NCBI GenBank assembly: GCA_023382335.1
Contig: JAMCPM010000014.1
Location: 1 to 64,000, forward strand
Origin: Actinomycetota bacterium
Lineage (GTDB): Bacteria; Actinomycetota; Thermoleophilia; BMS3ABIN01
Reading direction: 5' to 3'
Length of the DNA: 64,000 bases
Made by a program: the position numbers and the translations under genes. The notes beneath the pieces were generated by a model that saw only the letters and a program-made list of their open reading frames with translations, had not been told where the DNA came from and ran no database searches. Below are positions 1 through 64,000 of this stretch, piece by piece. Numbering within the stretch: the first letter of the stretch is position 1; each line of letters begins with the position of its first letter.

Positions 1-36
1 GAGGGCGCAAAGCGCCCTCCGCCCCCGCCGTTTTTT
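1..36. terminator. Hairpin and T-run at window edge
   Basis: GAGGGCGC-AAA-GCGCCCTC forms a perfect 8-bp stem at 1-19, and a run of six T lies at 31-36. The T-run is 11 bases from the stem, so this is not a classical intrinsic terminator. It may end a gene lying left of the window. Confidence 0.35.
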
Positions 37-80
37 CCCCTGCAAAATTTCCCATTTTTATCGAGACTTTCCGAAACCTT

Positions 81-132
81 TTGCCTGCCGGTGTTGTCTA
101 AAATGTGTAAAGGCCAATACCCCCACAGGTAT
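81..132 (+). promoter_or_regulatory. sqr leader with CsoR/CstR-like operator palindrome
   Basis: A TAAAAT hexamer at 99-104 could be the -10 element; no convincing -35 is visible. Just downstream, at 117-132, lies ATACC-CCCACA-GGTAT, an inverted repeat with a G/C tract of the kind bound by CsoR-family repressors. Within that family CstR senses persulfide and controls sulfide-oxidation genes, which suits a position before sqr. A closely similar palindrome occurs at 63938-63953. No CsoR/CstR gene lies in the window, so the regulator is inferred. Confidence 0.4.
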
Positions 133-151
133 CATTTAAGGAGCAGAAACC

Positions 152-1360
152 ATGTCAGAAGTAGTCGTAATAGGCAGCAGTTTTGCCGGCCTCACCGGTG
201 CGCTTGAGGCCAGGCGCAAGCTGGGTCCAGGCCACCGTGTCACCCTGATCTCCCGAACCGATGATTTTGTTTATATCCCGTCGCTCATCTGGGTCCCGTT
301 CGGATGGCGGGAGATTCAGGACATCAGCATCCCCGTCAAGCCGATCCTCGACAAACATGGAGTCGATTTCCTCAAGGCGGAGGTCACACGCGTCAATCCG
401 GAAGCAAACACGGTATCCACCACCGAGGGCGAGATCTCCTATGACTACCTGCTGGTGGCCTCGGGCGTCAGCACGCGCTTTGACCTGATCGAGGGTCTGG
501 GGCCCGAGGCAAACACTTATTCCGTCTGCACCCCGGGGCACGCCATCAAGGCGCGCGAGGGCTGGAAGAAGCTGGTTGAGGACCCGGGCCCGGTCGTTGT
601 GGGCGCCAGCCAGGGGGCCAGCTGCATGGGCGCCGGTTACGAGTTCCTCTTCAATCTGGAATACGCCGCCCGCAAGGCGGGCGTCCGTGACCGGGTCGAC
701 ATCACCTGGATCACCCCCGAGCCTTACCTGGCGCACTTCGGCATCGACGGCATGGCCGGAGGCGAGGCGATGCTCAAGGGGTTCATGAAGAAGTTCAACA
801 TCAACTATGTCACCAACTCGGAGGTCGAGAGAGTCACCGAAACCGACGTCGTGCTCAAGGACGGCAGGAAGCTGCCCTACAAGTACTCGATGATCATCCC
901 GCCGTTCAACGGCGCCAGGTTCGTCAAGGAATCGGGCGATCTCGGCGACGAGAAGGGCTTCATTCCCATCAACGACACCTACCGGCACAAGAAGTACGCC
1001 AACATCTTCGCGGCGGGCCTGGCCGTGGCGGTGCCGCTGCCGTTCACGACCCCGGTAGCGATTGGCATGCCCAAGACCGGCTTCCCCTCCGAAGAGAGCG
1101 CCAAGATAGCCGCCCACAACATCGTCAAACTGCTTCAGGGAGAGCCGGAGTCCTCACTGAAGGCCAAGCCCTGGGGGAAGATCCCCGGACTGTGCGTGCT
1201 TGACGCCGGCCACAAGGAAGTCGTCATCCTCAGCAATCATCTGCTCAAGCCCCGCCAGTTCGCGGTGATGGTTCCCAATCCGGTGTTCAACGTCGCCAAG
1301 CGGGCACTGGAGAAGTACTTCCTCTGGAAGACCAGGCGGGGGCTTTCGTACCTGATGTAA
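152..1360 (+). CDS. sqr: Sulfide:quinone oxidoreductase
   Basis: Peripheral membrane flavoprotein that oxidises sulfide and passes the electrons to the quinone pool. The 402-residue product starts with an FAD-binding Rossmann motif (VVVIGSSFAGLTGA, about residues 4-17). It carries the three cysteines expected of the family: Cys126 in SVCTPGHA, Cys158 in GASQGASCMG and Cys348 in GLCVLD, close in spacing to Cys128/160/356 of the Acidithiobacillus enzyme. A second FAD segment (NIFAAGLAVAV) follows near residue 284. The C-terminus is basic and hydrophobic, as in SQRs that sit on the membrane. The start has AAGGAG at 138-143, 8 bases upstream. The gene stands alone and is convergent with ftsZ. A palindrome in its leader may bind a persulfide-responsive repressor. 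The three cysteines argue against flavocytochrome c subunit or NDH-2. Confidence 0.9.
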   Translation: MSEVVVIGSSFAGLTGALEARRKLGPGHRVTLISRTDDFVYIPSLIWVPFGWREIQDISIPVKPILDKHGVDFLKAEVTRVNPEANTVSTTEGEISYDYLLVASGVSTRFDLIEGLGPEANTYSVCTPGHAIKAREGWKKLVEDPGPVVVGASQGASCMGAGYEFLFNLEYAARKAGVRDRVDITWITPEPYLAHFGIDGMAGGEAMLKGFMKKFNINYVTNSEVERVTETDVVLKDGRKLPYKYSMIIPPFNGARFVKESGDLGDEKGFIPINDTYRHKKYANIFAAGLAVAVPLPFTTPVAIGMPKTGFPSEESAKIAAHNIVKLLQGEPESSLKAKPWGKIPGLCVLDAGHKEVVILSNHLLKPRQFAVMVPNPVFNVAKRALEKYFLWKTRRGLSYLM

Positions 1361-1414
1361 GCCTTTTTCAGGAGCCAGCATGCCGGCCGCGCATTCCGGC
1401 CGGCGGCATTTGAT

Positions 1415-1444
1415 AAAAAAGGCGCCCCGCAAGGGGCGCCTTTT
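1415..1444. terminator. Bidirectional intrinsic terminator between sqr and ftsZ
   Basis: GGCGCCCC-GCAA-GGGGCGCC (1421-1440) is flanked by six A on the left and four T on the right, so it can end transcription from both sides. It lies between the convergent sqr and ftsZ genes. A second inverted repeat (GCCGGCC/GGCCGGC, about 1382-1404) precedes it. Confidence 0.85.
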
Positions 1445-1469
1445 GAATCCCTGTTTGAGGCGGTAGCTG

Positions 1470-2606
1470 CTAGCCGTTGACGAAGCCCGGTGTGTCGAGC
1501 ACGGCCCCGCGCATTGCCGCCGGGCGCCTCTGCGTCTCGGGGGCCCGGTCGAAGCCGGTGGCAATGACGGTCACCTGGATGGAGTCGGTCATGCTCGGGT
1601 CGACGACCGTGCCGAAGATGATGTTCGCGTCTTCGGCGGCCACTGCCGCGACGACCTGTGCGGCTTCATTGGCCTCGTGCAGCGCCACATCGTTGCCGCC
1701 CTTGACGTTGAGCAGTATGCCCCGGGCGCCCTCGATCGAAGTCTCCAGAAGCGGCGAGCCGATGGCCTGACGGGCCGCCTCGGTGGCGCGGCTCTCCCCG
1801 GAAGCGGTTCCCACGCCCATGAGCGCGGTGCCGGCCCCCTGGATGATCGTGCGCACGTCGGCGAAGTCCACGTTGATGAGCCCGGTGAGGTTTATCAGGT
1901 CGCAGATGCTCTGAACGCCCTGGCGCAGCACGTCGTCGGCGACCGCGAAGGCCTCCAGCAGGCTGGTGCCGCGGTCGACGACCTGAAGCAGCCGGTCGTT
2001 GGGTACGATAATGACGGTGTCGGCGGCCTCGCGCAGGCGGCGGATTCCCTCTTCCGCCTGGATGTTGCGCTTGGTGCCTTCAAAGCTGAAGGGCCGGGTG
2101 ACGATACCGATGGTCAGCGCTCCCGTCTCGCGGGCAGCTTCGGCGATGACCGGCGCCGCTCCGGTGCCGGTGCCTCCACCTTCGCCAGCCGTGATGAAGA
2201 CCAGGTCGGCGCCGCGTAAAACTTTCTTCACTTCATCGCGGCTGCGCTCCATGGCCTCGATGCCCACATTGGGGTCGGCGCCGCCACCAAGCCCGCGGGT
2301 GAGCTCTCCACCCACGTGGATCTTGACGTCGGCGTCGGACATCTGCAGCGCCTGCGCGTCGGTATTCAGGGCGATGAACTCAACGCCCTGAATACCGGCG
2401 GCGATCATGCGGTTGACGGCATTGGTGCCACCGCCTCCCACTCCGACCACCTTGATCGAGGCTATGTATGCGGCCTCCTGCCTGGGCGTGGCGTTCTCGC
2501 GGGGCGCCGGCCGCCTTTCCTCTATGCTTGTATCCTCAGATATGTGCTCCGTAGGCTGGAAGAGGTTGGCTAAGGCCCCTTCCTTCATGCTCGCTCGGAT
2601 TCCCAT
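1470..2606 (-). CDS. ftsZ: Cell division protein FtsZ, very short C-terminal linker
   Basis: Tubulin-like GTPase that polymerises into the division ring. The 378-residue product shows the tubulin signature [10 protein letters not shown], the nucleotide-binding [11 protein letters not shown] and the T7 loop NVDFADVR. The start is set by AAAGGAG 7 bases before ATG 2606; a longer in-frame start at 2663 lacks such a site. The gene overlaps the end of parA by 71 bp, so the two are probably co-transcribed and translationally coupled. The globular domain ends near ATGFD and only about 25 residues follow, ending in LDTPGFVNG, which resembles the conserved C-terminal DIPxF peptide. The linker is thus far shorter than usual. 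No other dcw-cluster gene is present. A second, canonical FtsZ elsewhere in the genome cannot be excluded. Confidence 0.93.
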
Positions 2607-3348
2607 TGAGCAACTCCTTTGCCAGGTTACGGTAAGTGTTCGCCGCCGCGCCTTCCGGTTCATAGGCCATGATCGAGCGGCCCTGCACCGGCGCTTCGGC
2701 GAACTTTATGGTTTTCCTCACCACGGTCTTGAAGACGACGTCGCCAAAGCCGTCCTTGAGTATTTCTATCGCCTCACGGCCGTGGATAGTCCGGGCGTCG
2801 AACATCGTCGGCAGGATGCCGCGTATCCTGACGTCCGGATTGAGGTTCTCGCGAATCATTTCGAGAGTCTTTTCCAGCTGCGCCAGCCCTCTGAGCGAAA
2901 GATATTCGCACTGCACGGGCACGATGACGCCGTCGGCCGCGGTCAGGGCGTTTATCGTCAACAGGCCCAGGGACGGCGGCGTGTCTATAAGAATGAAATC
3001 GTAGCGGTGCTTTACCTGCATCAGAGCCTTCTCCAGCGAGCGCTCGCGCCCGATCGCTGACGAAAGGGCCAGCTCGGCGCCGGCAAGGTCGATGCTGGCG
3101 GGAGCGATGTCCACCTCGCACCTCTGGATGACGTCGTCGAGCGGGGTGCGTTGCACCAGCACGTTGAACATGCTCCTGGTGAGGAAATCGGGGTTGATTC
3201 CCTGGCTCATGGACAGGTTTCCCTGGGGGTCCATGTCCACTACCAGCACGCGTTTGTGCATCTCGCGAAGAGCGACGCCGACATTCAGGGTCGAGGTCGT
3301 CTTGGCGACCCCACCCTTTTGATTGGCAAAGGCTAATACAGTTGTCAC
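2536..3348 (-). CDS. parA: ParA/Soj chromosome-partitioning ATPase
   Basis: MinD/ParA-type ATPase that binds DNA non-specifically and moves ParB-parS complexes at the origin. The 270-residue product begins with the deviant Walker A motif KGGVAKTT (about residues 11-18). It has VVDMDPQGN (A' motif) and the Walker B segment [11 protein letters not shown]. The start is GTG 3348, with GGGAG 9 bases upstream. The gene faces away from oriC and dnaA, and its 3' end overlaps ftsZ. No parB or parS-like gene/site was recognised beside it, which is unusual for an origin-linked parA; parB may lie elsewhere. Being short and lacking an N-terminal helix-turn-helix extension, it is of the chromosomal Soj type and not the plasmid ParA Ia type. 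Confidence 0.9.
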
Positions 3349-3814
3349 GTGACCGGTCTCCCGCGTTTTCGGGATTTATCGTGCTATTTTGTTCTATCCC
3401 GGCCGGGGAATTCCTTTAACCGTGGCAGCGGCCCACAAAACCGTCGCCAGTTCTGGATACCAGAACGTGTGGATGACCGGGATTTATCCACATCCTTTTC
3501 ACAGCTGTGGATATCCCTAATTATCCGCCGTTTAGCAGGTGCTTTCACTCAACCTTCAGCGCTCCCGGGGCCAAGGCCGCACCCGGCTCTTTGCAGCGGT
3601 TTTATCACCGCTTTATCCACAGGGGGTGTGGATAACTTCCGCGCTGGTGGCGCTCCCCGATCTCTTGTTTTCCTCGGGGGGCGACTATAATATCTTCTCC
3701 ACACAACTCCCCGGCATTCGTTTGTGTTGCGGCAAGCAGAGGCGCCTCCAGTTATCAGCCGCGTTCAAGTCACCTGTTTTTGGGGGAGCATCCAACTTTT
3801 TACAGGAGCCTTCC
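3349..3814. other. oriC, left part: DnaA-box cluster between parA and dnaA
   Basis: This 466-bp gene-free stretch holds DnaA boxes. Perfect TTATCCACA occurs at 3484-3492 (+), 3613-3621 (+) and 3627-3635 (-). The last two face each other across five G. One-mismatch boxes are TCATCCACA at 3468-3476 (-) and ATATCCACA at 3506-3514 (-). A probable dnaA promoter lies inside it, so DnaA binding probably also autoregulates dnaA. Confidence 0.88.
3665..3691 (+). promoter_or_regulatory. Probable dnaA promoter
   Basis: A perfect TATAAT at 3686-3691 is preceded by TTGTTT at 3665-3670 (15-base spacer, short). It sits about 125 bases before the dnaA start and immediately downstream of the paired DnaA boxes at 3613-3635, which would suit autoregulation. 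Confidence 0.5.
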
Positions 3815-5185
<1,371 letters not shown>

Positions 5186-5443
5186 CTCGGTTTCGAGGGT
5201 GGAAAACCTGTTCAAGTCCTGGGGAGAGAATTCCGGTTATCCATACCTTTGCGCCGGCGATGGAAACCGGATAAGGTTATGCCATCCGCACGGGTTGTTA
5301 TCCTCAGGCTTATCAACAAAGTTGTGCCGTTCGGATAGCCTGGTTTTGGAGGCTCTTTTTTCCTTCTCCCAGTTATACAGGCGCCTACTACTAATGAGAC
5401 TAATTTTTAATAAATTAATAAATAAACCGTTGGAGGTCGGAAC
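5186..5443. other. oriC, right part: DnaA-box variants and AT-rich unwinding region
   Basis: The dnaA-dnaN gap holds variant DnaA boxes: TTATCCATA at 5237-5245, TTATCCTCA at 5298-5306, TTATCAACA at 5310-5318 and TTATACAGG at 5373-5381, all on the plus strand. It ends in a nearly pure A/T stretch (about 5400-5427), the best candidate for the DNA unwinding element in an otherwise GC-rich region. Confidence 0.85.
5373..5427. promoter_or_regulatory. Basal unwinding module: DnaA box, GC cluster, DnaA-trio, AT-rich stretch
   Basis: The order is box TTATACAGG (5373-5381), GC-rich GCGCC, then CTACTACTA (5385-5393), then the AT-rich run. Read 3'-5' on the bottom strand CTACTACTA is GAT-GAT-GAT, the DnaA-trio motif to which DnaA filaments bind on single-stranded DNA. 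The order and polarity match the basal unwinding system described for Bacillus subtilis. Confidence 0.7.
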
Positions 5444-6553
5444 ATGCGGATAACCTGTCCCAAAGATCTCTTACTGGAGAATCTGCAGTCGGTCCTCAAG
5501 ACCGTATCCACCAAAAGCACTATGCCGGTTCTCTCAGGCATACGCATGGATTTAAAAGACAGCGGCAGCGTCGAGCTTGCCAGCACCAACATGGAACTTT
5601 CCCTGAGGCTGACCATGGAAGCAAAGGTCGAAGGCGAAGGCGCCCTGGTGGCGCCTGGCCGCCTGATGACCGATGTCGTTCGCAGCCTGCCCTCCGGGGA
5701 AGTAGTGCTCGACATGGACGAGAAGGAACAGGTGCTGGAGATCCGTTGCGGCACCGCCAGCTTCAGGCTGAACTGCCTGCCGGCTGCCGATTTCCCCCGT
5801 CTGCCCGGCATGCCTGAGGACGGCTCCTTCGAGATCGACAGCGGTCCTATGGTGTCTACTATCAACACCGTGGCCAGGGCGGCCTCACGCGACGAGACAC
5901 GGCCGCTGCTCACCGGGATCCTGGTCAAGTTTTCAAAGGAAAAGATCAAGATGGTGGCCACCGACAGCTACCGCCTGAGCGTCCGTGAGACCGAATCGTC
6001 GAGCTCGCTCAAGGACAAAAAGGAAATAATCGTGCCGCGCTCATCGCTTGAGGAGCTGGCCCGAATCTGCGGGCAGGTGGACGCTGAGAAGGTAAATGTC
6101 GGCATCATGGACGGCCAGGTAATCTTCTCGGCAGGAAAAGTCGTTTTGACATCCCGCCTGATCGAGGGGCAGTTCCCAAACTACCAGCAGCTGCTTCCCG
6201 ACGAATTCAAGTACGAGATCAGCATGGACCGCGAAGAGCTGCTCGAAGCGGTAGGCCGCATTAGCCTCATGGCGCAGAAGAATGCGCCACTGCGTTTGAA
6301 GTTCTCATCGGGAGAGCTGACGATCTCGGCGCAGACGCCACAGGTAGGCGAGGCCAAAGAGACGATGGCCGTCGCTTTCCAGGGAGAAGAAGTCGAGATC
6401 GGCTTCAACCCCGAGTTCCTGCGCGAGGGCATCGACAGCGTATCCGAGAAGCAGGTGGCCCTCAGGGTCATAAGCCCGCTGCGGCCGGGCCTCATCAAGG
6501 CTTCGGGTGACGACTTCCTCTACCTGATCATGCCGATCAGGCTAAACGGCTAG
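5444..6553 (+). CDS. dnaN: DNA polymerase III beta sliding clamp
   Basis: Ring-shaped dimeric clamp that tethers the replicative polymerase to DNA. The 369-residue product has the usual length and shows all three clamp folds. Recognisable segments are TMPVLSGIRM near the N-terminus, DETRPLLTGIL in the second domain and the C-terminal tail DDFLYLIMPIRLNG, which forms part of the partner-binding pocket. ATG 5444 follows TGGAGG at a good distance. The gene lies directly downstream of the AT-rich origin segment. It is followed by a hairpin without T-run and then recF, so it probably belongs to the dnaN-recF-DUF721 transcript. Confidence 0.97.
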   Translation: MRITCPKDLLLENLQSVLKTVSTKSTMPVLSGIRMDLKDSGSVELASTNMELSLRLTMEAKVEGEGALVAPGRLMTDVVRSLPSGEVVLDMDEKEQVLEIRCGTASFRLNCLPAADFPRLPGMPEDGSFEIDSGPMVSTINTVARAASRDETRPLLTGILVKFSKEKIKMVATDSYRLSVRETESSSSLKDKKEIIVPRSSLEELARICGQVDAEKVNVGIMDGQVIFSAGKVVLTSRLIEGQFPNYQQLLPDEFKYEISMDREELLEAVGRISLMAQKNAPLRLKFSSGELTISAQTPQVGEAKETMAVAFQGEEVEIGFNPEFLREGIDSVSEKQVALRVISPLRPGLIKASGDDFLYLIMPIRLNG

Positions 6554-6564
6554 AATTCAAAAAG

Positions 6565-6599
6565 ACGGCTGCCGGCTTATAACACGGCCGGGCAGCCGT
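6565..6599. repeat. Inverted repeat between dnaN and recF
   Basis: ACGGCTGCC (6565-6573) pairs with GGCAGCCGT (6591-6599). No T-run follows, so it may act as an attenuator or an mRNA-stability hairpin rather than a terminator. Confidence 0.45.
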
Positions 6600-6628
6600 A
6601 GTCGAAAACCTAACGGCGGTATCCCCAC

Positions 6629-7756
6629 TTGTATTTACGGCGCCTGCAGCTCAACAATTTCAGGAACTTCACGAAGGCCGCCCTCGAATTCCCACCGGGC
6701 ATCTCCATCATCCTCGGCCACAACGGCGCCGGCAAGACAAACCTGCTCGAGGCGACGCAGTTCGCTTCCTGCGGACGCTCTTTTCGGACCAGCCGCGAGC
6801 AGGAGATGATGCGCGCCGGCGAGGGCTTTTTCCGCATCGAGGCCGAGGTTGAATGGAACGGGACCGCGCAGACGAGAGCGGTTGGTTACGAACAGGGCTC
6901 CGGCATCAGGAACGACAACGGCGGCGGCCCCAACTGGCTGCCTGCGGGAGAAGTGCTCTGTTTTTCCCCCGACGACCTGCAGCTGATCAAGGGGGCGCCG
7001 GCAAAGCGGCGCCGGTTCCTTGACGATGCCATAGGCCGGCGCCGGCCGGCGTATATCAGGAATCTGCTCGATTATCAAAAGGTGCTGTCTCAGCGAAACA
7101 GCTTTCTGCAGAGAGCGCGGGCCGGGTTTGTGAGGTTGCAGGACATCTCGCCGTGGGACAGGCAGTTGGCGGCGCTGGGAGAAAAGATCTACGCAGCGCG
7201 CGACGAGCACTGCCGGGTCCTGGCGCCCCATTTTCAGAAGGCCTACAGGGAGATAGCCGGCGGAGAAGAGAAAACAGAAGTAGCCTACATCTCCCAGCCT
7301 GAAGGTTTTTGTGAAAACGGCGAGCTTGCAGATAATTTCGTCCGGGCGCTCGAGGACCGCTGGTCTGAGGATCTCGACCGCGTCACGACCGGCGCCGGCA
7401 TCCACCGCGACGACGTCGACTTCAGGCTGGCGGGCAAGAGCCTCAAGCCGTACGGCTCCCAGGGAGAACAGCGGGCTGCCGTGCTGGCCCTGCTGCTGGC
7501 GGACCGGCGCATGGGGATGGAGTCCGGCGAGACCCCCCTGCTGCTCCTTGACGACGTCATGAGCGAGCTTGACCCGGAGCGGCGGCAGAGCCTGCTCAAG
7601 TCGCTGCCGGAAGAAGGCGGGCTGACGCCGCAAACGATAATCACCGCCGCCGACGCCGGGCTTTTTTCCGAGAAAGAGCTGGAAGGCGCATGCGTGTTCG
7701 AGGTCGAAGCCGGTGTCATCAGGCAAGCGAAGGCGGGCTCGGATGTCCGGCTATAA
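6629..7756 (+). CDS. recF: DNA replication and repair protein RecF
   Basis: SMC-like ATPase that helps load RecA on gapped DNA together with RecO and RecR. The 375-residue product starts MYLRRLQLNNFRNF, typical for the family. It contains Walker A GHNGAGKT (residues 30-37), an ABC-type signature segment (PYGSQGEQRA) and Walker B LLLLDDVMSELDPERR. The start is TTG 6629. No strong ribosome-binding site is visible, which suggests coupling to upstream translation or low expression. The end overlaps the DUF721 gene by 14 bp. Confidence 0.94.
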   Translation: MYLRRLQLNNFRNFTKAALEFPPGISIILGHNGAGKTNLLEATQFASCGRSFRTSREQEMMRAGEGFFRIEAEVEWNGTAQTRAVGYEQGSGIRNDNGGGPNWLPAGEVLCFSPDDLQLIKGAPAKRRRFLDDAIGRRRPAYIRNLLDYQKVLSQRNSFLQRARAGFVRLQDISPWDRQLAALGEKIYAARDEHCRVLAPHFQKAYREIAGGEEKTEVAYISQPEGFCENGELADNFVRALEDRWSEDLDRVTTGAGIHRDDVDFRLAGKSLKPYGSQGEQRAAVLALLLADRRMGMESGETPLLLLDDVMSELDPERRQSLLKSLPEEGGLTPQTIITAADAGLFSEKELEGACVFEVEAGVIRQAKAGSDVRL

Positions 7757-8069
7757 ACCTTCCCGGTATAAAAGCATTGGCGCCATCATCCGCAACGAGA
7801 AACAGCGGCTGTGGAAGACCAGCCCCGGTCTCGGCCTGCAGAGCCTCTGGACGCAGGCGGCAGGCGCAGACATCGGCGAACACACCGAGGTCAGATCGTT
7901 CCGGGAGGGGGTAATGACAGTCAGTTGTGACTCCGGCGGCTGGGCCTGTGAGCTGGGGCTCGCCGCGGCCGAACTGACGGAGCGCATGAACGCCATGAGC
8001 CCTCCGGAAAAGGTGAAGGAAATCCGCTTTGTTCACCAGGCTCGCGGCAGTGAAAATTCCCGCAAATAG
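7743..8069 (+). CDS. DUF721 (DciA-like) protein
   Basis: Small basic protein of the DUF721 family. In other bacteria DciA members of this family load or assist the replicative helicase DnaB, and a DUF721 gene between recF and gyrB is standard in Actinobacteria. The family pattern is visible: I(G)AIIRNEKQRLW near the N-terminus, LWTQAAGADIGEHTEVRSFREGVMTV as the core beta-strand region (shown here only by its start LWTQAAGADIG), and the hydrophobic ACELGLAAAELTERMN helix. ATG 7743 overlaps the recF end. A GTG at 7713 in the same frame would add ten residues and is possible. The stop codon lies within the loop of a 7-bp hairpin (8057-8075). Confidence 0.8.
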   Translation: MSGYKPSRYKSIGAIIRNEKQRLWKTSPGLGLQSLWTQAAGADIGEHTEVRSFREGVMTVSCDSGGWACELGLAAAELTERMNAMSPPEKVKEIRFVHQARGSENSRK

Positions 8070-8121
8070 CGGGAAAGATATCGCCCGTTTTTGCGCCACA
8101 GAGGCCTGTTTATGATATACT
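8057..8121 (+). promoter_or_regulatory. Hairpin and probable gyrB promoter
   Basis: TTCCCGC-AAATA-GCGGGAA (8057-8075) spans the DUF721 stop codon and may reduce read-through. Downstream, TTGCGC at 8091-8096 and TATACT at 8116-8121 (19-base spacer) form a candidate promoter for gyrB. A further weak stem (8178-8182 with 8196-8200) followed by six T (8202-8207) lies in the gyrB leader and could attenuate. Confidence 0.4.
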
Positions 8122-8170
8122 CCAGGGAGTAATCCACGGGTTCTCGCCACCCCACACCGGAGGTCGGAAT

Positions 8171-10697
<2,527 letters not shown>

Positions 10698-10753
10698 TAG
10701 CGGGCCGTGAAGGCCCCTGGCACCGAAAAAACTCGGACTAGGAACAATTACTG

Positions 10754-13222
10754 ATGGTTATATCTAACCTTGATGGACGCATAGAACCGCGGGAACTCGA
10801 AGAGGAGATGCGCTCCTCATTCCTTGATTACGCCATGAGCGTTATCGTGAGCCGGGCGCTGCCGGATGCGCGTGACGGCCTCAAGCCCGTGCACCGCCGG
10901 GTGCTGTATGCCATGCAGCAGCTGGGCCTTCCCTACAACAAGCCTTACAAGAAGAGCGCCCGCATCGTCGGTGACGTCATCGGCAAGTATCATCCCCACG
11001 GCGATTCGGCGGTTTACGACACCATGGTGCGAATGGTGCAGGACTTCTCCATGCGCTACCCCCTCATCGATGGACAGGGAAACTTTGGTAGCGTCGACGG
11101 TGACAGCGCCGCCGCCTATCGTTACACCGAGGCCAGGCTGTCGAAGCTGGCGATGGAGATGCTGCGTGACATCGACGAGGACACCGTCGACTTCATCCCC
11201 AATTTTGACGAGAGCACCGAGGAGCCCGCGGTGCTGCCGGCCCGCTTCCCCAATCTGCTGGTAAACGGCTCCAGCGGCATCGCCGTCGGGATGGCCACAA
11301 ATATTCCACCGCACAACCTGAGCGAGACTATCGACGCCTGTGTCGCCATGATCGACAATCCCGACATCACCGTCAGCGACCTGATGAAGCACATGCCCGG
11401 GCCGGACTTCCCCACCGGGGGAATCATCCTCGGCAGCCGCGGCATCCGTGATGCTTATGCCAGCGGCCGCGGCCTGGTTCGCGTGAGGGCCAAGGCCCAC
11501 TCCGAGCCGATCAAGGGCAAGCGCGACGCCATCATCATCACCGAGCTTCCCTACCAGGTCAACAAGGCTTCGCTGATCGAGAAGATCGCAGAACTGGTGC
11601 GCGAGCACAAGATCCTCGAGATCTCGGACCTGCGCGATGAATCCGACCGCAGCGGCATGCGGGTTGTCATCGAGCTAAAACGTGACACCATTCCCAAAGT
11701 GGTCCTCAACAAACTTTATAAGCACACGGCCATGCAGACCACCTTTGGCATCAACAACCTGGCGCTGGTCGACGGCGTGCCGCGGACGATGTCGCTGCGA
11801 GAGCTGCTGCGCGTCTATGTTGCCCATCAGCGTGAGGTCATCGTCAGGCGTACGCGCTTCGAGCTCGACAAGGCCCAGAAGCGGGCCCACATCCTTGAAG
11901 GCCTGCTGATCGCGCTTGGAAACCTCGACGCCGTGGTCAAGCTAATACGCGCCTCGAAGGACGCCGAAGAGGCCCGCGCCGGCCTGATGAAGAAGTTCAA
12001 GCTCACCGAAGTGCAGGCCCAGGCTATTCTCGACCTGCGGCTGCAGAAGCTCACCGGCCTGGAGCGCAACAAGATCAAGGACGAGCACAAGGATCTGAGC
12101 GAGCGCATCGCCTGGCTCAAGGGCATCCTGGCCGACGAGGCCGAGGTCTACAAGCTCATCAAGGAAGAGCTTCTCGAGATCAAGCGGATGTACGGCGACG
12201 ACCGCCGCACCCAGATCGCTCCGGGAGAAGACGACCTCGACATCGAAGACCTGATCGCCGAGGAAGACATGGTCATCTCGATAACGCATACCGGCTATAT
12301 CAAAAGCCTGCCTCTCAACACCTACAGAAATCAGCGGCGCGGCGGCGTCGGCGTCATCGGGATGGACGTCAAGGAAGAAGATTTCATCGAGCATCTGTTC
12401 ATCACCACTACTCATCACTACCTGCTGTTCTTTACCAGCGTCGGCAAGGTATACCGCCTCAAGGTCCACGAGATTCCTCTGGGCAGCCGAACATCGAAGG
12501 GCCGCGCTGTGGTCAACCTCTTGCCGCTGCGCAGCGGAGAGCGCATCAAGGCGGTAGTGGCCACCAAGGATTATAAGGACGCCAAGTACCTGGTCATGGC
12601 CACACGCAACGGCATGGTCAAGAAAACGGCATTCGAGGATTACAATACCGTGCTCAAGGCCGACGGAATCATAGCCATCAAGGTCAGGGACGACGACGAG
12701 CTTATCGCCGTGCGCCATTCAAACGGCAACGATGACATCCTGCTTGTGAGCGAGGGCGGCCAGGCCATCCGTTTCAACGAGTCAAACGTGCGGTCGATGG
12801 GGCGCGCCACCAGCGGCGTCAAAGGCATGAACCTGGCCAAGGGAGACAAGGTTCTTTCCATGAACGTGGCCAAGGACGACGCCGACCTGTTCGTTGTCAC
12901 CGACGGTGGTTACGGCAAGCGCACCCATATCAGCGACTATCCCCGCCACGGACGCGGCGGCAAGGGCGTCAGGACCATCAAGTACACTGAGGCCAAGGGG
13001 ACGCTGGTCGCTGCCAGGGTCGTGCGCGACAATCACGAGCTGGTGCTGATCTCGGCCGACGGCACGGTGATACGCATTCCGGTGAAGGACATCTCCTGCA
13101 TGGGCCGGTCCACTCAGGGCGTGCGGGTCATGAACCTGCGCAAGGGCGATCGCGTAAGCGCCGTAGCCCGGGTCGTGGCAAGCCAGTCGGGCGACACCGA
13201 AGAAGAGATAGAAGCGGAATAA
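10754..13222 (+). CDS. gyrA: DNA gyrase subunit A
   Basis: DNA-breaking and rejoining subunit of gyrase. The 822-residue product has the winged-helix region [16 protein letters not shown] near the N-terminus and the catalytic tyrosine in [11 protein letters not shown]. The C-terminal beta-pinwheel shows repeated RxxGxxG-type blades, among them the GyrA-box-like [11 protein letters not shown]. That box separates gyrase from topoisomerase IV ParC. The segment [17 protein letters not shown] matches the quinolone-resistance region and has Ser in the usual Ser/Ala position. The start is ATG 10754, with AGGA about 11 bases upstream. A strong terminator follows at 13302, so gyrBA ends here. Confidence 0.97.
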
Positions 13223-13301
13223 CGAGAGAGCGGATCGGGGCCGCGATGACAGGCCGGAAGCCTGGCAGCCGGCAGCAACGGCCGATTTATGATAATCTGT
13301 T

Positions 13302-13328
13302 GGGCGCTCTGAAAGAGCGCCCATTTTT
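13302..13328 (+). terminator. Intrinsic terminator after gyrA
   Basis: GGGCGCTC-TGAAA-GAGCGCCC is a perfect 8-bp stem, followed by A and five T (13324-13328). It separates gyrBA from the fatty-acid operon. Confidence 0.9.
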
Positions 13329-13382
13329 GTGGCCAGGCGGATCGGCAGATTGCGATCGGCCCCCGCAACAAGCCCGGATATC

Positions 13383-13823
13383 ATGACCGCACTTTCCCGC
13401 GAACAGATCAAGGAAATACTCCCGCATCGCGACCCGTTCCTGTTTTTGGACGAGGTTATTGAACTCGTGCCTGGAATACGGGCGGTCGCCCTCAAGCAGG
13501 TCCGGCCGGAGGAACCCCATTTCCAGGGGCACTTTCCCGGCCAGCCCATCATGCCGGGAGTGCTGATAGTCGAGGCGCTGGCTCAGGCCGGAGCGGTGGC
13601 GGCGCTCTCGCTTCCGGAGAACAAAGGCAAGCTGGTGCTCTTCGCCGGCATCGATGGCGTTCGCTTCAAGCGCCAGGTGGTCCCGGGCGACACATTGAGG
13701 CTGGAGGTCGAGATGACCAGGATGCGGGGCGTTATCGGCAAGGCCGAGGCGAAGGCGACGGTCGGCGGCGAGCTGGCCTGCAGAGCCGAGCTCACATTCG
13801 CGGTCGCGGAGCGGGAAAAATGA
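13383..13823 (+). CDS. fabZ: 3-hydroxyacyl-ACP dehydratase FabZ
   Basis: Hot-dog-fold dehydratase that removes water from 3-hydroxyacyl-ACP in each elongation round. The 146-residue product has the family's usual length and the catalytic His50 in [10 protein letters not shown] and Glu64 in VEALAQAG, matching His54 and Glu68 of the E. coli enzyme. I chose ATG 13383 because [19 protein letters not shown] aligns with FabZ N-termini. An upstream GTG at 13329 begins directly at the terminator T-run and is unlikely. The gene opens the fab/acc operon; fabH follows after 55 bp. Confidence 0.93.
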
Positions 13824-13878
13824 ATCGGTCGGCCGCGCTTTTCTCGCGTTCGGCCGGGCAGTCAGGGAGCCCCGCCGC

Positions 13879-14961
13879 GTGAAACCAATACCAGTAAAAA
13901 TTTCGTCGGTTGGCACACATGTGCCCGACCGCATCGTCTCCAATGACGATCTTTCCCTGACGCTTGACACCTCTGATGAGTGGATATCCACCCGCAGCGG
14001 CATCCGGGAGCGGCGCATCGCCGCCGATGACGTTGCCGCGTCAGACCTGGGAGCGGTGGCGGCGTCGCGGGCCCTCGAGGCTGCCGGCGTCAAACCGTCA
14101 GAGCTGGACCTGATCATCGCTGCCAGCCTCTCCCCGGACATGCTTTTTCCGGCGACGGCCTCGTTTATCTCGGGAAAGATAGGCGCCGACGGCACGCCAG
14201 CCTTCGATCTTTCTGCCGCATGCACCGGTTTTGTCTATGCCCTGGCCACCGGCAGCTCCTTCATTGCCTCTGGGCAGGCGGAAAAGGTCCTTATCGTAGG
14301 TGCCGAGGTCGTCTCCAAGATGATAGACTGGACCGACCGCAGCACCGCCGTACTGTTTGGAGACGGTGCTGGCGCCATGCTGCTGGAGCCCGCAGACACC
14401 GACCGGGAAGGAATTCTCGGGTTCGATCTGGGAAATGACCCCGACGGCGCCGGGCTGCTGACGCTGGCGGCAGGTGGGTCGCGGCTGCCGGCTTCCCGCG
14501 AGACGGTTGAGTCGGGCGCGCATTTCATCAGTATGAATGGCCGCGAGGTATACAAATTCGCGTCCAGGATCATAGTGTCAACGTCCCGGAAACTGCTGGA
14601 AAAAACGGGCCACGGAGTAGATGAGGTCGACCTGTTCGTTCCACATCAGGCCAACATCCGGATCATTGACTCAGCTGCCAGCAAACTGGGCATACCGCCG
14701 GAGCGCGTTTTTTCCAACCTCGAGCGCTACGGAAACACGTCGTGCGCCTCGATTCCGATCAGCATCGATGAAGCGGTCTCAACAGGCCGCCTCGGCGCCG
14801 GAGCCAAGGCCAAAGAAGGAGCCAGGGCCAATCGAGCGGCCTCCGGCGCTGGAGAAAAAGTGTCCGAAAGCAAACTGGTGCTGATGGTCGGTTTCGGCGG
14901 CGGCCTTTCCTGGGGCTCATGCCTGGCCCGCATTGGCGACATCAAACGAATTCAGGAGTAA
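13879..14961 (+). CDS. fabH: 3-ketoacyl-ACP synthase III FabH with linker insertion
   Basis: Condenses acetyl-CoA (or a branched starter) with malonyl-ACP to start fatty-acid synthesis. The 360-residue product has the full catalytic triad: Cys115 in SAACTGFVY, His256 in VPHQANIRI and Asn286 in RYGNTSCASI. The start is GTG 13879 with CAGGGAG upstream. An Ala/Gly/Lys-rich stretch at about residues 306-330 lies between SIDEAVSTGRL and LVLMVGFGGG, where E. coli FabH has only a few residues. It would form a surface loop of unknown role. The gene is followed by fabK after 3 bp, so the two are tightly coupled. Confidence 0.93.
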   Translation: MKPIPVKISSVGTHVPDRIVSNDDLSLTLDTSDEWISTRSGIRERRIAADDVAASDLGAVAASRALEAAGVKPSELDLIIAASLSPDMLFPATASFISGKIGADGTPAFDLSAACTGFVYALATGSSFIASGQAEKVLIVGAEVVSKMIDWTDRSTAVLFGDGAGAMLLEPADTDREGILGFDLGNDPDGAGLLTLAAGGSRLPASRETVESGAHFISMNGREVYKFASRIIVSTSRKLLEKTGHGVDEVDLFVPHQANIRIIDSAASKLGIPPERVFSNLERYGNTSCASIPISIDEAVSTGRLGAGAKAKEGARANRAASGAGEKVSESKLVLMVGFGGGLSWGSCLARIGDIKRIQE

Positions 14962-14964
14962 TTA

Positions 14965-15927
14965 ATGGTCAACCGTGTATCTGATCTGCTCGACATAGAC
15001 CACCCGATCATACAGGGTGGTATGACCTGGGTGAGTGACGCCTCCCTGGCCTCAGCCGTATCCAATGGCGGCGGCCTGGGCATCATCGGCGCCGGCGCCA
15101 TGCCCGCCGAGATGCTCAAAGAAGAGATCCGCAAGACGCGCGAGCTCACCGACAGGCCATTTGGCGTCAACATGATCATGATCACCCATGAGTTTCCCAA
15201 ACAACTGGAAATCGTCCTGGCTGAAAAGCCGCCGGTTGTAACACTGGGGGCTGTTCAGAATACCGCCGTGATCCCGGCGCTGAAAGAGCAAGGCATCAAG
15301 GTGCTCCCGGTAGTCGCGGCTGTGGCCATCGCTCGGCGGGCGGAACAGCATGGAGCCGACGCGATCATAGCGGAGGGCTGTGAGGCCGGCGGCCATATCG
15401 GTGAGACCACGACCATGGTGCTTACGCCTCTGGTCGCGAAGTCGGTGGATGTTCCGGTGATAGCGGCGGGCGGCATCGTTGATGGCGCCGCTCTGGTTGC
15501 CGCCTTCGCCCTTGGAGCAGAGGGCGTGCAGATGGGAACCCGCTTTGTCTGTGCGAGCGAATGCACGGTTCATGATGCAGTTAAACAGAGGTACATGAAG
15601 TCCGGCGACCGCGCCACAGTCGTGACCGCCCGCGCTGTGGGCTATCCGGTGCGCTCGATCAAGAACAAGCTGGCCGGCCTCTACGCCGAGAAGGAAAAAG
15701 ATTTTCTGCAGGGAAAATGCACGGCGGAAGACATTGAGAACATGGGACTGGGCAAGCTGCGCGAGGCCATGAGGGAGGGCAACGTCAGGGACGGCTCGAT
15801 GATGGCCGGCCAGTGCGTCGCTCTCGTGGACAAGGTCCAGCCGGCCGCGGACATAATCGCCGAGATCATCAGCGAAGCTGAAGCCGTCGCCGCCCAGCTG
15901 CCATCGAAGCTGGCGCTGAGGCGGTAA
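14965..15927 (+). CDS. fabK: Enoyl-ACP reductase II FabK
   Basis: FMN-dependent TIM-barrel reductase that completes each elongation cycle by reducing enoyl-ACP; it replaces FabI and is insensitive to triclosan. The 320-residue product shows the nitronate monooxygenase/FabK pattern: HPIIQGGMTWVSDA near the N-terminus, EGCEAGGHIG and VIAAGGIVDG for FMN binding, and GAEGVQMGTRFVC. AGGAG lies 6 bases before ATG 14965. Its position between fabH and fabD supports FabK rather than nitronate monooxygenase. FabK is best known from Firmicutes; typical mycobacterial-type Actinobacteria use InhA/FabI instead. Confidence 0.9.
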   Translation: MVNRVSDLLDIDHPIIQGGMTWVSDASLASAVSNGGGLGIIGAGAMPAEMLKEEIRKTRELTDRPFGVNMIMITHEFPKQLEIVLAEKPPVVTLGAVQNTAVIPALKEQGIKVLPVVAAVAIARRAEQHGADAIIAEGCEAGGHIGETTTMVLTPLVAKSVDVPVIAAGGIVDGAALVAAFALGAEGVQMGTRFVCASECTVHDAVKQRYMKSGDRATVVTARAVGYPVRSIKNKLAGLYAEKEKDFLQGKCTAEDIENMGLGKLREAMREGNVRDGSMMAGQCVALVDKVQPAADIIAEIISEAEAVAAQLPSKLALRR

Positions 15928-15936
15928 GGACAGATA

Positions 15937-16866
15937 TTGGGAAAGCTTGTTTTCGTTTTTCCAGGTCAGGGGTCACAGGCGGTCGGCATGGGGCGCGAGC
16001 TCACGTCCGAACACGCCGCCGCCGCCGCCGTATACGATCAGGCCTCGGAAGCGCTGGGCTGGGATATCGCCGGGCTGAGCTTCGAAGGACCGGAAGCAAA
16101 GCTTTCCAGCACCGAGTACGCGCAGGTCGCCTTGTTTGTGAACAGCATGGCCGTTAAAGCGGTTCTCGATCAGCAAGGCATCGCCGCCGATGCGGTCACG
16201 GGCCACAGCCTGGGAGAGTACAGCGCTCTGGCGGCCGCGGGCTCCGTGGAATTTACGGAAGGCCTGCAGCTTGTCGCAGCGCGGGGCAACGCACTGCGAG
16301 AGGCGGCGGACCGGCAGCCGGGCGCCATGACGGCGATACTCGGACTCGACGACAACCGCGTCGAGGAGATCTGTTTCGAGTCGGGCGAGGTCTGGCCGGT
16401 AAATTACAATAGTCCTGGTCAACTGGTGATCAGCGGGCGGCAGGATGCGATAGAGCTGGCGGAAATGGGCGCCCAGGCGGCGGGAGCAAAGAAAGTCGTG
16501 CGGCTGCCTGTAAGCGGCGCCTTTCACAGCCCCCTGATGCAGCCCGCGGCGGATTCGATGAAAGCCATGCTGGCCGAAGCTGCGTTCAGGGAGCCGGCGC
16601 CGCCGTTTTTTTCCTCGATAAGCTGTCAGTATGAAGGCGCTGTGAGTTTGCCGGACCTGCTGGAGAGGCAGATCGTCTCGCCGGTCAGATGGGTGGAATC
16701 GGTAACGAGGCTGATCGAAGATGGCGCCGACCGCTTCCTCGAGGTCGGGAGCGGAAAAGTCCTGAGCGGACTCATACGCAGGATAGACAGGACGGTGACC
16801 GCTGTTAACGCATCAGATCCCGCCAGTCTGGAGAAGGCGTTCGCGGCGATCGGGCAACCAGGCTAG
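15937..16866 (+). CDS. fabD: Malonyl-CoA:ACP transacylase FabD
   Basis: Transfers malonyl groups from CoA to acyl carrier protein. The 309-residue product has the nucleophile Ser91 in GHSLGEYSAL, the oxyanion segment FPGQGSQ near the N-terminus and the active-site His197 in VSGAFHSPLM. The start is TTG 15937, with AAGGA about 8 bases upstream and only 9 bp after fabK. The gene order fabK-fabD-fabG-fabF is also seen in Firmicutes such as streptococci. Confidence 0.94.
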   Translation: MGKLVFVFPGQGSQAVGMGRELTSEHAAAAAVYDQASEALGWDIAGLSFEGPEAKLSSTEYAQVALFVNSMAVKAVLDQQGIAADAVTGHSLGEYSALAAAGSVEFTEGLQLVAARGNALREAADRQPGAMTAILGLDDNRVEEICFESGEVWPVNYNSPGQLVISGRQDAIELAEMGAQAAGAKKVVRLPVSGAFHSPLMQPAADSMKAMLAEAAFREPAPPFFSSISCQYEGAVSLPDLLERQIVSPVRWVESVTRLIEDGADRFLEVGSGKVLSGLIRRIDRTVTAVNASDPASLEKAFAAIGQPG

Positions 16867-16891
16867 AGTTTACCCGGGGCAGACTTTGGAA

Positions 16892-17659
16892 ATGCAAATG
16901 GAAACGGAAAACACATATAGCCTCCAGGGCCAGGTTGCCCTGGTGACCGGAGCCGCGCGAGGCATCGGCCGGGCAACGGCCGCGGCGCTGGCGAGGGCCG
17001 GAGCGCAGGTCGCTATCAACTTTCAAAGCAGCGGCGCGGCGGCAGAAGAGCTTGCCGGCGAACTCGCTGCCGGCGGATCGAAAACGGCCCTGGTCAAGGC
17101 CGACGTCAGCGACTCCACCCAGGTGCAATCGATGATGGAAACGGTTGAAGGCGAGCTGGGCCCGGTCAGCATACTGGTCAACAACGCCGGCATAACCAGG
17201 GATGGCCTGGTCATGCGGATGAGCGAAGAAGATTTTGACGCCGTGATCGCCACCAGCCTGCGGGGAGCGTTCCTGTGCAGCAAGGCGGTTTCACGCGGCA
17301 TGATGAAAGCCCGGTCGGGGTCGATCGTCAATGTTTCAAGCGTCATCGGGCTGCGGGGCAATGCCGGGCAGGCCAACTATGCCGCCGCCAAGGCGGGCCT
17401 GATCGGCCTGACCAAATCGCTGGCCCGCGAACTGGGGCCCAGAGGGGTCAGGGTCAACGCGGTGGCTCCCGGTTACGTGGTCACTGACATGACCGCCGAG
17501 CTGCCAGAAAACATGAGGGAACAGGTTATGAAAAACACCCCGCTGGGAAGGCTGGCGAGCCCCGAGGAGATCGCTTCCGCGATCGCCTTCCTGGTTTCGC
17601 CCGCCGCAGCATATATAACCGGAGCCGTGTTGCCGGTCGATGGGGGTCTGGGCATATGA
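16892..17659 (+). CDS. fabG: 3-ketoacyl-ACP reductase FabG
   Basis: NADPH-dependent short-chain dehydrogenase that reduces 3-ketoacyl-ACP. The product (about 255 residues) has the cofactor motif TGAARGIGRA, the NNAGITRDGL segment and the catalytic Ser-Tyr-Lys in NVSSVIG and YAAAKAG. The start is uncertain: TTG 16886, ATG 16892 and ATG 16898 are all in frame, and only TTGGAA serves as a weak ribosome-binding site. The stop codon overlaps a mini reading frame that leads into fabF. Confidence 0.93.
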   Translation: MQMETENTYSLQGQVALVTGAARGIGRATAAALARAGAQVAINFQSSGAAAEELAGELAAGGSKTALVKADVSDSTQVQSMMETVEGELGPVSILVNNAGITRDGLVMRMSEEDFDAVIATSLRGAFLCSKAVSRGMMKARSGSIVNVSSVIGLRGNAGQANYAAAKAGLIGLTKSLARELGPRGVRVNAVAPGYVVTDMTAELPENMREQVMKNTPLGRLASPEEIASAIAFLVSPAAAYITGAVLPVDGGLGI

Positions 17660-17697
17660 ACACACGCCGCTTCGCTCGCAGAGGTTTTCTCCTATGA
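17656..17697 (+). CDS. Possible 13-residue bridging ORF between fabG and fabF
   Basis: ATG 17656-17658 overlaps the fabG stop as ATGA, and the frame ends in a TGA (17695-17697) that overlaps the fabF start as ATGA. The peptide reads MNTRRFARRGFLL. Both overlaps have the usual form of translational coupling, so the ORF could hand ribosomes from fabG to fabF. It may also be chance. Confidence 0.25.
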   Translation: MNTRRFARRGFLL

Positions 17698-18929
17698 GCG
17701 CCCGCCGTGTAGCTATCACCGGCATTGGCGTCGTCTCGCCCGTAGGCATCGGCAAGGAAGAATACTGGCAGTCGCTTACTGCCGGCAGGTCGGGCGTGGA
17801 TGTCATCACCCATTTTGACGCCACCGATTTCCGCGTGCGTATCGCCGCCGAGGTAAAAGGCTTCGATCCCCTGGCCTACATCGACAAGAAGAGCGTGCGC
17901 CGCATGGACCGCTTTGCTCAGTTCGCAGTCGCGGCGGCCAAAATGGCCGTCGAAGACTCGGGCCTGGACATCGCTTCGGACCCCGAGCGCATCGGCGCCG
18001 TTGTCGCCAGCGGCATCGGCGGTCTGGGTACTTTTGAAAAGGAGCACGAAGTCCTGCTCACCAAGGGGCCGGATCGAATCAGCCCGCTGTTCATTCCCAT
18101 GGAGATCGCCAATATGGGAGCGGCACAGGTCTCGATCATGCTGGGAACCAAGGGGCCGCTGAGCACTACCAGCACTGCATGTTCCGCGGCCGGCAACGCC
18201 ATCGGCGATGCGTTTGAGATCATCAAGCGCGGAGCCGCCGACGCCATGCTGGCGGGCGGCAGCGAGGCCACGATCACGCCGGTGGGAATCGCCGCCTTTG
18301 CCTCAGCCCGGACGCTTTCGGTTAGAAACGACGACCCGCAGAGGGCCAGCCGGCCGTTTGACCGCGACCGCGACGGCTTTGTCATGGGCGAAGGCTCGGC
18401 CATCATCATCCTTGAAGAAATGGAACGGGCCCAGGCGCGCGGCGCTCGCATCTATGCCGAGATCTGCGGCTATGGCATGAGCTCGGACGCCTATCACATC
18501 ACCGCCCCCGAGGGTTCGGGCGCCAACCAGGCCCGCGCAGTCACAGCCGCGCTCGACGAGGCCGGGATCCAGCCCTCAGAAGTGGATTACATCAATGCCC
18601 ACGGGACTTCGACTCCCCTCGGGGACGAGATCGAGACCCGCGTCATCAAGATAGCCCTGGGAGAGCACGCCCGATCGGTGGCGATAAGCTCCACCAAATC
18701 CATGATCGGTCATTGCCTGGGCGCATCCGGCGCCCTGGAAGCTGCCGCTACCATTCTGACGATGGACCGCGGCGTCATTCCTCCGACCATCAATCTGGAC
18801 AATCCCTGCCCTGAATGCGACCTTGACTACGTACCCGGACAGGCGCGCGAAAAGCAGGTAAACGTGGCCGCCTCCAATTCCTTCGGGTTTGGTGGCCACA
18901 ACGTCACGCTCGTTTTCCGGGCTTTGTAA
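17694..18929 (+). CDS. fabF: 3-ketoacyl-ACP synthase II FabF
   Basis: Elongating condensing enzyme of type II fatty-acid synthesis. The 411-residue product carries the catalytic Cys163 in STACSAAGNAIG and the two histidines in NAHGTSTPLGD and SMIGHCLGASG; the C-terminal NSFGFGGHNVTLVF is typical. ATG 17694 follows AGAGG. In many bacteria acpP sits between fabG and fabF; here only 34 bp separate them and no carrier protein gene is present. Confidence 0.95.
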   Translation: MSARRVAITGIGVVSPVGIGKEEYWQSLTAGRSGVDVITHFDATDFRVRIAAEVKGFDPLAYIDKKSVRRMDRFAQFAVAAAKMAVEDSGLDIASDPERIGAVVASGIGGLGTFEKEHEVLLTKGPDRISPLFIPMEIANMGAAQVSIMLGTKGPLSTTSTACSAAGNAIGDAFEIIKRGAADAMLAGGSEATITPVGIAAFASARTLSVRNDDPQRASRPFDRDRDGFVMGEGSAIIILEEMERAQARGARIYAEICGYGMSSDAYHITAPEGSGANQARAVTAALDEAGIQPSEVDYINAHGTSTPLGDEIETRVIKIALGEHARSVAISSTKSMIGHCLGASGALEAAATILTMDRGVIPPTINLDNPCPECDLDYVPGQAREKQVNVAASNSFGFGGHNVTLVFRAL

Positions 18930-19773
18930 GCGGAGGCTGATTTGGCCCAGAGAGTTTCGGTAGATATCAGCCGCCGCGGCGGCAACGACAACGGCGCCCA
19001 GAGCTGCCCCGGCTGCAAAGAGCTGTTGAGTCAGGCCGAGCTCGGCTCCAACTCGATGGTCTGCCCCCACTGCGGCCATCACTTCCGCATGAATGCCAGG
19101 CAGCGCATCGATCTGCTGGCCGACCCCGGCAGCTGGGCCGAGATCGCCGCCAACCTGCGCTCCGCCGATCCGCTTGAATTCTTCGACTTGCGCCCTTATT
19201 CCGACCGGCTTGAAGAGGCCGAGTATGACACCGGGCTCTCCGAGGCGATGCTGGCCGGGCGCGCCAAGATGAACAAGATGGATGTCGTCCTGGCTGTGAT
19301 GGACTTCGCTTTCATCGGCGGCAGCATGGGCAGCGTCGTCGGCGAGCGTTTCTGGCGCGCGGCCGAGGAGGCCATCGAACAACGGTTTCCCCTGGTGGTA
19401 GTCTGCTCCTCCGGAGGCGCCCGCATGCAGGAAGGCATCCTGTCGCTGCTGCAGATGGCCAAGACCACCTGCGCCGTGGAGCTGATGGGGGAAGTGCCCG
19501 TTCCCTTTATCTCCGTGCTGACGCATCCAACCACGGGAGGCGTCATGGCGAGCTTCGCCACATTGGCCGATGTGATCATCGCCGAGCCGCGGGCCTTCCT
19601 CAGCTTTTCAGGTCCGCGCATCATCGAGCAGACCATCAAGGAGAAGCTTCCCGAAGACTTTGGCATGGCTGAGACCAATGTCAAAAACGGACAGGTGGAT
19701 ATGATCGTGCCCCGGCTCGAGCTCAAGGACAAGCTGGTTCAGATCCTGGGAATGCTGGAAGGGGGTGTCGCCT

Positions 19774-20763
<990 letters not shown>

Positions 20764-20777
20764 CCGCGGTCCCGCGT

Positions 20778-21251
20778 TCAGGCGACTTCCTCGTCGCTTT
20801 TGAAGGAATTGTAAGAAAAGAACCCGGCGATCTCGCCTGCGACCAGCACATCTCCGAACTGATTCAGTTCCATGACCGTATCGGTGATGGCCTTTTCATC
20901 CTCGATGCTGCGGTGGATGGCATGAAACAGAACCGTCTCCTCGAGTGCGGCGCGAAAGGCCAGCGCTGTCGTAACGATATCCGGCAGGCAGAAGCCGACT
21001 GCGGTTCTGCGAAACGAGGCATCGCGGGCGATATCCCTCGCGCTATGCAGCGCTTCAGTCTTCAGGTAATCTTCGGCTTCCAGGAAATCGACGGCGCAGC
21101 TGAGCAGCTTGTTGGCGACACCGCTGCCCATCGGCGTCCTGAGCATATGCTCGAAATCCTCGGCGATGTGGCCATGCAGATTCTCGAGCCAGCGCCTGAT
21201 GACCTCATCGTGGTTCTCTCTTAGATGATTTGCGCATTCGGGTGAAATCAT
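20778..21251 (-). CDS. RsbR-N-terminal-like sensor domain protein
   Basis: The 157-residue, all-helical-looking, acidic product resembles the N-terminal (non-haem globin-like) domain of RsbR-type stress sensors. The family pattern is a leading helix ending in RRWLENL, a middle RDIARDASFRRTAVGF, and LPDIVTTALAFRAALEETV. The STAS domain of full RsbR is missing, so it would be a stand-alone sensor or binding domain. No Rsb partner is encoded nearby. It is a single gene, convergent with accA across a 14-bp gap. The family assignment rests on pattern only. Confidence 0.55.
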   Translation of the reverse strand: MISPECANHLRENHDEVIRRWLENLHGHIAEDFEHMLRTPMGSGVANKLLSCAVDFLEAEDYLKTEALHSARDIARDASFRRTAVGFCLPDIVTTALAFRAALEETVLFHAIHRSIEDEKAITDTVMELNQFGDVLVAGEIAGFFSYNSFKSDEEVA

Positions 21252-21333
21252 GGGGGGACCTCGCGATTTTATTGTGAACCTTTATTCTTTATCGGAGTCG
21301 GGGAAGAAAAACTGTTCCCGCAATGCCGGCTAT

Positions 21334-21353
21334 TTGCCGGCCGGCGCCGGCAA
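21334..21353. repeat. Perfect inverted repeat after larB
   Basis: TTGCCGGC-CGGC-GCCGGCAA, an 8-bp stem, lies 14 bp past the larB stop. No T-run follows, so terminator activity is doubtful. Confidence 0.35.
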
Positions 21354-21367
21354 GAACCCAGGAGCCT

Positions 21368-22141
21368 CTATTTACCGGCAGCGGCGCGGTTGGCGATGAG
21401 GGCGCCCGTGGCGCCGGCGCCGATGCCATTGTCGATATTGACGACCACAAGGCCCGGGCAACAGCTTTGCAGCATGGAAAGCAGAGCGGTCACCCCGCCC
21501 CCGCCAAGACCGTAGCCTGTCGAAGTCGGCAGTCCGATCACCGGCATCGCCACCAGCCCGGCAATCACGGAAGGCAGGGCGCCCTCCATGCCGGCGGCGA
21601 CGATAACAGCGGCGACCTGCGCTTCGATCATCCTTGTCAGAGGTTCCATCAGACGGTGAACGCCGGCAACGCCGACATCATAGGCTGTGATGACTTCGCA
21701 GCCCATCTCCTCAGCAATGACCCGGGCCTGTTCGGCCACCGGCACATCGGAGGTCCCGGCAGTCAGGATCCCCAGCTTGCCGCCGGTAGAATGGGGTTCG
21801 CGCCCCGGCTCCCTGACGACGGCTATGCTGGCTTCGTGATTGGCCACGGCCAGTCGGGATGCAAAAGAAGATTCGAGCGCGGCCCATCTTTCGTCATCGA
21901 GGCCGCTGACGATCGCCCGCCCGGTATGATCGATCATGGTCTGGCAGATCTCGACCAGCTGCTTCGGCGTCTTTCCCGGAGCGAAGACGACCTCGGGAAC
22001 GCCTTTGCGCGCATGCCTGCCGGTATCGATCTGGGCGAAGCCGTCCAGGGCGGCGATGCCGGCGATGGACAGCATCGACTGGGCTTCCTCGACGGTCAGG
22101 TTCCCCGCTGCCAGCTGTTCGAGAATCTCGTGCAGACTCAT
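21368..22141 (-). CDS. larB: LarB, pyridinium-3,5-biscarboxylate mononucleotide synthase
   Basis: First enzyme of nickel-pincer nucleotide synthesis: it carboxylates and hydrolyses nicotinate adenine dinucleotide. The 257-residue product has the LarB N-terminal segment (LHEILEQLAAGNLTVEEA) and a PurE-like C-terminal half with TAGTSDVPVAEQA, DVGVAGVHR, AAGMEGALPSV and GLPTSTGYG. These segments separate it from PurE itself. The known pathway continues with LarE and LarC, neither of which is in the window. An unlinked larB still suggests a nickel-pincer-dependent racemase or epimerase in the genome, consistent with nickel use by the hydrogenase at 49-52 kb. Confidence 0.9.
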   Translation of the reverse strand: MSLHEILEQLAAGNLTVEEAQSMLSIAGIAALDGFAQIDTGRHARKGVPEVVFAPGKTPKQLVEICQTMIDHTGRAIVSGLDDERWAALESSFASRLAVANHEASIAVVREPGREPHSTGGKLGILTAGTSDVPVAEQARVIAEEMGCEVITAYDVGVAGVHRLMEPLTRMIEAQVAAVIVAAGMEGALPSVIAGLVAMPVIGLPTSTGYGLGGGGVTALLSMLQSCCPGLVVVNIDNGIGAGATGALIANRAAAGK

Positions 22142-22202
22142 TCCGCAAAACCGGATTTCACGATGGCTTCTGCCATCTTACTATGCCCTGTCTCTCGACA
22201 AC

Positions 22203-23048
22203 TTACGGTGCCTCGAGACCAAACAGCGCCGCGGCGTTTCCTCCAAGGAAGGCGCGGCGCTCCTCGTCGCCAAGGCCGGCCTGGTCAAGTTCGCGCATGT
22301 AACGCTCCGGCGATATCAGCGGGAAGTCGCTGGCGAAAAGCACCCGGTCCGGACCGACGATCTCAATCGAGATGCGATAGATCTCGGGGCTGTAAAGGAA
22401 GGGGCTGGCGGAGCTGTCATACCAGACATTGCCGAGCGCTTCTTTTACGTCCGGCATAAGCTCATAGAACGAGAGGCCGCCGCCCCAATGCGCATAGATC
22501 AACTTCAGATCCCGATGACAGGCGGCGAAGTTGAATCCTTTGCGGGGGCTGGTGCCGCCCTTGCCGGGATAAGTGCGGCCGACCGGCTCGCTCAGATGGA
22601 CAAGCATCGGCAGATCGTTTTCAGCCGCCAGAGCCGCCAGCGGTCCGATCGCCGTGTCGTCGGCGAGGTCGAAGCCCTGGCCGTCCGGTTTGAGCTCACC
22701 GATCCCGCGCAAACCAAGATCGAGGCAGCGTTCGAGCTCCACCACCGCCTTCGGATGGGCCGGCGGAACGTTAGCAAAACCGATCAGCCGCCCGGGAAAG
22801 CGCGAGACGGCGTCGGCGATGTAGGAGTTGGATTCGACGTAGAGGTCGAAGCTGTCCCAGGCAAACCCGCATATCACGGAGCAATCGACCCCGCAACGGT
22901 CCATCTCCGCAACCAGTTCGCTGGCGCTGGCCATGCGTGCACTGGCAGAACCATAAAGATGGGAGAACCATGCTTCACGCTTGGCGTGTTCTTCCCGCCG
23001 TGCGATCACATCCGGCGAGAATATATGAGTGTGGCAATCGACGATCAC
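22203..23048 (-). CDS. TIM-barrel amidohydrolase (amidohydrolase 2 family)
   Basis: Metal-dependent hydrolase or decarboxylase of the ACMSD/amidohydrolase-2 group. The 281-residue product begins MIVDCHTHIF with the HxH metal motif, continues with AHWGGGL (histidine after strand 5 or 6) and ends with LFASDFPLISPERY, whose Asp is the last metal ligand. I chose GTG 23048 because family proteins begin directly before VDCHTH; longer frames run into the aldolase gene. A GGGAG lies too far upstream to be convincing, so translation may be coupled to the aldolase gene, which ends 19 bp earlier. The substrate cannot be told from sequence. Confidence 0.8.
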   Translation of the reverse strand: MIVDCHTHIFSPDVIARREEHAKREAWFSHLYGSASARMASASELVAEMDRCGVDCSVICGFAWDSFDLYVESNSYIADAVSRFPGRLIGFANVPPAHPKAVVELERCLDLGLRGIGELKPDGQGFDLADDTAIGPLAALAAENDLPMLVHLSEPVGRTYPGKGGTSPRKGFNFAACHRDLKLIYAHWGGGLSFYELMPDVKEALGNVWYDSSASPFLYSPEIYRISIEIVGPDRVLFASDFPLISPERYMRELDQAGLGDEERRAFLGGNAAALFGLEAP

Positions 23049-23067
23049 GGCGTATGCACCGCGGCCG

Positions 23068-24027
23068 TTACGCTCCCAGCTTCGAGAAGTCGCAGATCTG
23101 GCTGCCCTCGTAGATCTTGACGGCCTCATCCACGGACATGTCGGCCAGGGTGATAGCCGAGATGGCGTCGCACATCCTAACGGCTTCATCCAGCGGCTTT
23201 TGATGGACGTTCCTGCCGGTGGCATTGCCGATGGCGCCGCTTACGTGGATCTGGTCGTGCAGTCGCTGCAAGAAGGTGGTGGCGTCTGTGGAGGAGCCGC
23301 CCGCCGCGACGACATGGGTGCGTCCAGCGGCGACCACCGCTTCCTTGAAGATCTCAGCTGAATCCTGCCCCTCGGCCTTGGGATAGTTCACCTTGACGAA
23401 GTCAGATCCCAGGGTCAGGGCCACGCCGGTTGCGCCGGCGATCAGGTGCGGATCTTTCTCGTCGGCGACGTCCTTGCCGCGCGGATAGATCCAGAGCACC
23501 GTCAACAGGCCGTGCTGATGGGCGTCGTTCACCAGTTGAGCCGCCTGCTGCAGCATCTGCGGCTCGTAGGTGCTGCCGAGATAGATTGTATAGCCGACCG
23601 CCGGAATCTTCAGTCCGGAATCCTCGCGGAACTTCACCACGCGCTCGACGTCGAGCCAGAGATTGCTGAAGGGGTCCATCGTCGACTTCTTCACCAGGTT
23701 GGTCTTGGAATTGAGCTTCACCAGGTAAGGTACGTCGGCATAGTCGGCGCCATAGCGGGCGAGCATGCCGATCTGGGTGGCATAGACGCCGATCGTCCCC
23801 TGGCTGGCGATACGGAACATGTGCTCCGGATCGGCGTCGTCTGCGGGAATCTGGCCAAGCTCATACTCGCCGACGAAATCCTTGTTGAGGTGCTCGACCT
23901 TCTGGTCCCCGGCGAAGAGCATCAGCCTGCCCGTGCCTTTGGTCATGAGATTAAAATTGTCGAGATATTCAGCCCGCTTTGAGGATGGAACATCGAGCGG
24001 GATCAAGACGCCGTTGCTGTCTGCCAT
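23068..24027 (-). CDS. Class I (archaeal-type, DhnA/FbaB) fructose-bisphosphate aldolase
   Basis: Schiff-base aldolase of the DeoC/LacD/FbaB fold, expected to split fructose-1,6-bisphosphate or a related sugar phosphate. The 319-residue product contains LFAGDQKVEHL, the conserved ADYADVPYLVKLN, YPRGKDV and the lysine-bearing SDFVKVNYPK, and ends with an AGGSS phosphate-binding segment. ATG 24027 has AAAGGAG 6 bases upstream. It is the first gene of a minus-strand operon with the amidohydrolase. Transaldolase-like or AroA'-type activity (2-amino-3,7-dideoxy-heptulosonate synthesis) is an alternative within the same family. Confidence 0.8.
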   Translation of the reverse strand: MADSNGVLIPLDVPSSKRAEYLDNFNLMTKGTGRLMLFAGDQKVEHLNKDFVGEYELGQIPADDADPEHMFRIASQGTIGVYATQIGMLARYGADYADVPYLVKLNSKTNLVKKSTMDPFSNLWLDVERVVKFREDSGLKIPAVGYTIYLGSTYEPQMLQQAAQLVNDAHQHGLLTVLWIYPRGKDVADEKDPHLIAGATGVALTLGSDFVKVNYPKAEGQDSAEIFKEAVVAAGRTHVVAAGGSSTDATTFLQRLHDQIHVSGAIGNATGRNVHQKPLDEAVRMCDAISAITLADMSVDEAVKIYEGSQICDFSKLGA

Positions 24028-24144
24028 GACTACTCCTTTTTGTTTTGGGCACGACCGAACGTATGGCCGCCGCCATATTTGTATATAATATGCGGGTTCA
24101 CAGGTAAATAAACCCAGCGGTGCGGGTTCAAGAATATCAATATT
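24028..24144. promoter_or_regulatory. Divergent control region between the aldolase gene and proA
   Basis: A TATAAT-like A/T cluster (24081-24090) gives -10 candidates on both strands; on the minus strand TTTACC about 15 bases away could be the -35 for the aldolase gene. TGCGGGTTCA occurs twice in direct orientation (24091-24100 and 24121-24130), 30 bp apart, about three helical turns, as expected for a regulator binding on one face. Confidence 0.4.
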
Positions 24145-25407
24145 TTGGCCTCGAATGAAATGCATACAGTAAAGGAAAAAGCAGAGGCGGCCAGACTTGC
24201 CTCCCACGAACTCTCAGTCCTGCCGACGGGAACGAAGAACGCTGCCCTGCTGGCGATGGCCGACGCCCTGGAAAGCAGCCTGGCGGAGATCGAGGAAGCC
24301 AACGCCAAAGACCTCGGCGCCGGCAAGGCCAAAGGCCTGAGCCCGGCGATGCTGGACCGGCTGCTGCTTGACCGTTCGCGCGTGGAGCTGATGGCAAGCA
24401 ACCTGCGCGACGTAGCCGCCCTCGACGACCCGGTTGGTACTGTGATCAGGGAATGGACGGCCACAAACGGCATGCAGATGTCGCGGGTGCGTACGCCCAT
24501 CGGCGTCATCGCCATCGTCTACGAAGCCCGTCCCAACGTCACCACCGACACGGCGGCGCTCTGCATTAAAGCCGGAAACTGCATCATCCTGCGAGGCGGC
24601 TCTGAAGCGATCCACTCCAACCGCGTGCTGGCCCGCCTGATGTCTGAGGCAGGCACCCGCCTGGGAATGCCGGCGGGCGCCATCCAGTTCATCGAGACTA
24701 CCGACCGCGCCGCGGTTGACGAGCTCCTCGGGCTCGCCGGCCTCATCGACCTCGTTATCGCCAGGGGCAGCCACAGGCTGATACAGGCAGTGACCGAGAA
24801 ATCGCGGATCCCGGTGATGAAGCACTATCGCGGCCTCTGCCATATCTACGTCGAGCGCAGCGCCGATCCCGGCATGGCCGTCGAGATAGTGCTCAATGCC
24901 AAGGCCAACCGTCCCAGCACCTGCAATTCAGCGGAGACTGCTTTGATAGACGAAGAGGCGGCGGCGGCGGTGCTGCCGGCATTGGCAGTAAGGCTGGCCG
25001 AGGCCGGCGTCGAGGTCCGGGGCGACGAGAGGTCGCGCGCCATCATTCCCGAATGGGTGCCGGCCGTCGAGGAGGACTGGGACACCGAATATCTCGACCT
25101 GATCCTGTCGGTCCGTGTCGTGCCCGGCTTCGATGAAGCGATTGCCCACATTCGCCGCCATCATTCGGGCCTTGCCGACGCCATCGTCACCGAAGACGGC
25201 GAAGCCGCCGAGCGGTTTCTGTCGCTGATAGACAGTGCCGCCACGTATTGGAACGCCTCGACCCGTCTCACCGACGGCCTGCCTTTTGGCATCGGGCCCG
25301 CCAGCGGTATCAACACCGACCGGGTCTACCCCCGCGGCCCCATGGGCATCGAAGAGATGACCGGCTCCAAATATGTCATCAGGGGCACGGGCCAGCTAAG
25401 GCAATAG
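24145..25407 (+). CDS. proA: Glutamate-5-semialdehyde dehydrogenase (gamma-glutamyl phosphate reductase)
   Basis: Second enzyme of proline synthesis: NADPH-dependent reduction of gamma-glutamyl phosphate. The 420-residue product has the aldehyde-dehydrogenase fold with PIGVIAIVYEARPNVT, LRGGSEAIHSN, VIARGSHRL, the catalytic cysteine in NRPSTCNSAET and the signature near GSKYVIRGTGQ. The start is TTG 24145 or ATG 24160 (five codons in); neither has a clear ribosome-binding site. proB, normally adjacent, is not here. The gene diverges from the aldolase operon. Confidence 0.95.
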   Translation: MASNEMHTVKEKAEAARLASHELSVLPTGTKNAALLAMADALESSLAEIEEANAKDLGAGKAKGLSPAMLDRLLLDRSRVELMASNLRDVAALDDPVGTVIREWTATNGMQMSRVRTPIGVIAIVYEARPNVTTDTAALCIKAGNCIILRGGSEAIHSNRVLARLMSEAGTRLGMPAGAIQFIETTDRAAVDELLGLAGLIDLVIARGSHRLIQAVTEKSRIPVMKHYRGLCHIYVERSADPGMAVEIVLNAKANRPSTCNSAETALIDEEAAAAVLPALAVRLAEAGVEVRGDERSRAIIPEWVPAVEEDWDTEYLDLILSVRVVPGFDEAIAHIRRHHSGLADAIVTEDGEAAERFLSLIDSAATYWNASTRLTDGLPFGIGPASGINTDRVYPRGPMGIEEMTGSKYVIRGTGQLRQ

Positions 25408-25595
25408 CCTGCAGGGAAATTCCCGCACCGTGGCATTTTCCGGTGCCACCTCACGCTTCACCCGTTCCCCCCTCCTTGCAATCAAGACCTGGCGTATGCG
25501 GGCCGATAGCTCAAAAATAGGGCAACAGTCTGGAGGCGGTCGCGGCACTTTAGCCATCCCAACGACCCGGCTTTGAACATTCCCTGTCATTGCAT

Positions 25596-26483
25596 ATGAA
25601 AAAGCTTCGAGAAATATTTAATATCTTCCGCAGCAGGCTGGGACTGAAAATAGTCATGCCGGTGCTGGCGGTGCTGGCCCTGTTTTCCGTACCCTTCTTG
25701 TTTGTCTTTCATATGGAGAGGGTCGTCGATTACACTAGCTCCGAAGTCGCAGCCCACAACGAAGCTATTGACCATCTGAGCCAAATGGAAGTAGCGCTCG
25801 GGAGCGAGCGGGTCGCTGTGTACGAACTGGTCTTCGATCACCGGACCGACATGATCGGCAACTTTGAGTCCGCCGCCGCCGCCGCGCAGATGTGGCACGA
25901 CGAGGCCATGAATCATGCAAGCACCCCAGATGAGATCGCGGCGCTGGAAGAATGCCAGGCGCTGCACGAGCACGTTAAATCAGTAGTAATGACACAGATC
26001 GTTCCGGTCATAGAATCATCAAATCCAGACCATATGAAAATGGTGCCGGCCGAGGATGAATTGCAGGCGAGCTTTACTCGCATGACCGAGTTGCGCGATC
26101 AGGTTCAGGACGCTTACGTTGCCGACAAGCAGGCGGCCTTGGCGGTTCGGGCCAGCTCGCGTCAGGCTGCATCGCGCGCGATGTGGACGAGCCTGGGTGT
26201 CGCTGTCCTGCTGGGACTGCTTGCAGCCGGAACTTATGCCCGGCGTCTGGTGTTTCAGATCAGAGGTTTGGCTGAAGCCTCGATGCAGATCGCAAGGGGC
26301 GACCTTTCACAGAGGGTGCCAATAAAGGGTCATGACGAACTGACCAGCGCTGCGCAAAATTTCAACGATATGGCGGATTCCCTCGAACGCCGCACACAAC
26401 AATTACAGCGGGAGAAGCACGCCTTCGCTCAATTCACCAGAGCATCGGCGACGGCATCATTGTCTCTGACGGCACGGGCGTAA
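25596..26483 (+). CDS. N-terminal part of a frameshifted sensor histidine kinase (sensor and HAMP)
   Basis: The 295-residue fragment has a transmembrane helix (about residues 20-40), an extracytoplasmic, mainly helical sensor region of about 155 residues, a second helix near 195-215 and a HAMP linker ending in a coiled coil. It then runs out of homology (RASATASLSLTARA) and stops. In the neighbouring frame the sequence continues as a PAS domain from 26423 onward. Restoring one C in GCCTT near 26421-26425 joins the parts as EKHALRSIHQSIGDG, which reads like a normal HAMP-PAS junction. So the real gene is one frame of about 1270 codons, broken by a one-base deletion, a sequencing error or, less likely, programmed frameshifting. 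Confidence 0.8.
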   Translation: MKKLREIFNIFRSRLGLKIVMPVLAVLALFSVPFLFVFHMERVVDYTSSEVAAHNEAIDHLSQMEVALGSERVAVYELVFDHRTDMIGNFESAAAAAQMWHDEAMNHASTPDEIAALEECQALHEHVKSVVMTQIVPVIESSNPDHMKMVPAEDELQASFTRMTELRDQVQDAYVADKQAALAVRASSRQAASRAMWTSLGVAVLLGLLAAGTYARRLVFQIRGLAEASMQIARGDLSQRVPIKGHDELTSAAQNFNDMADSLERRTQQLQREKHAFAQFTRASATASLSLTARA

Positions 26484-26491
26484 TCGTTTCA

Positions 26492-29410
26492 GTGAATCCG
26501 GCGGCTGAAAAAATACTCGGGAAGCCGGTCACGGAACTGGAGCGAACCACAAATACGGGAGTGCCGGACCTGCAAAAGGCGCTGTTCAGAAAGATCCCGC
26601 CTGATGAAATGATCAGATGCTGGGAAGCCATGGATTGCACCAAGTCGGATTGTCCCGCCTACGGCAGTGATGACTTCCGCTGCTGGCTGCAATGCGGCAC
26701 CTTCTGTAATAACAAGTGTGTCCAGAGCACCTTCAGGCAAAAGCGCGACGCCTGCGAACGCTGCGGCGTTTTCACGAAAAATGCAATCCAGCGAATCACC
26801 CTGGCAATCAACGGGCGGCATTACAGCACCAACATCACTCCCATTCTGGACGACGAAGGCCAGGAGGAAGGCCGCACGGTAGTGATGCACGATGTGACGG
26901 GCGTGCTGCGCGCCAAAGAGCAGGCCGAGCGCCACAGTGCCGAGCTGGCCGCTATCGTCAGCGTCAGCGAGGCCGTATCACAATCGCTTGATCTGAGCCA
27001 AACGCTTCATAGCGCTCTTGACAAGGTGCTCGAATTAATAAACGCTGACGCCGCCGCCATCCACTTGTGGGACGACTCAGAAGAATGCCTGGTTATGTTT
27101 GCGCAACGCGGGTTCACCGAAAACATGAAATCAACCCTCGGTCGCGTCCCTTGGGACGCGGGCCTCGCCGGTGCGGTGGTCAAATCCGGCGAAACAGTGG
27201 TTGTCAACGACACCCGCCAAGACCGCCAGGTGCTCCCGGCGGCCAAGGCTGAAGGCATCCTCTCGGTCATGGCGGTGCCCTTGAAAGTCAAGACGAAAAT
27301 CATTGGAGTAATGTATATTCCGGCGATGCGCCCGGGAGTATTTTCAAAGACGGACGCCCGGCTGATGACGCTGATAGCAAACCAGGTGGCCATGGCGATC
27401 GAGAACTCGATAATGTACGAATCTTCCCTTCAGCGTTCGCGAGAGATGCAGGCCCGCAACCACATCGTCTCGGTGCTCACATCCTCGGTCGAGGTCGAGA
27501 AGATAATTGACGAGTTCTCACTCGAGATCAGGCGCCTGGCGGAATTCGATCTGCTGAGCATCTCCGTATTCGATGACGGTGGCTCCAGGATGAAGACGAT
27601 CCTGCCGCAGGGCATGAGCGCGGTGATCGCACGCGATGAAGCTGGGCTAAGCCCGACATCGGGATCGGCCACCGAATGGGTTCTTCTCAACCAGACCCGA
27701 TACGTCAGCGGCAACATCGGCCTGGGGGAAGAGCAATTCATGGAGCAGCAAAAATTCCTTGAGCAAGGCCTCAGGTCGCAACTCAACCTGCCACTGAAGG
27801 TGAAGGACCGGATTCTGGGAACGATGAACATGGCCAGCCGCAAAGCCGACGCCTACGATGAAAAAACCATCGGCCGCCTCCAGCCGGTCGCCGACCACGT
27901 GGCCCTGGCGCTGGCAAATCAAAAGCTCTTTGAAGATGTCGCCAACGCCAAAAACGAGTGGGAAACTACTTTCGATTCAGCCAGTGAGGGCATCGCCATG
28001 GTCAGCCGCGATCATCGCATCCAGCGGTTGAACCGGGCTGCGGCGAAGATGATTGGCGGCGAAGTGGAAGACCTCATCGGCCGTCGATGCTATGAGGTCA
28101 TACACAGCGGTTGCTCCAAACCGGCACTATGCCTCATGAGCCAGTCGATCCAGGAAACAAAGTCAGTCAGCGGAGAGCAGGAAATGGACGACGGCCGCAC
28201 GCTCGAGCTGGTTGTCGACCCCGTTTACGATTCCGACAGGAACCCGGTTGGCGCTGTTCATTTCCTCAGGGATATAACAGAAGCCAAGCGGCTGAGGCAG
28301 CAACTGGTGCAATCGGAGAAAATGATCGCAGTCGGCCAGCTCGTTGCCGGAGTGGCGCACGAGATCAACAATCCGCTCACCGGTGTGATCGGTTACGCAC
28401 AGCTGCTGCAGTCGCGTGATATCGACGAGCAGGCCAAGAAAGATGCGGAGGGCATCTACCGGGAGGCGGAGCGGGCAACCCGCATCGTCCGACACCTGCT
28501 TTCGTTTGCGCGCAAGTACCAGCCCGAACGCAGGATGGTTGACATGAATGCTGTTTTGCGTGAGTCCATCGAACTGAAGGCCTATGATCTAAGGGTAAAT
28601 AACATACAGCTCGAGGTCGATCTCGACGAGACATTGCCAATGACCAATGCAGACCCCCATCAGCTCCAGCAGGTCTTTCTCAACCTGATCAACAACGCCG
28701 AACAAGCCATGCTCGAGGACCGCGGCAGCGGGATCCTGAGAATAACCTCAAGCCTGGAGAAGGATCAGATCCGATGCACGTTCGTCGACGACGGGCCCGG
28801 TATACCAGAGGATGTGCGCGAGCGCGTGTTCGATCCGTTTTTCACGACCAAGGACGTCGGTAAGGGGACCGGCCTGGGCCTTAGCGTCTGCTTCGGAGTC
28901 GCCCAGGACCACGGAGGGCGCATCTGGGTGGAGCCCGGACAGGGGCGGGGCGCCGTCTTCGTGCTCGAGATCCCGGTCAAGAACGGTGCGCCATACGAGA
29001 AAAAGGCGGAGAAAGGTTTCGATTTCAACGGCCGCATCGGCAAGATCCTGCTTGTGGACGACGAGGAGGCCATCAGGCAGGTTCTCGCAGAGACACTGAC
29101 AAGCGTGGGGCATGAGGTCGAGACGGCGGACAATGGCGAAGTCGCCCTCGACCTGCTAAAACAAAAACATTTCGACTGCGTCGTAAGCGATGTCAAAATG
29201 CCTGGCATGGACGGCCAGGCGTTGCATCAGGCGGCGTTGCAGATGGATCCCGCCCTCGCCGGCCACTTCATCTTCATCTCCGGCGATACGGTGAGCCCCA
29301 AGACCAGGACCTTCCTCGACCGCATCAACAACCCCTGGCTGGCAAAGCCCTTTGCCATCGAAGACCTGGAAAGGCTGCTGCAGGAGATACTTACCGCCGC
29401 CGGCAACTAG
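26492..29410 (+). CDS. C-terminal part of the frameshifted hybrid histidine kinase (PAS, two-CW, GAF, GAF, PAS, kinase, receiver)
   Basis: The 972-residue frame begins inside a PAS domain whose first strand lies upstream in the same frame (from about 26423). Within it is a cysteine-rich insertion (MIRCWEAMDC ... RCWLQCGTFC ... CERCGVF) that matches the two-CW pattern seen in other signalling proteins and may bind metal. Two GAF domains follow (about 145-330 and 330-485), then a second PAS, a HisKA domain with the phospho-acceptor in VAGVAHEINNPL, a HATPase domain (NLINNAEQAM, DDGPGIPEDV, GTGLGLSV) and a receiver domain with the acceptor Asp in VVSDVKMPGMDG. GTG 26492 is only the first start codon in this frame, probably not a true start. 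No response regulator gene is adjacent. Confidence 0.88.
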   Translation: MNPAAEKILGKPVTELERTTNTGVPDLQKALFRKIPPDEMIRCWEAMDCTKSDCPAYGSDDFRCWLQCGTFCNNKCVQSTFRQKRDACERCGVFTKNAIQRITLAINGRHYSTNITPILDDEGQEEGRTVVMHDVTGVLRAKEQAERHSAELAAIVSVSEAVSQSLDLSQTLHSALDKVLELINADAAAIHLWDDSEECLVMFAQRGFTENMKSTLGRVPWDAGLAGAVVKSGETVVVNDTRQDRQVLPAAKAEGILSVMAVPLKVKTKIIGVMYIPAMRPGVFSKTDARLMTLIANQVAMAIENSIMYESSLQRSREMQARNHIVSVLTSSVEVEKIIDEFSLEIRRLAEFDLLSISVFDDGGSRMKTILPQGMSAVIARDEAGLSPTSGSATEWVLLNQTRYVSGNIGLGEEQFMEQQKFLEQGLRSQLNLPLKVKDRILGTMNMASRKADAYDEKTIGRLQPVADHVALALANQKLFEDVANAKNEWETTFDSASEGIAMVSRDHRIQRLNRAAAKMIGGEVEDLIGRRCYEVIHSGCSKPALCLMSQSIQETKSVSGEQEMDDGRTLELVVDPVYDSDRNPVGAVHFLRDITEAKRLRQQLVQSEKMIAVGQLVAGVAHEINNPLTGVIGYAQLLQSRDIDEQAKKDAEGIYREAERATRIVRHLLSFARKYQPERRMVDMNAVLRESIELKAYDLRVNNIQLEVDLDETLPMTNADPHQLQQVFLNLINNAEQAMLEDRGSGILRITSSLEKDQIRCTFVDDGPGIPEDVRERVFDPFFTTKDVGKGTGLGLSVCFGVAQDHGGRIWVEPGQGRGAVFVLEIPVKNGAPYEKKAEKGFDFNGRIGKILLVDDEEAIRQVLAETLTSVGHEVETADNGEVALDLLKQKHFDCVVSDVKMPGMDGQALHQAALQMDPALAGHFIFISGDTVSPKTRTFLDRINNPWLAKPFAIEDLERLLQEILTAAGN

Positions 29411-29448
29411 GACGGGCACCATATTCCGGTCCCTGCCAGACCGGAGAT

Positions 29449-30510
29449 TCAGGGCACCAGGTCTATCCTGCCGGTATCGTCTTCGGCTTCCATCACACCG
29501 ATCCGCGCTGCGATTATCGAGTCGGCGTCCCTCAAGGCCTGTTCCAGCTCATCTGCTTTTTCCTGCGGGCAGGAGATCAAAAGGCCTCCCGAGGTCTGAG
29601 CGTCTGCGAGCACCAGCCGTTCGGCCTGGGTTATACCCGGATCGAAATTGACGAAGGCGGAGACGAATTCCAGATTGTTCTTGCTGCCGGTCGGCACCGC
29701 GTTCAAGTCGGCGTCGATGAGATCCCTGGCGGCCTGCATGACCGGCACCGCCCGCGCGTGTACCCTGGCCCCGACGCCGCTGCCGCGGGTCATTTCCCCC
29801 AGATGGCCCAGCAGACCGTAACCGGTGACATCGGTGCAGGCGTTGACGCCCACTGACACCATTGCCAATGAGGCGTCGCGGTTGAGCTTGGCCATGACTT
29901 CGATAACCCGGGCGATCGCCGCCGGCGCGACAGTCCCACGTTTGATCCCAGTGGTCAATATCCCGATCCCCAGCGGTTTGGTCAGGAAGAGGACGTCGCC
30001 GACCTTTGCCGTGGAGTTACGAACGATGTCATCAGGATTGACGACCCCGGTCACCGCCAGGCCGTACTTGGGCTCCTTGTCGTCGATGGTGTGGCCGCCG
30101 ATGATGGACACTCCCGCCTCGCGGGCCTTGTCGCCGCCGCCGCGCATCATCTCCGTGAGTATTGTCAAAGGCATGCCGCGGCTGTGGAAGCCGACGACGT
30201 TCAAGGCAAACAAGGGCTTGGCGCCCATGGCGTAAACGTCGCTCAGTGCGTTGGCCACGGCGATGGCGCCGTAATCGTAAGGATCGTCGACGATGGGCGT
30301 GAAGTAATCCACAGTCTGGATGATTGCCATATCTTCGGCGATGCGGTAGACGGCGCAGTCGTCGCCGGTGTTGATCCCCACCAGAACATTGGGATCCTTG
30401 ACCGGCGGAAGTTCTTTTAGCACGGTTTGCAAGTCCGACGGACTTATCTTGCAGGCTCAGCCGGCGCCGTGCGCCAGCTGCGTCAGCCGGATCTCTTCAT
30501 TGGCTGCCAT
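29449..30510 (-). CDS. selD: Selenophosphate synthetase SelD, itself a selenoprotein (Sec18)
   Basis: Makes selenophosphate from selenide and ATP, the selenium donor for selenocysteine and selenouridine. The catalytic residue is encoded by an in-frame TGA (30457-30459): the frame reads LTQLAHGAG-U-ACKISPSDL, matching HGAGCGCKISP of E. coli SelD, where Cys17 is essential. The start is ATG 30510 with GGGAGG 5 bases upstream, giving 353 residues with Sec18. Stop-based gene calling would start at residue 30 or so and lose the active site. Further family segments are NTGDDCAVYRI, LSDVYAMGAKPLFALN, GGHTIDDKEPKYGLAVTG (only its start GGHTIDD cited as motif) and ADAQTSGGLL. A SECIS-like hairpin follows the TGA. 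The start overlaps the upstream class II aldolase gene by 14 bp. Confidence 0.95.
30428..30453 (-). promoter_or_regulatory. SECIS-like hairpin in selD
   Basis: Starting 3 bases after the TGA on the minus strand, TGCA-AGATA-AGTCC-GTC-GGACT-TGCA forms a two-part stem with a small apical loop containing G and U, about 17 bases past the TGA. Bacterial SECIS elements, which bind SelB, lie at this position. Confidence 0.65.
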
Positions 30511-31111
30511 CTTTCCTCCCGTCATGATGTGTCGATTCCGCTTGAGCTCGGTCGCCTGCGGCGGGCGGCCCGGCCAGCCGGGCAAGGTACGTGACTTCGC
30601 ATGATAATCCCAGGGCTGATGTGTAAGCCAGGGCCTCGTTGAGGGTGCGTCCAACCACATAGCAGCCATGCCCTCTGACCATGACAGCCACATGTGTCTG
30701 CAGCAGTTGGGGTATGCGCCCGTGCGCCTCTGAAGAAGTCACGACGGGGATTTCCCGCAGGAAGACCGAACCCTCCAGATCCTGTGGTGCAATAATATCG
30801 TTTGCGAGGGACAAAGCAACTGCATGGGCCGGGTGGGCGTGGATCACGGCCACGGCCGGGGTAAATTTGTAGATGAGCTGATGGAGCACGATATCCTTGG
30901 ATGCGTCCATGGCGATGTTGTCGGGCTCTTCCCGCAGGGGGATCTCGATGAGGTCGCCGGGTTGCAGCCGGCCGAGCATGGCGAAATGCGTGGATATGAT
31001 GATCTTGCCCTGGTTGCGGATGCTGATGTTGCCGCCATGTGACGTAGTCAGTCCCTGGCGGAACAGGTCTTCCCCGGTCTGCTGGAATTCTTCCAGGATT
31101 CGGTCCTGCAT
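30497..31111 (-). CDS. Class II aldolase/adducin-family protein
   Basis: Zinc-dependent aldolase or epimerase of the FucA/AraD type. The 204-residue product shows SHGGNISIR near residue 28, the zinc histidines in VIHAHPAHAV and the later RGHGCYVVG. ATG 31111 has GGGGAG 6 bases upstream. Candidate activities are L-fuculose-phosphate aldolase, methylthioribulose-1-phosphate dehydratase or a related reaction; sequence alone does not decide. The gene overlaps selD by 14 bp, which implies joint translation, although no functional link between them is obvious. Confidence 0.85.
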   Translation of the reverse strand: MQDRILEEFQQTGEDLFRQGLTTSHGGNISIRNQGKIIISTHFAMLGRLQPGDLIEIPLREEPDNIAMDASKDIVLHQLIYKFTPAVAVIHAHPAHAVALSLANDIIAPQDLEGSVFLREIPVVTSSEAHGRIPQLLQTHVAVMVRGHGCYVVGRTLNEALAYTSALGLSCEVTYLARLAGPPAAGDRAQAESTHHDGRKDGSQ

Positions 31112-31193
31112 GGAGTCTCCCCTGTTCGGCTGCCTTCGGTCGTGCGAGCCTTTGGCCTGATAGTACATTTCTGCGTTCGATACCCCGGAAGGG

Positions 31194-32525
31194 CTATCCT
31201 CTGGCAGCGCCGTCGAGCAGCTCTACCGTGTGCATCACTTTAACATCTGAGTCCAGGCGACCCAGCATGTCCTCGAGCTGCATGCGGCAGCCGGGGCAGC
31301 CGGTTGCCACGATGCCGGCGCCGGTGGCGGCTAGTTCATCGGCCCGCGGCAATCCTATCTTGAGGGCCAGGCCATAGTGCTGCAGGCATAAAAGACCGCC
31401 GCCGCCGCAACATCTGAGCTCGCCTGCCTCGACGTATTCTACCCCGGTCAGTCCGGCGATAATCTCGCGAGGTTCCCTGATCAGTCCGAGTCCCCGGCCG
31501 AGATGGCAGGGATCGTGCCAGGTGATCTTTGCCGTGGCTGGATCCGCGCGGCGAGTCTTGGCTTGTGTGGGCGGGGCGGCAGGGTGAGTCTCGGCCTGAG
31601 GAGCCGGACAAGCCGGGCCCGTGTCCGCGAGGAGGGCGTGGATGTCACTAACCTGAAGGTCGATTCTCGTGCGTGAGGCCGCCTCCGCGAGTGCGCCGGC
31701 GCAGGAGGGGCAGACGGTGACCACCGAATCGACGTCGAGGCCGCGGAGGATATCGAGATTATTGGCGGCAAGGGATTCCGCGGCCGATGGCTCGCCCAGA
31801 GACCGAAGAGGCTGGCCGCAGCAGCCCAGGCCTCGGGGGAAGATCACATCGATGCCTGCTCTGGCGAGAACGTGGACGGCCGCAACCGCGGTCTGTTGAT
31901 AAAAGAGGCTGGTGGCGCAGCCGGGAAAGAGGGCGACGCGGCGCGACGCTCCCCTGGCGGGCGTGGCTCCGGCGGGCGTGGCTCCGGTTTGCGTGGCTCC
32001 GGCGGGCGTGGTTTCGGCGATGACGTCCTCGAGAGGGTTACTTCCAGGACGGGGAAGGGCGCGTTTGCGGCTCTGATGACGCCAGGGCAGAAAGCGGTTG
32101 TTTGGGGCTCTGGCATAGAGGGCGCCGCTGAACTCGAGCAGGCGGCGCCGGTTTTGCGCGCTGCCGGCAAAGAGGCGCCGGCTGCCGGCGCGGGTCAGGC
32201 GGCTGTCGCCGGAGCGCGCCAGTTCGTCCCGCGTAGCCAGGATAGCTGCCGATACGCTGACTCCGCTGGGACAGGCGTCGTTGCAGGCGCCACAGAGCAG
32301 GCACTCGGACAGGCGCCGCGAAAGCGTACCGGTCAGTTGAAGCCTGCCGTCCAGAACAGCCGCGATCAGCATGACCCGGCCGCGCGGAGACCGGGCTTCC
32401 TCGCCGGTCGCCGTAAAGGTGGGGCATACGGGCAGGCAGCCGGCGCATCTCGTGCAGTGCCTGACCTGATCGCGGAACACTTCCAGAAAGCCGCGGCCGG
32501 GCGATTTTTTTCGCAAAAGGCTCAT
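31194..32525 (-). CDS. GlcF/GlpC-type iron-sulfur oxidoreductase subunit
   Basis: Electron-transfer subunit of the kind that pairs with glycolate, lactate or glycerol-3-phosphate dehydrogenases. The 443-residue product carries two [4Fe-4S] ferredoxin motifs (CTRCAGCLPVCP near residue 24 and CLLCGACNDACP near 76) and two CCG domains (GLGCCGQPL with an upstream Cys, and LRCCGGGG with TGCPGC). No GlcD-like FAD subunit is adjacent, so the partner is elsewhere. Two low-complexity Ala/Pro/Thr linkers interrupt the fold; one is coded by a 15-bp tandem repeat. ATG 32525 was chosen because the preceding codons are unrelated to the family. Confidence 0.88.
   Translation of the reverse strand: MSLLRKKSPGRGFLEVFRDQVRHCTRCAGCLPVCPTFTATGEEARSPRGRVMLIAAVLDGRLQLTGTLSRRLSECLLCGACNDACPSGVSVSAAILATRDELARSGDSRLTRAGSRRLFAGSAQNRRRLLEFSGALYARAPNNRFLPWRHQSRKRALPRPGSNPLEDVIAETTPAGATQTGATPAGATPARGASRRVALFPGCATSLFYQQTAVAAVHVLARAGIDVIFPRGLGCCGQPLRSLGEPSAAESLAANNLDILRGLDVDSVVTVCPSCAGALAEAASRTRIDLQVSDIHALLADTGPACPAPQAETHPAAPPTQAKTRRADPATAKITWHDPCHLGRGLGLIREPREIIAGLTGVEYVEAGELRCCGGGGLLCLQHYGLALKIGLPRADELAATGAGIVATGCPGCRMQLEDMLGRLDSDVKVMHTVELLDGAARG
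31956..32015. repeat. 15-bp tandem repeat, four copies, inside the Fe-S subunit gene
   Basis: Four units of GGCGGGCGTGGCTCC, the third and fourth with changes, lie end to end. Being 15 bp long they keep the frame and encode an AGATP-type linker repeat on the minus strand. Copy number may vary between strains by slippage. Confidence 0.85.
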
Positions 32526-32606
32526 GTTTCCAGTACCGATCACCGAATTTCCAGCATCCAACAGCAGTTTACAGCATTGCCAGGCGGTCATGCCGCCTTT
32601 ATCGTG

Positions 32607-32834
32607 GAGAGACCCATCTGGTTCGTCTACCTTCTGGGAAAGGAACTTTTCTCGCGGCGGATCGGACTCCGGGCTGCCGCCTTCACTGCTTTCTCACCCT
32701 TCCTCATCTGGTGCTCACGTGACGCCACCGATTATTCGCTGCTGATATCGCTCGCCACCCTTTCAACATATTTTCTTGTCAGGAGCGTCCGCCGCGGCGG
32801 CTGGGGAAACTGGGCCGCCTATGTTAAGCGCCGG
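32607..32834 (+). pseudogene. Decayed partial copy of the adjacent glycosyltransferase gene
   Basis: The plus-strand translation here contains GKELFSRRIGLRAAAFTA and VRRGGWGNWAAY, clearly matching AARELFSRRAGLWAAAFTA and LRGGWGNWAAY of the glycosyltransferase that starts 329 bp downstream. Only the part equal to residues about 93-165 of that protein remains; the beginning and end are missing. No start or ribosome-binding site serves it. It is a remnant of a tandem duplication, diverged by many substitutions. The rest of the 32526-32935 gap shows no gene. Confidence 0.75.
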
Positions 32835-32935
32835 TTTTTTCCGCTAAGATTGGTTTATGTGCAGTAGATTCCCATGTTTTCGCGAAGCGCGCCGCGCGAG
32901 CTTTTCCCTTTCATCCTTTCCAGAGAATTGTTGCC

Positions 32936-34531
32936 ATGAATAAAAGGGCGGCTCAAGTGGCGGCCGCGGCGATAATCGTGCTGGCTGTGGCTCTGCGCTG
33001 GTTCCAGCTCGGACGCCTCAGCTTTTATTTCGACGAGCTCTATAACGTTTGGGCCAACAAGATGTCGCTGGGCGGGATGTTGAGGGAACAGGTCGCCGCG
33101 GGGCATCCGCCGCTGTTTTACCTGGTGGCACGAGGGTGGTACTTCTTTGGCACCAGCGAGGTCTGGGCCAGGTCGCTCTCGGCGCTGGCGGGTGTGCTCA
33201 CAGTGCTGTTCGTCTACCTCGCCGCCCGGGAGTTGTTCTCGCGCCGGGCCGGACTCTGGGCCGCCGCCTTCACCGCCGCCTCGCCGCTGCTTGTCTGGTA
33301 CTCGCGGGTCAATTCCTATTATTCGTTCCTGATCATGGTCACGACGCTGTCGATGTGGCTATTGATACGTGCGTCGCTCCGTGGTGGCTGGGGTAACTGG
33401 GCGGCTTATACGCTCGCGGTGGCGGCGATGCTCTTTACTTACTTCTTCGGTATCGTGCTGGTGGGCGCAGGCTGGGTGTTCTACCTGCTGGTGAAGCGGC
33501 AGGATAAAAAATTCAGCGCTCCGTGGCTCGCCAGTCAGGCGGCGCTGATATGTGTGGCGGGGGTGACGTTCCTGCTCAGCCGCGCCGCCGCGGCTGAATC
33601 GGGCCGGCTGAATGTCCCCGGTTCGGGAGTGAGCGGGATCGTCTCCACCGGCTGGAAGCTTTTCCGGGAACTGGCCTACGACCTCATCATTGCTCCCTTT
33701 GTGCTGGTCGCGGGCAGGCTTGACGCCAGCATCAATTATTCGGGCAACGAAGGATTTCCGCTCAGCCACGTAGCCCTTTTCCTGGCAGTCGTGGTCGTGG
33801 GCGTGGCCGCATATCTGACCCTGGGGTGGCTGCGGGAGCTGGTGCGCACCCGCAAGATGGCGGCCGCGGCCAGCTTTGTCTTCCTGATGGTGTCGGGGCC
33901 GCTGGCGCTGCAGCTGATAAACGGCGGCGCCCTCTCGGGGCGTTTCTATGTCTGGGCCGCTCCGGCATTCTTCCTGCTGGCCGGCGCGATCGTCGCGGCC
34001 GCGCCCTGGAGGGTCGGCGCTGTGCTGGGAGTCATCGCGGTGGCGTTCATGGCGTCGGTCTCGGTGTGGGTCTTTCACGGTCTCGGCAACGACGACGCCG
34101 ACTGGCGGAGCATGATGGGGTTGATCGCGGCCCAGAGCGCCCAGGGTGACCGGATCGTCGGTTTTCCCATCCATAACGTCTATCTGGCTGAGGATTATTA
34201 CATGGCCCAGCCGGTTCCACTCACCGGAGGGATCCCCTCGATGGTGGATGACTCGGTCTTCTTCCTGCCGGATGGCACCACCTGGGGCGGCTACCGGAGC
34301 GGCTACTGGGTAGGGTCGGGGGCCACGCCGCCACTGTCGGGAGTGGCGCTGAGCCAGAAGATGGCTGCCGAGCTTTCCGGCGCCAGGAGGCTGTGGCTGG
34401 TGGCCCAGAACGGGCAACTGTCAGGGCAGGTGCAGCGACTGATCGATTCCGGATGGGTGGAAAGAGGGCGCTGGGATTATGCCTCATTCGAGCTTGTCCT
34501 GTACGTGCCCAGGGGCGAAACCGGCCCGTAA
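32936..34531 (+). CDS. Membrane glycosyltransferase, GT39/PMT-like (ArnT family fold)
   Basis: Integral membrane protein (531 residues, about eleven to thirteen hydrophobic helices) that should transfer a sugar from a lipid-linked donor on the outer face of the membrane. The first extracytoplasmic loop carries YFDELYN, whose Asp-Glu fits the catalytic pair of GT-C enzymes, followed by AGHPPLFYLVARGW, a family hallmark. The C-terminal 120 residues form a soluble domain. ATG 32936 lacks a good ribosome-binding site. A decayed partial copy lies just upstream. Acceptor and sugar are unknown; galT downstream on the other strand hints at sugar metabolism but is convergent. Confidence 0.78.
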   Translation: MNKRAAQVAAAAIIVLAVALRWFQLGRLSFYFDELYNVWANKMSLGGMLREQVAAGHPPLFYLVARGWYFFGTSEVWARSLSALAGVLTVLFVYLAARELFSRRAGLWAAAFTAASPLLVWYSRVNSYYSFLIMVTTLSMWLLIRASLRGGWGNWAAYTLAVAAMLFTYFFGIVLVGAGWVFYLLVKRQDKKFSAPWLASQAALICVAGVTFLLSRAAAAESGRLNVPGSGVSGIVSTGWKLFRELAYDLIIAPFVLVAGRLDASINYSGNEGFPLSHVALFLAVVVVGVAAYLTLGWLRELVRTRKMAAAASFVFLMVSGPLALQLINGGALSGRFYVWAAPAFFLLAGAIVAAAPWRVGAVLGVIAVAFMASVSVWVFHGLGNDDADWRSMMGLIAAQSAQGDRIVGFPIHNVYLAEDYYMAQPVPLTGGIPSMVDDSVFFLPDGTTWGGYRSGYWVGSGATPPLSGVALSQKMAAELSGARRLWLVAQNGQLSGQVQRLIDSGWVERGRWDYASFELVLYVPRGETGP

Positions 34532-34552
34532 GGCCGGGGAGAAGCCCCTCGT

Positions 34553-35632
34553 TTACCGCAACTGCTCTGCTGCGTCTTCCGGCGCCACTGTATTGACCCA
34601 CACTCCCGCGCCGAGCTCCAGGCCGCCCGCGAGGGTCATGCGGGGCAGGATCTCGATGTGCCAGTGATAAGGACGCGACTCGCCGTGCAGCGGATAATTG
34701 TGGACCCAGTAGTTTAACGGCGGGTCGCCGAGGCGGTCGTGATAACGGTTCAACACCGCGGTCATCAGCTCCGCCAGCTCCGGCAGTTCCTCACATTTCT
34801 CAAAACGCAGCGAGTGCTTGCGGGGGACGATCCAGCTCTCATATGGAAGCCGTGAGGCGTAGGGAGTGAAGGCGAGGAAATTCTCGGTCGCCATTATCAC
34901 CCGGTCACCCGTGCGCGCCGTCTCCTCGATGATGTCGCAGAGCACGCAGCCCGCTGTGCCGGGATAGGCAAAGACGAAACCGTCGAGCTCGACGTCTATC
35001 GTGGGCGGGATGAACGGCAGCCCGAACAGCTGCGAATGCGGATGCTCCAGTGAAGAGGCCGCCGCGGCGCCGTAGTTGCGGATGATGTGGACGTAGCTGG
35101 CGCGGCCTTCTTCCTTGATGGCATTGATGCGGTCGCGGTACATCTCCAGCATAACCAGCGTCTGCTCGGGGCCGACCTGCCAGGGAGGCTGGTTGTGAAC
35201 GGGGGTGTCGACGATGACCTCGCTGGTGCCGAGCGCCGGGCGACGGTCCGGCGAGACGGCGCGCTCAACGCCGGCGCGCGGAACCCCGCTGACCAGGATG
35301 GGGAAGCGGTTGGGGATGACGCGCACCTTCCAGCCAGGCTTGTCGCATTCGCCTTCACCATCGCGGCGCATGGCGCAGATCTCGGGTGGCGTGCGGTCTT
35401 CGTGGCCGGGGCAGAAAGGACAATCCTCGTCCGGCTGGTCAACCATCTGGGCCGGGGCGGGAGCATGGGGCCGCTTGCCCCTGCCGGTGGCCAGGATGAC
35501 CCACTCGGCGGTGATGGGGTCGCGCCGCAGCTCAGGCTGGGCGGCCAGGTCGGGGGGTGTGCCCGGCACGGGCTCCTGTTGAGATTCATCCCTGGGCTCC
35601 TCTTTGGGCGCCCCTTCCTTTTCGCCGCTCAT
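34553..35632 (-). CDS. galT: Galactose-1-phosphate uridylyltransferase
   Basis: Leloir-pathway enzyme that swaps UMP between UDP-glucose and galactose-1-phosphate. The 359-residue product is of the HIT superfamily with the catalytic His-Pro-His in SLEHPHSQLFGLP, the N-terminal RRDPITAEWVILA and zinc-type cysteines in CPFCPG; NYWVHNYP and HWHIEILPR occur near the C-terminus. The start overlaps the preceding small gene by 4 bp (ATGA), so both are translated together. A related uridylyl- or adenylyltransferase with other substrates cannot be excluded, as bacterial GalT-like proteins vary. Confidence 0.9.
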   Translation of the reverse strand: MSGEKEGAPKEEPRDESQQEPVPGTPPDLAAQPELRRDPITAEWVILATGRGKRPHAPAPAQMVDQPDEDCPFCPGHEDRTPPEICAMRRDGEGECDKPGWKVRVIPNRFPILVSGVPRAGVERAVSPDRRPALGTSEVIVDTPVHNQPPWQVGPEQTLVMLEMYRDRINAIKEEGRASYVHIIRNYGAAAASSLEHPHSQLFGLPFIPPTIDVELDGFVFAYPGTAGCVLCDIIEETARTGDRVIMATENFLAFTPYASRLPYESWIVPRKHSLRFEKCEELPELAELMTAVLNRYHDRLGDPPLNYWVHNYPLHGESRPYHWHIEILPRMTLAGGLELGAGVWVNTVAPEDAAEQLR

Positions 35633-35952
35633 TTCTTGCCGCTGGGGCCGGGCTCAAGGGTCCATTCACCGCTGCCCTCGTCGAGCGCGATGTCATAGGT
35701 GCGGCCGTTGTGGGCGTGGACGCGGAAGTAAGTCTTGCGGTGCCGCCCCTTGGCCGATTCCTCCTGCCAGGTCTTCTTGACCGAGAGCACAGTCAGCCGG
35801 TTACCATCGAGCTCGAACGCCCGCGGTTTCTCGTCACTTTTAAAACCCGAGTAGGAGTGGACGACGATCGGCTTGCCGGCCCGCTTCTTACCGGGGCCGG
35901 AGGCGCCGCCGCTTTCGCCCGCTTCTGTCTGTTTTTTCTTCTCGATCGCCAA
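35629..35952 (-). CDS. Small DUF6504-like protein upstream of galT
   Basis: The 107-residue product has a charged, low-complexity N-terminus (about 28 residues rich in Lys, Glu and Gly) followed by a small beta-rich domain: PRAFELDGNRLTVLSV, a conserved-looking KTWQEES and TYFRVHAHNGRTYDIALD. This pattern resembles actinobacterial DUF6504 proteins, whose function is unknown. It overlaps galT by 4 bp and is probably its operon partner. Confidence 0.65.
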   Translation of the reverse strand: MAIEKKKQTEAGESGGASGPGKKRAGKPIVVHSYSGFKSDEKPRAFELDGNRLTVLSVKKTWQEESAKGRHRKTYFRVHAHNGRTYDIALDEGSGEWTLEPGPSGKK

Positions 35953-36062
35953 TTTTCACCTGTGATGATTTTCGGGGTCAGCGAACATTATATCCACCCT
36001 GCGCTCTGAAGGGGAAGGAGATTAAGCCGGGCGCCTTTGCCGGGTCCTTGCGGGCCGGCGAC

Positions 36063-37316
36063 TCACCGCCGTTCGCGGAGCGCCAGCAGCAGCAGCGCCG
36101 TTGCCGCCATCCCCAGGACGGAGCCGAAAAGGAACGGGGCCCGCGGTCCCAGCGCATCCCAGAGCAGTCCGGCAAAGAGGCTGGAGAAGAAGGTCAGCAG
36201 CCCCGTGACCGTATAGTAGGTGCCGAGCGCGGTGCCCCGGGCGTTTGCGGGCGCCATGTCGGCGGCAAAAGCCTTGCCAACGCCCTCGGTCATGGCCATG
36301 TAGAGGCCGTAGACGGCGAAAAGCGGCCAGACGGCGACGGCGCCGGGGGCCAGCCCGAAGCCCAGGTAGACCAGGGAGAAGACGACGAAGCCGGCGCCGA
36401 TGACGCGGCGGCGGCCGATGCGGTCCGACAGCGACCCCGCCGGCATCGACAGGGCGCTGTAGACGAGGTTGAAGATGACGTAGGCCAGCACCGCGGCAAA
36501 GGCGGAGAGGCCGAGGTTCTGGGCCCGGAGGATGAGGAAGGCGTCGCTGGAATTGCCCAGCGCCAGCACGGCGCTGGCCAGAAGGAACATGTTGAAGCGC
36601 CGGTCGAATTGCGAGAGCGAGAGGCGCGGCGGCTTCGATTGGCGGTGAGCGTGGACCCGTTCCCGCACCAGGAAGAGGCTGGCGACTCCGAGCGCCGCCG
36701 GGATGGCGGAGATGAGGAAGATGGTCCGGAACTGCTCGCCGGCGAATCCCAGCATGGCCAGGGCCAGCAGCGAGCCCAGCGCCGCCCCGGCGGTGTCGGC
36801 GGCGCGATGGAAGCCGAAGGCCCTGCCCCGGGTGGCCTGCTCGGTGGAGTCGGCGATGAGGGCGTCTCTGGGCGCGTTGCGGATCCCCTTGCCGAGGCGG
36901 TCGCCGAAGCGAAGCGCCAGGACGGCGGGCCAGACTGTCGCCGCCGCCATCAGCGGCTTGGACAGCGATGAGACGCCGTATCCCAGGATCGCCAGGCCGC
37001 GGCGGCGCTGCCAGCGGTCCGAAAGCCAGCCGGAGAAGACCTTGACTACGCTGGCGGTGCTCTCGGCGATGCCCTCGATGAGGCCGACGACGCTGTAGGG
37101 GGCGCCCAGGACCGAGGTGAGGAAGATCGGCACCAGGGGGTAGACGATCTCCGAGGAGAGGTCGGTCAGGAAGCTGGTTATGCCCAGGATGAAGACGTTG
37201 CGCTTGATGCCGCGGATGGGCGAATCGGGCTCGGGCGGTTCCGGGGAAGGCCCGGGCCTGGCATCGGGGGACACATTACTTAATTCCTCGTGATTGTCGG
37301 GGCCGGTGTCACTCAT
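36063..37316 (-). CDS. Major facilitator superfamily transporter
   Basis: The 417-residue product has about twelve transmembrane helices beginning near residue 38. The loop motifs SGWLSDRWQRRRGLAILG (between helices 2 and 3) and PAGSLSDRIGRRRVIGAG (between helices 8 and 9) are the MFS A-type motifs. The segment RLGKGIRNAPRDALIADS resembles MFS proteins often annotated as multidrug or nickel-resistance (NreB-like) efflux pumps. The first about 36 residues are hydrophilic, and residues 11-18 are encoded by one arm of a repeat element, so the annotated N-terminus has probably been replaced by that insertion. The substrate is unknown. Confidence 0.85.
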   Translation of the reverse strand: MSDTGPDNHEELSNVSPDARPGPSPEPPEPDSPIRGIKRNVFILGITSFLTDLSSEIVYPLVPIFLTSVLGAPYSVVGLIEGIAESTASVVKVFSGWLSDRWQRRRGLAILGYGVSSLSKPLMAAATVWPAVLALRFGDRLGKGIRNAPRDALIADSTEQATRGRAFGFHRAADTAGAALGSLLALAMLGFAGEQFRTIFLISAIPAALGVASLFLVRERVHAHRQSKPPRLSLSQFDRRFNMFLLASAVLALGNSSDAFLILRAQNLGLSAFAAVLAYVIFNLVYSALSMPAGSLSDRIGRRRVIGAGFVVFSLVYLGFGLAPGAVAVWPLFAVYGLYMAMTEGVGKAFAADMAPANARGTALGTYYTVTGLLTFFSSLFAGLLWDALGPRAPFLFGSVLGMAATALLLLALRERR

Positions 37317-37365
37317 GGAATTAAGTAATGTGTCCCCCTGGTTTTTATGTGTCCCCCTGGTTTTT
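37266..37365. repeat. REP-like element: 22-bp inverted repeat plus 19-bp direct repeat
   Basis: Arms at 37266-37287 and 37317-37338 are perfect inverted copies (core ACATTACTTAATTCC and its complement) with 29 bp between. The right arm runs into two direct copies of ATGTGTCCCCCTGGTTTTT (37328-37346 and 37347-37365). The element supplies the start region of the MFS gene and the stop codon of the phosphoesterase gene. It resembles REP/BIME sequences moved by REP-associated transposases, but no transposase gene is in the window. Confidence 0.8.
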
Positions 37366-38061
37366 CGGTGGGGCGGTGGCGTGCACGAGGATGTAGGTCA
37401 GCTGCTTCCTGGCCACTTCGTCGAGCGGCAGCTCCCTGATCCGCGACGCGGCCCGCTCCAGGTCGTACTCGGCGCGGTGCAGGCTTACCCGGCCGTCCTC
37501 GATAACGGCGTAGCTTGCCTGGGGGATGCCGTCGCGGGGCTGGCCGACGCTGCCGGCGTTGACCAGCAGCTTGCCGCCGGCCTCGCGCAGGAAAGGCTTG
37601 TGGGTGTGCCCCATGAGGATGATGTCGGCGTCCGCCAGGGCCGCTTCCCGCGCCAGCTCGTCCTCGGGGGTGTCCGGCGGCAGATACTTGAACAGCGGAT
37701 CGCTGGGCGCCGCGTGGACGGCATAGATGCGCTTGCCGTCGATCTCGGTCTCCAGCAGCGGCTTGGGTTCCCCCAGCCAGGAGATCTGCCGATCGCTGAG
37801 AACCCGCCACATGTATTCACGTGTCTCAACCGACAGGTGACGGAAGGCCTCGCCGCAGCCGCAGTCGGTGCGGAAGGCCACGGCGTTGTCGTGATTGCCC
37901 CTGACCCGCAGCATCGGTTCCCGCAGGGCCTCCAGGCAGGCGACGGGAGCGGGGCCGTAATCGACGATATCGCCCAGGCAGAGGAGCCGGTCGTATTGCT
38001 CGTCGATGGCCTGGAGGGCATCGATGTTGGCATGGATGTCCGAGATGACGAGTACTCGCAA
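37345..38061 (-). CDS. Calcineurin-like metallophosphoesterase (YfcE/MJ0936 type)
   Basis: Two-metal phosphodiesterase. The 238-residue product shows the full motif set: SDIHAN (residues 7-12), LGDIVDYG, RGNHDNAV and GHTHKP, ending with LVNAGSVGQPRDG, typical of the YfcE group with activity on cyclic or simple phosphodiesters. Its natural substrate is unknown. The last five residues (NQGDT) and the TAA stop lie in the repeat element, so the native C-terminus was probably altered by that insertion. Confidence 0.87.
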   Translation of the reverse strand: MRVLVISDIHANIDALQAIDEQYDRLLCLGDIVDYGPAPVACLEALREPMLRVRGNHDNAVAFRTDCGCGEAFRHLSVETREYMWRVLSDRQISWLGEPKPLLETEIDGKRIYAVHAAPSDPLFKYLPPDTPEDELAREAALADADIILMGHTHKPFLREAGGKLLVNAGSVGQPRDGIPQASYAVIEDGRVSLHRAEYDLERAASRIRELPLDEVARKQLTYILVHATAPPKNQGDT

Positions 38062-38182
38062 CTGTTCCCCTTTCCGGGCCGCAAGCCCGTTGCACTTTCC
38101 GGCGAAAAGCTTGTCTAAGCAGACCCTCCTATTTTAATAAGCAAGCCGCCAATGGCAGCAAGGAATACTTTCAGTCATGATA

Positions 38183-38734
38183 CTAGGCCAGCTTCAGTCT
38201 CTTCGCTAGACTGACAATAAAAGAAGCGACCGGATTAAGTGCATTCCTTGCTTTCCATACCAACATGGCTGAGCCCAGTCCGACAAGCGCCCCTCCCAAT
38301 ACGTCTGCCGGATAATGGGTGCCAACAAATACCCGCGAGATTCCAACCAGCGCCGCCAAGCTGACCGCCAGAGCCCCAATACGTCTGTTTTTAAAGAGCA
38401 ACAGCCAGGCAATACCAAAAACAAAGGTTGTATGATCTGAGGGAAAAGACGGATCGGTGGACTTATCCAGGAGAAGATTCACACCGTGAAAGACAAAAGG
38501 ACGATCTCTGAAATAAAGATGGCCGATGAATTGATTGATCAAGAGAGCCACAGCCATGCTCAGCAAGCTCAGCAGCGCTGCTTTCTTGCCATCTTCATTT
38601 GATCTGAACCAAATAAGTAGCAGGGGAATGGCCATAAGCAGGACGCCGTATTTGGCGAGGCCGACCATGAGGCCATCCAGAATACCTGATTTGCCAGCCA
38701 GCTGATTGATAAATTCAAATATCCTGAAATCCAT
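38183..38734 (-). CDS. PAP2-family phosphatase (BcrC/undecaprenyl-pyrophosphatase type)
   Basis: Membrane phosphatase with five or six transmembrane helices. The 183-residue product has the three-part PAP2 signature: RDRPF, PSFPSDHTTFVFG and SRVFVGTHYPADVLGG, with the catalytic His in the last part. BcrC-type enzymes recycle undecaprenyl pyrophosphate in cell-wall synthesis. The gene lies 117 bp after eno on the same strand and may be the last gene of the fluoride-response region or independent. Its GC content is clearly lower than that of the genes to the right of 44.7 kb. Confidence 0.82.
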   Translation of the reverse strand: MDFRIFEFINQLAGKSGILDGLMVGLAKYGVLLMAIPLLLIWFRSNEDGKKAALLSLLSMAVALLINQFIGHLYFRDRPFVFHGVNLLLDKSTDPSFPSDHTTFVFGIAWLLLFKNRRIGALAVSLAALVGISRVFVGTHYPADVLGGALVGLGSAMLVWKARNALNPVASFIVSLAKRLKLA

Positions 38735-38851
38735 AATTCCTTCCGGTCGTTTTCCTGATCAGCAGCGGCTGTGAAAAAACACTCGCGCTTATTCAATCTC
38801 CAGATTTTGCATAAACTTCTGGAATTGCTTTAAGCCGGTGCGAGAACCGGC

Positions 38852-40114
38852 TCAGCCCCGTGGCGGGAAGCGGCCATATTTCAGCTGTTTTTCGATCCAC
38901 ATCAGCCGGTTGTATTTGGAGACTCTTTCGGAACGGGCGGGTGCCCCGGTCTTAATCTGGCCGGCGTTGGTAGCGACGGCCAGATCAGCTATAAAGGTAT
39001 CCTCGGTTTCACCAGAGCGATGAGAGATAACCGTTCTGTAGCCATTTTCCCGTGCAGCCTGCATTGCCGCAAGCGTTTCGGAAATGGTTCCGATCTGGTT
39101 GGGCTTGATCAGAATGGCATTAGCGACGCCCTGCTCGACGCCCCGCTTGAAAATCTCGATGTTGGTGACAAAGATATCATCGCCGACCAGCTGGATTCTG
39201 TCACCAAGCCGCTCGGTCAAGAGTCTCCATCCACCCCAATCACTTTCGGCCAGACCGTCCTCGATGGAAATAATCGGATATGTGTCAACCAGGGACTCGT
39301 AATAATCGATCATCTCGCTGCTGGTCTTGTTTTCGCCGTCAAGGAGGTACTTGCCTTCCTCGTAAAATTCGCTTGACGCGGGATCAAGTGCTATTGCGAT
39401 CTCCTGGCCTATTGTATAACCGGCCGCCTCAATCGCAGCAACGATGATCTTTATGGCCTCCTCACTGCTGGATAGCCGGGGCGCGAAGCCGCCTTCATCG
39501 CCCACCGAAATTATCTGCCCGGCCTTTTTCAAAACCAGTTTCAGACTTTGGTAGATTTCCGCGCAGTATCTAATGCCTTCGGTGACGGATGGCGCACCGA
39601 CGGGGGCGATCATGAATTCCTGAAGCGATATGCCGCTATCGGCATGAACGCCGCCATTCAGGACATTCATCATGGGAACAGGCAGGGTCATACCCTGAGA
39701 GCCGCCCAGGTGATGAAAAAGCGGCACACCTGATTCATTTGCCGACGCTCTTGCAGCCGCCATGGAGACGGCAAGAACCGCGTTTGCTCCCAAATGGCTT
39801 TTATCCTCAGTCCCATCAAGCCCAATTAAGACATTGTCTATTTCCAGCTGATTAAATACGCTCTTGCCGAGCAATTCAGGCCTGATGATATTATCTATGT
39901 TTTCAATGGCCCCGATAACGCCTTTGCCGCCGAATCTCTCTCCATCCTGATCTCTCAGCTCCAGCGCCTCCCGCGTTCCGGTTGAGGCTCCGGAAGGCAC
40001 CATGGCTTTCCCGGAAACTCCAGAATCCAGAACGATCTCTACCGCAATCGTAGGGTTCCCCCTTGAATCCAATACTTCGATTGCCTCGATGTCAGCAATT
40101 TGATATCGATCCAT
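38852..40114 (-). CDS. eno: Enolase
   Basis: Interconverts 2-phosphoglycerate and phosphoenolpyruvate. The 420-residue product has the usual length and all main motifs: [11 protein letters not shown], the mobile SGASTG loop, the metal ligands in [18 protein letters not shown] and VGDDIFVTN, the catalytic lysine in [10 protein letters not shown] and [12 protein letters not shown] 40114 follows GAGGAGG closely. Enolase is inhibited by fluoride in the presence of phosphate, and eno genes are known members of fluoride-riboswitch regulons; its place 97 bp behind the antiporter gene suggests that role here. Whether this is the only enolase of the genome cannot be seen. Confidence 0.95.
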
Positions 40115-40211
40115 ACTTCCTCCTCGAATTCAGATCAAACCGATGACAAAAAACATGTGAATGAGTTTTGCGGCATTCTGTTAAGACAATCATTCCGCCG
40201 GGCTGGTTTCA

Positions 40212-41456
40212 TTACCGAGGAATGCCCGACCTCGACTTCTGGTTCTTTTCTCCGGACGTGTTGCCATTGTTCCCGTTGAACTCGTCTTCTTCGTCATACA
40301 TTGGGATGTGTCCAAACAGGTGCCGCGGCAGGAATATCATTGTTGCGATTACAGTTGGTATGACGGCGCTGGCGATAACCACGGCCACCAGAAACGAATA
40401 CTGATCCTGGGAAATGATGTTGTTGCTATATCCATAAAGCGCAGCAATCGTGCCGAATGTCAGGCCGGTGGACATCAGGAGCGTATAGTACCAGCGTTCA
40501 TCACGGTGCCGGGTAAAGCGGCCTATGACCGGGTACAGGCCGAAGATCTTTGAGGCCACCTTGCCTCCCAGCAGCAGCACGAAGACAGCTGGCGCGCCTA
40601 TGAGCGCTGGAATCGATACCAGCGCTCCGGCCCGCAGAAAGTAAAAAGGGGTCAACATGCCCACCGTCAGGGTTCGCACCCGGCGCATCCACTGGTGATC
40701 CTCAGCAGCCGCACCCGCCAGCACCATCCCGGCCAGGTAGGCCGGGAGCACCGCTTCGCTGCCGGACCAGATGGCCAGGGCTCCCAAACCGAACAGAATC
40801 ATCAGCACCCACTTCGTACGTATTGCCGAAGTTCGATAAGCATACCGTCGCGTCAATAGCTTTGTTAGATAAGGGAGCACCGCCAGAACGAACAGGGTAA
40901 CGAGCACAAACACGAGTGTTTTGTAGGTGAAGGGGGCGAAAATAAGGCCCAGCGCGATTACCGTGCCCAGGTCATTAACGAAGCAGGCGCCCAGAATTCC
41001 TTTGCCAAAGCTGATCCTGTGAAGGCCGGTGTCAATCATTACCGCATAAACTACAGCCATCGAGGTAGTGGACAGGCAGACGCCCGCCAACCAGCTCGCC
41101 CGCGTGTCCCAGCCCAGCCCATACTTCGCCAGTGCGGTGCATCCTAAAAATGGGGCAAGAAAACCGACGAGACCGACGGCGCCCACCTCTTTCCACTTGC
41201 TGCGAAGCACGGCCGGCTCCAGTTCCGCGCCGGCCAGAAAGGTCAACAGTACGGCGCCCGAAGCAGCCAGGAATTTCAGCCAGCCAGCATTGCCTCCCAA
41301 AGCATCGATACCAAAATATTCTGCAGCGATTGCCGCAGCCACAACTCCGATACATATCTCTATCAGTGTCGCTGAAAGACGAAGGGCGGTGGCAACCATG
41401 GTAGCGAGAACAGCCAGACCAAACCACACAGCTGCGATTGCAAATGGATCACTCAC
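40212..41456 (-). CDS. CPA-type cation/proton antiporter (Kef/NhaS-like)
   Basis: Membrane antiporter with about twelve to thirteen helices and no TrkA-N or TrkA-C domain, so it is the transporter core only. The 414-residue product includes the discontinuous-helix segment AGAELEP and the ion-binding-type FVNDLGTVIALGL, whose Asn-Asp pair fits CPA2 electrogenic exchangers. GTG 41456 was chosen because GGGGAGG lies 6 bases upstream, whereas ATG 41471 has no such site. It follows the dynamin-like gene closely (stop at 41449, so the ends overlap by 8 bp). Antiporters of this kind are known among fluoride-riboswitch genes. The C-terminal tail is hydrophilic and acidic. Confidence 0.83.
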   Translation of the reverse strand: MSDPFAIAAVWFGLAVLATMVATALRLSATLIEICIGVVAAAIAAEYFGIDALGGNAGWLKFLAASGAVLLTFLAGAELEPAVLRSKWKEVGAVGLVGFLAPFLGCTALAKYGLGWDTRASWLAGVCLSTTSMAVVYAVMIDTGLHRISFGKGILGACFVNDLGTVIALGLIFAPFTYKTLVFVLVTLFVLAVLPYLTKLLTRRYAYRTSAIRTKWVLMILFGLGALAIWSGSEAVLPAYLAGMVLAGAAAEDHQWMRRVRTLTVGMLTPFYFLRAGALVSIPALIGAPAVFVLLLGGKVASKIFGLYPVIGRFTRHRDERWYYTLLMSTGLTFGTIAALYGYSNNIISQDQYSFLVAVVIASAVIPTVIATMIFLPRHLFGHIPMYDEEDEFNGNNGNTSGEKNQKSRSGIPR

Positions 41457-43239
41457 GACTTGCCTCCCCATGACTGGCCAGTATTTTTTCCTCTTTCAGT
41501 CCATCCAGTTCATGAAGGGCACTTTCAAGAATGCGAAGGCGTTGCCCCAGGTCAGCCTCTTTTTCCGAAGCTCCGTGTTCTCCCTCTTGTTTTACCCTCT
41601 CGGCCACGTCAAGAGCGCGGCGGATTCCGCCCAGGCTTGCCTCGACGGTTTCATTAAGCTGCTTCTCGAAATCCGTGACGGACTTCTCGATCCGGGCCAT
41701 GAAATCCTGGCGCAGCCGCCCGCAGTGCCTTTCAATCAATTCCTTCATCCTTTCTCGTGCATTCCTGAGGATGATTTTGTGGGCAAGCGGTCTCGGGAGC
41801 AGGAGGGTGGCCGATTCGGTGATATATTCGAGTGACACCTTGACGTCTTCCTCGATCTTGAAGGTGAAAGCTGATTCCTTGGCCAGCGATTCTTCTATCG
41901 TGAAGGGCTGCAAGTCGATTTCGAAGATGCTCGCGGACACACTGACAATATTTTTTATGATCCGGTTGGTTCTCGATATCAGCCGTTCGAGGATCGCCTC
42001 AAGCCGCGTCCGCAAAATGCCTTCCTCGCGGGACTGGAACTCGTCGAAGGCATCATGTATCCGCTCGTGCACAAACTGGTTGATATCGCGCACGAGGTCC
42101 CTTTTCCCAATCGGCTGGATGGATTCGTAATATTCGTCAATTGCCTTGACCAGGGCAGAAGTCTTCTCGGCTTTGAGGGCGTCAAGATCGGGAATAAGGA
42201 CGTCAGTCGCCATAGCGCCCGCTTCGGCCCGAGCCAGGTGATGGCTGTCCTGGCGCTCCTGCGCTATCTCTTGCTCGGTGGCCGCGAACCGGCCGATCTT
42301 GTCCTCAAGATCCTTTAGTGGCTCACCGAGCGACTTCTGCATAAGCCTTGCTGAAAAAGATTCCTGGGCGACTATATTGCGGATTTTGCTGGCGGCCGAC
42401 GCCAGGAGCACCCGGCCTTTTTCCTCGATGAGAAAGTTTTCAAGCATGGCTTCGAAAGCCACAAGGCCGCTTTCCTCGTACATGGCGCGGTTCCCGTCAA
42501 GCTTTCCCTCCAGCGCCTTTTTGGCCGAGAGCGGAAAAATGGTTATGTCCTCAAGACCGGCCTGCTTGCCAATTACTTCCCGGGTAAACTCGAGTGACTC
42601 AATCCGGTCGGCGGCGCTCACCGTGTCGATCTTGTTCTGGATGAAGAAAAGCCTGGTGGCAAATCCTCTCAGATCGTTTAGAAAGTGATACTCGGCGTCC
42701 GTGATCGGCGGATCGACGCTGACCAGGAAAATCGCTGCGTCGGCGTTGGGCAGGTAGCTGTAGGTCACGTCAGTGTTGTGACTGTGGATTGAGGCAACCC
42801 CCGGGGTATCGATCAGGCGAATATTGTTCTTGAGATAAAAGGAAGGATGGAAAATTTCCACGATTTTCACATCCTTCGTGTTCCTGGGGTTATTTTTTTC
42901 GGTGACGTACCGGGCCAAGTCCTCGCTGGAAATTTCTTCTTTGGTGCCATCGTTGAAAATCACGTTGATGCGCAGGGACTCACCGTACCGGATCTCGGTG
43001 ATGATGGATGTGACGGGGATGATCGCCGTGGGCAACAGATCATCTCCCAGCAGGGCGTTAATGAAGGTGCTCTTGCCCCGCTTGAACTGCCCCGCCACTA
43101 CCAGGCAGAACTCGTTTTCGTCCAGTCTTCTGGCGATAACCGAAAGAGCCTGGCGCGATTCCTCACTTTCGGCCGCCGCGGCGACCTTCGCGGGCAATTT
43201 CAGCAGTGTTTCCCTGATTTTTAAATAATTCTCTAGCAT
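41449..43239 (-). CDS. Dynamin-like GTPase, under a fluoride riboswitch
   Basis: Large GTPase of the bacterial dynamin-like family (596 residues), expected to remodel or protect membranes. The G domain is complete: G1 GQFKRGKS (50-57), G2 Thr in PVTSI (77), G3 DTPG (144-147) and G4 NKID (202-205). The remaining 330 residues are mostly charged helices, the usual dynamin stalk, with a hydrophobic segment near SATLLLPRPLAHKI that may act as membrane paddle. The start ATG 43239 lies only about 10 bases behind the riboswitch's T-run and has no visible ribosome-binding site. The gene is first in a transcript with the antiporter. No function in fluoride tolerance is established for this family, so that role is inferred from position. 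Confidence 0.85.
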   Translation of the reverse strand: MLENYLKIRETLLKLPAKVAAAAESEESRQALSVIARRLDENEFCLVVAGQFKRGKSTFINALLGDDLLPTAIIPVTSIITEIRYGESLRINVIFNDGTKEEISSEDLARYVTEKNNPRNTKDVKIVEIFHPSFYLKNNIRLIDTPGVASIHSHNTDVTYSYLPNADAAIFLVSVDPPITDAEYHFLNDLRGFATRLFFIQNKIDTVSAADRIESLEFTREVIGKQAGLEDITIFPLSAKKALEGKLDGNRAMYEESGLVAFEAMLENFLIEEKGRVLLASAASKIRNIVAQESFSARLMQKSLGEPLKDLEDKIGRFAATEQEIAQERQDSHHLARAEAGAMATDVLIPDLDALKAEKTSALVKAIDEYYESIQPIGKRDLVRDINQFVHERIHDAFDEFQSREEGILRTRLEAILERLISRTNRIIKNIVSVSASIFEIDLQPFTIEESLAKESAFTFKIEEDVKVSLEYITESATLLLPRPLAHKIILRNARERMKELIERHCGRLRQDFMARIEKSVTDFEKQLNETVEASLGGIRRALDVAERVKQEGEHGASEKEADLGQRLRILESALHELDGLKEEKILASHGEASRE

Positions 43240-43248
43240 GATGGCAAC

Positions 43249-43322
43249 AAAAAAGCTCCTGCAGTCAGACTACAGAAGCCATTAGCCCCAAGGGGCGCTT
43301 GAAGGCGAGCTTCATCGCCTAT
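43249..43322 (-). ncRNA. Fluoride riboswitch (crcB motif) with terminator, before the dynamin-like gene
   Basis: Read on the minus strand the element begins GGCGATGAAGCTCGCC, continues with a GCGCCCCTTGGGGC hairpin and then TAATGGCTTCTG, the conserved core order of the crcB motif. The 3' part GCTTCTGTAG pairs with CTGCAGGAGC (about ten pairs, two of them G-U) and is followed by six T (43249-43254): an intrinsic terminator whose 5' arm overlaps the aptamer. Fluoride binding should prevent termination and turn on the GTPase-antiporter genes. Confidence 0.9.
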
Positions 43323-43386
43323 ATTTATTTCATTCTACCCGAATTATAGCAATTATTATCTGCGCCGGTAAAGCCGGATCCGAGCT

Positions 43387-44100
43387 CTAGCCCGGAAGAG
43401 CTTCAAGCCCGGCATCCCGGTGTGTATAGCGGATTACATTAACATTCGAGACAATGACGATTCCTTCCTGCACGAGGTCGTCAAGGATGGGAATAACCTT
43501 GCTGATGTTGGCTTCTGTATCTATGACAGTGATCAGAACCGGCAGCTCGCCCTTGCCCGCCAGCCGCTTCATTTTATGATAGCGGCGATGAGGCCCGTAG
43601 CCAGCGATGGCTTTATGTACTGTAGCGCCGGCGATATCGGCGGCAATCAGGCGCTTCACGATGGCCTCATGCAGAGGTTCGCCTTCCCATTCATCATCTT
43701 CGCTCACTATCACCCTCAGCATCTTGGCCTGGCCCTCAAGCTTCATGCGCTCACTCTCCTTTGGAGGTTCCTCCTGACGGCAGCATTTGATGACGTTGGT
43801 GTCTGTTACCTCCACAAGGCCCTTGTCGACTACCTGGTAAATATCCGGAAGGGCCGAGTCGATCTTTTCCGCTGAATCAACTGCCTCGATTTTTACCGGC
43901 AAATCCGTCGACAGCTCCAGCATTTTTGAAGTGTGAAACTGTCCATCGCTCCCATATCCCGCGATGCCGCGAAATACGCTGAGACCCACGATTTTCTTCT
44001 TGTAAAGGATGTCTACTGCCACTTCATAGACGGGTTTGTGATGAAACTTGTCCTTTTCGTCCAGGTATATTGTCAGCTTTTTCGCCGGTCCGGTAAGCAT
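43387..44100 (-). CDS. Tandem DUF190 protein
   Basis: The 237-residue product contains two copies of the DUF190 domain, a ferredoxin-like, PII-related fold. Each has the conserved core: FRGIAGYGSDGQFHTSK (about 43-59) and HKAIAGYGPHRRYHKMK (about 160-176), each followed by a PVKIE or PVLIT strand. DUF190 genes often accompany crcB, and in other bacteria the domain is found fused with CrcB. A regulatory or ligand-binding role in fluoride export is likely but unproven. GGAGG lies 6 bases before ATG 44100 and overlaps the crcB stop, so the two are coupled. Confidence 0.88.
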   Translation of the reverse strand: MLTGPAKKLTIYLDEKDKFHHKPVYEVAVDILYKKKIVGLSVFRGIAGYGSDGQFHTSKMLELSTDLPVKIEAVDSAEKIDSALPDIYQVVDKGLVEVTDTNVIKCCRQEEPPKESERMKLEGQAKMLRVIVSEDDEWEGEPLHEAIVKRLIAADIAGATVHKAIAGYGPHRRYHKMKRLAGKGELPVLITVIDTEANISKVIPILDDLVQEGIVIVSNVNVIRYTHRDAGLEALPG

Positions 44101-44108
44101 TTCTCCTC

Positions 44109-44483
44109 CTAGATATTTCTGGCGATCAGCTCGCCAAGCTTCAGTGCGGCAAAGCCAAAGCCGACGCTGGCGACGATATTGATGCTCGCAAATAATAATT
44201 CGCCATCCCCAATCAGGTTACCGGTCTCGTATTCGAAGGTGGAAAAAGTGGTAAAGGCACCGAGGAAGCCGATCACGAGCAGCGAACGCCACAAGGAATT
44301 TACCAGCAGCCTCTGGGCAAGCAGGTACATAAGCAGCCCGATAAAAAAACTGCCTGTGATATTGATGACGAGCGTGCCGAGCGGAAAGATGCGGCCCCAG
44401 CGTTCGCCGATCCAAAGGGCCATGCCATAGCGGCTGATCGCGCCGAAAAAACCGCCAACGCCAATTACGATTGCATTTTCCAA
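44109..44483 (-). CDS. crcB: Fluoride channel CrcB/Fluc
   Basis: Small dual-topology membrane protein that forms a dimeric, highly selective fluoride channel and lets fluoride leave the cell. The 124-residue product has four hydrophobic helices and the family motifs GGFFGAISRYG, GTLVINITGSF with the pore Asn, and GFLGAFTTFSTFEYE with the phenylalanine box. The start is TTG 44483, with AAAGGG about 9 bases upstream. It follows a fluoride riboswitch 85 bases upstream, as expected, and is coupled to the DUF190 gene. Confidence 0.95.
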   Translation of the reverse strand: MENAIVIGVGGFFGAISRYGMALWIGERWGRIFPLGTLVINITGSFFIGLLMYLLAQRLLVNSLWRSLLVIGFLGAFTTFSTFEYETGNLIGDGELLFASINIVASVGFGFAALKLGELIARNI

Positions 44484-44567
44484 TTAACTGACCCTTTCTT
44501 GCGTTCGGCGAAACGAGGTCCCACGAACAAATCGCGGAAGCAATTAGCGCCGGATGACTGAATCACG

Positions 44568-44646
44568 AAAAAAGCTCCCGCAAGCACTTGCCTGCAGAAG
44601 CCATCAGCCCCGGAGGGGGCGCTTTCGGCGAGCCTCATCGCCGTGT
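44568..44646 (-). ncRNA. Fluoride riboswitch (crcB motif) with terminator, before crcB
   Basis: On the minus strand the element reads GGCGATGAGGCTCGCC, AAAGCGCCCC, GGGGCTGATGGCTTCTGC, which follows the known Thermotoga petrophila fluoride aptamer nearly base by base. GCTTCTGCAGG then pairs with CTTGCGGGAGC, followed by six T (44568-44573), an intrinsic terminator overlapping the aptamer's 3' end. It controls crcB, the usual target. The two copies in this window share the core but differ in loops and terminator. Confidence 0.94.
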
Positions 44647-44693
44647 ATCAAATAAGGAAATTAGCAAATTACAGCGTTCTTTGCAAACAGGCG

Positions 44694-45665
44694 CTAGAAG
44701 TACTGGACGATATAATTCACGGCCAGGAAGACGATGATCAGCCCGATCATCAGCTTCAGCCCTTTTTGCGGAACGTACTTCTGAAAGCGCGCGCCCATGT
44801 ACATCCCCGCGAAGCCCCCAATCCCGAAGAGCAACCCCAGCAGCCAGTCGGGCGAGGTCGGCACGCCAGCTTTGGCCGGGATGAGGCTGTAGAAGGTGAC
44901 GCCCGCCAGCGAGGTGATGAACGTGCCCATCAGCGCCGCGCCCGCCACCGCATAGACGGGCAGGTTGAAGACCGCCACGCAGAACGGCGCGATGATGGCG
45001 CCGCCGCCGATCCCGTAGGTGCCGCCGATGATGCCGACGACGAATGCCAGCAGCAGCATCCCCGGGGTGCTGAAGGAAAAGACCTCTCCCCAGAATTCAA
45101 ATGTCACCCTCGAGGCTGAAAACGAGACCGTCTTGACGACCGCATCGGCGGGCAGGCCGGCCGCGAGCCGTGAGTCGTTCTTTTGCCTCAGCTCGCTCGA
45201 GCGCAGTTTGAACTTCTCCTCCAGGGCCTTCATCCTGCTTTTGCCGGCAGTCGCCCTTCCCGTCATTTCATAAAGCAGGCGGCCGCCGATGTAGAGCAGC
45301 ACGAAACCGACGAAAAGCTTGAAGCTCCTGGGGTCGGGAAGGTAGGTCACCCGCAGGAAGTAGCCGATGAACACGCCCGGCAGCGTGCCGATGATCACTA
45401 CCAGTGTCAGCGGCCAGGCCATGCGGCCTTCCCGGAAATACCGGTAGACGCCGCTGGGGATGGCGACGATGTTGTAGACGAAATTGGTGCCGCTGACGGA
45501 GGGCGTCGTGTAACCGAGGACGCTCATCTGGAACGGCAGCAGCAGGAAGGCGCCGGAGACGCCGCCCATCGAAGTGAAAAAGGAGATGCCGAGCGCCACC
45601 AGCGGCGGCGCCAGGATGTTGGTCTCGACCCCCGAGGCCGGAAACAGATAGTCAAGAAAGTCCAC
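44694..45665 (-). CDS. TauE/SafE-family sulfite/organosulfonate permease
   Basis: Membrane protein of the TSUP family (323 residues, eight or so hydrophobic helices), thought to move sulfite, sulfoacetate or other small anions. It has duplicated halves, each with a Gly-rich helix: FTSMGGVSGAFLLLPF near residue 30 and GIIGGTYGIGGGAIIAPF near 213. A charged cytoplasmic loop of about 60 residues (EEKFKLRSSELRQKNDSR) separates them. The start is GTG 45665, preceded by AAGGAG. It ends 48 bp before the fluoride riboswitch of crcB on the same strand but is not controlled by it. The presence of sqr and a PAPS-reductase-like gene fits sulfur metabolism. Confidence 0.83.
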   Translation of the reverse strand: MDFLDYLFPASGVETNILAPPLVALGISFFTSMGGVSGAFLLLPFQMSVLGYTTPSVSGTNFVYNIVAIPSGVYRYFREGRMAWPLTLVVIIGTLPGVFIGYFLRVTYLPDPRSFKLFVGFVLLYIGGRLLYEMTGRATAGKSRMKALEEKFKLRSSELRQKNDSRLAAGLPADAVVKTVSFSASRVTFEFWGEVFSFSTPGMLLLAFVVGIIGGTYGIGGGAIIAPFCVAVFNLPVYAVAGAALMGTFITSLAGVTFYSLIPAKAGVPTSPDWLLGLLFGIGGFAGMYMGARFQKYVPQKGLKLMIGLIIVFLAVNYIVQYF

Positions 45666-45690
45666 GTTCTCCTTTTTCCCGGATCTTGGC

Positions 45691-47214
45691 TTATTCCTGC
45701 GTGGCGTAGTGAATGATCATCTGGTCTGTCAACCACTCGACCGGCGCCTTGTCGTCGGTGAGGATGGTCCCGCCGGGCCGCACTTCCTCGACGCGGGACG
45801 AGACCTGGCCCGCCAGGCGGGCGACATCGGGCGGCATGGCGGGGGACGGCTGCAAGCCCGCCGTCGCTTGCCCGGAATTTGCCGCGGCGCGCCGCGTCAG
45901 ATCGTCCGCCGCGGCCGGCTGCTTCGTCGCCACGACCAGCTGGTTGAACTGCCCGACGCTGAAAGAAAATACCGAGGGGAAGACATCGCGCATGGTGGCG
46001 GCGATGGCGTCGGCGACGTCGCTGTCGCCGGGGGTCTTGCCCACATTGATCATGACGGCGCCTTCATCGGTCAGGTGTCCGCGGACATCCTCGAAGAATT
46101 CACGGGTGGTCAGGTAAAAGGGAATGTACGGCTGGCGGAAGGCGTCGACGGCGATGAAGTCCCAGCTCTTGTCGCTGGTCCTGAGGAATGGCCGCCCGTC
46201 AGTGACGTGCACGGTCAGGTTGGGCTCGTTCATGTCGAAGAAGCGCCGGCCGGCGTCGACGATGTCTGGATCGATCTCAACGCCGTCGATTTTGATATCC
46301 GGGTAGTAATATGTCAGCTCGCGGGGAATGGTGCCGGCGGCGTTGCCGATGACCAGCGCCTCTTTGGGCGGCGCGGCGGCGGCGAACCAGGGGGCGACGT
46401 TGAAATAGTCCCAGTAGGCGCCGGTGAGGATGCGGTCCGGATTGTATTCGGAGTGGATCGCCCAGCCTTCGTTGAGCTTGAGGAAAGTCGTACCGTTCTC
46501 CTTCGTCACCTGGATGTAGTGGTAGGGAGACTCGGTCTCGAAGATGGCGCTGGCGTCGGGCTTGATCACTCCCTGGGGGATGGCGATTCCGGCCAGGATG
46601 ACAAGCGGCGCTCCCATCCACAGGCCGCGGCCGAGGCCGGCGGCCGAGATCAGCGCCAGCGCCGCCGCGAACAGCAGCATGGTGTCGCGGGTGCCGATCC
46701 ACGGGATCAGCACCAGCACCGGCAGGAAGGTGCCGGCGATGCTGCCGGCGGTCGAGAGCGCGTAGAGGCTGCCGGCGACGTTGCCGGCGGTTTCGACGCC
46801 GGTGAGCCGCAGGCGTATTGCGAAGGGCGGCACCATTCCCAGTATGGTGACGGGAATGGCGAACAGCAGCACGGTGACGGCAAAGGAGCCCAGGAAGGCG
46901 CCGGCAGAGACCGTCTCGAGCCCCCGGATGGCGAGGCTCATGATCGGCCGGGCGACGAATGGAAGCGCCGCGATCGACGCCGCCGCCGCCAGCGTCAGCC
47001 AGCACAGCAGGCGCGGTTCGGGACGCCGGTCGGCCAGGCGTCCGCCCAGGTAATATCCCAGGGTCAGGTAGATGAGGATGAGGCCGATGAGGTTGGCCCA
47101 GATGAACAGGGAGTTGCCGAAATAGGGCGCGATCAGGCGGGAGCCGCTCATCTCGGTGGCCATCGTGGTCATGCCCGCGGTCAGGACCAGCAGGTAAAGA
47201 AGAGGACGGGGCAC
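45691..47214 (-). CDS. Membrane-fused spermidine-synthase-like protein
   Basis: Fusion of an N-terminal membrane region (about seven helices, residues 1-210) with a C-terminal spermidine-synthase-like methyltransferase-fold domain. The latter has NAAGTIPRELTYYYPD and DGVEIDPDIVDAG for cofactor binding and AVDAFRQPYIPFYLTTREFF around the active site. Real polyamine synthesis is uncertain: many such fusions lack the full putrescine-binding set, and YRxP-type sites are replaced here. The start is GTG 47214, abutting the upstream fxsA stop (47215). About 60 residues before the C-terminus are low-complexity. Confidence 0.8.
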   Translation of the reverse strand: MPRPLLYLLVLTAGMTTMATEMSGSRLIAPYFGNSLFIWANLIGLILIYLTLGYYLGGRLADRRPEPRLLCWLTLAAAASIAALPFVARPIMSLAIRGLETVSAGAFLGSFAVTVLLFAIPVTILGMVPPFAIRLRLTGVETAGNVAGSLYALSTAGSIAGTFLPVLVLIPWIGTRDTMLLFAAALALISAAGLGRGLWMGAPLVILAGIAIPQGVIKPDASAIFETESPYHYIQVTKENGTTFLKLNEGWAIHSEYNPDRILTGAYWDYFNVAPWFAAAAPPKEALVIGNAAGTIPRELTYYYPDIKIDGVEIDPDIVDAGRRFFDMNEPNLTVHVTDGRPFLRTSDKSWDFIAVDAFRQPYIPFYLTTREFFEDVRGHLTDEGAVMINVGKTPGDSDVADAIAATMRDVFPSVFSFSVGQFNQLVVATKQPAAADDLTRRAAANSGQATAGLQPSPAMPPDVARLAGQVSSRVEEVRPGGTILTDDKAPVEWLTDQMIIHYATQE

Positions 47215-47712
47215 CTAGGGCTCCAGCTCCTTGCGCCGCTGCTCGGGCTCGGGCGGCTGTCCGCCGGGCGATCCGGTTGAGGGGCCGCCCGACGAGGGGC
47301 CGCCGGGACCGTACCCTCCGCCCCGGGGGCCGAAGCGCAGCGTACGCCGGTCGATGGCCGTCTGGAGGCGGCGCCGCACATACTTGCGGACTGCCAGCCG
47401 CACCGGCGGCAACAATAACAGCAGGCCGACGGCATCGGTGATATATCCGGGCGTGAGCAGCAGCAGCGCCGCCGAGAGGATGAGGGCGCCGTCGATGAGC
47501 GAGTCGCCGGGCATGTGTCCCTGGCGGAAATCTTCCTGGATGCGGGCCATGGCGGAGTATCCCTGGCGTTTCGCCAGCGCGGCGCCGCCGAAGCTGACCA
47601 GGATCAGGATCAGGATCGTGTAGAGGTAGCCGATGCGCGAGCCGATCTCGATGATTACGAAAAGCTCCGCCAGCGGCACGATGATGAACATTGCCAGCAG
47701 GATCATGAACAT
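47215..47712 (-). CDS. fxsA: FxsA-family membrane protein
   Basis: Small membrane protein (165 residues) named after the E. coli FxsA, which suppresses phage T7 exclusion by the F plasmid; its cellular role is unclear. Four hydrophobic helices lie in the first 110 residues with the family pattern PLAELFVIIEIGSRIG, and LLLTPGYITDAVGLLLLLPP. The C-terminal 40 residues are a Gly/Pro/Ser-rich tail. It is directly upstream of the spermidine-synthase-like gene and follows the hydrogenase maturation gene by 91 bp. Confidence 0.85.
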   Translation of the reverse strand: MFMILLAMFIIVPLAELFVIIEIGSRIGYLYTILILILVSFGGAALAKRQGYSAMARIQEDFRQGHMPGDSLIDGALILSAALLLLTPGYITDAVGLLLLLPPVRLAVRKYVRRRLQTAIDRRTLRFGPRGGGYGPGGPSSGGPSTGSPGGQPPEPEQRRKELEP

Positions 47713-47803
47713 GGCATCAATTCTCTACCCGCCGGTGGGGAAAATACAAACGGATTTGGGACCGGCGGTCGCCGGCGCCTTCGTTGCGCGGAGCCGGGCG
47801 GCT

Positions 47804-48388
47804 TCAGTGCGCTCGCAGGCGGGCGACCTCTTCGGCGACCAGCTCACGGACCCGGGTGACCGATGCCGCGACCGCGGGCGACAGCTCGCGGTCGCGGGGG
47901 TTGACGCTCTCCACCTGGACGGCGAAGACGACGACCTCGGGGTCGGCGCCCTTGAGCCGCGCATTGGTGATCAGATGCGGTACGCCCATGCCGTGGATAT
48001 TGTTGGAGCGGAGGTTCATGACGCCGGCCTCGTCAGGGTCGAAGCGGAAGATGGCGCCCGGCTCGGCCCTGGCGTCGATGGCGTCGATGACGATGACCGC
48101 ATCTGACTCCAGGAAATGGCTGAGCATGGCCATGCCGGCGACACCGCCGGCGACCACGTTGACGCCGGAGCCGAAGGCTTCGGCGTCAAGGCCTTCGATG
48201 ACGAAGATGCCCAGCCCGTCGTCGGCCATGAGCGTGTTGCCGACTCCGAGGATGGTGATCAGGGGAGTTTCGGGGGCGCGGGCGCCTGCGGCGCCCGCGC
48301 CCCCGTGAGCTTCGTTAGTTTCCATCAAGTCTGCCTGTTCTGTCCGGCTCCCCGACCTGTTCCGTCCGGCGGCGCGAACCAGTTCCAT
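47804..48388 (-). CDS. [NiFe]-hydrogenase maturation endopeptidase (HyaD/HybD family)
   Basis: Nickel-checking protease that removes the C-terminal peptide of the hydrogenase large subunit after the active site is assembled. The 194-residue product contains the family start ILGVGNTLMADDGLGI with the metal-binding Glu/Asp position, DAVIVIDAIDA and, later, the NNIHGMGVPHL segment with His. The N-terminus before PETPLITI is an extra 43-residue stretch; ATG 48325 would shorten it by 21 residues and is possible. It is last in the hydrogenase operon. Its substrate is expected to be the 15-residue tail that exists only if the Sec codon of the large subunit is read through. Confidence 0.9.
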   Translation of the reverse strand: MELVRAAGRNRSGSRTEQADLMETNEAHGGAGAAGARAPETPLITILGVGNTLMADDGLGIFVIEGLDAEAFGSGVNVVAGGVAGMAMLSHFLESDAVIVIDAIDARAEPGAIFRFDPDEAGVMNLRSNNIHGMGVPHLITNARLKGADPEVVVFAVQVESVNPRDRELSPAVAASVTRVRELVAEEVARLRAH

Positions 48389-48423
48389 CCCGATGCGCGG
48401 ATCTCTTTCCCGTCAATGCTGTT

Positions 48424-49080
48424 TCAGTCTGCCTTGGGCGGTGCAGCGTTCTTGCCCTCGCGCCCGGCGAACATCAGTGGCAGCTCGCGCGCGACTTCGG
48501 CGACCACAAGATAGATGTGGATAGCCGGCGTGATGATAAACAGCCACATCAGCCAGTAGTGGTAGGTGCGCATCGCCGCCAGCCCGCCGGCCCAGTAGGT
48601 GAAGGGCTCGAAGAACGACTGCGTCGGCGACCAGAGGCAGAGGCCGGTGAGCAGCGTCAACGGCATCAGGATGAACGCCCAGAACAGGTACGTCGACTTC
48701 TGCAGTGGGTTGAACTTGTAGACCGACGGGTAGGTCTTTTTGATGAACAGATAATACTTGATAGTGTCCCTGAACGTGCCTTCCCCCTCATGCCTCAGCG
48801 GGCTGAACCAGTGGAAGTCGCGGCGCTTGACGCGGCTTCCGGGGGGCGCCGAGCCGGCGCCGAAGAAGGCCCAGTAGATCCGGGTGATGATCGTCAGCAC
48901 GAAGACCAGCCAGGCGATGTTATGAACGGTCCTGGCGTAGCCCATGAAGCCGCTGAAAAACGGGCCGTAGATGTAGAAACCGGTGAAGATCAACAGCGCC
49001 AGCGACAGCAGGTGTATCCCGTGCATGACGATCGCCGGCCGCGGGTGCTCTTCCCTTGTCGGAGGTATTCTTCCTGACAT
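48424..49080 (-). CDS. hyaC: Hydrogenase cytochrome b subunit (HyaC-like)
   Basis: Dihaem cytochrome b that anchors the hydrogenase and passes electrons from the small subunit to quinone. The 218-residue product has four or five hydrophobic helices with histidines in HGIHLLSLALLIFTGFYIYG (His20 and His23), RTVHNIAW, YHYWLMW and TPAIHIYLV, as expected for haem ligation. ATG 49080 lies 6 bp after the true (TAG) stop of the large-subunit gene, with an AGGTAGG ribosome-binding site that overlaps that stop. This tight spacing supports read-through of the upstream TGA. Confidence 0.92.
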   Translation of the reverse strand: MSGRIPPTREEHPRPAIVMHGIHLLSLALLIFTGFYIYGPFFSGFMGYARTVHNIAWLVFVLTIITRIYWAFFGAGSAPPGSRVKRRDFHWFSPLRHEGEGTFRDTIKYYLFIKKTYPSVYKFNPLQKSTYLFWAFILMPLTLLTGLCLWSPTQSFFEPFTYWAGGLAAMRTYHYWLMWLFIITPAIHIYLVVAEVARELPLMFAGREGKNAAPPKAD

Positions 49081-49086
49081 GGCTGC

Positions 49087-50715
49087 CTACCTGACCTGGA
49101 ATTCTAGGACTTTGTTGGATTCCGGTTCAATCACGTGAACCGCGCAGGCCATTCATGGGTCGAATGTGTGAACGGTTCTGAGTATCTCCAGCGGTTTTGC
49201 TGGATCGACGACCGGCGTTCCCACCAGCGCCTCCTCGACCGGGCCGCGTTTGCCGCTGTCGTCACGCGGCGACAGGTTCCAGTTCGACGGCGGCACCGCC
49301 GCGTAGGTGTCGATCTTGCCGTCCTTGATCCGGGTGTAGTGGCAGAGGGCGCCGCGCGGCGCGTCCCAGCCTCCCTTGCCGGTGCCGTCCCTGCTGTAGT
49401 CGAGCTCGTTGTAGACGGTGGTGTCGCCACCGCCGATATTGGCCAGCAGGTCGTCGGCCCATCTCAGGGCGTTGTCGGCGTTGATCTTGGCCTTGAGGAC
49501 GCGTGCGGCCAGCCGGCCCAGGTTCGAGACCAGCACCATCGGGTCGCCGGCATGCCCGACGGCGGCCAGGGTGCTGTCCACCAGCGTCTTGGCTTCCGGC
49601 CTGCCGGAGAGATACGCGACCAGCATCTGCGCCAGCGGCCCGACCTCCATCGGCCGGTTCTGATCCCCGTAGCGGGTGGCCTGGGTCCAGTCATATTTTC
49701 CCTGTGGAAGGCCTTCGCCCTCGATGGGAGGCAGCTGCGTGAACTGGATCGGTTCCTGGCCGACGTCGAGCGGATGCTTGCCGGCGCCGACGTCATCACC
49801 GTAGTACGAGGTCTTGGTGAATTGCCTGGTCTGATCCGGATCGACCTTCTGCAGCTCCAGCTTGCCGTCGAAGATGCCGCCGCGCGGGAACAGCCGGTCG
49901 TAGGGGTCCTGGCTCTTCTCGTCGAGGACGCCCCAGGTGAGGAAGTTGCCCACACCCTGGCCGTAAGTCGCCAGGTCGAGGTAGAACGGCGCCACGGCCA
50001 GCAGGTCCGGCACCATGACGGTGTCGATGAAGTCCTTGACCTGGGCCATGTTCGATTTGTAGAACTCGATAGTCTCGATGCTGGGCATCTGGACAACGCC
50101 GCCCGGCACGTAGTTGTGGATCATGGGATAGCGGCCGCCCAGCATGGTGGCGGCGTCGTTGGCCAGCTGCTGGACCCCCAGCGCCTGCAGATAATGCGCC
50201 GTGACCTCAAGGTTCAGCTCCGGGGTCAACTTGTAGCCGGGATGGTCCCAGTACATGTTGGCGAACGGGCCAAGCTGGCCGGAATCGACCACAGCCTTGA
50301 CCTGGTCCTGCACCGCCTTGAGCCCCGGCGTCGCCGCCTTGGCGTTCAGGGCGTCGGGGACGTTGACGTAATCGAAGCCGTTCAGCTGATAGAACCAGAG
50401 GATATGGTCGTAGCCGATCTGGCATGCCTCCATCATGTTGCGAACCAGCCGGGCGCTGTCGCTCACCTTGTCAACGCCCAGCGCCGTTTCCACCGCTTTC
50501 AGGGAATTGAACGCGTGCGGTGTCGGGCAGACGCCGCAGATGCGCTGGGCGAACTGCCAGATTCCCTTGGGGTCGCGGTTCTTCATGAAGATCTCGAAGC
50601 CGCGGAAGAGCGTCGCCGTGTTCCAGGCATCGGTCACCTTGCCGTTCTCGACCACGCAGGTTATCCGCAGATGGCCTTCGATACGGGTGATCGGATCGAT
50701 AACTACCTTGGTCAT
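49087..50715 (-). CDS. hysA: [NiFeSe]-hydrogenase large subunit with selenocysteine (Sec521)
   Basis: Catalytic subunit of a membrane-bound uptake hydrogenase. The N-terminal nickel motif is RICGVCPTPH (Cys60, Cys63). The C-terminal motif is split by TGA (49153-49155): the frame reads TVHTFDP-U-MACAVH, i.e. DPU-x-x-C-x-x-H with Sec521, Cys524 and His527, followed by a 15-residue tail (VIEPESNKVLEFQVR) and TAG 49087-49089. Replacement of the terminal-motif cysteine by Sec defines [NiFeSe] hydrogenases, which are more oxygen-tolerant in recovery than plain [NiFe] ones. The tail would be removed by the maturation protease encoded downstream. A gene call that stops at the TGA loses the second pair of nickel ligands. 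The full product has 542 residues. The start is ATG 50715, directly behind the small-subunit stop. Confidence 0.96.
49123..49142 (-). promoter_or_regulatory. SECIS-like hairpin in the hydrogenase large-subunit gene
   Basis: Ten bases after the TGA, CGGTTCA-CGTGAT-TGAACCG forms a perfect 7-bp stem with a six-base loop containing G and U. It lies wholly in the read-through extension, where a bacterial SECIS for SelB binding is expected. Confidence 0.75.
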
Positions 50716-51837
50716 CTACTTACCTCCTTCTTTGGGGCCCGCTTCCTCTTCCTTGCCTTCCACGGGCCCTCCCTTGAATAGCCTGCCGGTGGCAGCCTGG
50801 CCGATGAAGTGGGCGCCGATGCCCACCGCCGTGAGTGCGCCCAGCCCCACGCCGATCTGGGCCGGCGTTATATCGCCCGGAATATGGAAGCCCGGGGCCT
50901 TGTCATAGAAGGGGGTCAGCTTGTCCCAGAAGTCAGGCTCGGCGCAGCCGATGCAGGGTCCGCCCGAGGTCACGGGCCAGCCGTGCTGGCCGTTCCAGCG
51001 GGTCTTGGGGCAGGGGGCGTAGGTAACCGGGCCCTTGCAGCCGACCTTGTAGAGGCACCAGCCTTTGTCGGAGCCCTCGTCGCCGAAGACCTGTACGAAC
51101 TCGCCGTTGTCGAAATGGCCCCGGCGCTCGCAGTTGTCATGCACCGTTACGCCGAACAGGAACTTGGGCCGCCCGATCGAATCGAGCTCGGGCAGCTTCT
51201 TGTTTACCAGCACGTACAGGAGTATCGCTACCGTATCGTCAGCGTTGCCCGGGCACCGGGGCGAATTGATGACGACGGCATCGGGGATGCCGGCGTCCTG
51301 CCGCAGGAAATCGCCCACGCCCTTGGCGCCGGTCGGGTTCGGAGCCGCGGCCTGGATGTTCCCGTAACAGGAGCAGCTGCCGATGCAGATGGTCGCCTTG
51401 GCTTTCTTGTAGGTGCTGGTGACGATATCCGCGGCGGTCTTGCCGTGGATGGTGATGGCTTCCTTCGGTGTCGTGGCGATGGCGCCCTCGACGATGTAAT
51501 AGAAATCGCCTGAATTAACCGTGTCGTTGAAGCTCTTCTCCGCCTGGTCGCCGGCGGCGGCCATGACGGCCTCGTGATAGTTGAGCGAGATCTGCTGCAG
51601 GATGAGGTTGGCCGGAGCCGGCTTGCGCGACTGGAGGAGGTTGACAGAGCAGCCGAGGCATTCCTGGAAGAGCGACCACACTACCGCCGGTCGCTTGGCC
51701 AGCTGTTCGAGCGCTTCCGCCACTTTTGGCACCGCCATGGGACCGCTGAGGCCGATAAGACCGGCCAGGGCGCCGCAGGTCTTTAAAAAATCTCTGCGGG
51801 ACAACCCGGGGAACAGGGACATCTCTTCATGTTCCAA
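50716..51837 (-). CDS. hyaA: Hydrogenase small subunit, Tat-exported and C-terminally anchored
   Basis: Carries the iron-sulfur chain from the active site to cytochrome b. The 373-residue product starts with a Tat signal (SRRDFLK, 13-19, then a hydrophobic stretch), so the enzyme faces outward. The proximal cluster ligands include Cys60 and Cys63 in ECLGCSV plus later CIGSCSCYG and RCPGN; distal and medial ligands lie in VHDNCERR, GWCLYKVGCKGP and GGPCIGCAEPDFWD. The segment HGWPVTSGG keeps the Pro typical of a [3Fe-4S] medial cluster, whereas Desulfovibrio [NiFeSe] enzymes have Cys there. A hydrophobic helix near the C-terminus (IGVGLGALTAVGIGAHFIG) anchors it. The start is TTG 51837 (GGGAGG 11 bases upstream) or ATG 51822. 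Confidence 0.93.
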   Translation of the reverse strand: MEHEEMSLFPGLSRRDFLKTCGALAGLIGLSGPMAVPKVAEALEQLAKRPAVVWSLFQECLGCSVNLLQSRKPAPANLILQQISLNYHEAVMAAAGDQAEKSFNDTVNSGDFYYIVEGAIATTPKEAITIHGKTAADIVTSTYKKAKATICIGSCSCYGNIQAAAPNPTGAKGVGDFLRQDAGIPDAVVINSPRCPGNADDTVAILLYVLVNKKLPELDSIGRPKFLFGVTVHDNCERRGHFDNGEFVQVFGDEGSDKGWCLYKVGCKGPVTYAPCPKTRWNGQHGWPVTSGGPCIGCAEPDFWDKLTPFYDKAPGFHIPGDITPAQIGVGLGALTAVGIGAHFIGQAATGRLFKGGPVEGKEEEAGPKEGGK

Positions 51838-51862
51838 GGTAGCTCGACCTCCCTCTTTTCGC

Positions 51863-51960
51863 GCCGCCGGAGACTCCGGGCGGCTATGTTAAAGCAGCTT
51901 TAATCATGGAGCCAGGTAAACTCTATAACACTCTTTCCAGCGTGTCATTTTTTTTCCTTC
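51863..51960 (-). promoter_or_regulatory. Hydrogenase operon control region with palindrome and leader hairpin
   Basis: TTAAAGC-A-GCTTTAA (51889-51903) is a perfect 15-bp palindrome, a good operator candidate in front of the hydrogenase operon. Between it and the gene lies a GC-rich inverted repeat (GCCGCC-GGAG-A-CTCC-GGGCGGC, 51863-51884) that would fold in the mRNA leader. On the minus strand ATGACA and TATAGA (about 15 bases apart, near 51920-51950) are weak promoter candidates. The rest of the 51838-52069 gap shows nothing else. Confidence 0.45.
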
Positions 51961-52069
51961 TCCCCGGTGGCATTCCGGACCAAACCGGCATGTCCGTCCG
52001 TCCGGATTGATAGCATCAATAACAAGACAGATTGCCACTGTGGAAGTAGAATAAAAGCAGAGGTGGAAG

Positions 52070-53815
52070 ATGGACTCAGAGGGTCTGAAACAGAAACTGC
52101 TGCAGCTGGACGGCCGCGGCTACAAGAGTTACCGGAGCATCCGGGGAGCCTATAGCTTCCCGCGCTTCGAGCTGTTCATCGATTACGTGCAGGGCGATCC
52201 CTTCGCGGCGCCCTCGCGCCTGCGGGCGCGGGTGCCACAGGCGAGCGCCGGCTTCGAGCCCGGCCTGTATGACAATGAAGTCAGGCGGGTGGCTCTGGAA
52301 GATTACCTGGCCAGGGCTTTTGCCACGGCGATCGCTTCCATGGTCAAGGGGAACCGGGGCACGGGGAAGTCGGGGCATATCGGCGTCGACAGCGGCGGCC
52401 AGGAGATCCTGGAGCGAACGGCGGCGGTTGTGAACGCCGGCTTCGCCGAGGTGCGCTTCGCCGCCGGCCTGCCGGCGGACGGCAGGCGCTGTCTCGGGCA
52501 AGAGGCAGTAGCCATGCTCATCGATGAGGCGCCACAGCTGGTCGACGCCTCGCTGTTCATGGATGCGCTCGACGCCGGCGCGGTCTGGCGCCACATCGAG
52601 GCGGCCGAGGACCAGCAGTGGCTGCGGGAGTGGCTGCGACAGGAGGGTCAGGCCGGCTTTGTCGCCGACGGGTCGCTCCTTGCCCGCGAGAGCGGCATCC
52701 GCGACCTGCCGCTGAAGGGCGCAGGCGTGGTCGAATTCAGCTCGCCTCCGGAGCTGCGCCGGGAGGTGCGGCTTCCCAACCGGGGTGCGGTCGCAGGTAT
52801 GGCCGTCCCCGGCGGCGTCACCCTCATCGTCGGCGGCGGCTATCACGGCAAGTCGACGCTGCTGAGGGCGCTTGAGTTCGGCGTCTACAGCCATATCCCC
52901 GGCGACGGCCGCGAGCTGGTGGCCTGCCGGGCCGACGCCGTCAAGATCAGGGCCGAGGACGGCCGCCGGGTCGAGAAGGTGGACATCAGCCCCTTCGTCT
53001 CCAACCTTCCCCTGGATATCGATACCACGGCCTTCGGCACTGACAACGCCAGCGGCAGCACCTCGCAGGCGGCCAATATCGTCGAGGCGCTGGAAGCGGG
53101 TTCGCGGCTGCTGCTGATCGACGAGGACACCTCGGCCACGAATTTCATGATCCGCGACGAGCTGATGCAGCGCCTGATCGCCAAGGACAAGGAGCCGATC
53201 ACGCCCTTCATCGATCAGGTCCGAAATCTCGAGGACGAGCACGGCGTCTCGACGGTTCTGGTGATGGGCGGCTCCGGCGATTACTTCGGCGTGGCCGACA
53301 CCGTCATCGCCATGGAGGATTATCGGCCGCGCGTGGTCACCGCTGAGGCCCGCCGCATAGCCGGCACGCGCCAGGACATCCGGTTATCGGAAGGGCCCGG
53401 CAGGTTCGGGCCGCTACGGCCCAGGGCGCCTCTTCCCGGCAGTCTCAACCCCCGCCGCGGCGGCCGCGAGAAGGTGGCCGCCAAGAGTCTGCGCACGATT
53501 GCTTTCGGCCGGCAGACGGTCGACCTCTCCTTCGTCGAGCAGTTGGTTGATAGAAGTCAGACTCGTGCCATAGGCGACCTTGTCCGCCTCGGCCTCAACC
53601 GGGGATTCTTCGACGGTGAGGCCGATCTGGCCGCGATTCTGGATCTGATGCTGGCCGCGGTCGCTGAGGAAAGTCTCGATGCCCTGTCGCCGTACGCTGA
53701 AGATGACGCCGGGGCCGGCCGCCCCGGGGCGCATCCGGGCGACTACGCCCTGCCGCGCCGGTATGAGATCGCCGCCATGATCAATCGCATTCGAAGTCTG
53801 GCCGTCAAAGAATAG
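52070..53815 (+). CDS. Predicted ABC-class ATPase (COG3044 family)
   Basis: Soluble P-loop ATPase of a family of unknown function found in bacteria and some eukaryotes. The 581-residue product has an N-terminal domain with SYRSIRGAYSF and FELFIDYVQGDPFA, a central ATPase with Walker A GGGYHGKSTLLRALE (about residues 260-274), a signature-like SGSTSQAANIVEAL and Walker B RLLLIDEDTSATNFM, then VMGGSGDYFGVAD. The C-terminal 100 residues are basic (RRGGREKVAAKS) and then helical. GAGGTGG lies shortly before ATG 52070. It diverges from the hydrogenase operon and precedes the PAPS-reductase-like gene by 36 bp. Confidence 0.85.
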   Translation: MDSEGLKQKLLQLDGRGYKSYRSIRGAYSFPRFELFIDYVQGDPFAAPSRLRARVPQASAGFEPGLYDNEVRRVALEDYLARAFATAIASMVKGNRGTGKSGHIGVDSGGQEILERTAAVVNAGFAEVRFAAGLPADGRRCLGQEAVAMLIDEAPQLVDASLFMDALDAGAVWRHIEAAEDQQWLREWLRQEGQAGFVADGSLLARESGIRDLPLKGAGVVEFSSPPELRREVRLPNRGAVAGMAVPGGVTLIVGGGYHGKSTLLRALEFGVYSHIPGDGRELVACRADAVKIRAEDGRRVEKVDISPFVSNLPLDIDTTAFGTDNASGSTSQAANIVEALEAGSRLLLIDEDTSATNFMIRDELMQRLIAKDKEPITPFIDQVRNLEDEHGVSTVLVMGGSGDYFGVADTVIAMEDYRPRVVTAEARRIAGTRQDIRLSEGPGRFGPLRPRAPLPGSLNPRRGGREKVAAKSLRTIAFGRQTVDLSFVEQLVDRSQTRAIGDLVRLGLNRGFFDGEADLAAILDLMLAAVAEESLDALSPYAEDDAGAGRPGAHPGDYALPRRYEIAAMINRIRSLAVKE

Positions 53816-53851
53816 AAGGAAAAGCAGGAGGAATTCAGTTAAAATAGTTGC

Positions 53852-54532
53852 ATGCCTGAAAACTGGACACTGGAGCAGAAGGAAGAAAAGAGCCTCGAGA
53901 TCATCCGCGAGGCACTGAAGCGTTTCGACGGCAAGCTGGCCACCACCTTCACCGGCGGCAAGGACTCGCTGGTCGTGCTCCATCTGTTCAAACGCGCGGG
54001 CGAGGGCAAGGTGCCTGTGCCGGTGCTCAACCTCGACACGACCGCCAAGTTCAGGGAAGCGCTCGAGTTCCGTGACCGCATCGCCCGCGACTGGGCACTG
54101 AATCTTATCATTGCCACAAACAGCGAAGGCCTCAAGCAGATCAGGCTGGCTGAAGACCACGAGAAATGTTGCCTGGTGATGAAGACCACCGCGATCAACA
54201 TGGCGGTCGAGGAGCATGGCTGGAAGGCTCTGGCCACAGGTGTCCGTTGGGACGAGCAGGAAGCCAGGGTCAACGAGGAATATTTTTCCGAGCGCCCCGA
54301 GCACACGCGGGTGCAGCCCATCCTCCATTTCAGCGAGCTGGACATCTGGGCCTACATCAAGAAGTACGAACTTCCCTATTGCGGGCTATATGACCAGGGA
54401 TACCGCAGCCTCGGCTGCGAGCCCTGCACCAGCAAGAGCGTCCGTCCCCGAGGCGACGGCCCCGAACGCGAGGGCCGCTCGCAGGAAAAAGAAGAGATCA
54501 TGGAGCAGTTGCGGGACCTGGGCTACTTCTAG
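53852..54532 (+). CDS. Phosphoadenosine phosphosulfate reductase-family protein
   Basis: Adenine-nucleotide alpha-hydrolase fold protein (226 residues) related to PAPS/APS reductase and CysD. The PP-loop-like motif is TFTGGKDSLVVLHL (33-46); the C-terminal YRSLGCEPCTS gives the paired cysteines, and CCLVMKT the other pair, found in iron-sulfur APS reductases. The cysteine pattern CC...CxxC fits an assimilatory APS reductase with a [4Fe-4S] cluster, but the catalytic C-terminal ECG(I/L)H is not present, so a sulfur-transfer or CysD-like role remains possible. It follows the ABC-class ATPase gene and may be in one transcript with it. Confidence 0.8.
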   Translation: MPENWTLEQKEEKSLEIIREALKRFDGKLATTFTGGKDSLVVLHLFKRAGEGKVPVPVLNLDTTAKFREALEFRDRIARDWALNLIIATNSEGLKQIRLAEDHEKCCLVMKTTAINMAVEEHGWKALATGVRWDEQEARVNEEYFSERPEHTRVQPILHFSELDIWAYIKKYELPYCGLYDQGYRSLGCEPCTSKSVRPRGDGPEREGRSQEKEEIMEQLRDLGYF

Positions 54533-54550
54533 GTCAGCAAACACATCCCG

Positions 54551-54763
54551 ATGCCAAGAACCTATCTTTATCTCATTCTCGTTTGGAGCCTGGTCTGCGC
54601 TTCCGGCCTGGGCATCTTCCTGTTTCAGACCTTTGGTCCCCGCGTCGACGTCGAGGCCGACTACACCGGCCTGGGACTGGCGGTCGCAGTGGCTTTCTGG
54701 GTCCTGGCCTGGGCGCTCCCGGTTTCGGTGCTATTCGTCCGCGGCCGCAGGCAGAAGGCCTAG
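54551..54763 (+). CDS. Small two-helix membrane protein
   Basis: The 70-residue product has two hydrophobic helices (about residues 5-27 and 42-63) separated by a short acidic loop (RVDVEADYTG) and ends RGRRQKA. It matches no family I recognise. It lies 18 bp after the PAPS-reductase-like gene and 3 bp before the next gene, so it is probably part of one operon. Confidence 0.6.
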   Translation: MPRTYLYLILVWSLVCASGLGIFLFQTFGPRVDVEADYTGLGLAVAVAFWVLAWALPVSVLFVRGRRQKA

Positions 54764-54766
54764 GCC

Positions 54767-55357
54767 TTGACCGACTGGCTGCAGAACCATCAAAAGTCGG
54801 CCACGGCCGTGGTTATTCTGGCAGCAGCAGCGGTCGTCTTCTTCCTTTTTATCCTCTCCCGCAACGGCTCCTCACCGGCGGCAAGCGCTGCCTACAAGGC
54901 GCAGACCGATGCCGGCCAGGCGGGCGGCGACACCGCTTCGGGTTCAGGCGCGGGTGGCGCCGGCAGCGCCGACATCAAACAGGCCGACGTCTCGATGTTG
55001 ACCGGCGATGAATCGGCGCCGTCCTGGCGCCTGGAAAACACCCTCTACCTGGACATCAACGGCGACGGCGCCCAGGAAGCAGTGGTGCTGGTAAGGGGGG
55101 ACGGCGGCAACCGGCCTCTGGACTGGCGGGTCTACGGCATGAAGGACGGCCGGCCGGTTGAGCTCTTCGAGCGCACGCGGGTGGCCCAGGGAGAACTTTC
55201 GGTCAAGGGTTCGATGCTGGTCGAGAGTGAAGGTATTTACGCCGCTGGAGATCGGGAATGCTGCCCCTCGAGCGCCAGGAGGACCTACTACGTCTGGAAG
55301 GGCGACGGGCTGGTGGTCTCGCGGATCGAGGCCACGCCACCGGGAGCGACGCCCTAG
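54767..55357 (+). CDS. Membrane-anchored exported protein, function unknown
   Basis: The 196-residue product has one N-terminal transmembrane helix (about residues 13-32), a Gly/Ala/Ser-rich linker to about residue 68 and an extracytoplasmic domain with LYLDINGDGAQEAVVLV. That Asp-rich loop (DINGDG) is typical of FG-GAP or dockerin-like calcium sites. Two neighbouring cysteines (ECCPSS) follow. The start is TTG 54767 with AGAAGG upstream. The 3' end overlaps the convergent mini ferritin-like gene by 4 bp. Confidence 0.65.
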   Translation: MTDWLQNHQKSATAVVILAAAAVVFFLFILSRNGSSPAASAAYKAQTDAGQAGGDTASGSGAGGAGSADIKQADVSMLTGDESAPSWRLENTLYLDINGDGAQEAVVLVRGDGGNRPLDWRVYGMKDGRPVELFERTRVAQGELSVKGSMLVESEGIYAAGDRECCPSSARRTYYVWKGDGLVVSRIEATPPGATP

Positions 55358-55551
55358 CGGTCTCCCTTGATCAGCTTCAGGGCTGAGAGCCGGTCGCGCA
55401 ACATCCGTTCGTGATTCTCCTCCATCCGCGCCAGCTGTTCGAACATCGAGCGCGTCTCCGGATCGGCGGCTTCTTCGGCTCCATGCTTGTATTTTTCGTG
55501 CGCGCGGCGCTCTTCCTCGATCGCTTCTTCCATGAGTTTGATTACGTCCAA
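55354..55551 (-). CDS. Mini ferritin/rubrerythrin-like protein
   Basis: The 65-residue product is one helical hairpin with a half set of ferritin ligands: EEERRAHEKYKHGAEEA in helix 1 and FEQLARMEENHERML with ExxH in helix 2. A complete ferritin-like di-iron site needs two such hairpins, so it should work as a dimer, as in encapsulated-ferritin-type proteins. The start is TTG 55551 with GGAGG 4 bases upstream (ATG 55533 is also possible). No encapsulin shell gene is in the window. Confidence 0.65.
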   Translation of the reverse strand: MDVIKLMEEAIEEERRAHEKYKHGAEEAADPETRSMFEQLARMEENHERMLRDRLSALKLIKGDR

Positions 55552-55630
55552 GGTTCCTCCTCGAAGGCTTAAACCAGAATGATCTCCCGGTCAACTGTCG
55601 TGGTCGCCGGCCGGGAAAATCCGGGTTTTC

Positions 55631-57085
55631 TTATTCATAAGCTACAGTAAGCATCACCATCGCGCCAGCAGACAAAACCAGCACCGCCACCGAGAACCAC
55701 AGGCCCCTGCTTTTGAGGCTGTCGCGTTGCAGAACCTGCGCCAGATAGTGCGTTCCAATCGCCGCTGAGCCTGAAAAGGCGCCGACGACGATAAACCGCG
55801 CCAGACGCGAGACGTGGTCGAAGGTCTCGGTGCCTGCGATCCCTTCCCAGGATTTCAGAACATAGTAGAAGACCAGCACGAACTCGATGAAGCCCGCGGC
55901 CACCTGCAGCGCCAGCCGCTCCTTCTGCAGGACCAGGCTGCGCGACAGGATCTCCTGGCTCTGCTGCTGGATGACGGCCTCTTCGCCGGCCCGCAGGATC
56001 TCAACCTGGGTGCGGACCACCTCGATCGCCGCCTGGGCGTTCTGCCGGGCGAATTCGAGTTTTTTCGCCTCGGCCTTCGCCTCGGCGAGGTCTGCGTTGA
56101 AGCGGCCGAGGTAATGGTGGCCGATCTCGTTGGCGCCGGCATTCCCCAGCCTGGCGAACTCTCCCTGCAGCAGTTTGATGTCCCCGGCCATGCTCTCCGA
56201 CGACTGGCGGATCAGCAGTGAATCGGTCGCCAGCATGCCGAACATGCGTGACAGGGCGTTGATCTGGCCCTCGAGGCTGGCGGCGCCCGAATCTTCAGGC
56301 GCGCAGGGCGCACCCGGCGCCGAAACCCCGCCCGCCGTCGAAGCCGCCGCCGCGCCGCCGACCACCTGACGATGCAGCAGCGAACCGACATCGCGGTCGA
56401 CCTCGGAGCGCTCGCTGGCGATCGTCTGCCGCTGCTGTTCAAAATAAGAGGCGGTGCGAACCAGCTTCTTGATCAGCGAGTCCATCAGGGGAAAAACGTT
56501 ATCGATGAAAGCCGCCGGATCGTCCGATGCCACGGCGTAAAAATCGCGGCCTCCGCGGGAATGCCCGGGGAAGTGCGCCAGCAGCAGCGGCCCGGCCGCC
56601 GCCGCGTCCGGGATTGTCCCGGGGGTCAGGTTCGACGAAAGAACCGGACCGGCGTAACCGGAGGCGGCGCGCAAATCTTCCGCGGCTGCGCCAAGCGCCG
56701 GCCCTACCAGCACCGTGGTCTCACCGAAGACTCCGCTTGCCTGCTCTGACAGGCGCGCGCGGTCGGCCTCGATCGCCGCAGAAGCCTGGCGCCACACTTC
56801 CTCCAGGGCGCCCTCGCCGGCGGGGTAGCTGACCTCGATCACCGAGAGGTCCGGAAGCGACATCAGACAGACGCCGGTGGCGCCGCTCTCGACCCGGTGG
56901 ACGATGCGGCAACCGCCGCCGCTTCCCTCCTCGCCGTTGCCTTCTTCAAGGAATTCGAGCTCGGGCGCCGCCGGCCGCGGCGCGCCGCCGGTGAGCGCCG
57001 ACCACAGCTTGTGCAGCTCTTCGTCGTCGCTTTTGAGCAGATAGTAAAAATGGACCGCCGCCAGGCGGCTTGCCGTTCCGGGCAT
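55631..57085 (-). CDS. Large membrane/coiled-coil protein of unknown function
   Basis: The 484-residue product has a soluble N-terminal half (about 1-225), a low-complexity Ala/Gly/Pro stretch near 250-275, a long helical segment with coiled-coil character (about 320-390, e.g. AEAKAEAKKLEFARQNAQAA) and three C-terminal hydrophobic helices (about 395-480). The C-terminal EFVLVFYYVLKSWEGIAG and VVGAFSGSAAIGTHYLA look conserved, but I cannot name the family. ATG 57085 has GGGAG 7 bases upstream; a frame extension to 57106 lacks a site. It stands alone. Confidence 0.65.
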   Translation of the reverse strand: MPGTASRLAAVHFYYLLKSDDEELHKLWSALTGGAPRPAAPELEFLEEGNGEEGSGGGCRIVHRVESGATGVCLMSLPDLSVIEVSYPAGEGALEEVWRQASAAIEADRARLSEQASGVFGETTVLVGPALGAAAEDLRAASGYAGPVLSSNLTPGTIPDAAAAGPLLLAHFPGHSRGGRDFYAVASDDPAAFIDNVFPLMDSLIKKLVRTASYFEQQRQTIASERSEVDRDVGSLLHRQVVGGAAAASTAGGVSAPGAPCAPEDSGAASLEGQINALSRMFGMLATDSLLIRQSSESMAGDIKLLQGEFARLGNAGANEIGHHYLGRFNADLAEAKAEAKKLEFARQNAQAAIEVVRTQVEILRAGEEAVIQQQSQEILSRSLVLQKERLALQVAAGFIEFVLVFYYVLKSWEGIAGTETFDHVSRLARFIVVGAFSGSAAIGTHYLAQVLQRDSLKSRGLWFSVAVLVLSAGAMVMLTVAYE

Positions 57086-57234
57086 GGAAGTTCTCCCAGG
57101 TTGCATAAGATTCCAGAAGCTGTGGGTATTCTATGGTTATCTCCCTCCGGGAACAATCAAATCGGGGATTAAAGCGGTGGCGGCGGCAGTGAGTGCGGCC
57201 GGTGGGGCGCCGCGCCTTGTCCCGTGCGGGGCGA

Positions 57235-58371
57235 TTACAGCAGGCTCAGCTGGGCGCCGCGCAGCTCCTGGGGGCGCCTGCCGTTCAAAAGTATGTAGGG
57301 GACCGCCCGCCGGGCGAGAGCGCCGGCGCGTTTGAGGTCTTCCAGGGAAGAAAACCGCTCCTTGAGCCGCTGCCGGACGATGCGGCGAGCCGCCACCGGA
57401 CCGATTCCCGGCACCCGCAGCAGCTCGGCGCGTCCGGCTTTGTTGATCTCCACGGGAAAGAATTCCGGGTGCTGCCGGGCCCACGCCGTCTTGGGATCGG
57501 TGTCCAGCGGCAGGTTGCCGTCTTCGCCGAGGATGAATTCCCCGGCGCCGAAGCCGTACTTGCGCAGCAGAAAATCTGTCTGGTAGAGGCGGTGCTCGCG
57601 GTCGAAGGATGCCGGCGGACGGTGCGCCAGGGGCGTATCCGGCACCGGCTGAAAAGCGCTGTAGTAGATCCGTGACAGTTTCAGGTCGGCGTAGAGCTTG
57701 CCCGAGAGCCCGATGAACTCGGCGTCGGTCTCGCCGCCGGCGCCGACCACGAGCTGGGTGGTCTGGCCGCGGCAGCGGGCGGAGCGGCCGGAGATCAGCT
57801 CGCGTATCCAGCCCATGCGCTCGTAGATGCCGGTCATGAAGTCCTTCTGCGGGGAGATCCGTTTCAGGCGGGCGGCAGTGGGCGCCTCGAGGTTCAGCGA
57901 CAGGCGGTTGGCCAGCGCCGCCGCGCGCTCCACCTGCCCGCGCCTGGCGCCGGGAAGGACCTTGAGGTGCAGCCAGCCCCGGTAGTGATGATGGAAACGC
58001 AGCAGCTCGACCGTTCTCAGCAGGTCATCCATGCTGCTCTCCGCGGTCTCGGTGATAGCCGAGCTGAGGAAGAGGCCGGTGACGGCGCCGCTGCGGAACA
58101 TCTCCATATAGGTGGCGGCCAGCTCCTCCGGTTTGAAGGACTGGCGCACAAAGTCCCGGCCGCGGCGCTGTGGGCAATAGAGGCAGTTGCGGCTGCAGGA
58201 ATTGGAAAGCAGCACCTTGAGCAGGCGCATCGACTCGCCGCTGGGGAGCACGGCGGGATAGACCCATCTGCCCAAGGGACCGCGCACCCGGTGCGACCCG
58301 CCGCCGCAGGCGCAGGCGAGGTCATACCGGGCGCCGGCGGCCAGTACGTCGAGCTTATCGGCTACATGCAC
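57235..58371 (-). CDS. Radical SAM protein with helix-hairpin-helix domain (COG4277-type)
   Basis: Putative DNA modification or repair enzyme. The 378-residue product has the radical SAM cluster motif CSRNCLYC (C-x3-C-x2-C) near residue 60 and a C-terminal helix-hairpin-helix INKAGRAELLRVPGIGPVAA that suggests DNA binding. Proteins of this family are normally encoded next to a partner with a uracil-DNA-glycosylase-like domain (TIGR03915 type); no such gene is here. I chose GTG 58371 because GGGAG lies 7 bases upstream; TTG 58377 sits directly on that site. The real substrate is not known for the family. Confidence 0.85.
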   Translation of the reverse strand: MHVADKLDVLAAGARYDLACACGGGSHRVRGPLGRWVYPAVLPSGESMRLLKVLLSNSCSRNCLYCPQRRGRDFVRQSFKPEELAATYMEMFRSGAVTGLFLSSAITETAESSMDDLLRTVELLRFHHHYRGWLHLKVLPGARRGQVERAAALANRLSLNLEAPTAARLKRISPQKDFMTGIYERMGWIRELISGRSARCRGQTTQLVVGAGGETDAEFIGLSGKLYADLKLSRIYYSAFQPVPDTPLAHRPPASFDREHRLYQTDFLLRKYGFGAGEFILGEDGNLPLDTDPKTAWARQHPEFFPVEINKAGRAELLRVPGIGPVAARRIVRQRLKERFSSLEDLKRAGALARRAVPYILLNGRRPQELRGAQLSLL

Positions 58372-58604
58372 GGGCAAGCTCCCGGACCAGCAGGCTTAAA
58401 AGCGGCAGCGGCGAAACGCACACGGCCGTGATGAATATCCAGTCACCTGTACCCATCCCTCTCTCCTTTGAAGATCCATGCTTATTGATTCTGGGGAAGA
58501 TGCTAGCAGGGGCTTCGGACGGACAAACTTTTCATGTTGCCGGAAGCCCCGGCGGCCCTCGACTCTCTGGAAAGCAATACCCGCCTCAGATAGGCTGTGC
58601 CGGG

Positions 58605-59144
58605 ATGCAACAAAAACTGGAAATAGTGCCATTCGACGATCTGGAGATAACCGACCGGAGGATCGGCGGGCTCCTGAGCGGCCTTGCCGGGGCCGCTGGC
58701 GCCGTCTTCGGCTTTGAGTCAGAGGTCGGCGAACGGCTGGGTGTTCCCGCGGGTGCTTTCGACCGTAAGCGAAGCCAGTTCCGTGGCGAGGCATTTCTGG
58801 ACTCTCTCAGCAGCCGGCGCCAGGGTCCGGAGTTGCTCGTGGGGATCACCGGGCTCGACATCTTCCTGCCAGGGTTGAACTACGTCTTCGGCGTCGCCGA
58901 CCGCGACCGGGGAGTCGCGATAGTGTCGTTGCACCGCCTGGGTCCGGAATTCTACGGGCTGCCTCCCGATGACGAGCTTCTGAGGGAGCGGATCCTGAAA
59001 GAGATAACCCACGAAGCCGGACACGTGCTGGGCTTAAGCCACTGCGGCCGCGCCGACTGCATCATGCGCTTTTCCAACGCCATAGGCGACACCGACCGCA
59101 AGGGCCCGGGGTTCTGTGACGATTGCCGGGTGAGGCTTGCCTAG
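58605..59144 (+). CDS. amzA: Archaemetzincin-type zinc metalloprotease
   Basis: Zinc peptidase of family M54. The 179-residue product has the metzincin core HEAGHVLGLSH (136-146: HExxHxxGxxH), followed by the family's four-cysteine structural zinc site (Cys147, Cys152, then CDDC at 171-174) and the Met of MRFSN. Archaemetzincins are common in archaea and patchy in bacteria, so a lateral origin is possible. ATG 58605 has no strong ribosome-binding site. Its 233-bp upstream gap (58372-58604) shows no gene and no clear promoter. Confidence 0.9.
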   Translation: MQQKLEIVPFDDLEITDRRIGGLLSGLAGAAGAVFGFESEVGERLGVPAGAFDRKRSQFRGEAFLDSLSSRRQGPELLVGITGLDIFLPGLNYVFGVADRDRGVAIVSLHRLGPEFYGLPPDDELLRERILKEITHEAGHVLGLSHCGRADCIMRFSNAIGDTDRKGPGFCDDCRVRLA

Positions 59145-59160
59145 TATAACCGCTTCAGCG

Positions 59161-59195
59161 AAGCCTGGAGGCTGGCCGCTATCCTCCGCAGGCTT
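59161..59195. repeat. Inverted repeat between amzA and korB
   Basis: AAGCCT-GGAGG pairs with CCTCC-GC-AGGCTT across an 11-base loop, with a two-base bulge. It lies between convergent genes and may act on both transcripts, but lacks T-runs. Confidence 0.45.
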
Positions 59196-59201
59196 GGCTT
59201 C

Positions 59202-60119
59202 CTAGTAGAAGCGCGCCAGCTCGCCGGCGACATCTTCCTGGGAGAAAGGCTGGCGCACCAGCGGCTCGGCGCCGGCGATGACGGGGATGAGGTCTTCCAT
59301 CAGGGGACGGTCGTGGCGGTAGATGACGCCGGTCGGGATCCTGTCGCCGGCCTTGAGCGCCAGGCGGAAGGCCGCCTCGCGGTCGGTCGGGTCGTGGTCC
59401 TCTCCTACCGGGTCACAGTGTTCCTTGTACCACTGGAACGTGTTGATCTCGTTGTATGTAACACAATTCTGGAATATATCAAGAAGCGCGAAGCCCTTGT
59501 GCTCCAGCACCGTCTTCATCAGTTCCTTGAGCTCTTCCTGGTTTCCGGAAAAGCCGCGGACCACCAGGCTGCAGTCCATCGCGACCGCCAGGGCCACCGG
59601 GTTCATCGGCGCCGAGAGTACGCCGAAAGGTTGCGTGCCCGTGACCATGCCTTCGTCTGTCGTCGGTGAGGCCTGCCCCTTGGTCAGCCCGTAGACCTGG
59701 TTGTCATGCACGAAGAGTTTGACGTTGAGGTTGCGCCTCATGGCCGCCAGGAAATGGTTGCCGCCCTCGCCGTAGCAGTCGCCGTCGCCGGCCACGGCGA
59801 TGACGCGCATATCGTGGTTGGCCATGCGGATGGCCTGTGCTACCGGCAACGTGCGGCCGTGCAGGCCGTTGAACGTGTTGCAGCGGGTGTAATGGGGGAA
59901 CTTGCCCGCCTGGCCGATGCCGGAGACCAGCAGCAGCTCGTGGGGCTCGATGCCCATCTCGACCATGGCCATCTTGAAGACCCTGAGGATCTGCAGGTTG
60001 CCGCAGCCTGGGCACCAGGCCGGGTTCTGGCCGCGATAATCTTCGATCGCGGGACCCTTCCCTTCGATCTCAGGGCCCTTCCCCGTTTCAGATTTTGATT
60101 TTCCGGGATCGTCAGGCAT
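59202..60119 (-). CDS. korB: 2-oxoacid:ferredoxin oxidoreductase, beta subunit
   Basis: Thiamine-diphosphate-binding subunit of a 2-oxoacid (probably 2-oxoglutarate):ferredoxin oxidoreductase. The 305-residue product shows WCPGCGNLQIL (iron-sulfur cysteines), GIGQAGKFPHYTRCNTF, the thiamine-diphosphate motif GDGDCYGEGGNHFLAA and NVKLFVHDNQVYGLTKGQ. Together with korA it replaces 2-oxoglutarate dehydrogenase in many anaerobes and in mycobacteria. It overlaps korA by 8 bp. The two-gene form with no separate ferredoxin or gamma gene fits the KorAB type; pyruvate as substrate cannot be excluded. Confidence 0.92.
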   Translation of the reverse strand: MPDDPGKSKSETGKGPEIEGKGPAIEDYRGQNPAWCPGCGNLQILRVFKMAMVEMGIEPHELLLVSGIGQAGKFPHYTRCNTFNGLHGRTLPVAQAIRMANHDMRVIAVAGDGDCYGEGGNHFLAAMRRNLNVKLFVHDNQVYGLTKGQASPTTDEGMVTGTQPFGVLSAPMNPVALAVAMDCSLVVRGFSGNQEELKELMKTVLEHKGFALLDIFQNCVTYNEINTFQWYKEHCDPVGEDHDPTDREAAFRLALKAGDRIPTGVIYRHDRPLMEDLIPVIAGAEPLVRQPFSQEDVAGELARFY

Positions 60120-61857
60120 GCGATTTCTCCAGGGCTTTCAGTTTCGCCAGCAGCTCGTCGAGCAGAAACGGCCGCCCGTCGAACTTGTTGATGTGGTCGC
60201 TGAACTGAAAGCCGGTCTCGGCGCGCATCAGCTGCGCGAACTGCGAGGTGGCGTTGTTCTCGATGCAGATGGTCCGCTTAGCCCGCCCCAGCAGGGCAAG
60301 GTAATCGAACTTCGATGTTCCCGGGAAGGGATAGACCTCGCTGAAGTGCAGCATGGCGATGCCGCCGGCGCCGCCGATGTCGTCAACAGCTTCTTTCATG
60401 ACTCCGTAGGTCGAGCCCCAGCCGCAGATAATCGTCCGGGCGCTATCGTCGCCGTAGAGCAGCGGCGGCGAGATCTCCTCGCGGATGAGCGGCATCTTCT
60501 TCAGCAGCCGCTTCTCCACCATGCGGGTGCGGGTCTCGGCGTCCTCGATGATGTGGCCGTCCTCGTCGTGCTCGTCGCTGTCGGTGACGACCAGGTGCCG
60601 CGAGGCTCCCGGCTCGGCCAGCGGCGAGACACCTGTATCTGTATAGGCATGCCGCTTGTAGTCGTCGAGCTTTTCCAGGTCGGCGGCCCGCAGGCGGTAG
60701 TCATGGTACTCGATCCTCGATGGATCGAGGCCGTCCAGGGACCACTCGGTGTCGGCCAGGTACTGGTCGGAGATGATGAAGGCGGGTATCTGGTATTTCT
60801 CGGCCAGGTCGAAGGCCTTGCCGGTCAGGTAAAAAGCCTGTTCGGGCGTGCCCGGAGCCATGATCACGCGTGGGAATTCCCCGTGGGCGGCGTGCAGCAC
60901 ATAGAGCAGGTCGCCCTGCTCGGTGCGGGTCGGCAGCCCGGTCGCGGGCGCCGGCCGCTGGCCGACGTAGATCACGACCGGCGTCTCGGTCATTCCCGCC
61001 AGCGACAGCCCCTCGACCATCAGGGCGAAGCCGCCGCCGGCGGTGCCGGTCATGGCGCGCACGCCGGCGAAAGAGGCGCCCAGGGCCATATTGATCGCGG
61101 CGATCTCGTCCTCGGCCTGCTCGACCACGAGGCTGTGCTTCTTGGCCTGCGACGCCATGAAGGTGAAGACGCCGGTCGAGGGCGTCATCGGGTAGGCGGA
61201 ATAAAAGCGGCAGCCGCTCGTGAGCGCGCCCAGGCCCACCGCGCTGGTGCCGTCGAGCAGCATCCTCCGCGCCGGCGGCCCGTCGCCGGAGGCGTCCGCG
61301 GGCACGGTAAAGGCGCACTGGCCGCAGTTCTCCCGGGCGTAATCGGAGCCGGCCCTGGCCGCGGCGACGTTCTGGTCGACGATCTCCCGGCCCTTGCGCA
61401 GGAACGTCTCTTCCAGCAGCTTCTCCAGCTGCTCGAGGCCCAGGCCCAGCATCCCCAGGATGGCGCCGACGTCGACGGTGTTTTCCATCAGGCGGTTGCC
61501 GGCGGTATCCATGGCGATCTTGCGCGCGGGTACGTCGAGGAACATCTCGCCTTCGTACTTTTCCTTGACGGTCTCGGAGTCGTAGATGATGATGCCGCCG
61601 GGGGCCATCTCATCCTGGTGCTCGGCCACGGTGACCTTGTCAAGCGCCACCAGGATGTCAACCTGGCTGCGGGAAGAGCTGACGGGATGGTCGGCGAACC
61701 GCACCTGGTAATAATTGTGGCCGCCGCGGATCCGTGACATATAGTCCTGGTGGGTGAAGACCTGGAAGCCTGAGCGCGTGAACAGTTTCCCAAGCACCGC
61801 GCCGATCGTCTGGAGTCCCTGGCCCGCCTGGCCGCCTATCCTGATGGTGTAATCCAT
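60112..61857 (-). CDS. korA: 2-oxoacid:ferredoxin oxidoreductase, fused gamma-alpha subunit
   Basis: The 581-residue product joins the gamma domain (about 1-190, starting IRIGGQAGQGLQTIGAVLG) with the alpha domain, which has GLGALTSGCRFYSAYPMTPST, AEDEIAAINMALGASFAG and the TAGGGFALMVEGLSLAG segment. This gamma-alpha fusion is the normal KorA form. The start is ATG 61857. The gene is coupled to korB by an 8-bp overlap and follows pyrE at 129 bp. Expected product chemistry: oxidative decarboxylation of 2-oxoglutarate with reduction of ferredoxin, or the reverse. Confidence 0.92.
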   Translation of the reverse strand: MDYTIRIGGQAGQGLQTIGAVLGKLFTRSGFQVFTHQDYMSRIRGGHNYYQVRFADHPVSSSRSQVDILVALDKVTVAEHQDEMAPGGIIIYDSETVKEKYEGEMFLDVPARKIAMDTAGNRLMENTVDVGAILGMLGLGLEQLEKLLEETFLRKGREIVDQNVAAARAGSDYARENCGQCAFTVPADASGDGPPARRMLLDGTSAVGLGALTSGCRFYSAYPMTPSTGVFTFMASQAKKHSLVVEQAEDEIAAINMALGASFAGVRAMTGTAGGGFALMVEGLSLAGMTETPVVIYVGQRPAPATGLPTRTEQGDLLYVLHAAHGEFPRVIMAPGTPEQAFYLTGKAFDLAEKYQIPAFIISDQYLADTEWSLDGLDPSRIEYHDYRLRAADLEKLDDYKRHAYTDTGVSPLAEPGASRHLVVTDSDEHDEDGHIIEDAETRTRMVEKRLLKKMPLIREEISPPLLYGDDSARTIICGWGSTYGVMKEAVDDIGGAGGIAMLHFSEVYPFPGTSKFDYLALLGRAKRTICIENNATSQFAQLMRAETGFQFSDHINKFDGRPFLLDELLAKLKALEKSHA

Positions 61858-61986
61858 AATGCCTTTTAATTACCTGTTCGGGCCGTGGCTAAACGCGGGC
61901 TTTTAGTAAGCGCCAGCATCCTGATGAAGAAAACCGTTACCCCTGCAGAACGGACTTGGCGGCCATGCCGGGCCGCCGGCCGGCTT

Positions 61987-62541
61987 TCAGGAAAAAAGCT
62001 CGCTGTAGCGCAACAGCGCTTCGAAGGGAAGATGGCCTTCGCTCTCGATGGCTTCGGCGCCTCCTTCTTCCCGGTCGACGATGGTGTAGGCGACCACCGG
62101 CTCGAGTCCCTCGATGCGGGCGCTGTTGATGGCCTTGATGATGGAGCCGCCGCTGGTGACCACGTCATCGATGATGGCGACCCGCGTTCCCTGCTCGAGC
62201 GGGCCTTCGATCCATTTGCTGGTGCCGTGCTCCTTGGGCTCCTTGCGGACGATGAAGCCCTGCACCGGATAGCCCAGCTTCCAGCTGGTGGCCACGACGC
62301 CGGCGACGATGGGGTCGGCGCCGATGGCAAGCCCGCCGATGGCGCCGATACCCTCTGCGCGCAGCTTTTCGACCAGCAGCTCGGATGCCACCGCCAGCCC
62401 CTCGGCGTTCAGTGTCACCTGCTTGCAGTCGAAATAGTGGTCGCTGCGCTTGCCCGAGGTAAGGATGAAGTCGCCCGTCAGGTAGGCTTTCTCGAGCAGC
62501 AGCTGCCGCAGCCGTGTCAGCAGTTGTCCGGTGTCGGTCAT
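61987..62541 (-). CDS. pyrE: Orotate phosphoribosyltransferase
   Basis: Fifth enzyme of pyrimidine synthesis: orotate plus PRPP to orotidine monophosphate. The 184-residue product has FILTSGKRSDHYFDCKQVTL near residue 25 and the PRPP-binding motif VAIIDDVVTSGGSI near 121; IVRKEPKEHGTSKWIEG is the flexible catalytic loop. It stands alone, apart from the other pyr genes. Upstream (62542-62756) no gene is visible. Confidence 0.95.
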   Translation of the reverse strand: MTDTGQLLTRLRQLLLEKAYLTGDFILTSGKRSDHYFDCKQVTLNAEGLAVASELLVEKLRAEGIGAIGGLAIGADPIVAGVVATSWKLGYPVQGFIVRKEPKEHGTSKWIEGPLEQGTRVAIIDDVVTSGGSIIKAINSARIEGLEPVVAYTIVDREEGGAEAIESEGHLPFEALLRYSELFS

Positions 62542-62756
62542 ATGTAGATCGTCTGTCGGGTTTGCGTCATGCCGCTGATATTATCATACTGGAGCGGGTC
62601 ACTCCGGCGTGCCGCGCGAGAGGATTGAGGGCCGTTCAGGTAATCTGGAGGTAGCAGTATCGGTGAGCGGGTCCCCGGCCGCGCATCCCGGCTGGAAGGA
62701 AAAACCGCGGCCCTGGGAAATACTTGCAGTATCAACAGCGGAAACGGGAGGTTCAG

Positions 62757-62972
62757 ATGGCAAAACAAGGGGAAAGAGCCGGCGAAGAAGGAAAACGCGA
62801 CCGCGCCACCATCATGGCTGCGGGCCAGATCATATATGGAATAGTCATCTTCAGCAGCGCCTGGTGGCTATCGGCCGACCAGGCCAAAGGCACAGCTCTC
62901 TACATCTACGGATTCATCACGGTCCTGCTCGGCATCGGCACCTGGGTGCTGTTCTCCTCGCGGCGCGTCTGA
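62757..62972 (+). CDS. Small two-helix membrane protein
   Basis: The 71-residue product has a charged N-terminus (about 18 residues) and two hydrophobic helices (IMAAGQIIYGIVIFSSAWW and ALYIYGFITVLLGIGTWVL). GGGAGG lies 6 bases before ATG 62757. No family is recognised. It is convergent with the DUF1848 gene. Confidence 0.65.
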   Translation: MAKQGERAGEEGKRDRATIMAAGQIIYGIVIFSSAWWLSADQAKGTALYIYGFITVLLGIGTWVLFSSRRV

Positions 62973-63011
62973 GGAAAACCGGCCGCACCCCCTGCCGGGG
63001 AAGTTAAGCGG

Positions 63012-63860
63012 TTAGTTGGCGTAGCAGTAAACGCAGGGGCTGCCCGCGCAGCGTTGAGTGTAGCTGCCGATGTCGATGCTGGTGGAACAGCCGCATTCTG
63101 CCCGCTGCCCGGGATCCTTGGCCGCCGGGGCGTTGCCGCTCTCACCGCCGGGCCGCGGAATCCCCTCGCGCAGCCCGTCGAGCTTCGCCACGTCGATGCA
63201 GCGGCCGCGGCCGATATCCGGCACTTCCGTCCAGCTGGGGTCAGCACAGCTTTCCAGCCTGATGCCGAGTATCCCGGCCTCATCCGCCAGAGCGCCGGTC
63301 ATCGACAGCTTTTGCTCATGGCTGGGCTCGATGAAGCCAAGGCCGCACTTTTCGGCTCGGCGGCGGCTCTTGATATACCACTGAGTAAAAGAAAAGGTGC
63401 AGCTGCTGACGCCGGCTCTGGCGAAGATTTCACCGATTGCGGGAAACAGGTCGAGGTTTGATGCGGTCGAGCCGCCGCTGGGCCAGTGCAGTATGGGGTC
63501 GAAGCGCCAGTTCACCCGGCCGGGCCCGAAGGCTTGCGCCAGCTGCTTCGCCTGGTCGGCTACCTGCCGCCAGGGAGGCACTTCGGGCTCCCAGGCGGTG
63601 CCGCCGAGGCCGGTGACCGTCAGATGGAAGTAGGGGTTGAGTCCACTCAGGCGGGCGACCAGGCCGGCCCGCTCCAGCAAAGGGCCGTAATCCTTGGACC
63701 AGAGCACTATCGAGTGCACTTCCCCGGCCTCAAGGGAGACCCTCCTGAGCGATCCCCGTGGAGCACGGAACTCCACCATTCCTTCGGCCAGGCGTTCCTC
63801 CAGCCAGCCGGCGTAGCAACGGGGGATGTCGGTCCTGCGGGAACAGCTGATGACGTTCAT
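63012..63860 (-). CDS. DUF1848 family protein
   Basis: The 282-residue product starts NVISCSRRTDIPRCY and ends with the cysteine-rich ECGCSTSIDIGSYTQRC and GSPCVYCYAN, which is the DUF1848 hallmark. The C-terminal cysteines (CxYCYA type) look suited to an iron-sulfur cluster, and the TIM-barrel-like middle (LWSKDYGPLL, LTVTGLGGTAWEP, WRFDPILHW) is related to SPL/radical-SAM-like folds. No biochemical role is established. A low-complexity stretch lies before the C-terminal cysteines. Confidence 0.85.
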   Translation of the reverse strand: MNVISCSRRTDIPRCYAGWLEERLAEGMVEFRAPRGSLRRVSLEAGEVHSIVLWSKDYGPLLERAGLVARLSGLNPYFHLTVTGLGGTAWEPEVPPWRQVADQAKQLAQAFGPGRVNWRFDPILHWPSGGSTASNLDLFPAIGEIFARAGVSSCTFSFTQWYIKSRRRAEKCGLGFIEPSHEQKLSMTGALADEAGILGIRLESCADPSWTEVPDIGRGRCIDVAKLDGLREGIPRPGGESGNAPAAKDPGQRAECGCSTSIDIGSYTQRCAGSPCVYCYAN

Positions 63861-63902
63861 GGGATAATCTTAGCAGCAGCCGGCCGAATCTGGACCGGAA
63901 TC

Positions 63903-63953
63903 TTGACACTCTCTAAAAAACCATGGGATAATAGCGGATACCCACAGGGGTAA
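63903..63953 (+). promoter_or_regulatory. Strong promoter with operator-like palindrome at window end
   Basis: TTGACA (63903-63908) and GATAAT (63927-63932) with an 18-base spacer form a near-consensus promoter. At 63938-63953, where transcription should start, lies ATACCC-ACAG-GGGTAA, an inverted repeat close to the one before sqr. It looks like a CsoR/CstR-family operator. The controlled gene lies beyond the window. Confidence 0.6.
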
Positions 63954-63979
63954 AAGCATCTCTGTAGGCCCCTGTTTTT
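63944..63979 (+). terminator. Hairpin with T-run behind the end promoter
   Basis: ACAGGGG (63944-63950) pairs with CCCCTGT (63969-63975), followed by a run of T to 63979. The loop is 18 bases. It could be an attenuator or leader terminator within about 40 bases of the start site; part of the stem is shared with the operator palindrome. Confidence 0.4.
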
Positions 63980-64000
63980 CGCCTGCACCGGAAAGAGTCA

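Follow-up and report, generated by a model that had tools for sequence, protein, structure and literature searches.

The minus strand of the window, meaning the whole 64,000-nucleotide stretch of DNA that was analysed, carries between positions 30510 and 29449 a selD gene for a Sec-type selenide, water dikinase of 353 amino acids. The frame runs from an ATG at 30510 to a TGA stop codon at 29451-29449 and is uninterrupted except for a single in-frame TGA at 30459-30457, which corresponds to residue 18; with this TGA translated as selenocysteine (Sec, U), the residues around U18 are MAANEEIRLTQLAHGAG-U-ACKISP. Judged by its sequence, the frame is predicted to give a complete SelD when the TGA is read through. 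The product matches the curated family TIGR00476 over nearly its full length, scoring 385.9 bits where the cut-off is 125, and its best match among solved SelD proteins is 3u0o (selenide, water dikinase), with an E value of 1e-82 over residues 5-325. In the alignment with 3u0o, U18 lies opposite the cysteine of the catalytic loop HGAGCGCKISP, and both K21, which completes the U/C-x-x-K signature, and TDVTGYGLLGH, an instance of the TDVTGxGLLGH motif, are retained. The TGA also coincides with the catalytic cysteine position of E. coli SelD. A sequence-only reading of the window had placed a selenocysteine at exactly this catalytic position (HGAG-U-ACKISP), and its observation of a Sec-type SelD at 29449-30510 is confirmed.

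Under the standard code, the longest open reading frame begins at TTG 30432 and encodes 327 amino acids, so that a plain ORF caller misses both the start and the active site, as the same reading had claimed; the gene model truncated in this way is now corrected. The fact that a standard-code caller reports this frame is what speaks for the TGA as a true stop, with a restart at TTG 30432 yielding a 327-residue SelD-like protein devoid of the active-site loop. Such an arrangement is highly improbable, since TTG 30432 has no Shine-Dalgarno sequence, whereas the strong GGGAGG that had been reported ahead of ATG 30510 is indeed present at 30520-30515 (minus strand), 4 nt from that start codon. In addition, the N-terminal part ahead of the TGA shows conservation at the protein level (HGAG and ACK both persist in 13 distinct sequences), no other stop codon ever takes the place of the TGA, and the genome possesses a Sec system. 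Upstream, a class II aldolase-type gene (30497-31168, minus strand) shares 14 nt with the beginning of selD. This gene adjoins selD, or lies at most about 1.2 kb upstream of it, in every lineage locus examined, and a convergent histidine kinase gene is found downstream of selD in most of them. The overlap suggests that the aldolase-type gene and selD share one transcript and are translationally coupled, an arrangement that need not mean shared function.

The alignment of Sec- and Cys-type SelD proposed earlier was carried out with 111 sequences, in all of which residue 18 is encoded by TGA (88 sequences) or by a cysteine codon (TGC in 17 and TGT in 6), other codons being absent. The selD loci that match best belong to metagenome-derived actinobacterial genomes that carry the labels Thermoleophilia, Gaiellales or Actinomycetes. 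The window's own lineage forms one clade, with an SH-aLRT value of 100 in a quick SelD tree computed with residue 18 masked, and within this lineage the TGA is present in 13/13 distinct sequences, the window counted, the other 12 having 68-92% identity to it. Across the phylum, about every second of the top SelD matches, counted by hand, has a single in-frame TGA. Because the TGA is kept in independently sequenced genomes, it is not a sequencing error. The genome being a draft of 23 contigs would be compatible with a sequencing or assembly error, or with a decaying selD, yet independent genomes with as little as 68% identity have the same TGA, and the frame is otherwise intact; the conservation of the TGA already refutes this explanation and leaves it with a negligible probability.

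A hairpin follows the TGA. By numbering from the T of TGA, nucleotides 14-20 (UAAGUCC) pair with nucleotides 24-30 (GGACUUG), forming at 30446-30430 (minus strand) a stem of 7 pairs closed by a 3-nt GUC loop that starts 17 nt past the UGA. The model for bacterial SECIS elements (bSECIS) admits stems of 4-16 bp, loops of 3-9 nt and a spacing of 16-37 nt, and further asks for a G as the first or second nucleotide of the loop and a minimum free energy (MFE) of at most -7.5 kcal/mol (PMC13188914). With a stem of 7 bp, a loop of 3 nt opened by G and then U, a spacing of 17 nt and an MFE between -7.7 and -9.6 kcal/mol, varying with the length folded, the selD hairpin falls inside every limit of this consensus model. 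No SECIS family of Rfam was matched at either TGA of the window or in six related loci. Taken by itself, the window sequence has no unusual folding energy over nucleotides 4-33 (P 0.20), and it is therefore conservation that carries the argument.

In the 13 lineage sequences, codons 16-27 rank first among 284 twelve-codon windows for synonymous conservation, with a value of 0.95 against a background of 0.65. These codons contain AGT, which elsewhere in the 13-sequence set accounts for 3 of 159 serine codons, and TTG, which accounts for 38 of 366 leucine codons. In a synonymous-recoding null, 89 of 91 pairs were observed against 34 ± 3.5 expected, a count reached in 0 of 2000 trials, although this null treats kin sequences as independent and its significance is inflated accordingly; the comparison of codon windows within the one gene, in which codons 16-27 rank first, is the fairer test, free of kinship inflation. 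This pattern of synonymous conservation indicates that the selD hairpin is constrained at the RNA level beyond the protein. The SECIS-like hairpin that had been suggested after the TGA is thereby borne out, both by the bSECIS limits and by the constraint on the RNA. In the same genome, the hairpins of the hydrogenase and fdhA TGAs carry an apical GU at nucleotides 22-24, close to the GU of selD at 21-22, so that three genes agree on a putative SelB docking point. Outside the hairpin, the codons GCC GGC directly before the TGA (30460-30465, minus strand) are also synonymously invariant across the lineage, possibly as an upstream context for Sec insertion.

The genome that contains the window is a draft of 2.45 Mb with an estimated completeness of 99%. 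A genome without a Sec insertion system had been named as the finding that would speak against a selenoprotein, and the opposite was found: SelA (576.8 bits), full-length SelB (352.9 bits) and tRNA-Sec, or selC (67.8 bits, gathering threshold 47), are all present, clustered within 4.4 kb on contig C16 (18008-22359). A single SelD lies above the cut-off in the genome, the next match, at 76.6 bits, being below it. The selenouridine synthase SelU was not found in the genome, which leaves Sec as the known destination of selenophosphate in this organism.

Besides SelD, the genome encodes at least two selenoproteins, the selenoproteome count being a lower bound as families were searched one by one. 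The first is the Sec-type [NiFe] hydrogenase large subunit of the window (49087-50715, minus strand; PF00374, 495.5 bits), with the motif FDP-U-MACAVH and its TGA at 49155-49153. The two TGAs are 18.7 kb apart, in agreement with the earlier statement that SelD and a Sec hydrogenase place two selenoproteins within 21 kb. The second is the formate dehydrogenase FdhA on contig C13 (ART-U-HAP), a third selenoprotein in addition to the two noted earlier. The hydrogenase, whose cytochrome b partner lies at 48424-49080, scores higher against the standard [NiFe] enzyme 1frf (411.5 bits) than against the solved [NiFeSe] enzyme 5jsu (282 bits), and its TGA and the hairpin GGTTCA-CGTGAT-TGAACC are kept in relatives with identities as low as about 50%, other actinobacterial families included. 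It may represent a Sec branch separate from the classical [NiFeSe] hydrogenases. Nothing specific to this class emerged from literature searches on Sec hydrogenases or selenocysteine.

Two further features of the genome were recorded. Two dsrA genes score above the curated cut-off (contigs C20:6179-8423 and C2:7980-10246; L168-L171), each adjoined by a weaker dsrA-family match that is probably dsrB, so that a dissimilatory metabolism of sulfite or sulfate is probable in the organism. The window also contains two fluoride riboswitches on the minus strand, at 43266-43328 and 44588-44651, the former directly ahead of a dynamin-family GTPase gene (41449-43239) that is followed by a Na+/H+ exchanger and an enolase; a dynamin-like gene under fluoride control, if true, would be unusual.

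Given the frame, the conserved TGA, the hairpin and the Sec genes, it is almost certain that selD encodes a selenophosphate synthetase whose residue 18 is selenocysteine, its UGA decoded by means of the hairpin at nucleotides 14-30, and that the enzyme supplies its own selenium. Residue 18 would be the selenocysteine of a mobile N-terminal loop of SelD. SelB carrying Sec-tRNA(Sec) would bind the hairpin 14-30 nt from the UGA and, once bound, would place Sec at this codon with no termination. The finished SelD would convert selenide and ATP into selenophosphate, from which SelA would form Sec-tRNA(Sec), and SelD would hence provide the selenium for its own Sec as well as for that of the hydrogenase and the formate dehydrogenase. 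We infer Sec incorporation, the activity of SelD and the self-supply loop from the known pathway. As to the earlier proposal that SelD produces the very selenium donor from which it is itself made, the single SelD of the genome fits it, but the loop itself is deduced from what is known of the pathway. A single-copy SelD that needs Sec to make Sec makes it conceivable that near-cognate readthrough of the UGA, with Cys or Trp inserted, bootstraps the cycle with a little SelD. A relevant contribution of this kind is unlikely, given a dedicated conserved hairpin and a full SelB/tRNA-Sec apparatus, which point to Sec as the likely main product. No direct evidence against the Sec-containing SelD was encountered, and the interpretation first given to the locus is supported.

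The position of the hairpin was compared across SelD genes. A distal hairpin at nucleotides 31-45, whose GGU occupies 36-38 and which forms at least 5 of six tested pairs, is present in 55 of 82 distinct Sec-type sequences and in 1 of 22 Cys-type sequences; its pair 33-43, found in the 82 Sec-type sequences as G-C in 24, C-G in 22 and T-A in 12, shows strong covariation. No case occurs in the clade of the window, whose members have 0-2 of 5 pairs and all carry the proximal hairpin, its loop being GUC or GUU. The proximal hairpin was also considered as the common SECIS of SelD and rejected, the distal one being commoner elsewhere, so that the claim is limited to this clade. Sequences that branch near the clade (L056, L057, L058 and L059) have the distal hairpin together with a proximal stem whose loop is without GU. 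We lean slightly towards a move of the selD SECIS in the clade, in which the distal GGU hairpin, a feature of most Sec-type SelD of other phyla, was lost while the proximal stem at nucleotides 16-28, kept by many relatives, gained a GUC loop and became the SelB-binding element. As the deep branches of the SelD tree are weakly supported, the direction of this change is likely rather than proven, and since the distal hairpin is also missing from several other Sec lineages, the turnover of the element is not unique to the clade. In another family of the same class, the Sec-type selD of L021 and L022 could fold into another hairpin, CCCCAA-GGAC-TTGGGG at nucleotides 18-33, a further sign of selD SECIS remodelling within the class. 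If the SECIS moved, the clade shows a recoding signal shifting within a coding sequence with Sec retained, and the contrasting sequences that the shift provides could serve as natural test cases for SelB recognition. No description of the SECIS position of this selD was found in the open literature searched.

The two selenoproteins with the widest distribution in bacteria are FdhA and SelD, with SelD in second place, and among actinobacteria Rubrobacter has SelD as a selenoprotein (PMC1794560; PMC13188914). The present analysis extends the range of Sec-type SelD, and of Sec systems that serve several selenoproteins, to a little-studied actinobacterial lineage, known from metagenomes, that has a hydrogenase as well as genes for dissimilatory sulfite reductase. 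With the Cys-type SelD (as in E. coli; best solved match 3u0o), the product of the window's selD shares the catalytic lysine and the metal-site motifs, but that type has Cys where the window's SelD has Sec, and a Cys-type gene needs no SECIS. With the Sec-type SelD (TIGR00476, UxxK motif), it has in common the family, the position of Sec, the motif and a bSECIS after the UGA, and in these respects the selD of the window is an ordinary, correctly read member of an established textbook selenoprotein type. The sole difference from most Sec-type SelD sampled is that their hairpin lies at nucleotides 31-45 with a GGU loop, whereas that of the window lies at nucleotides 14-30 with a GUC loop, and this position of the SECIS is the one new detail.
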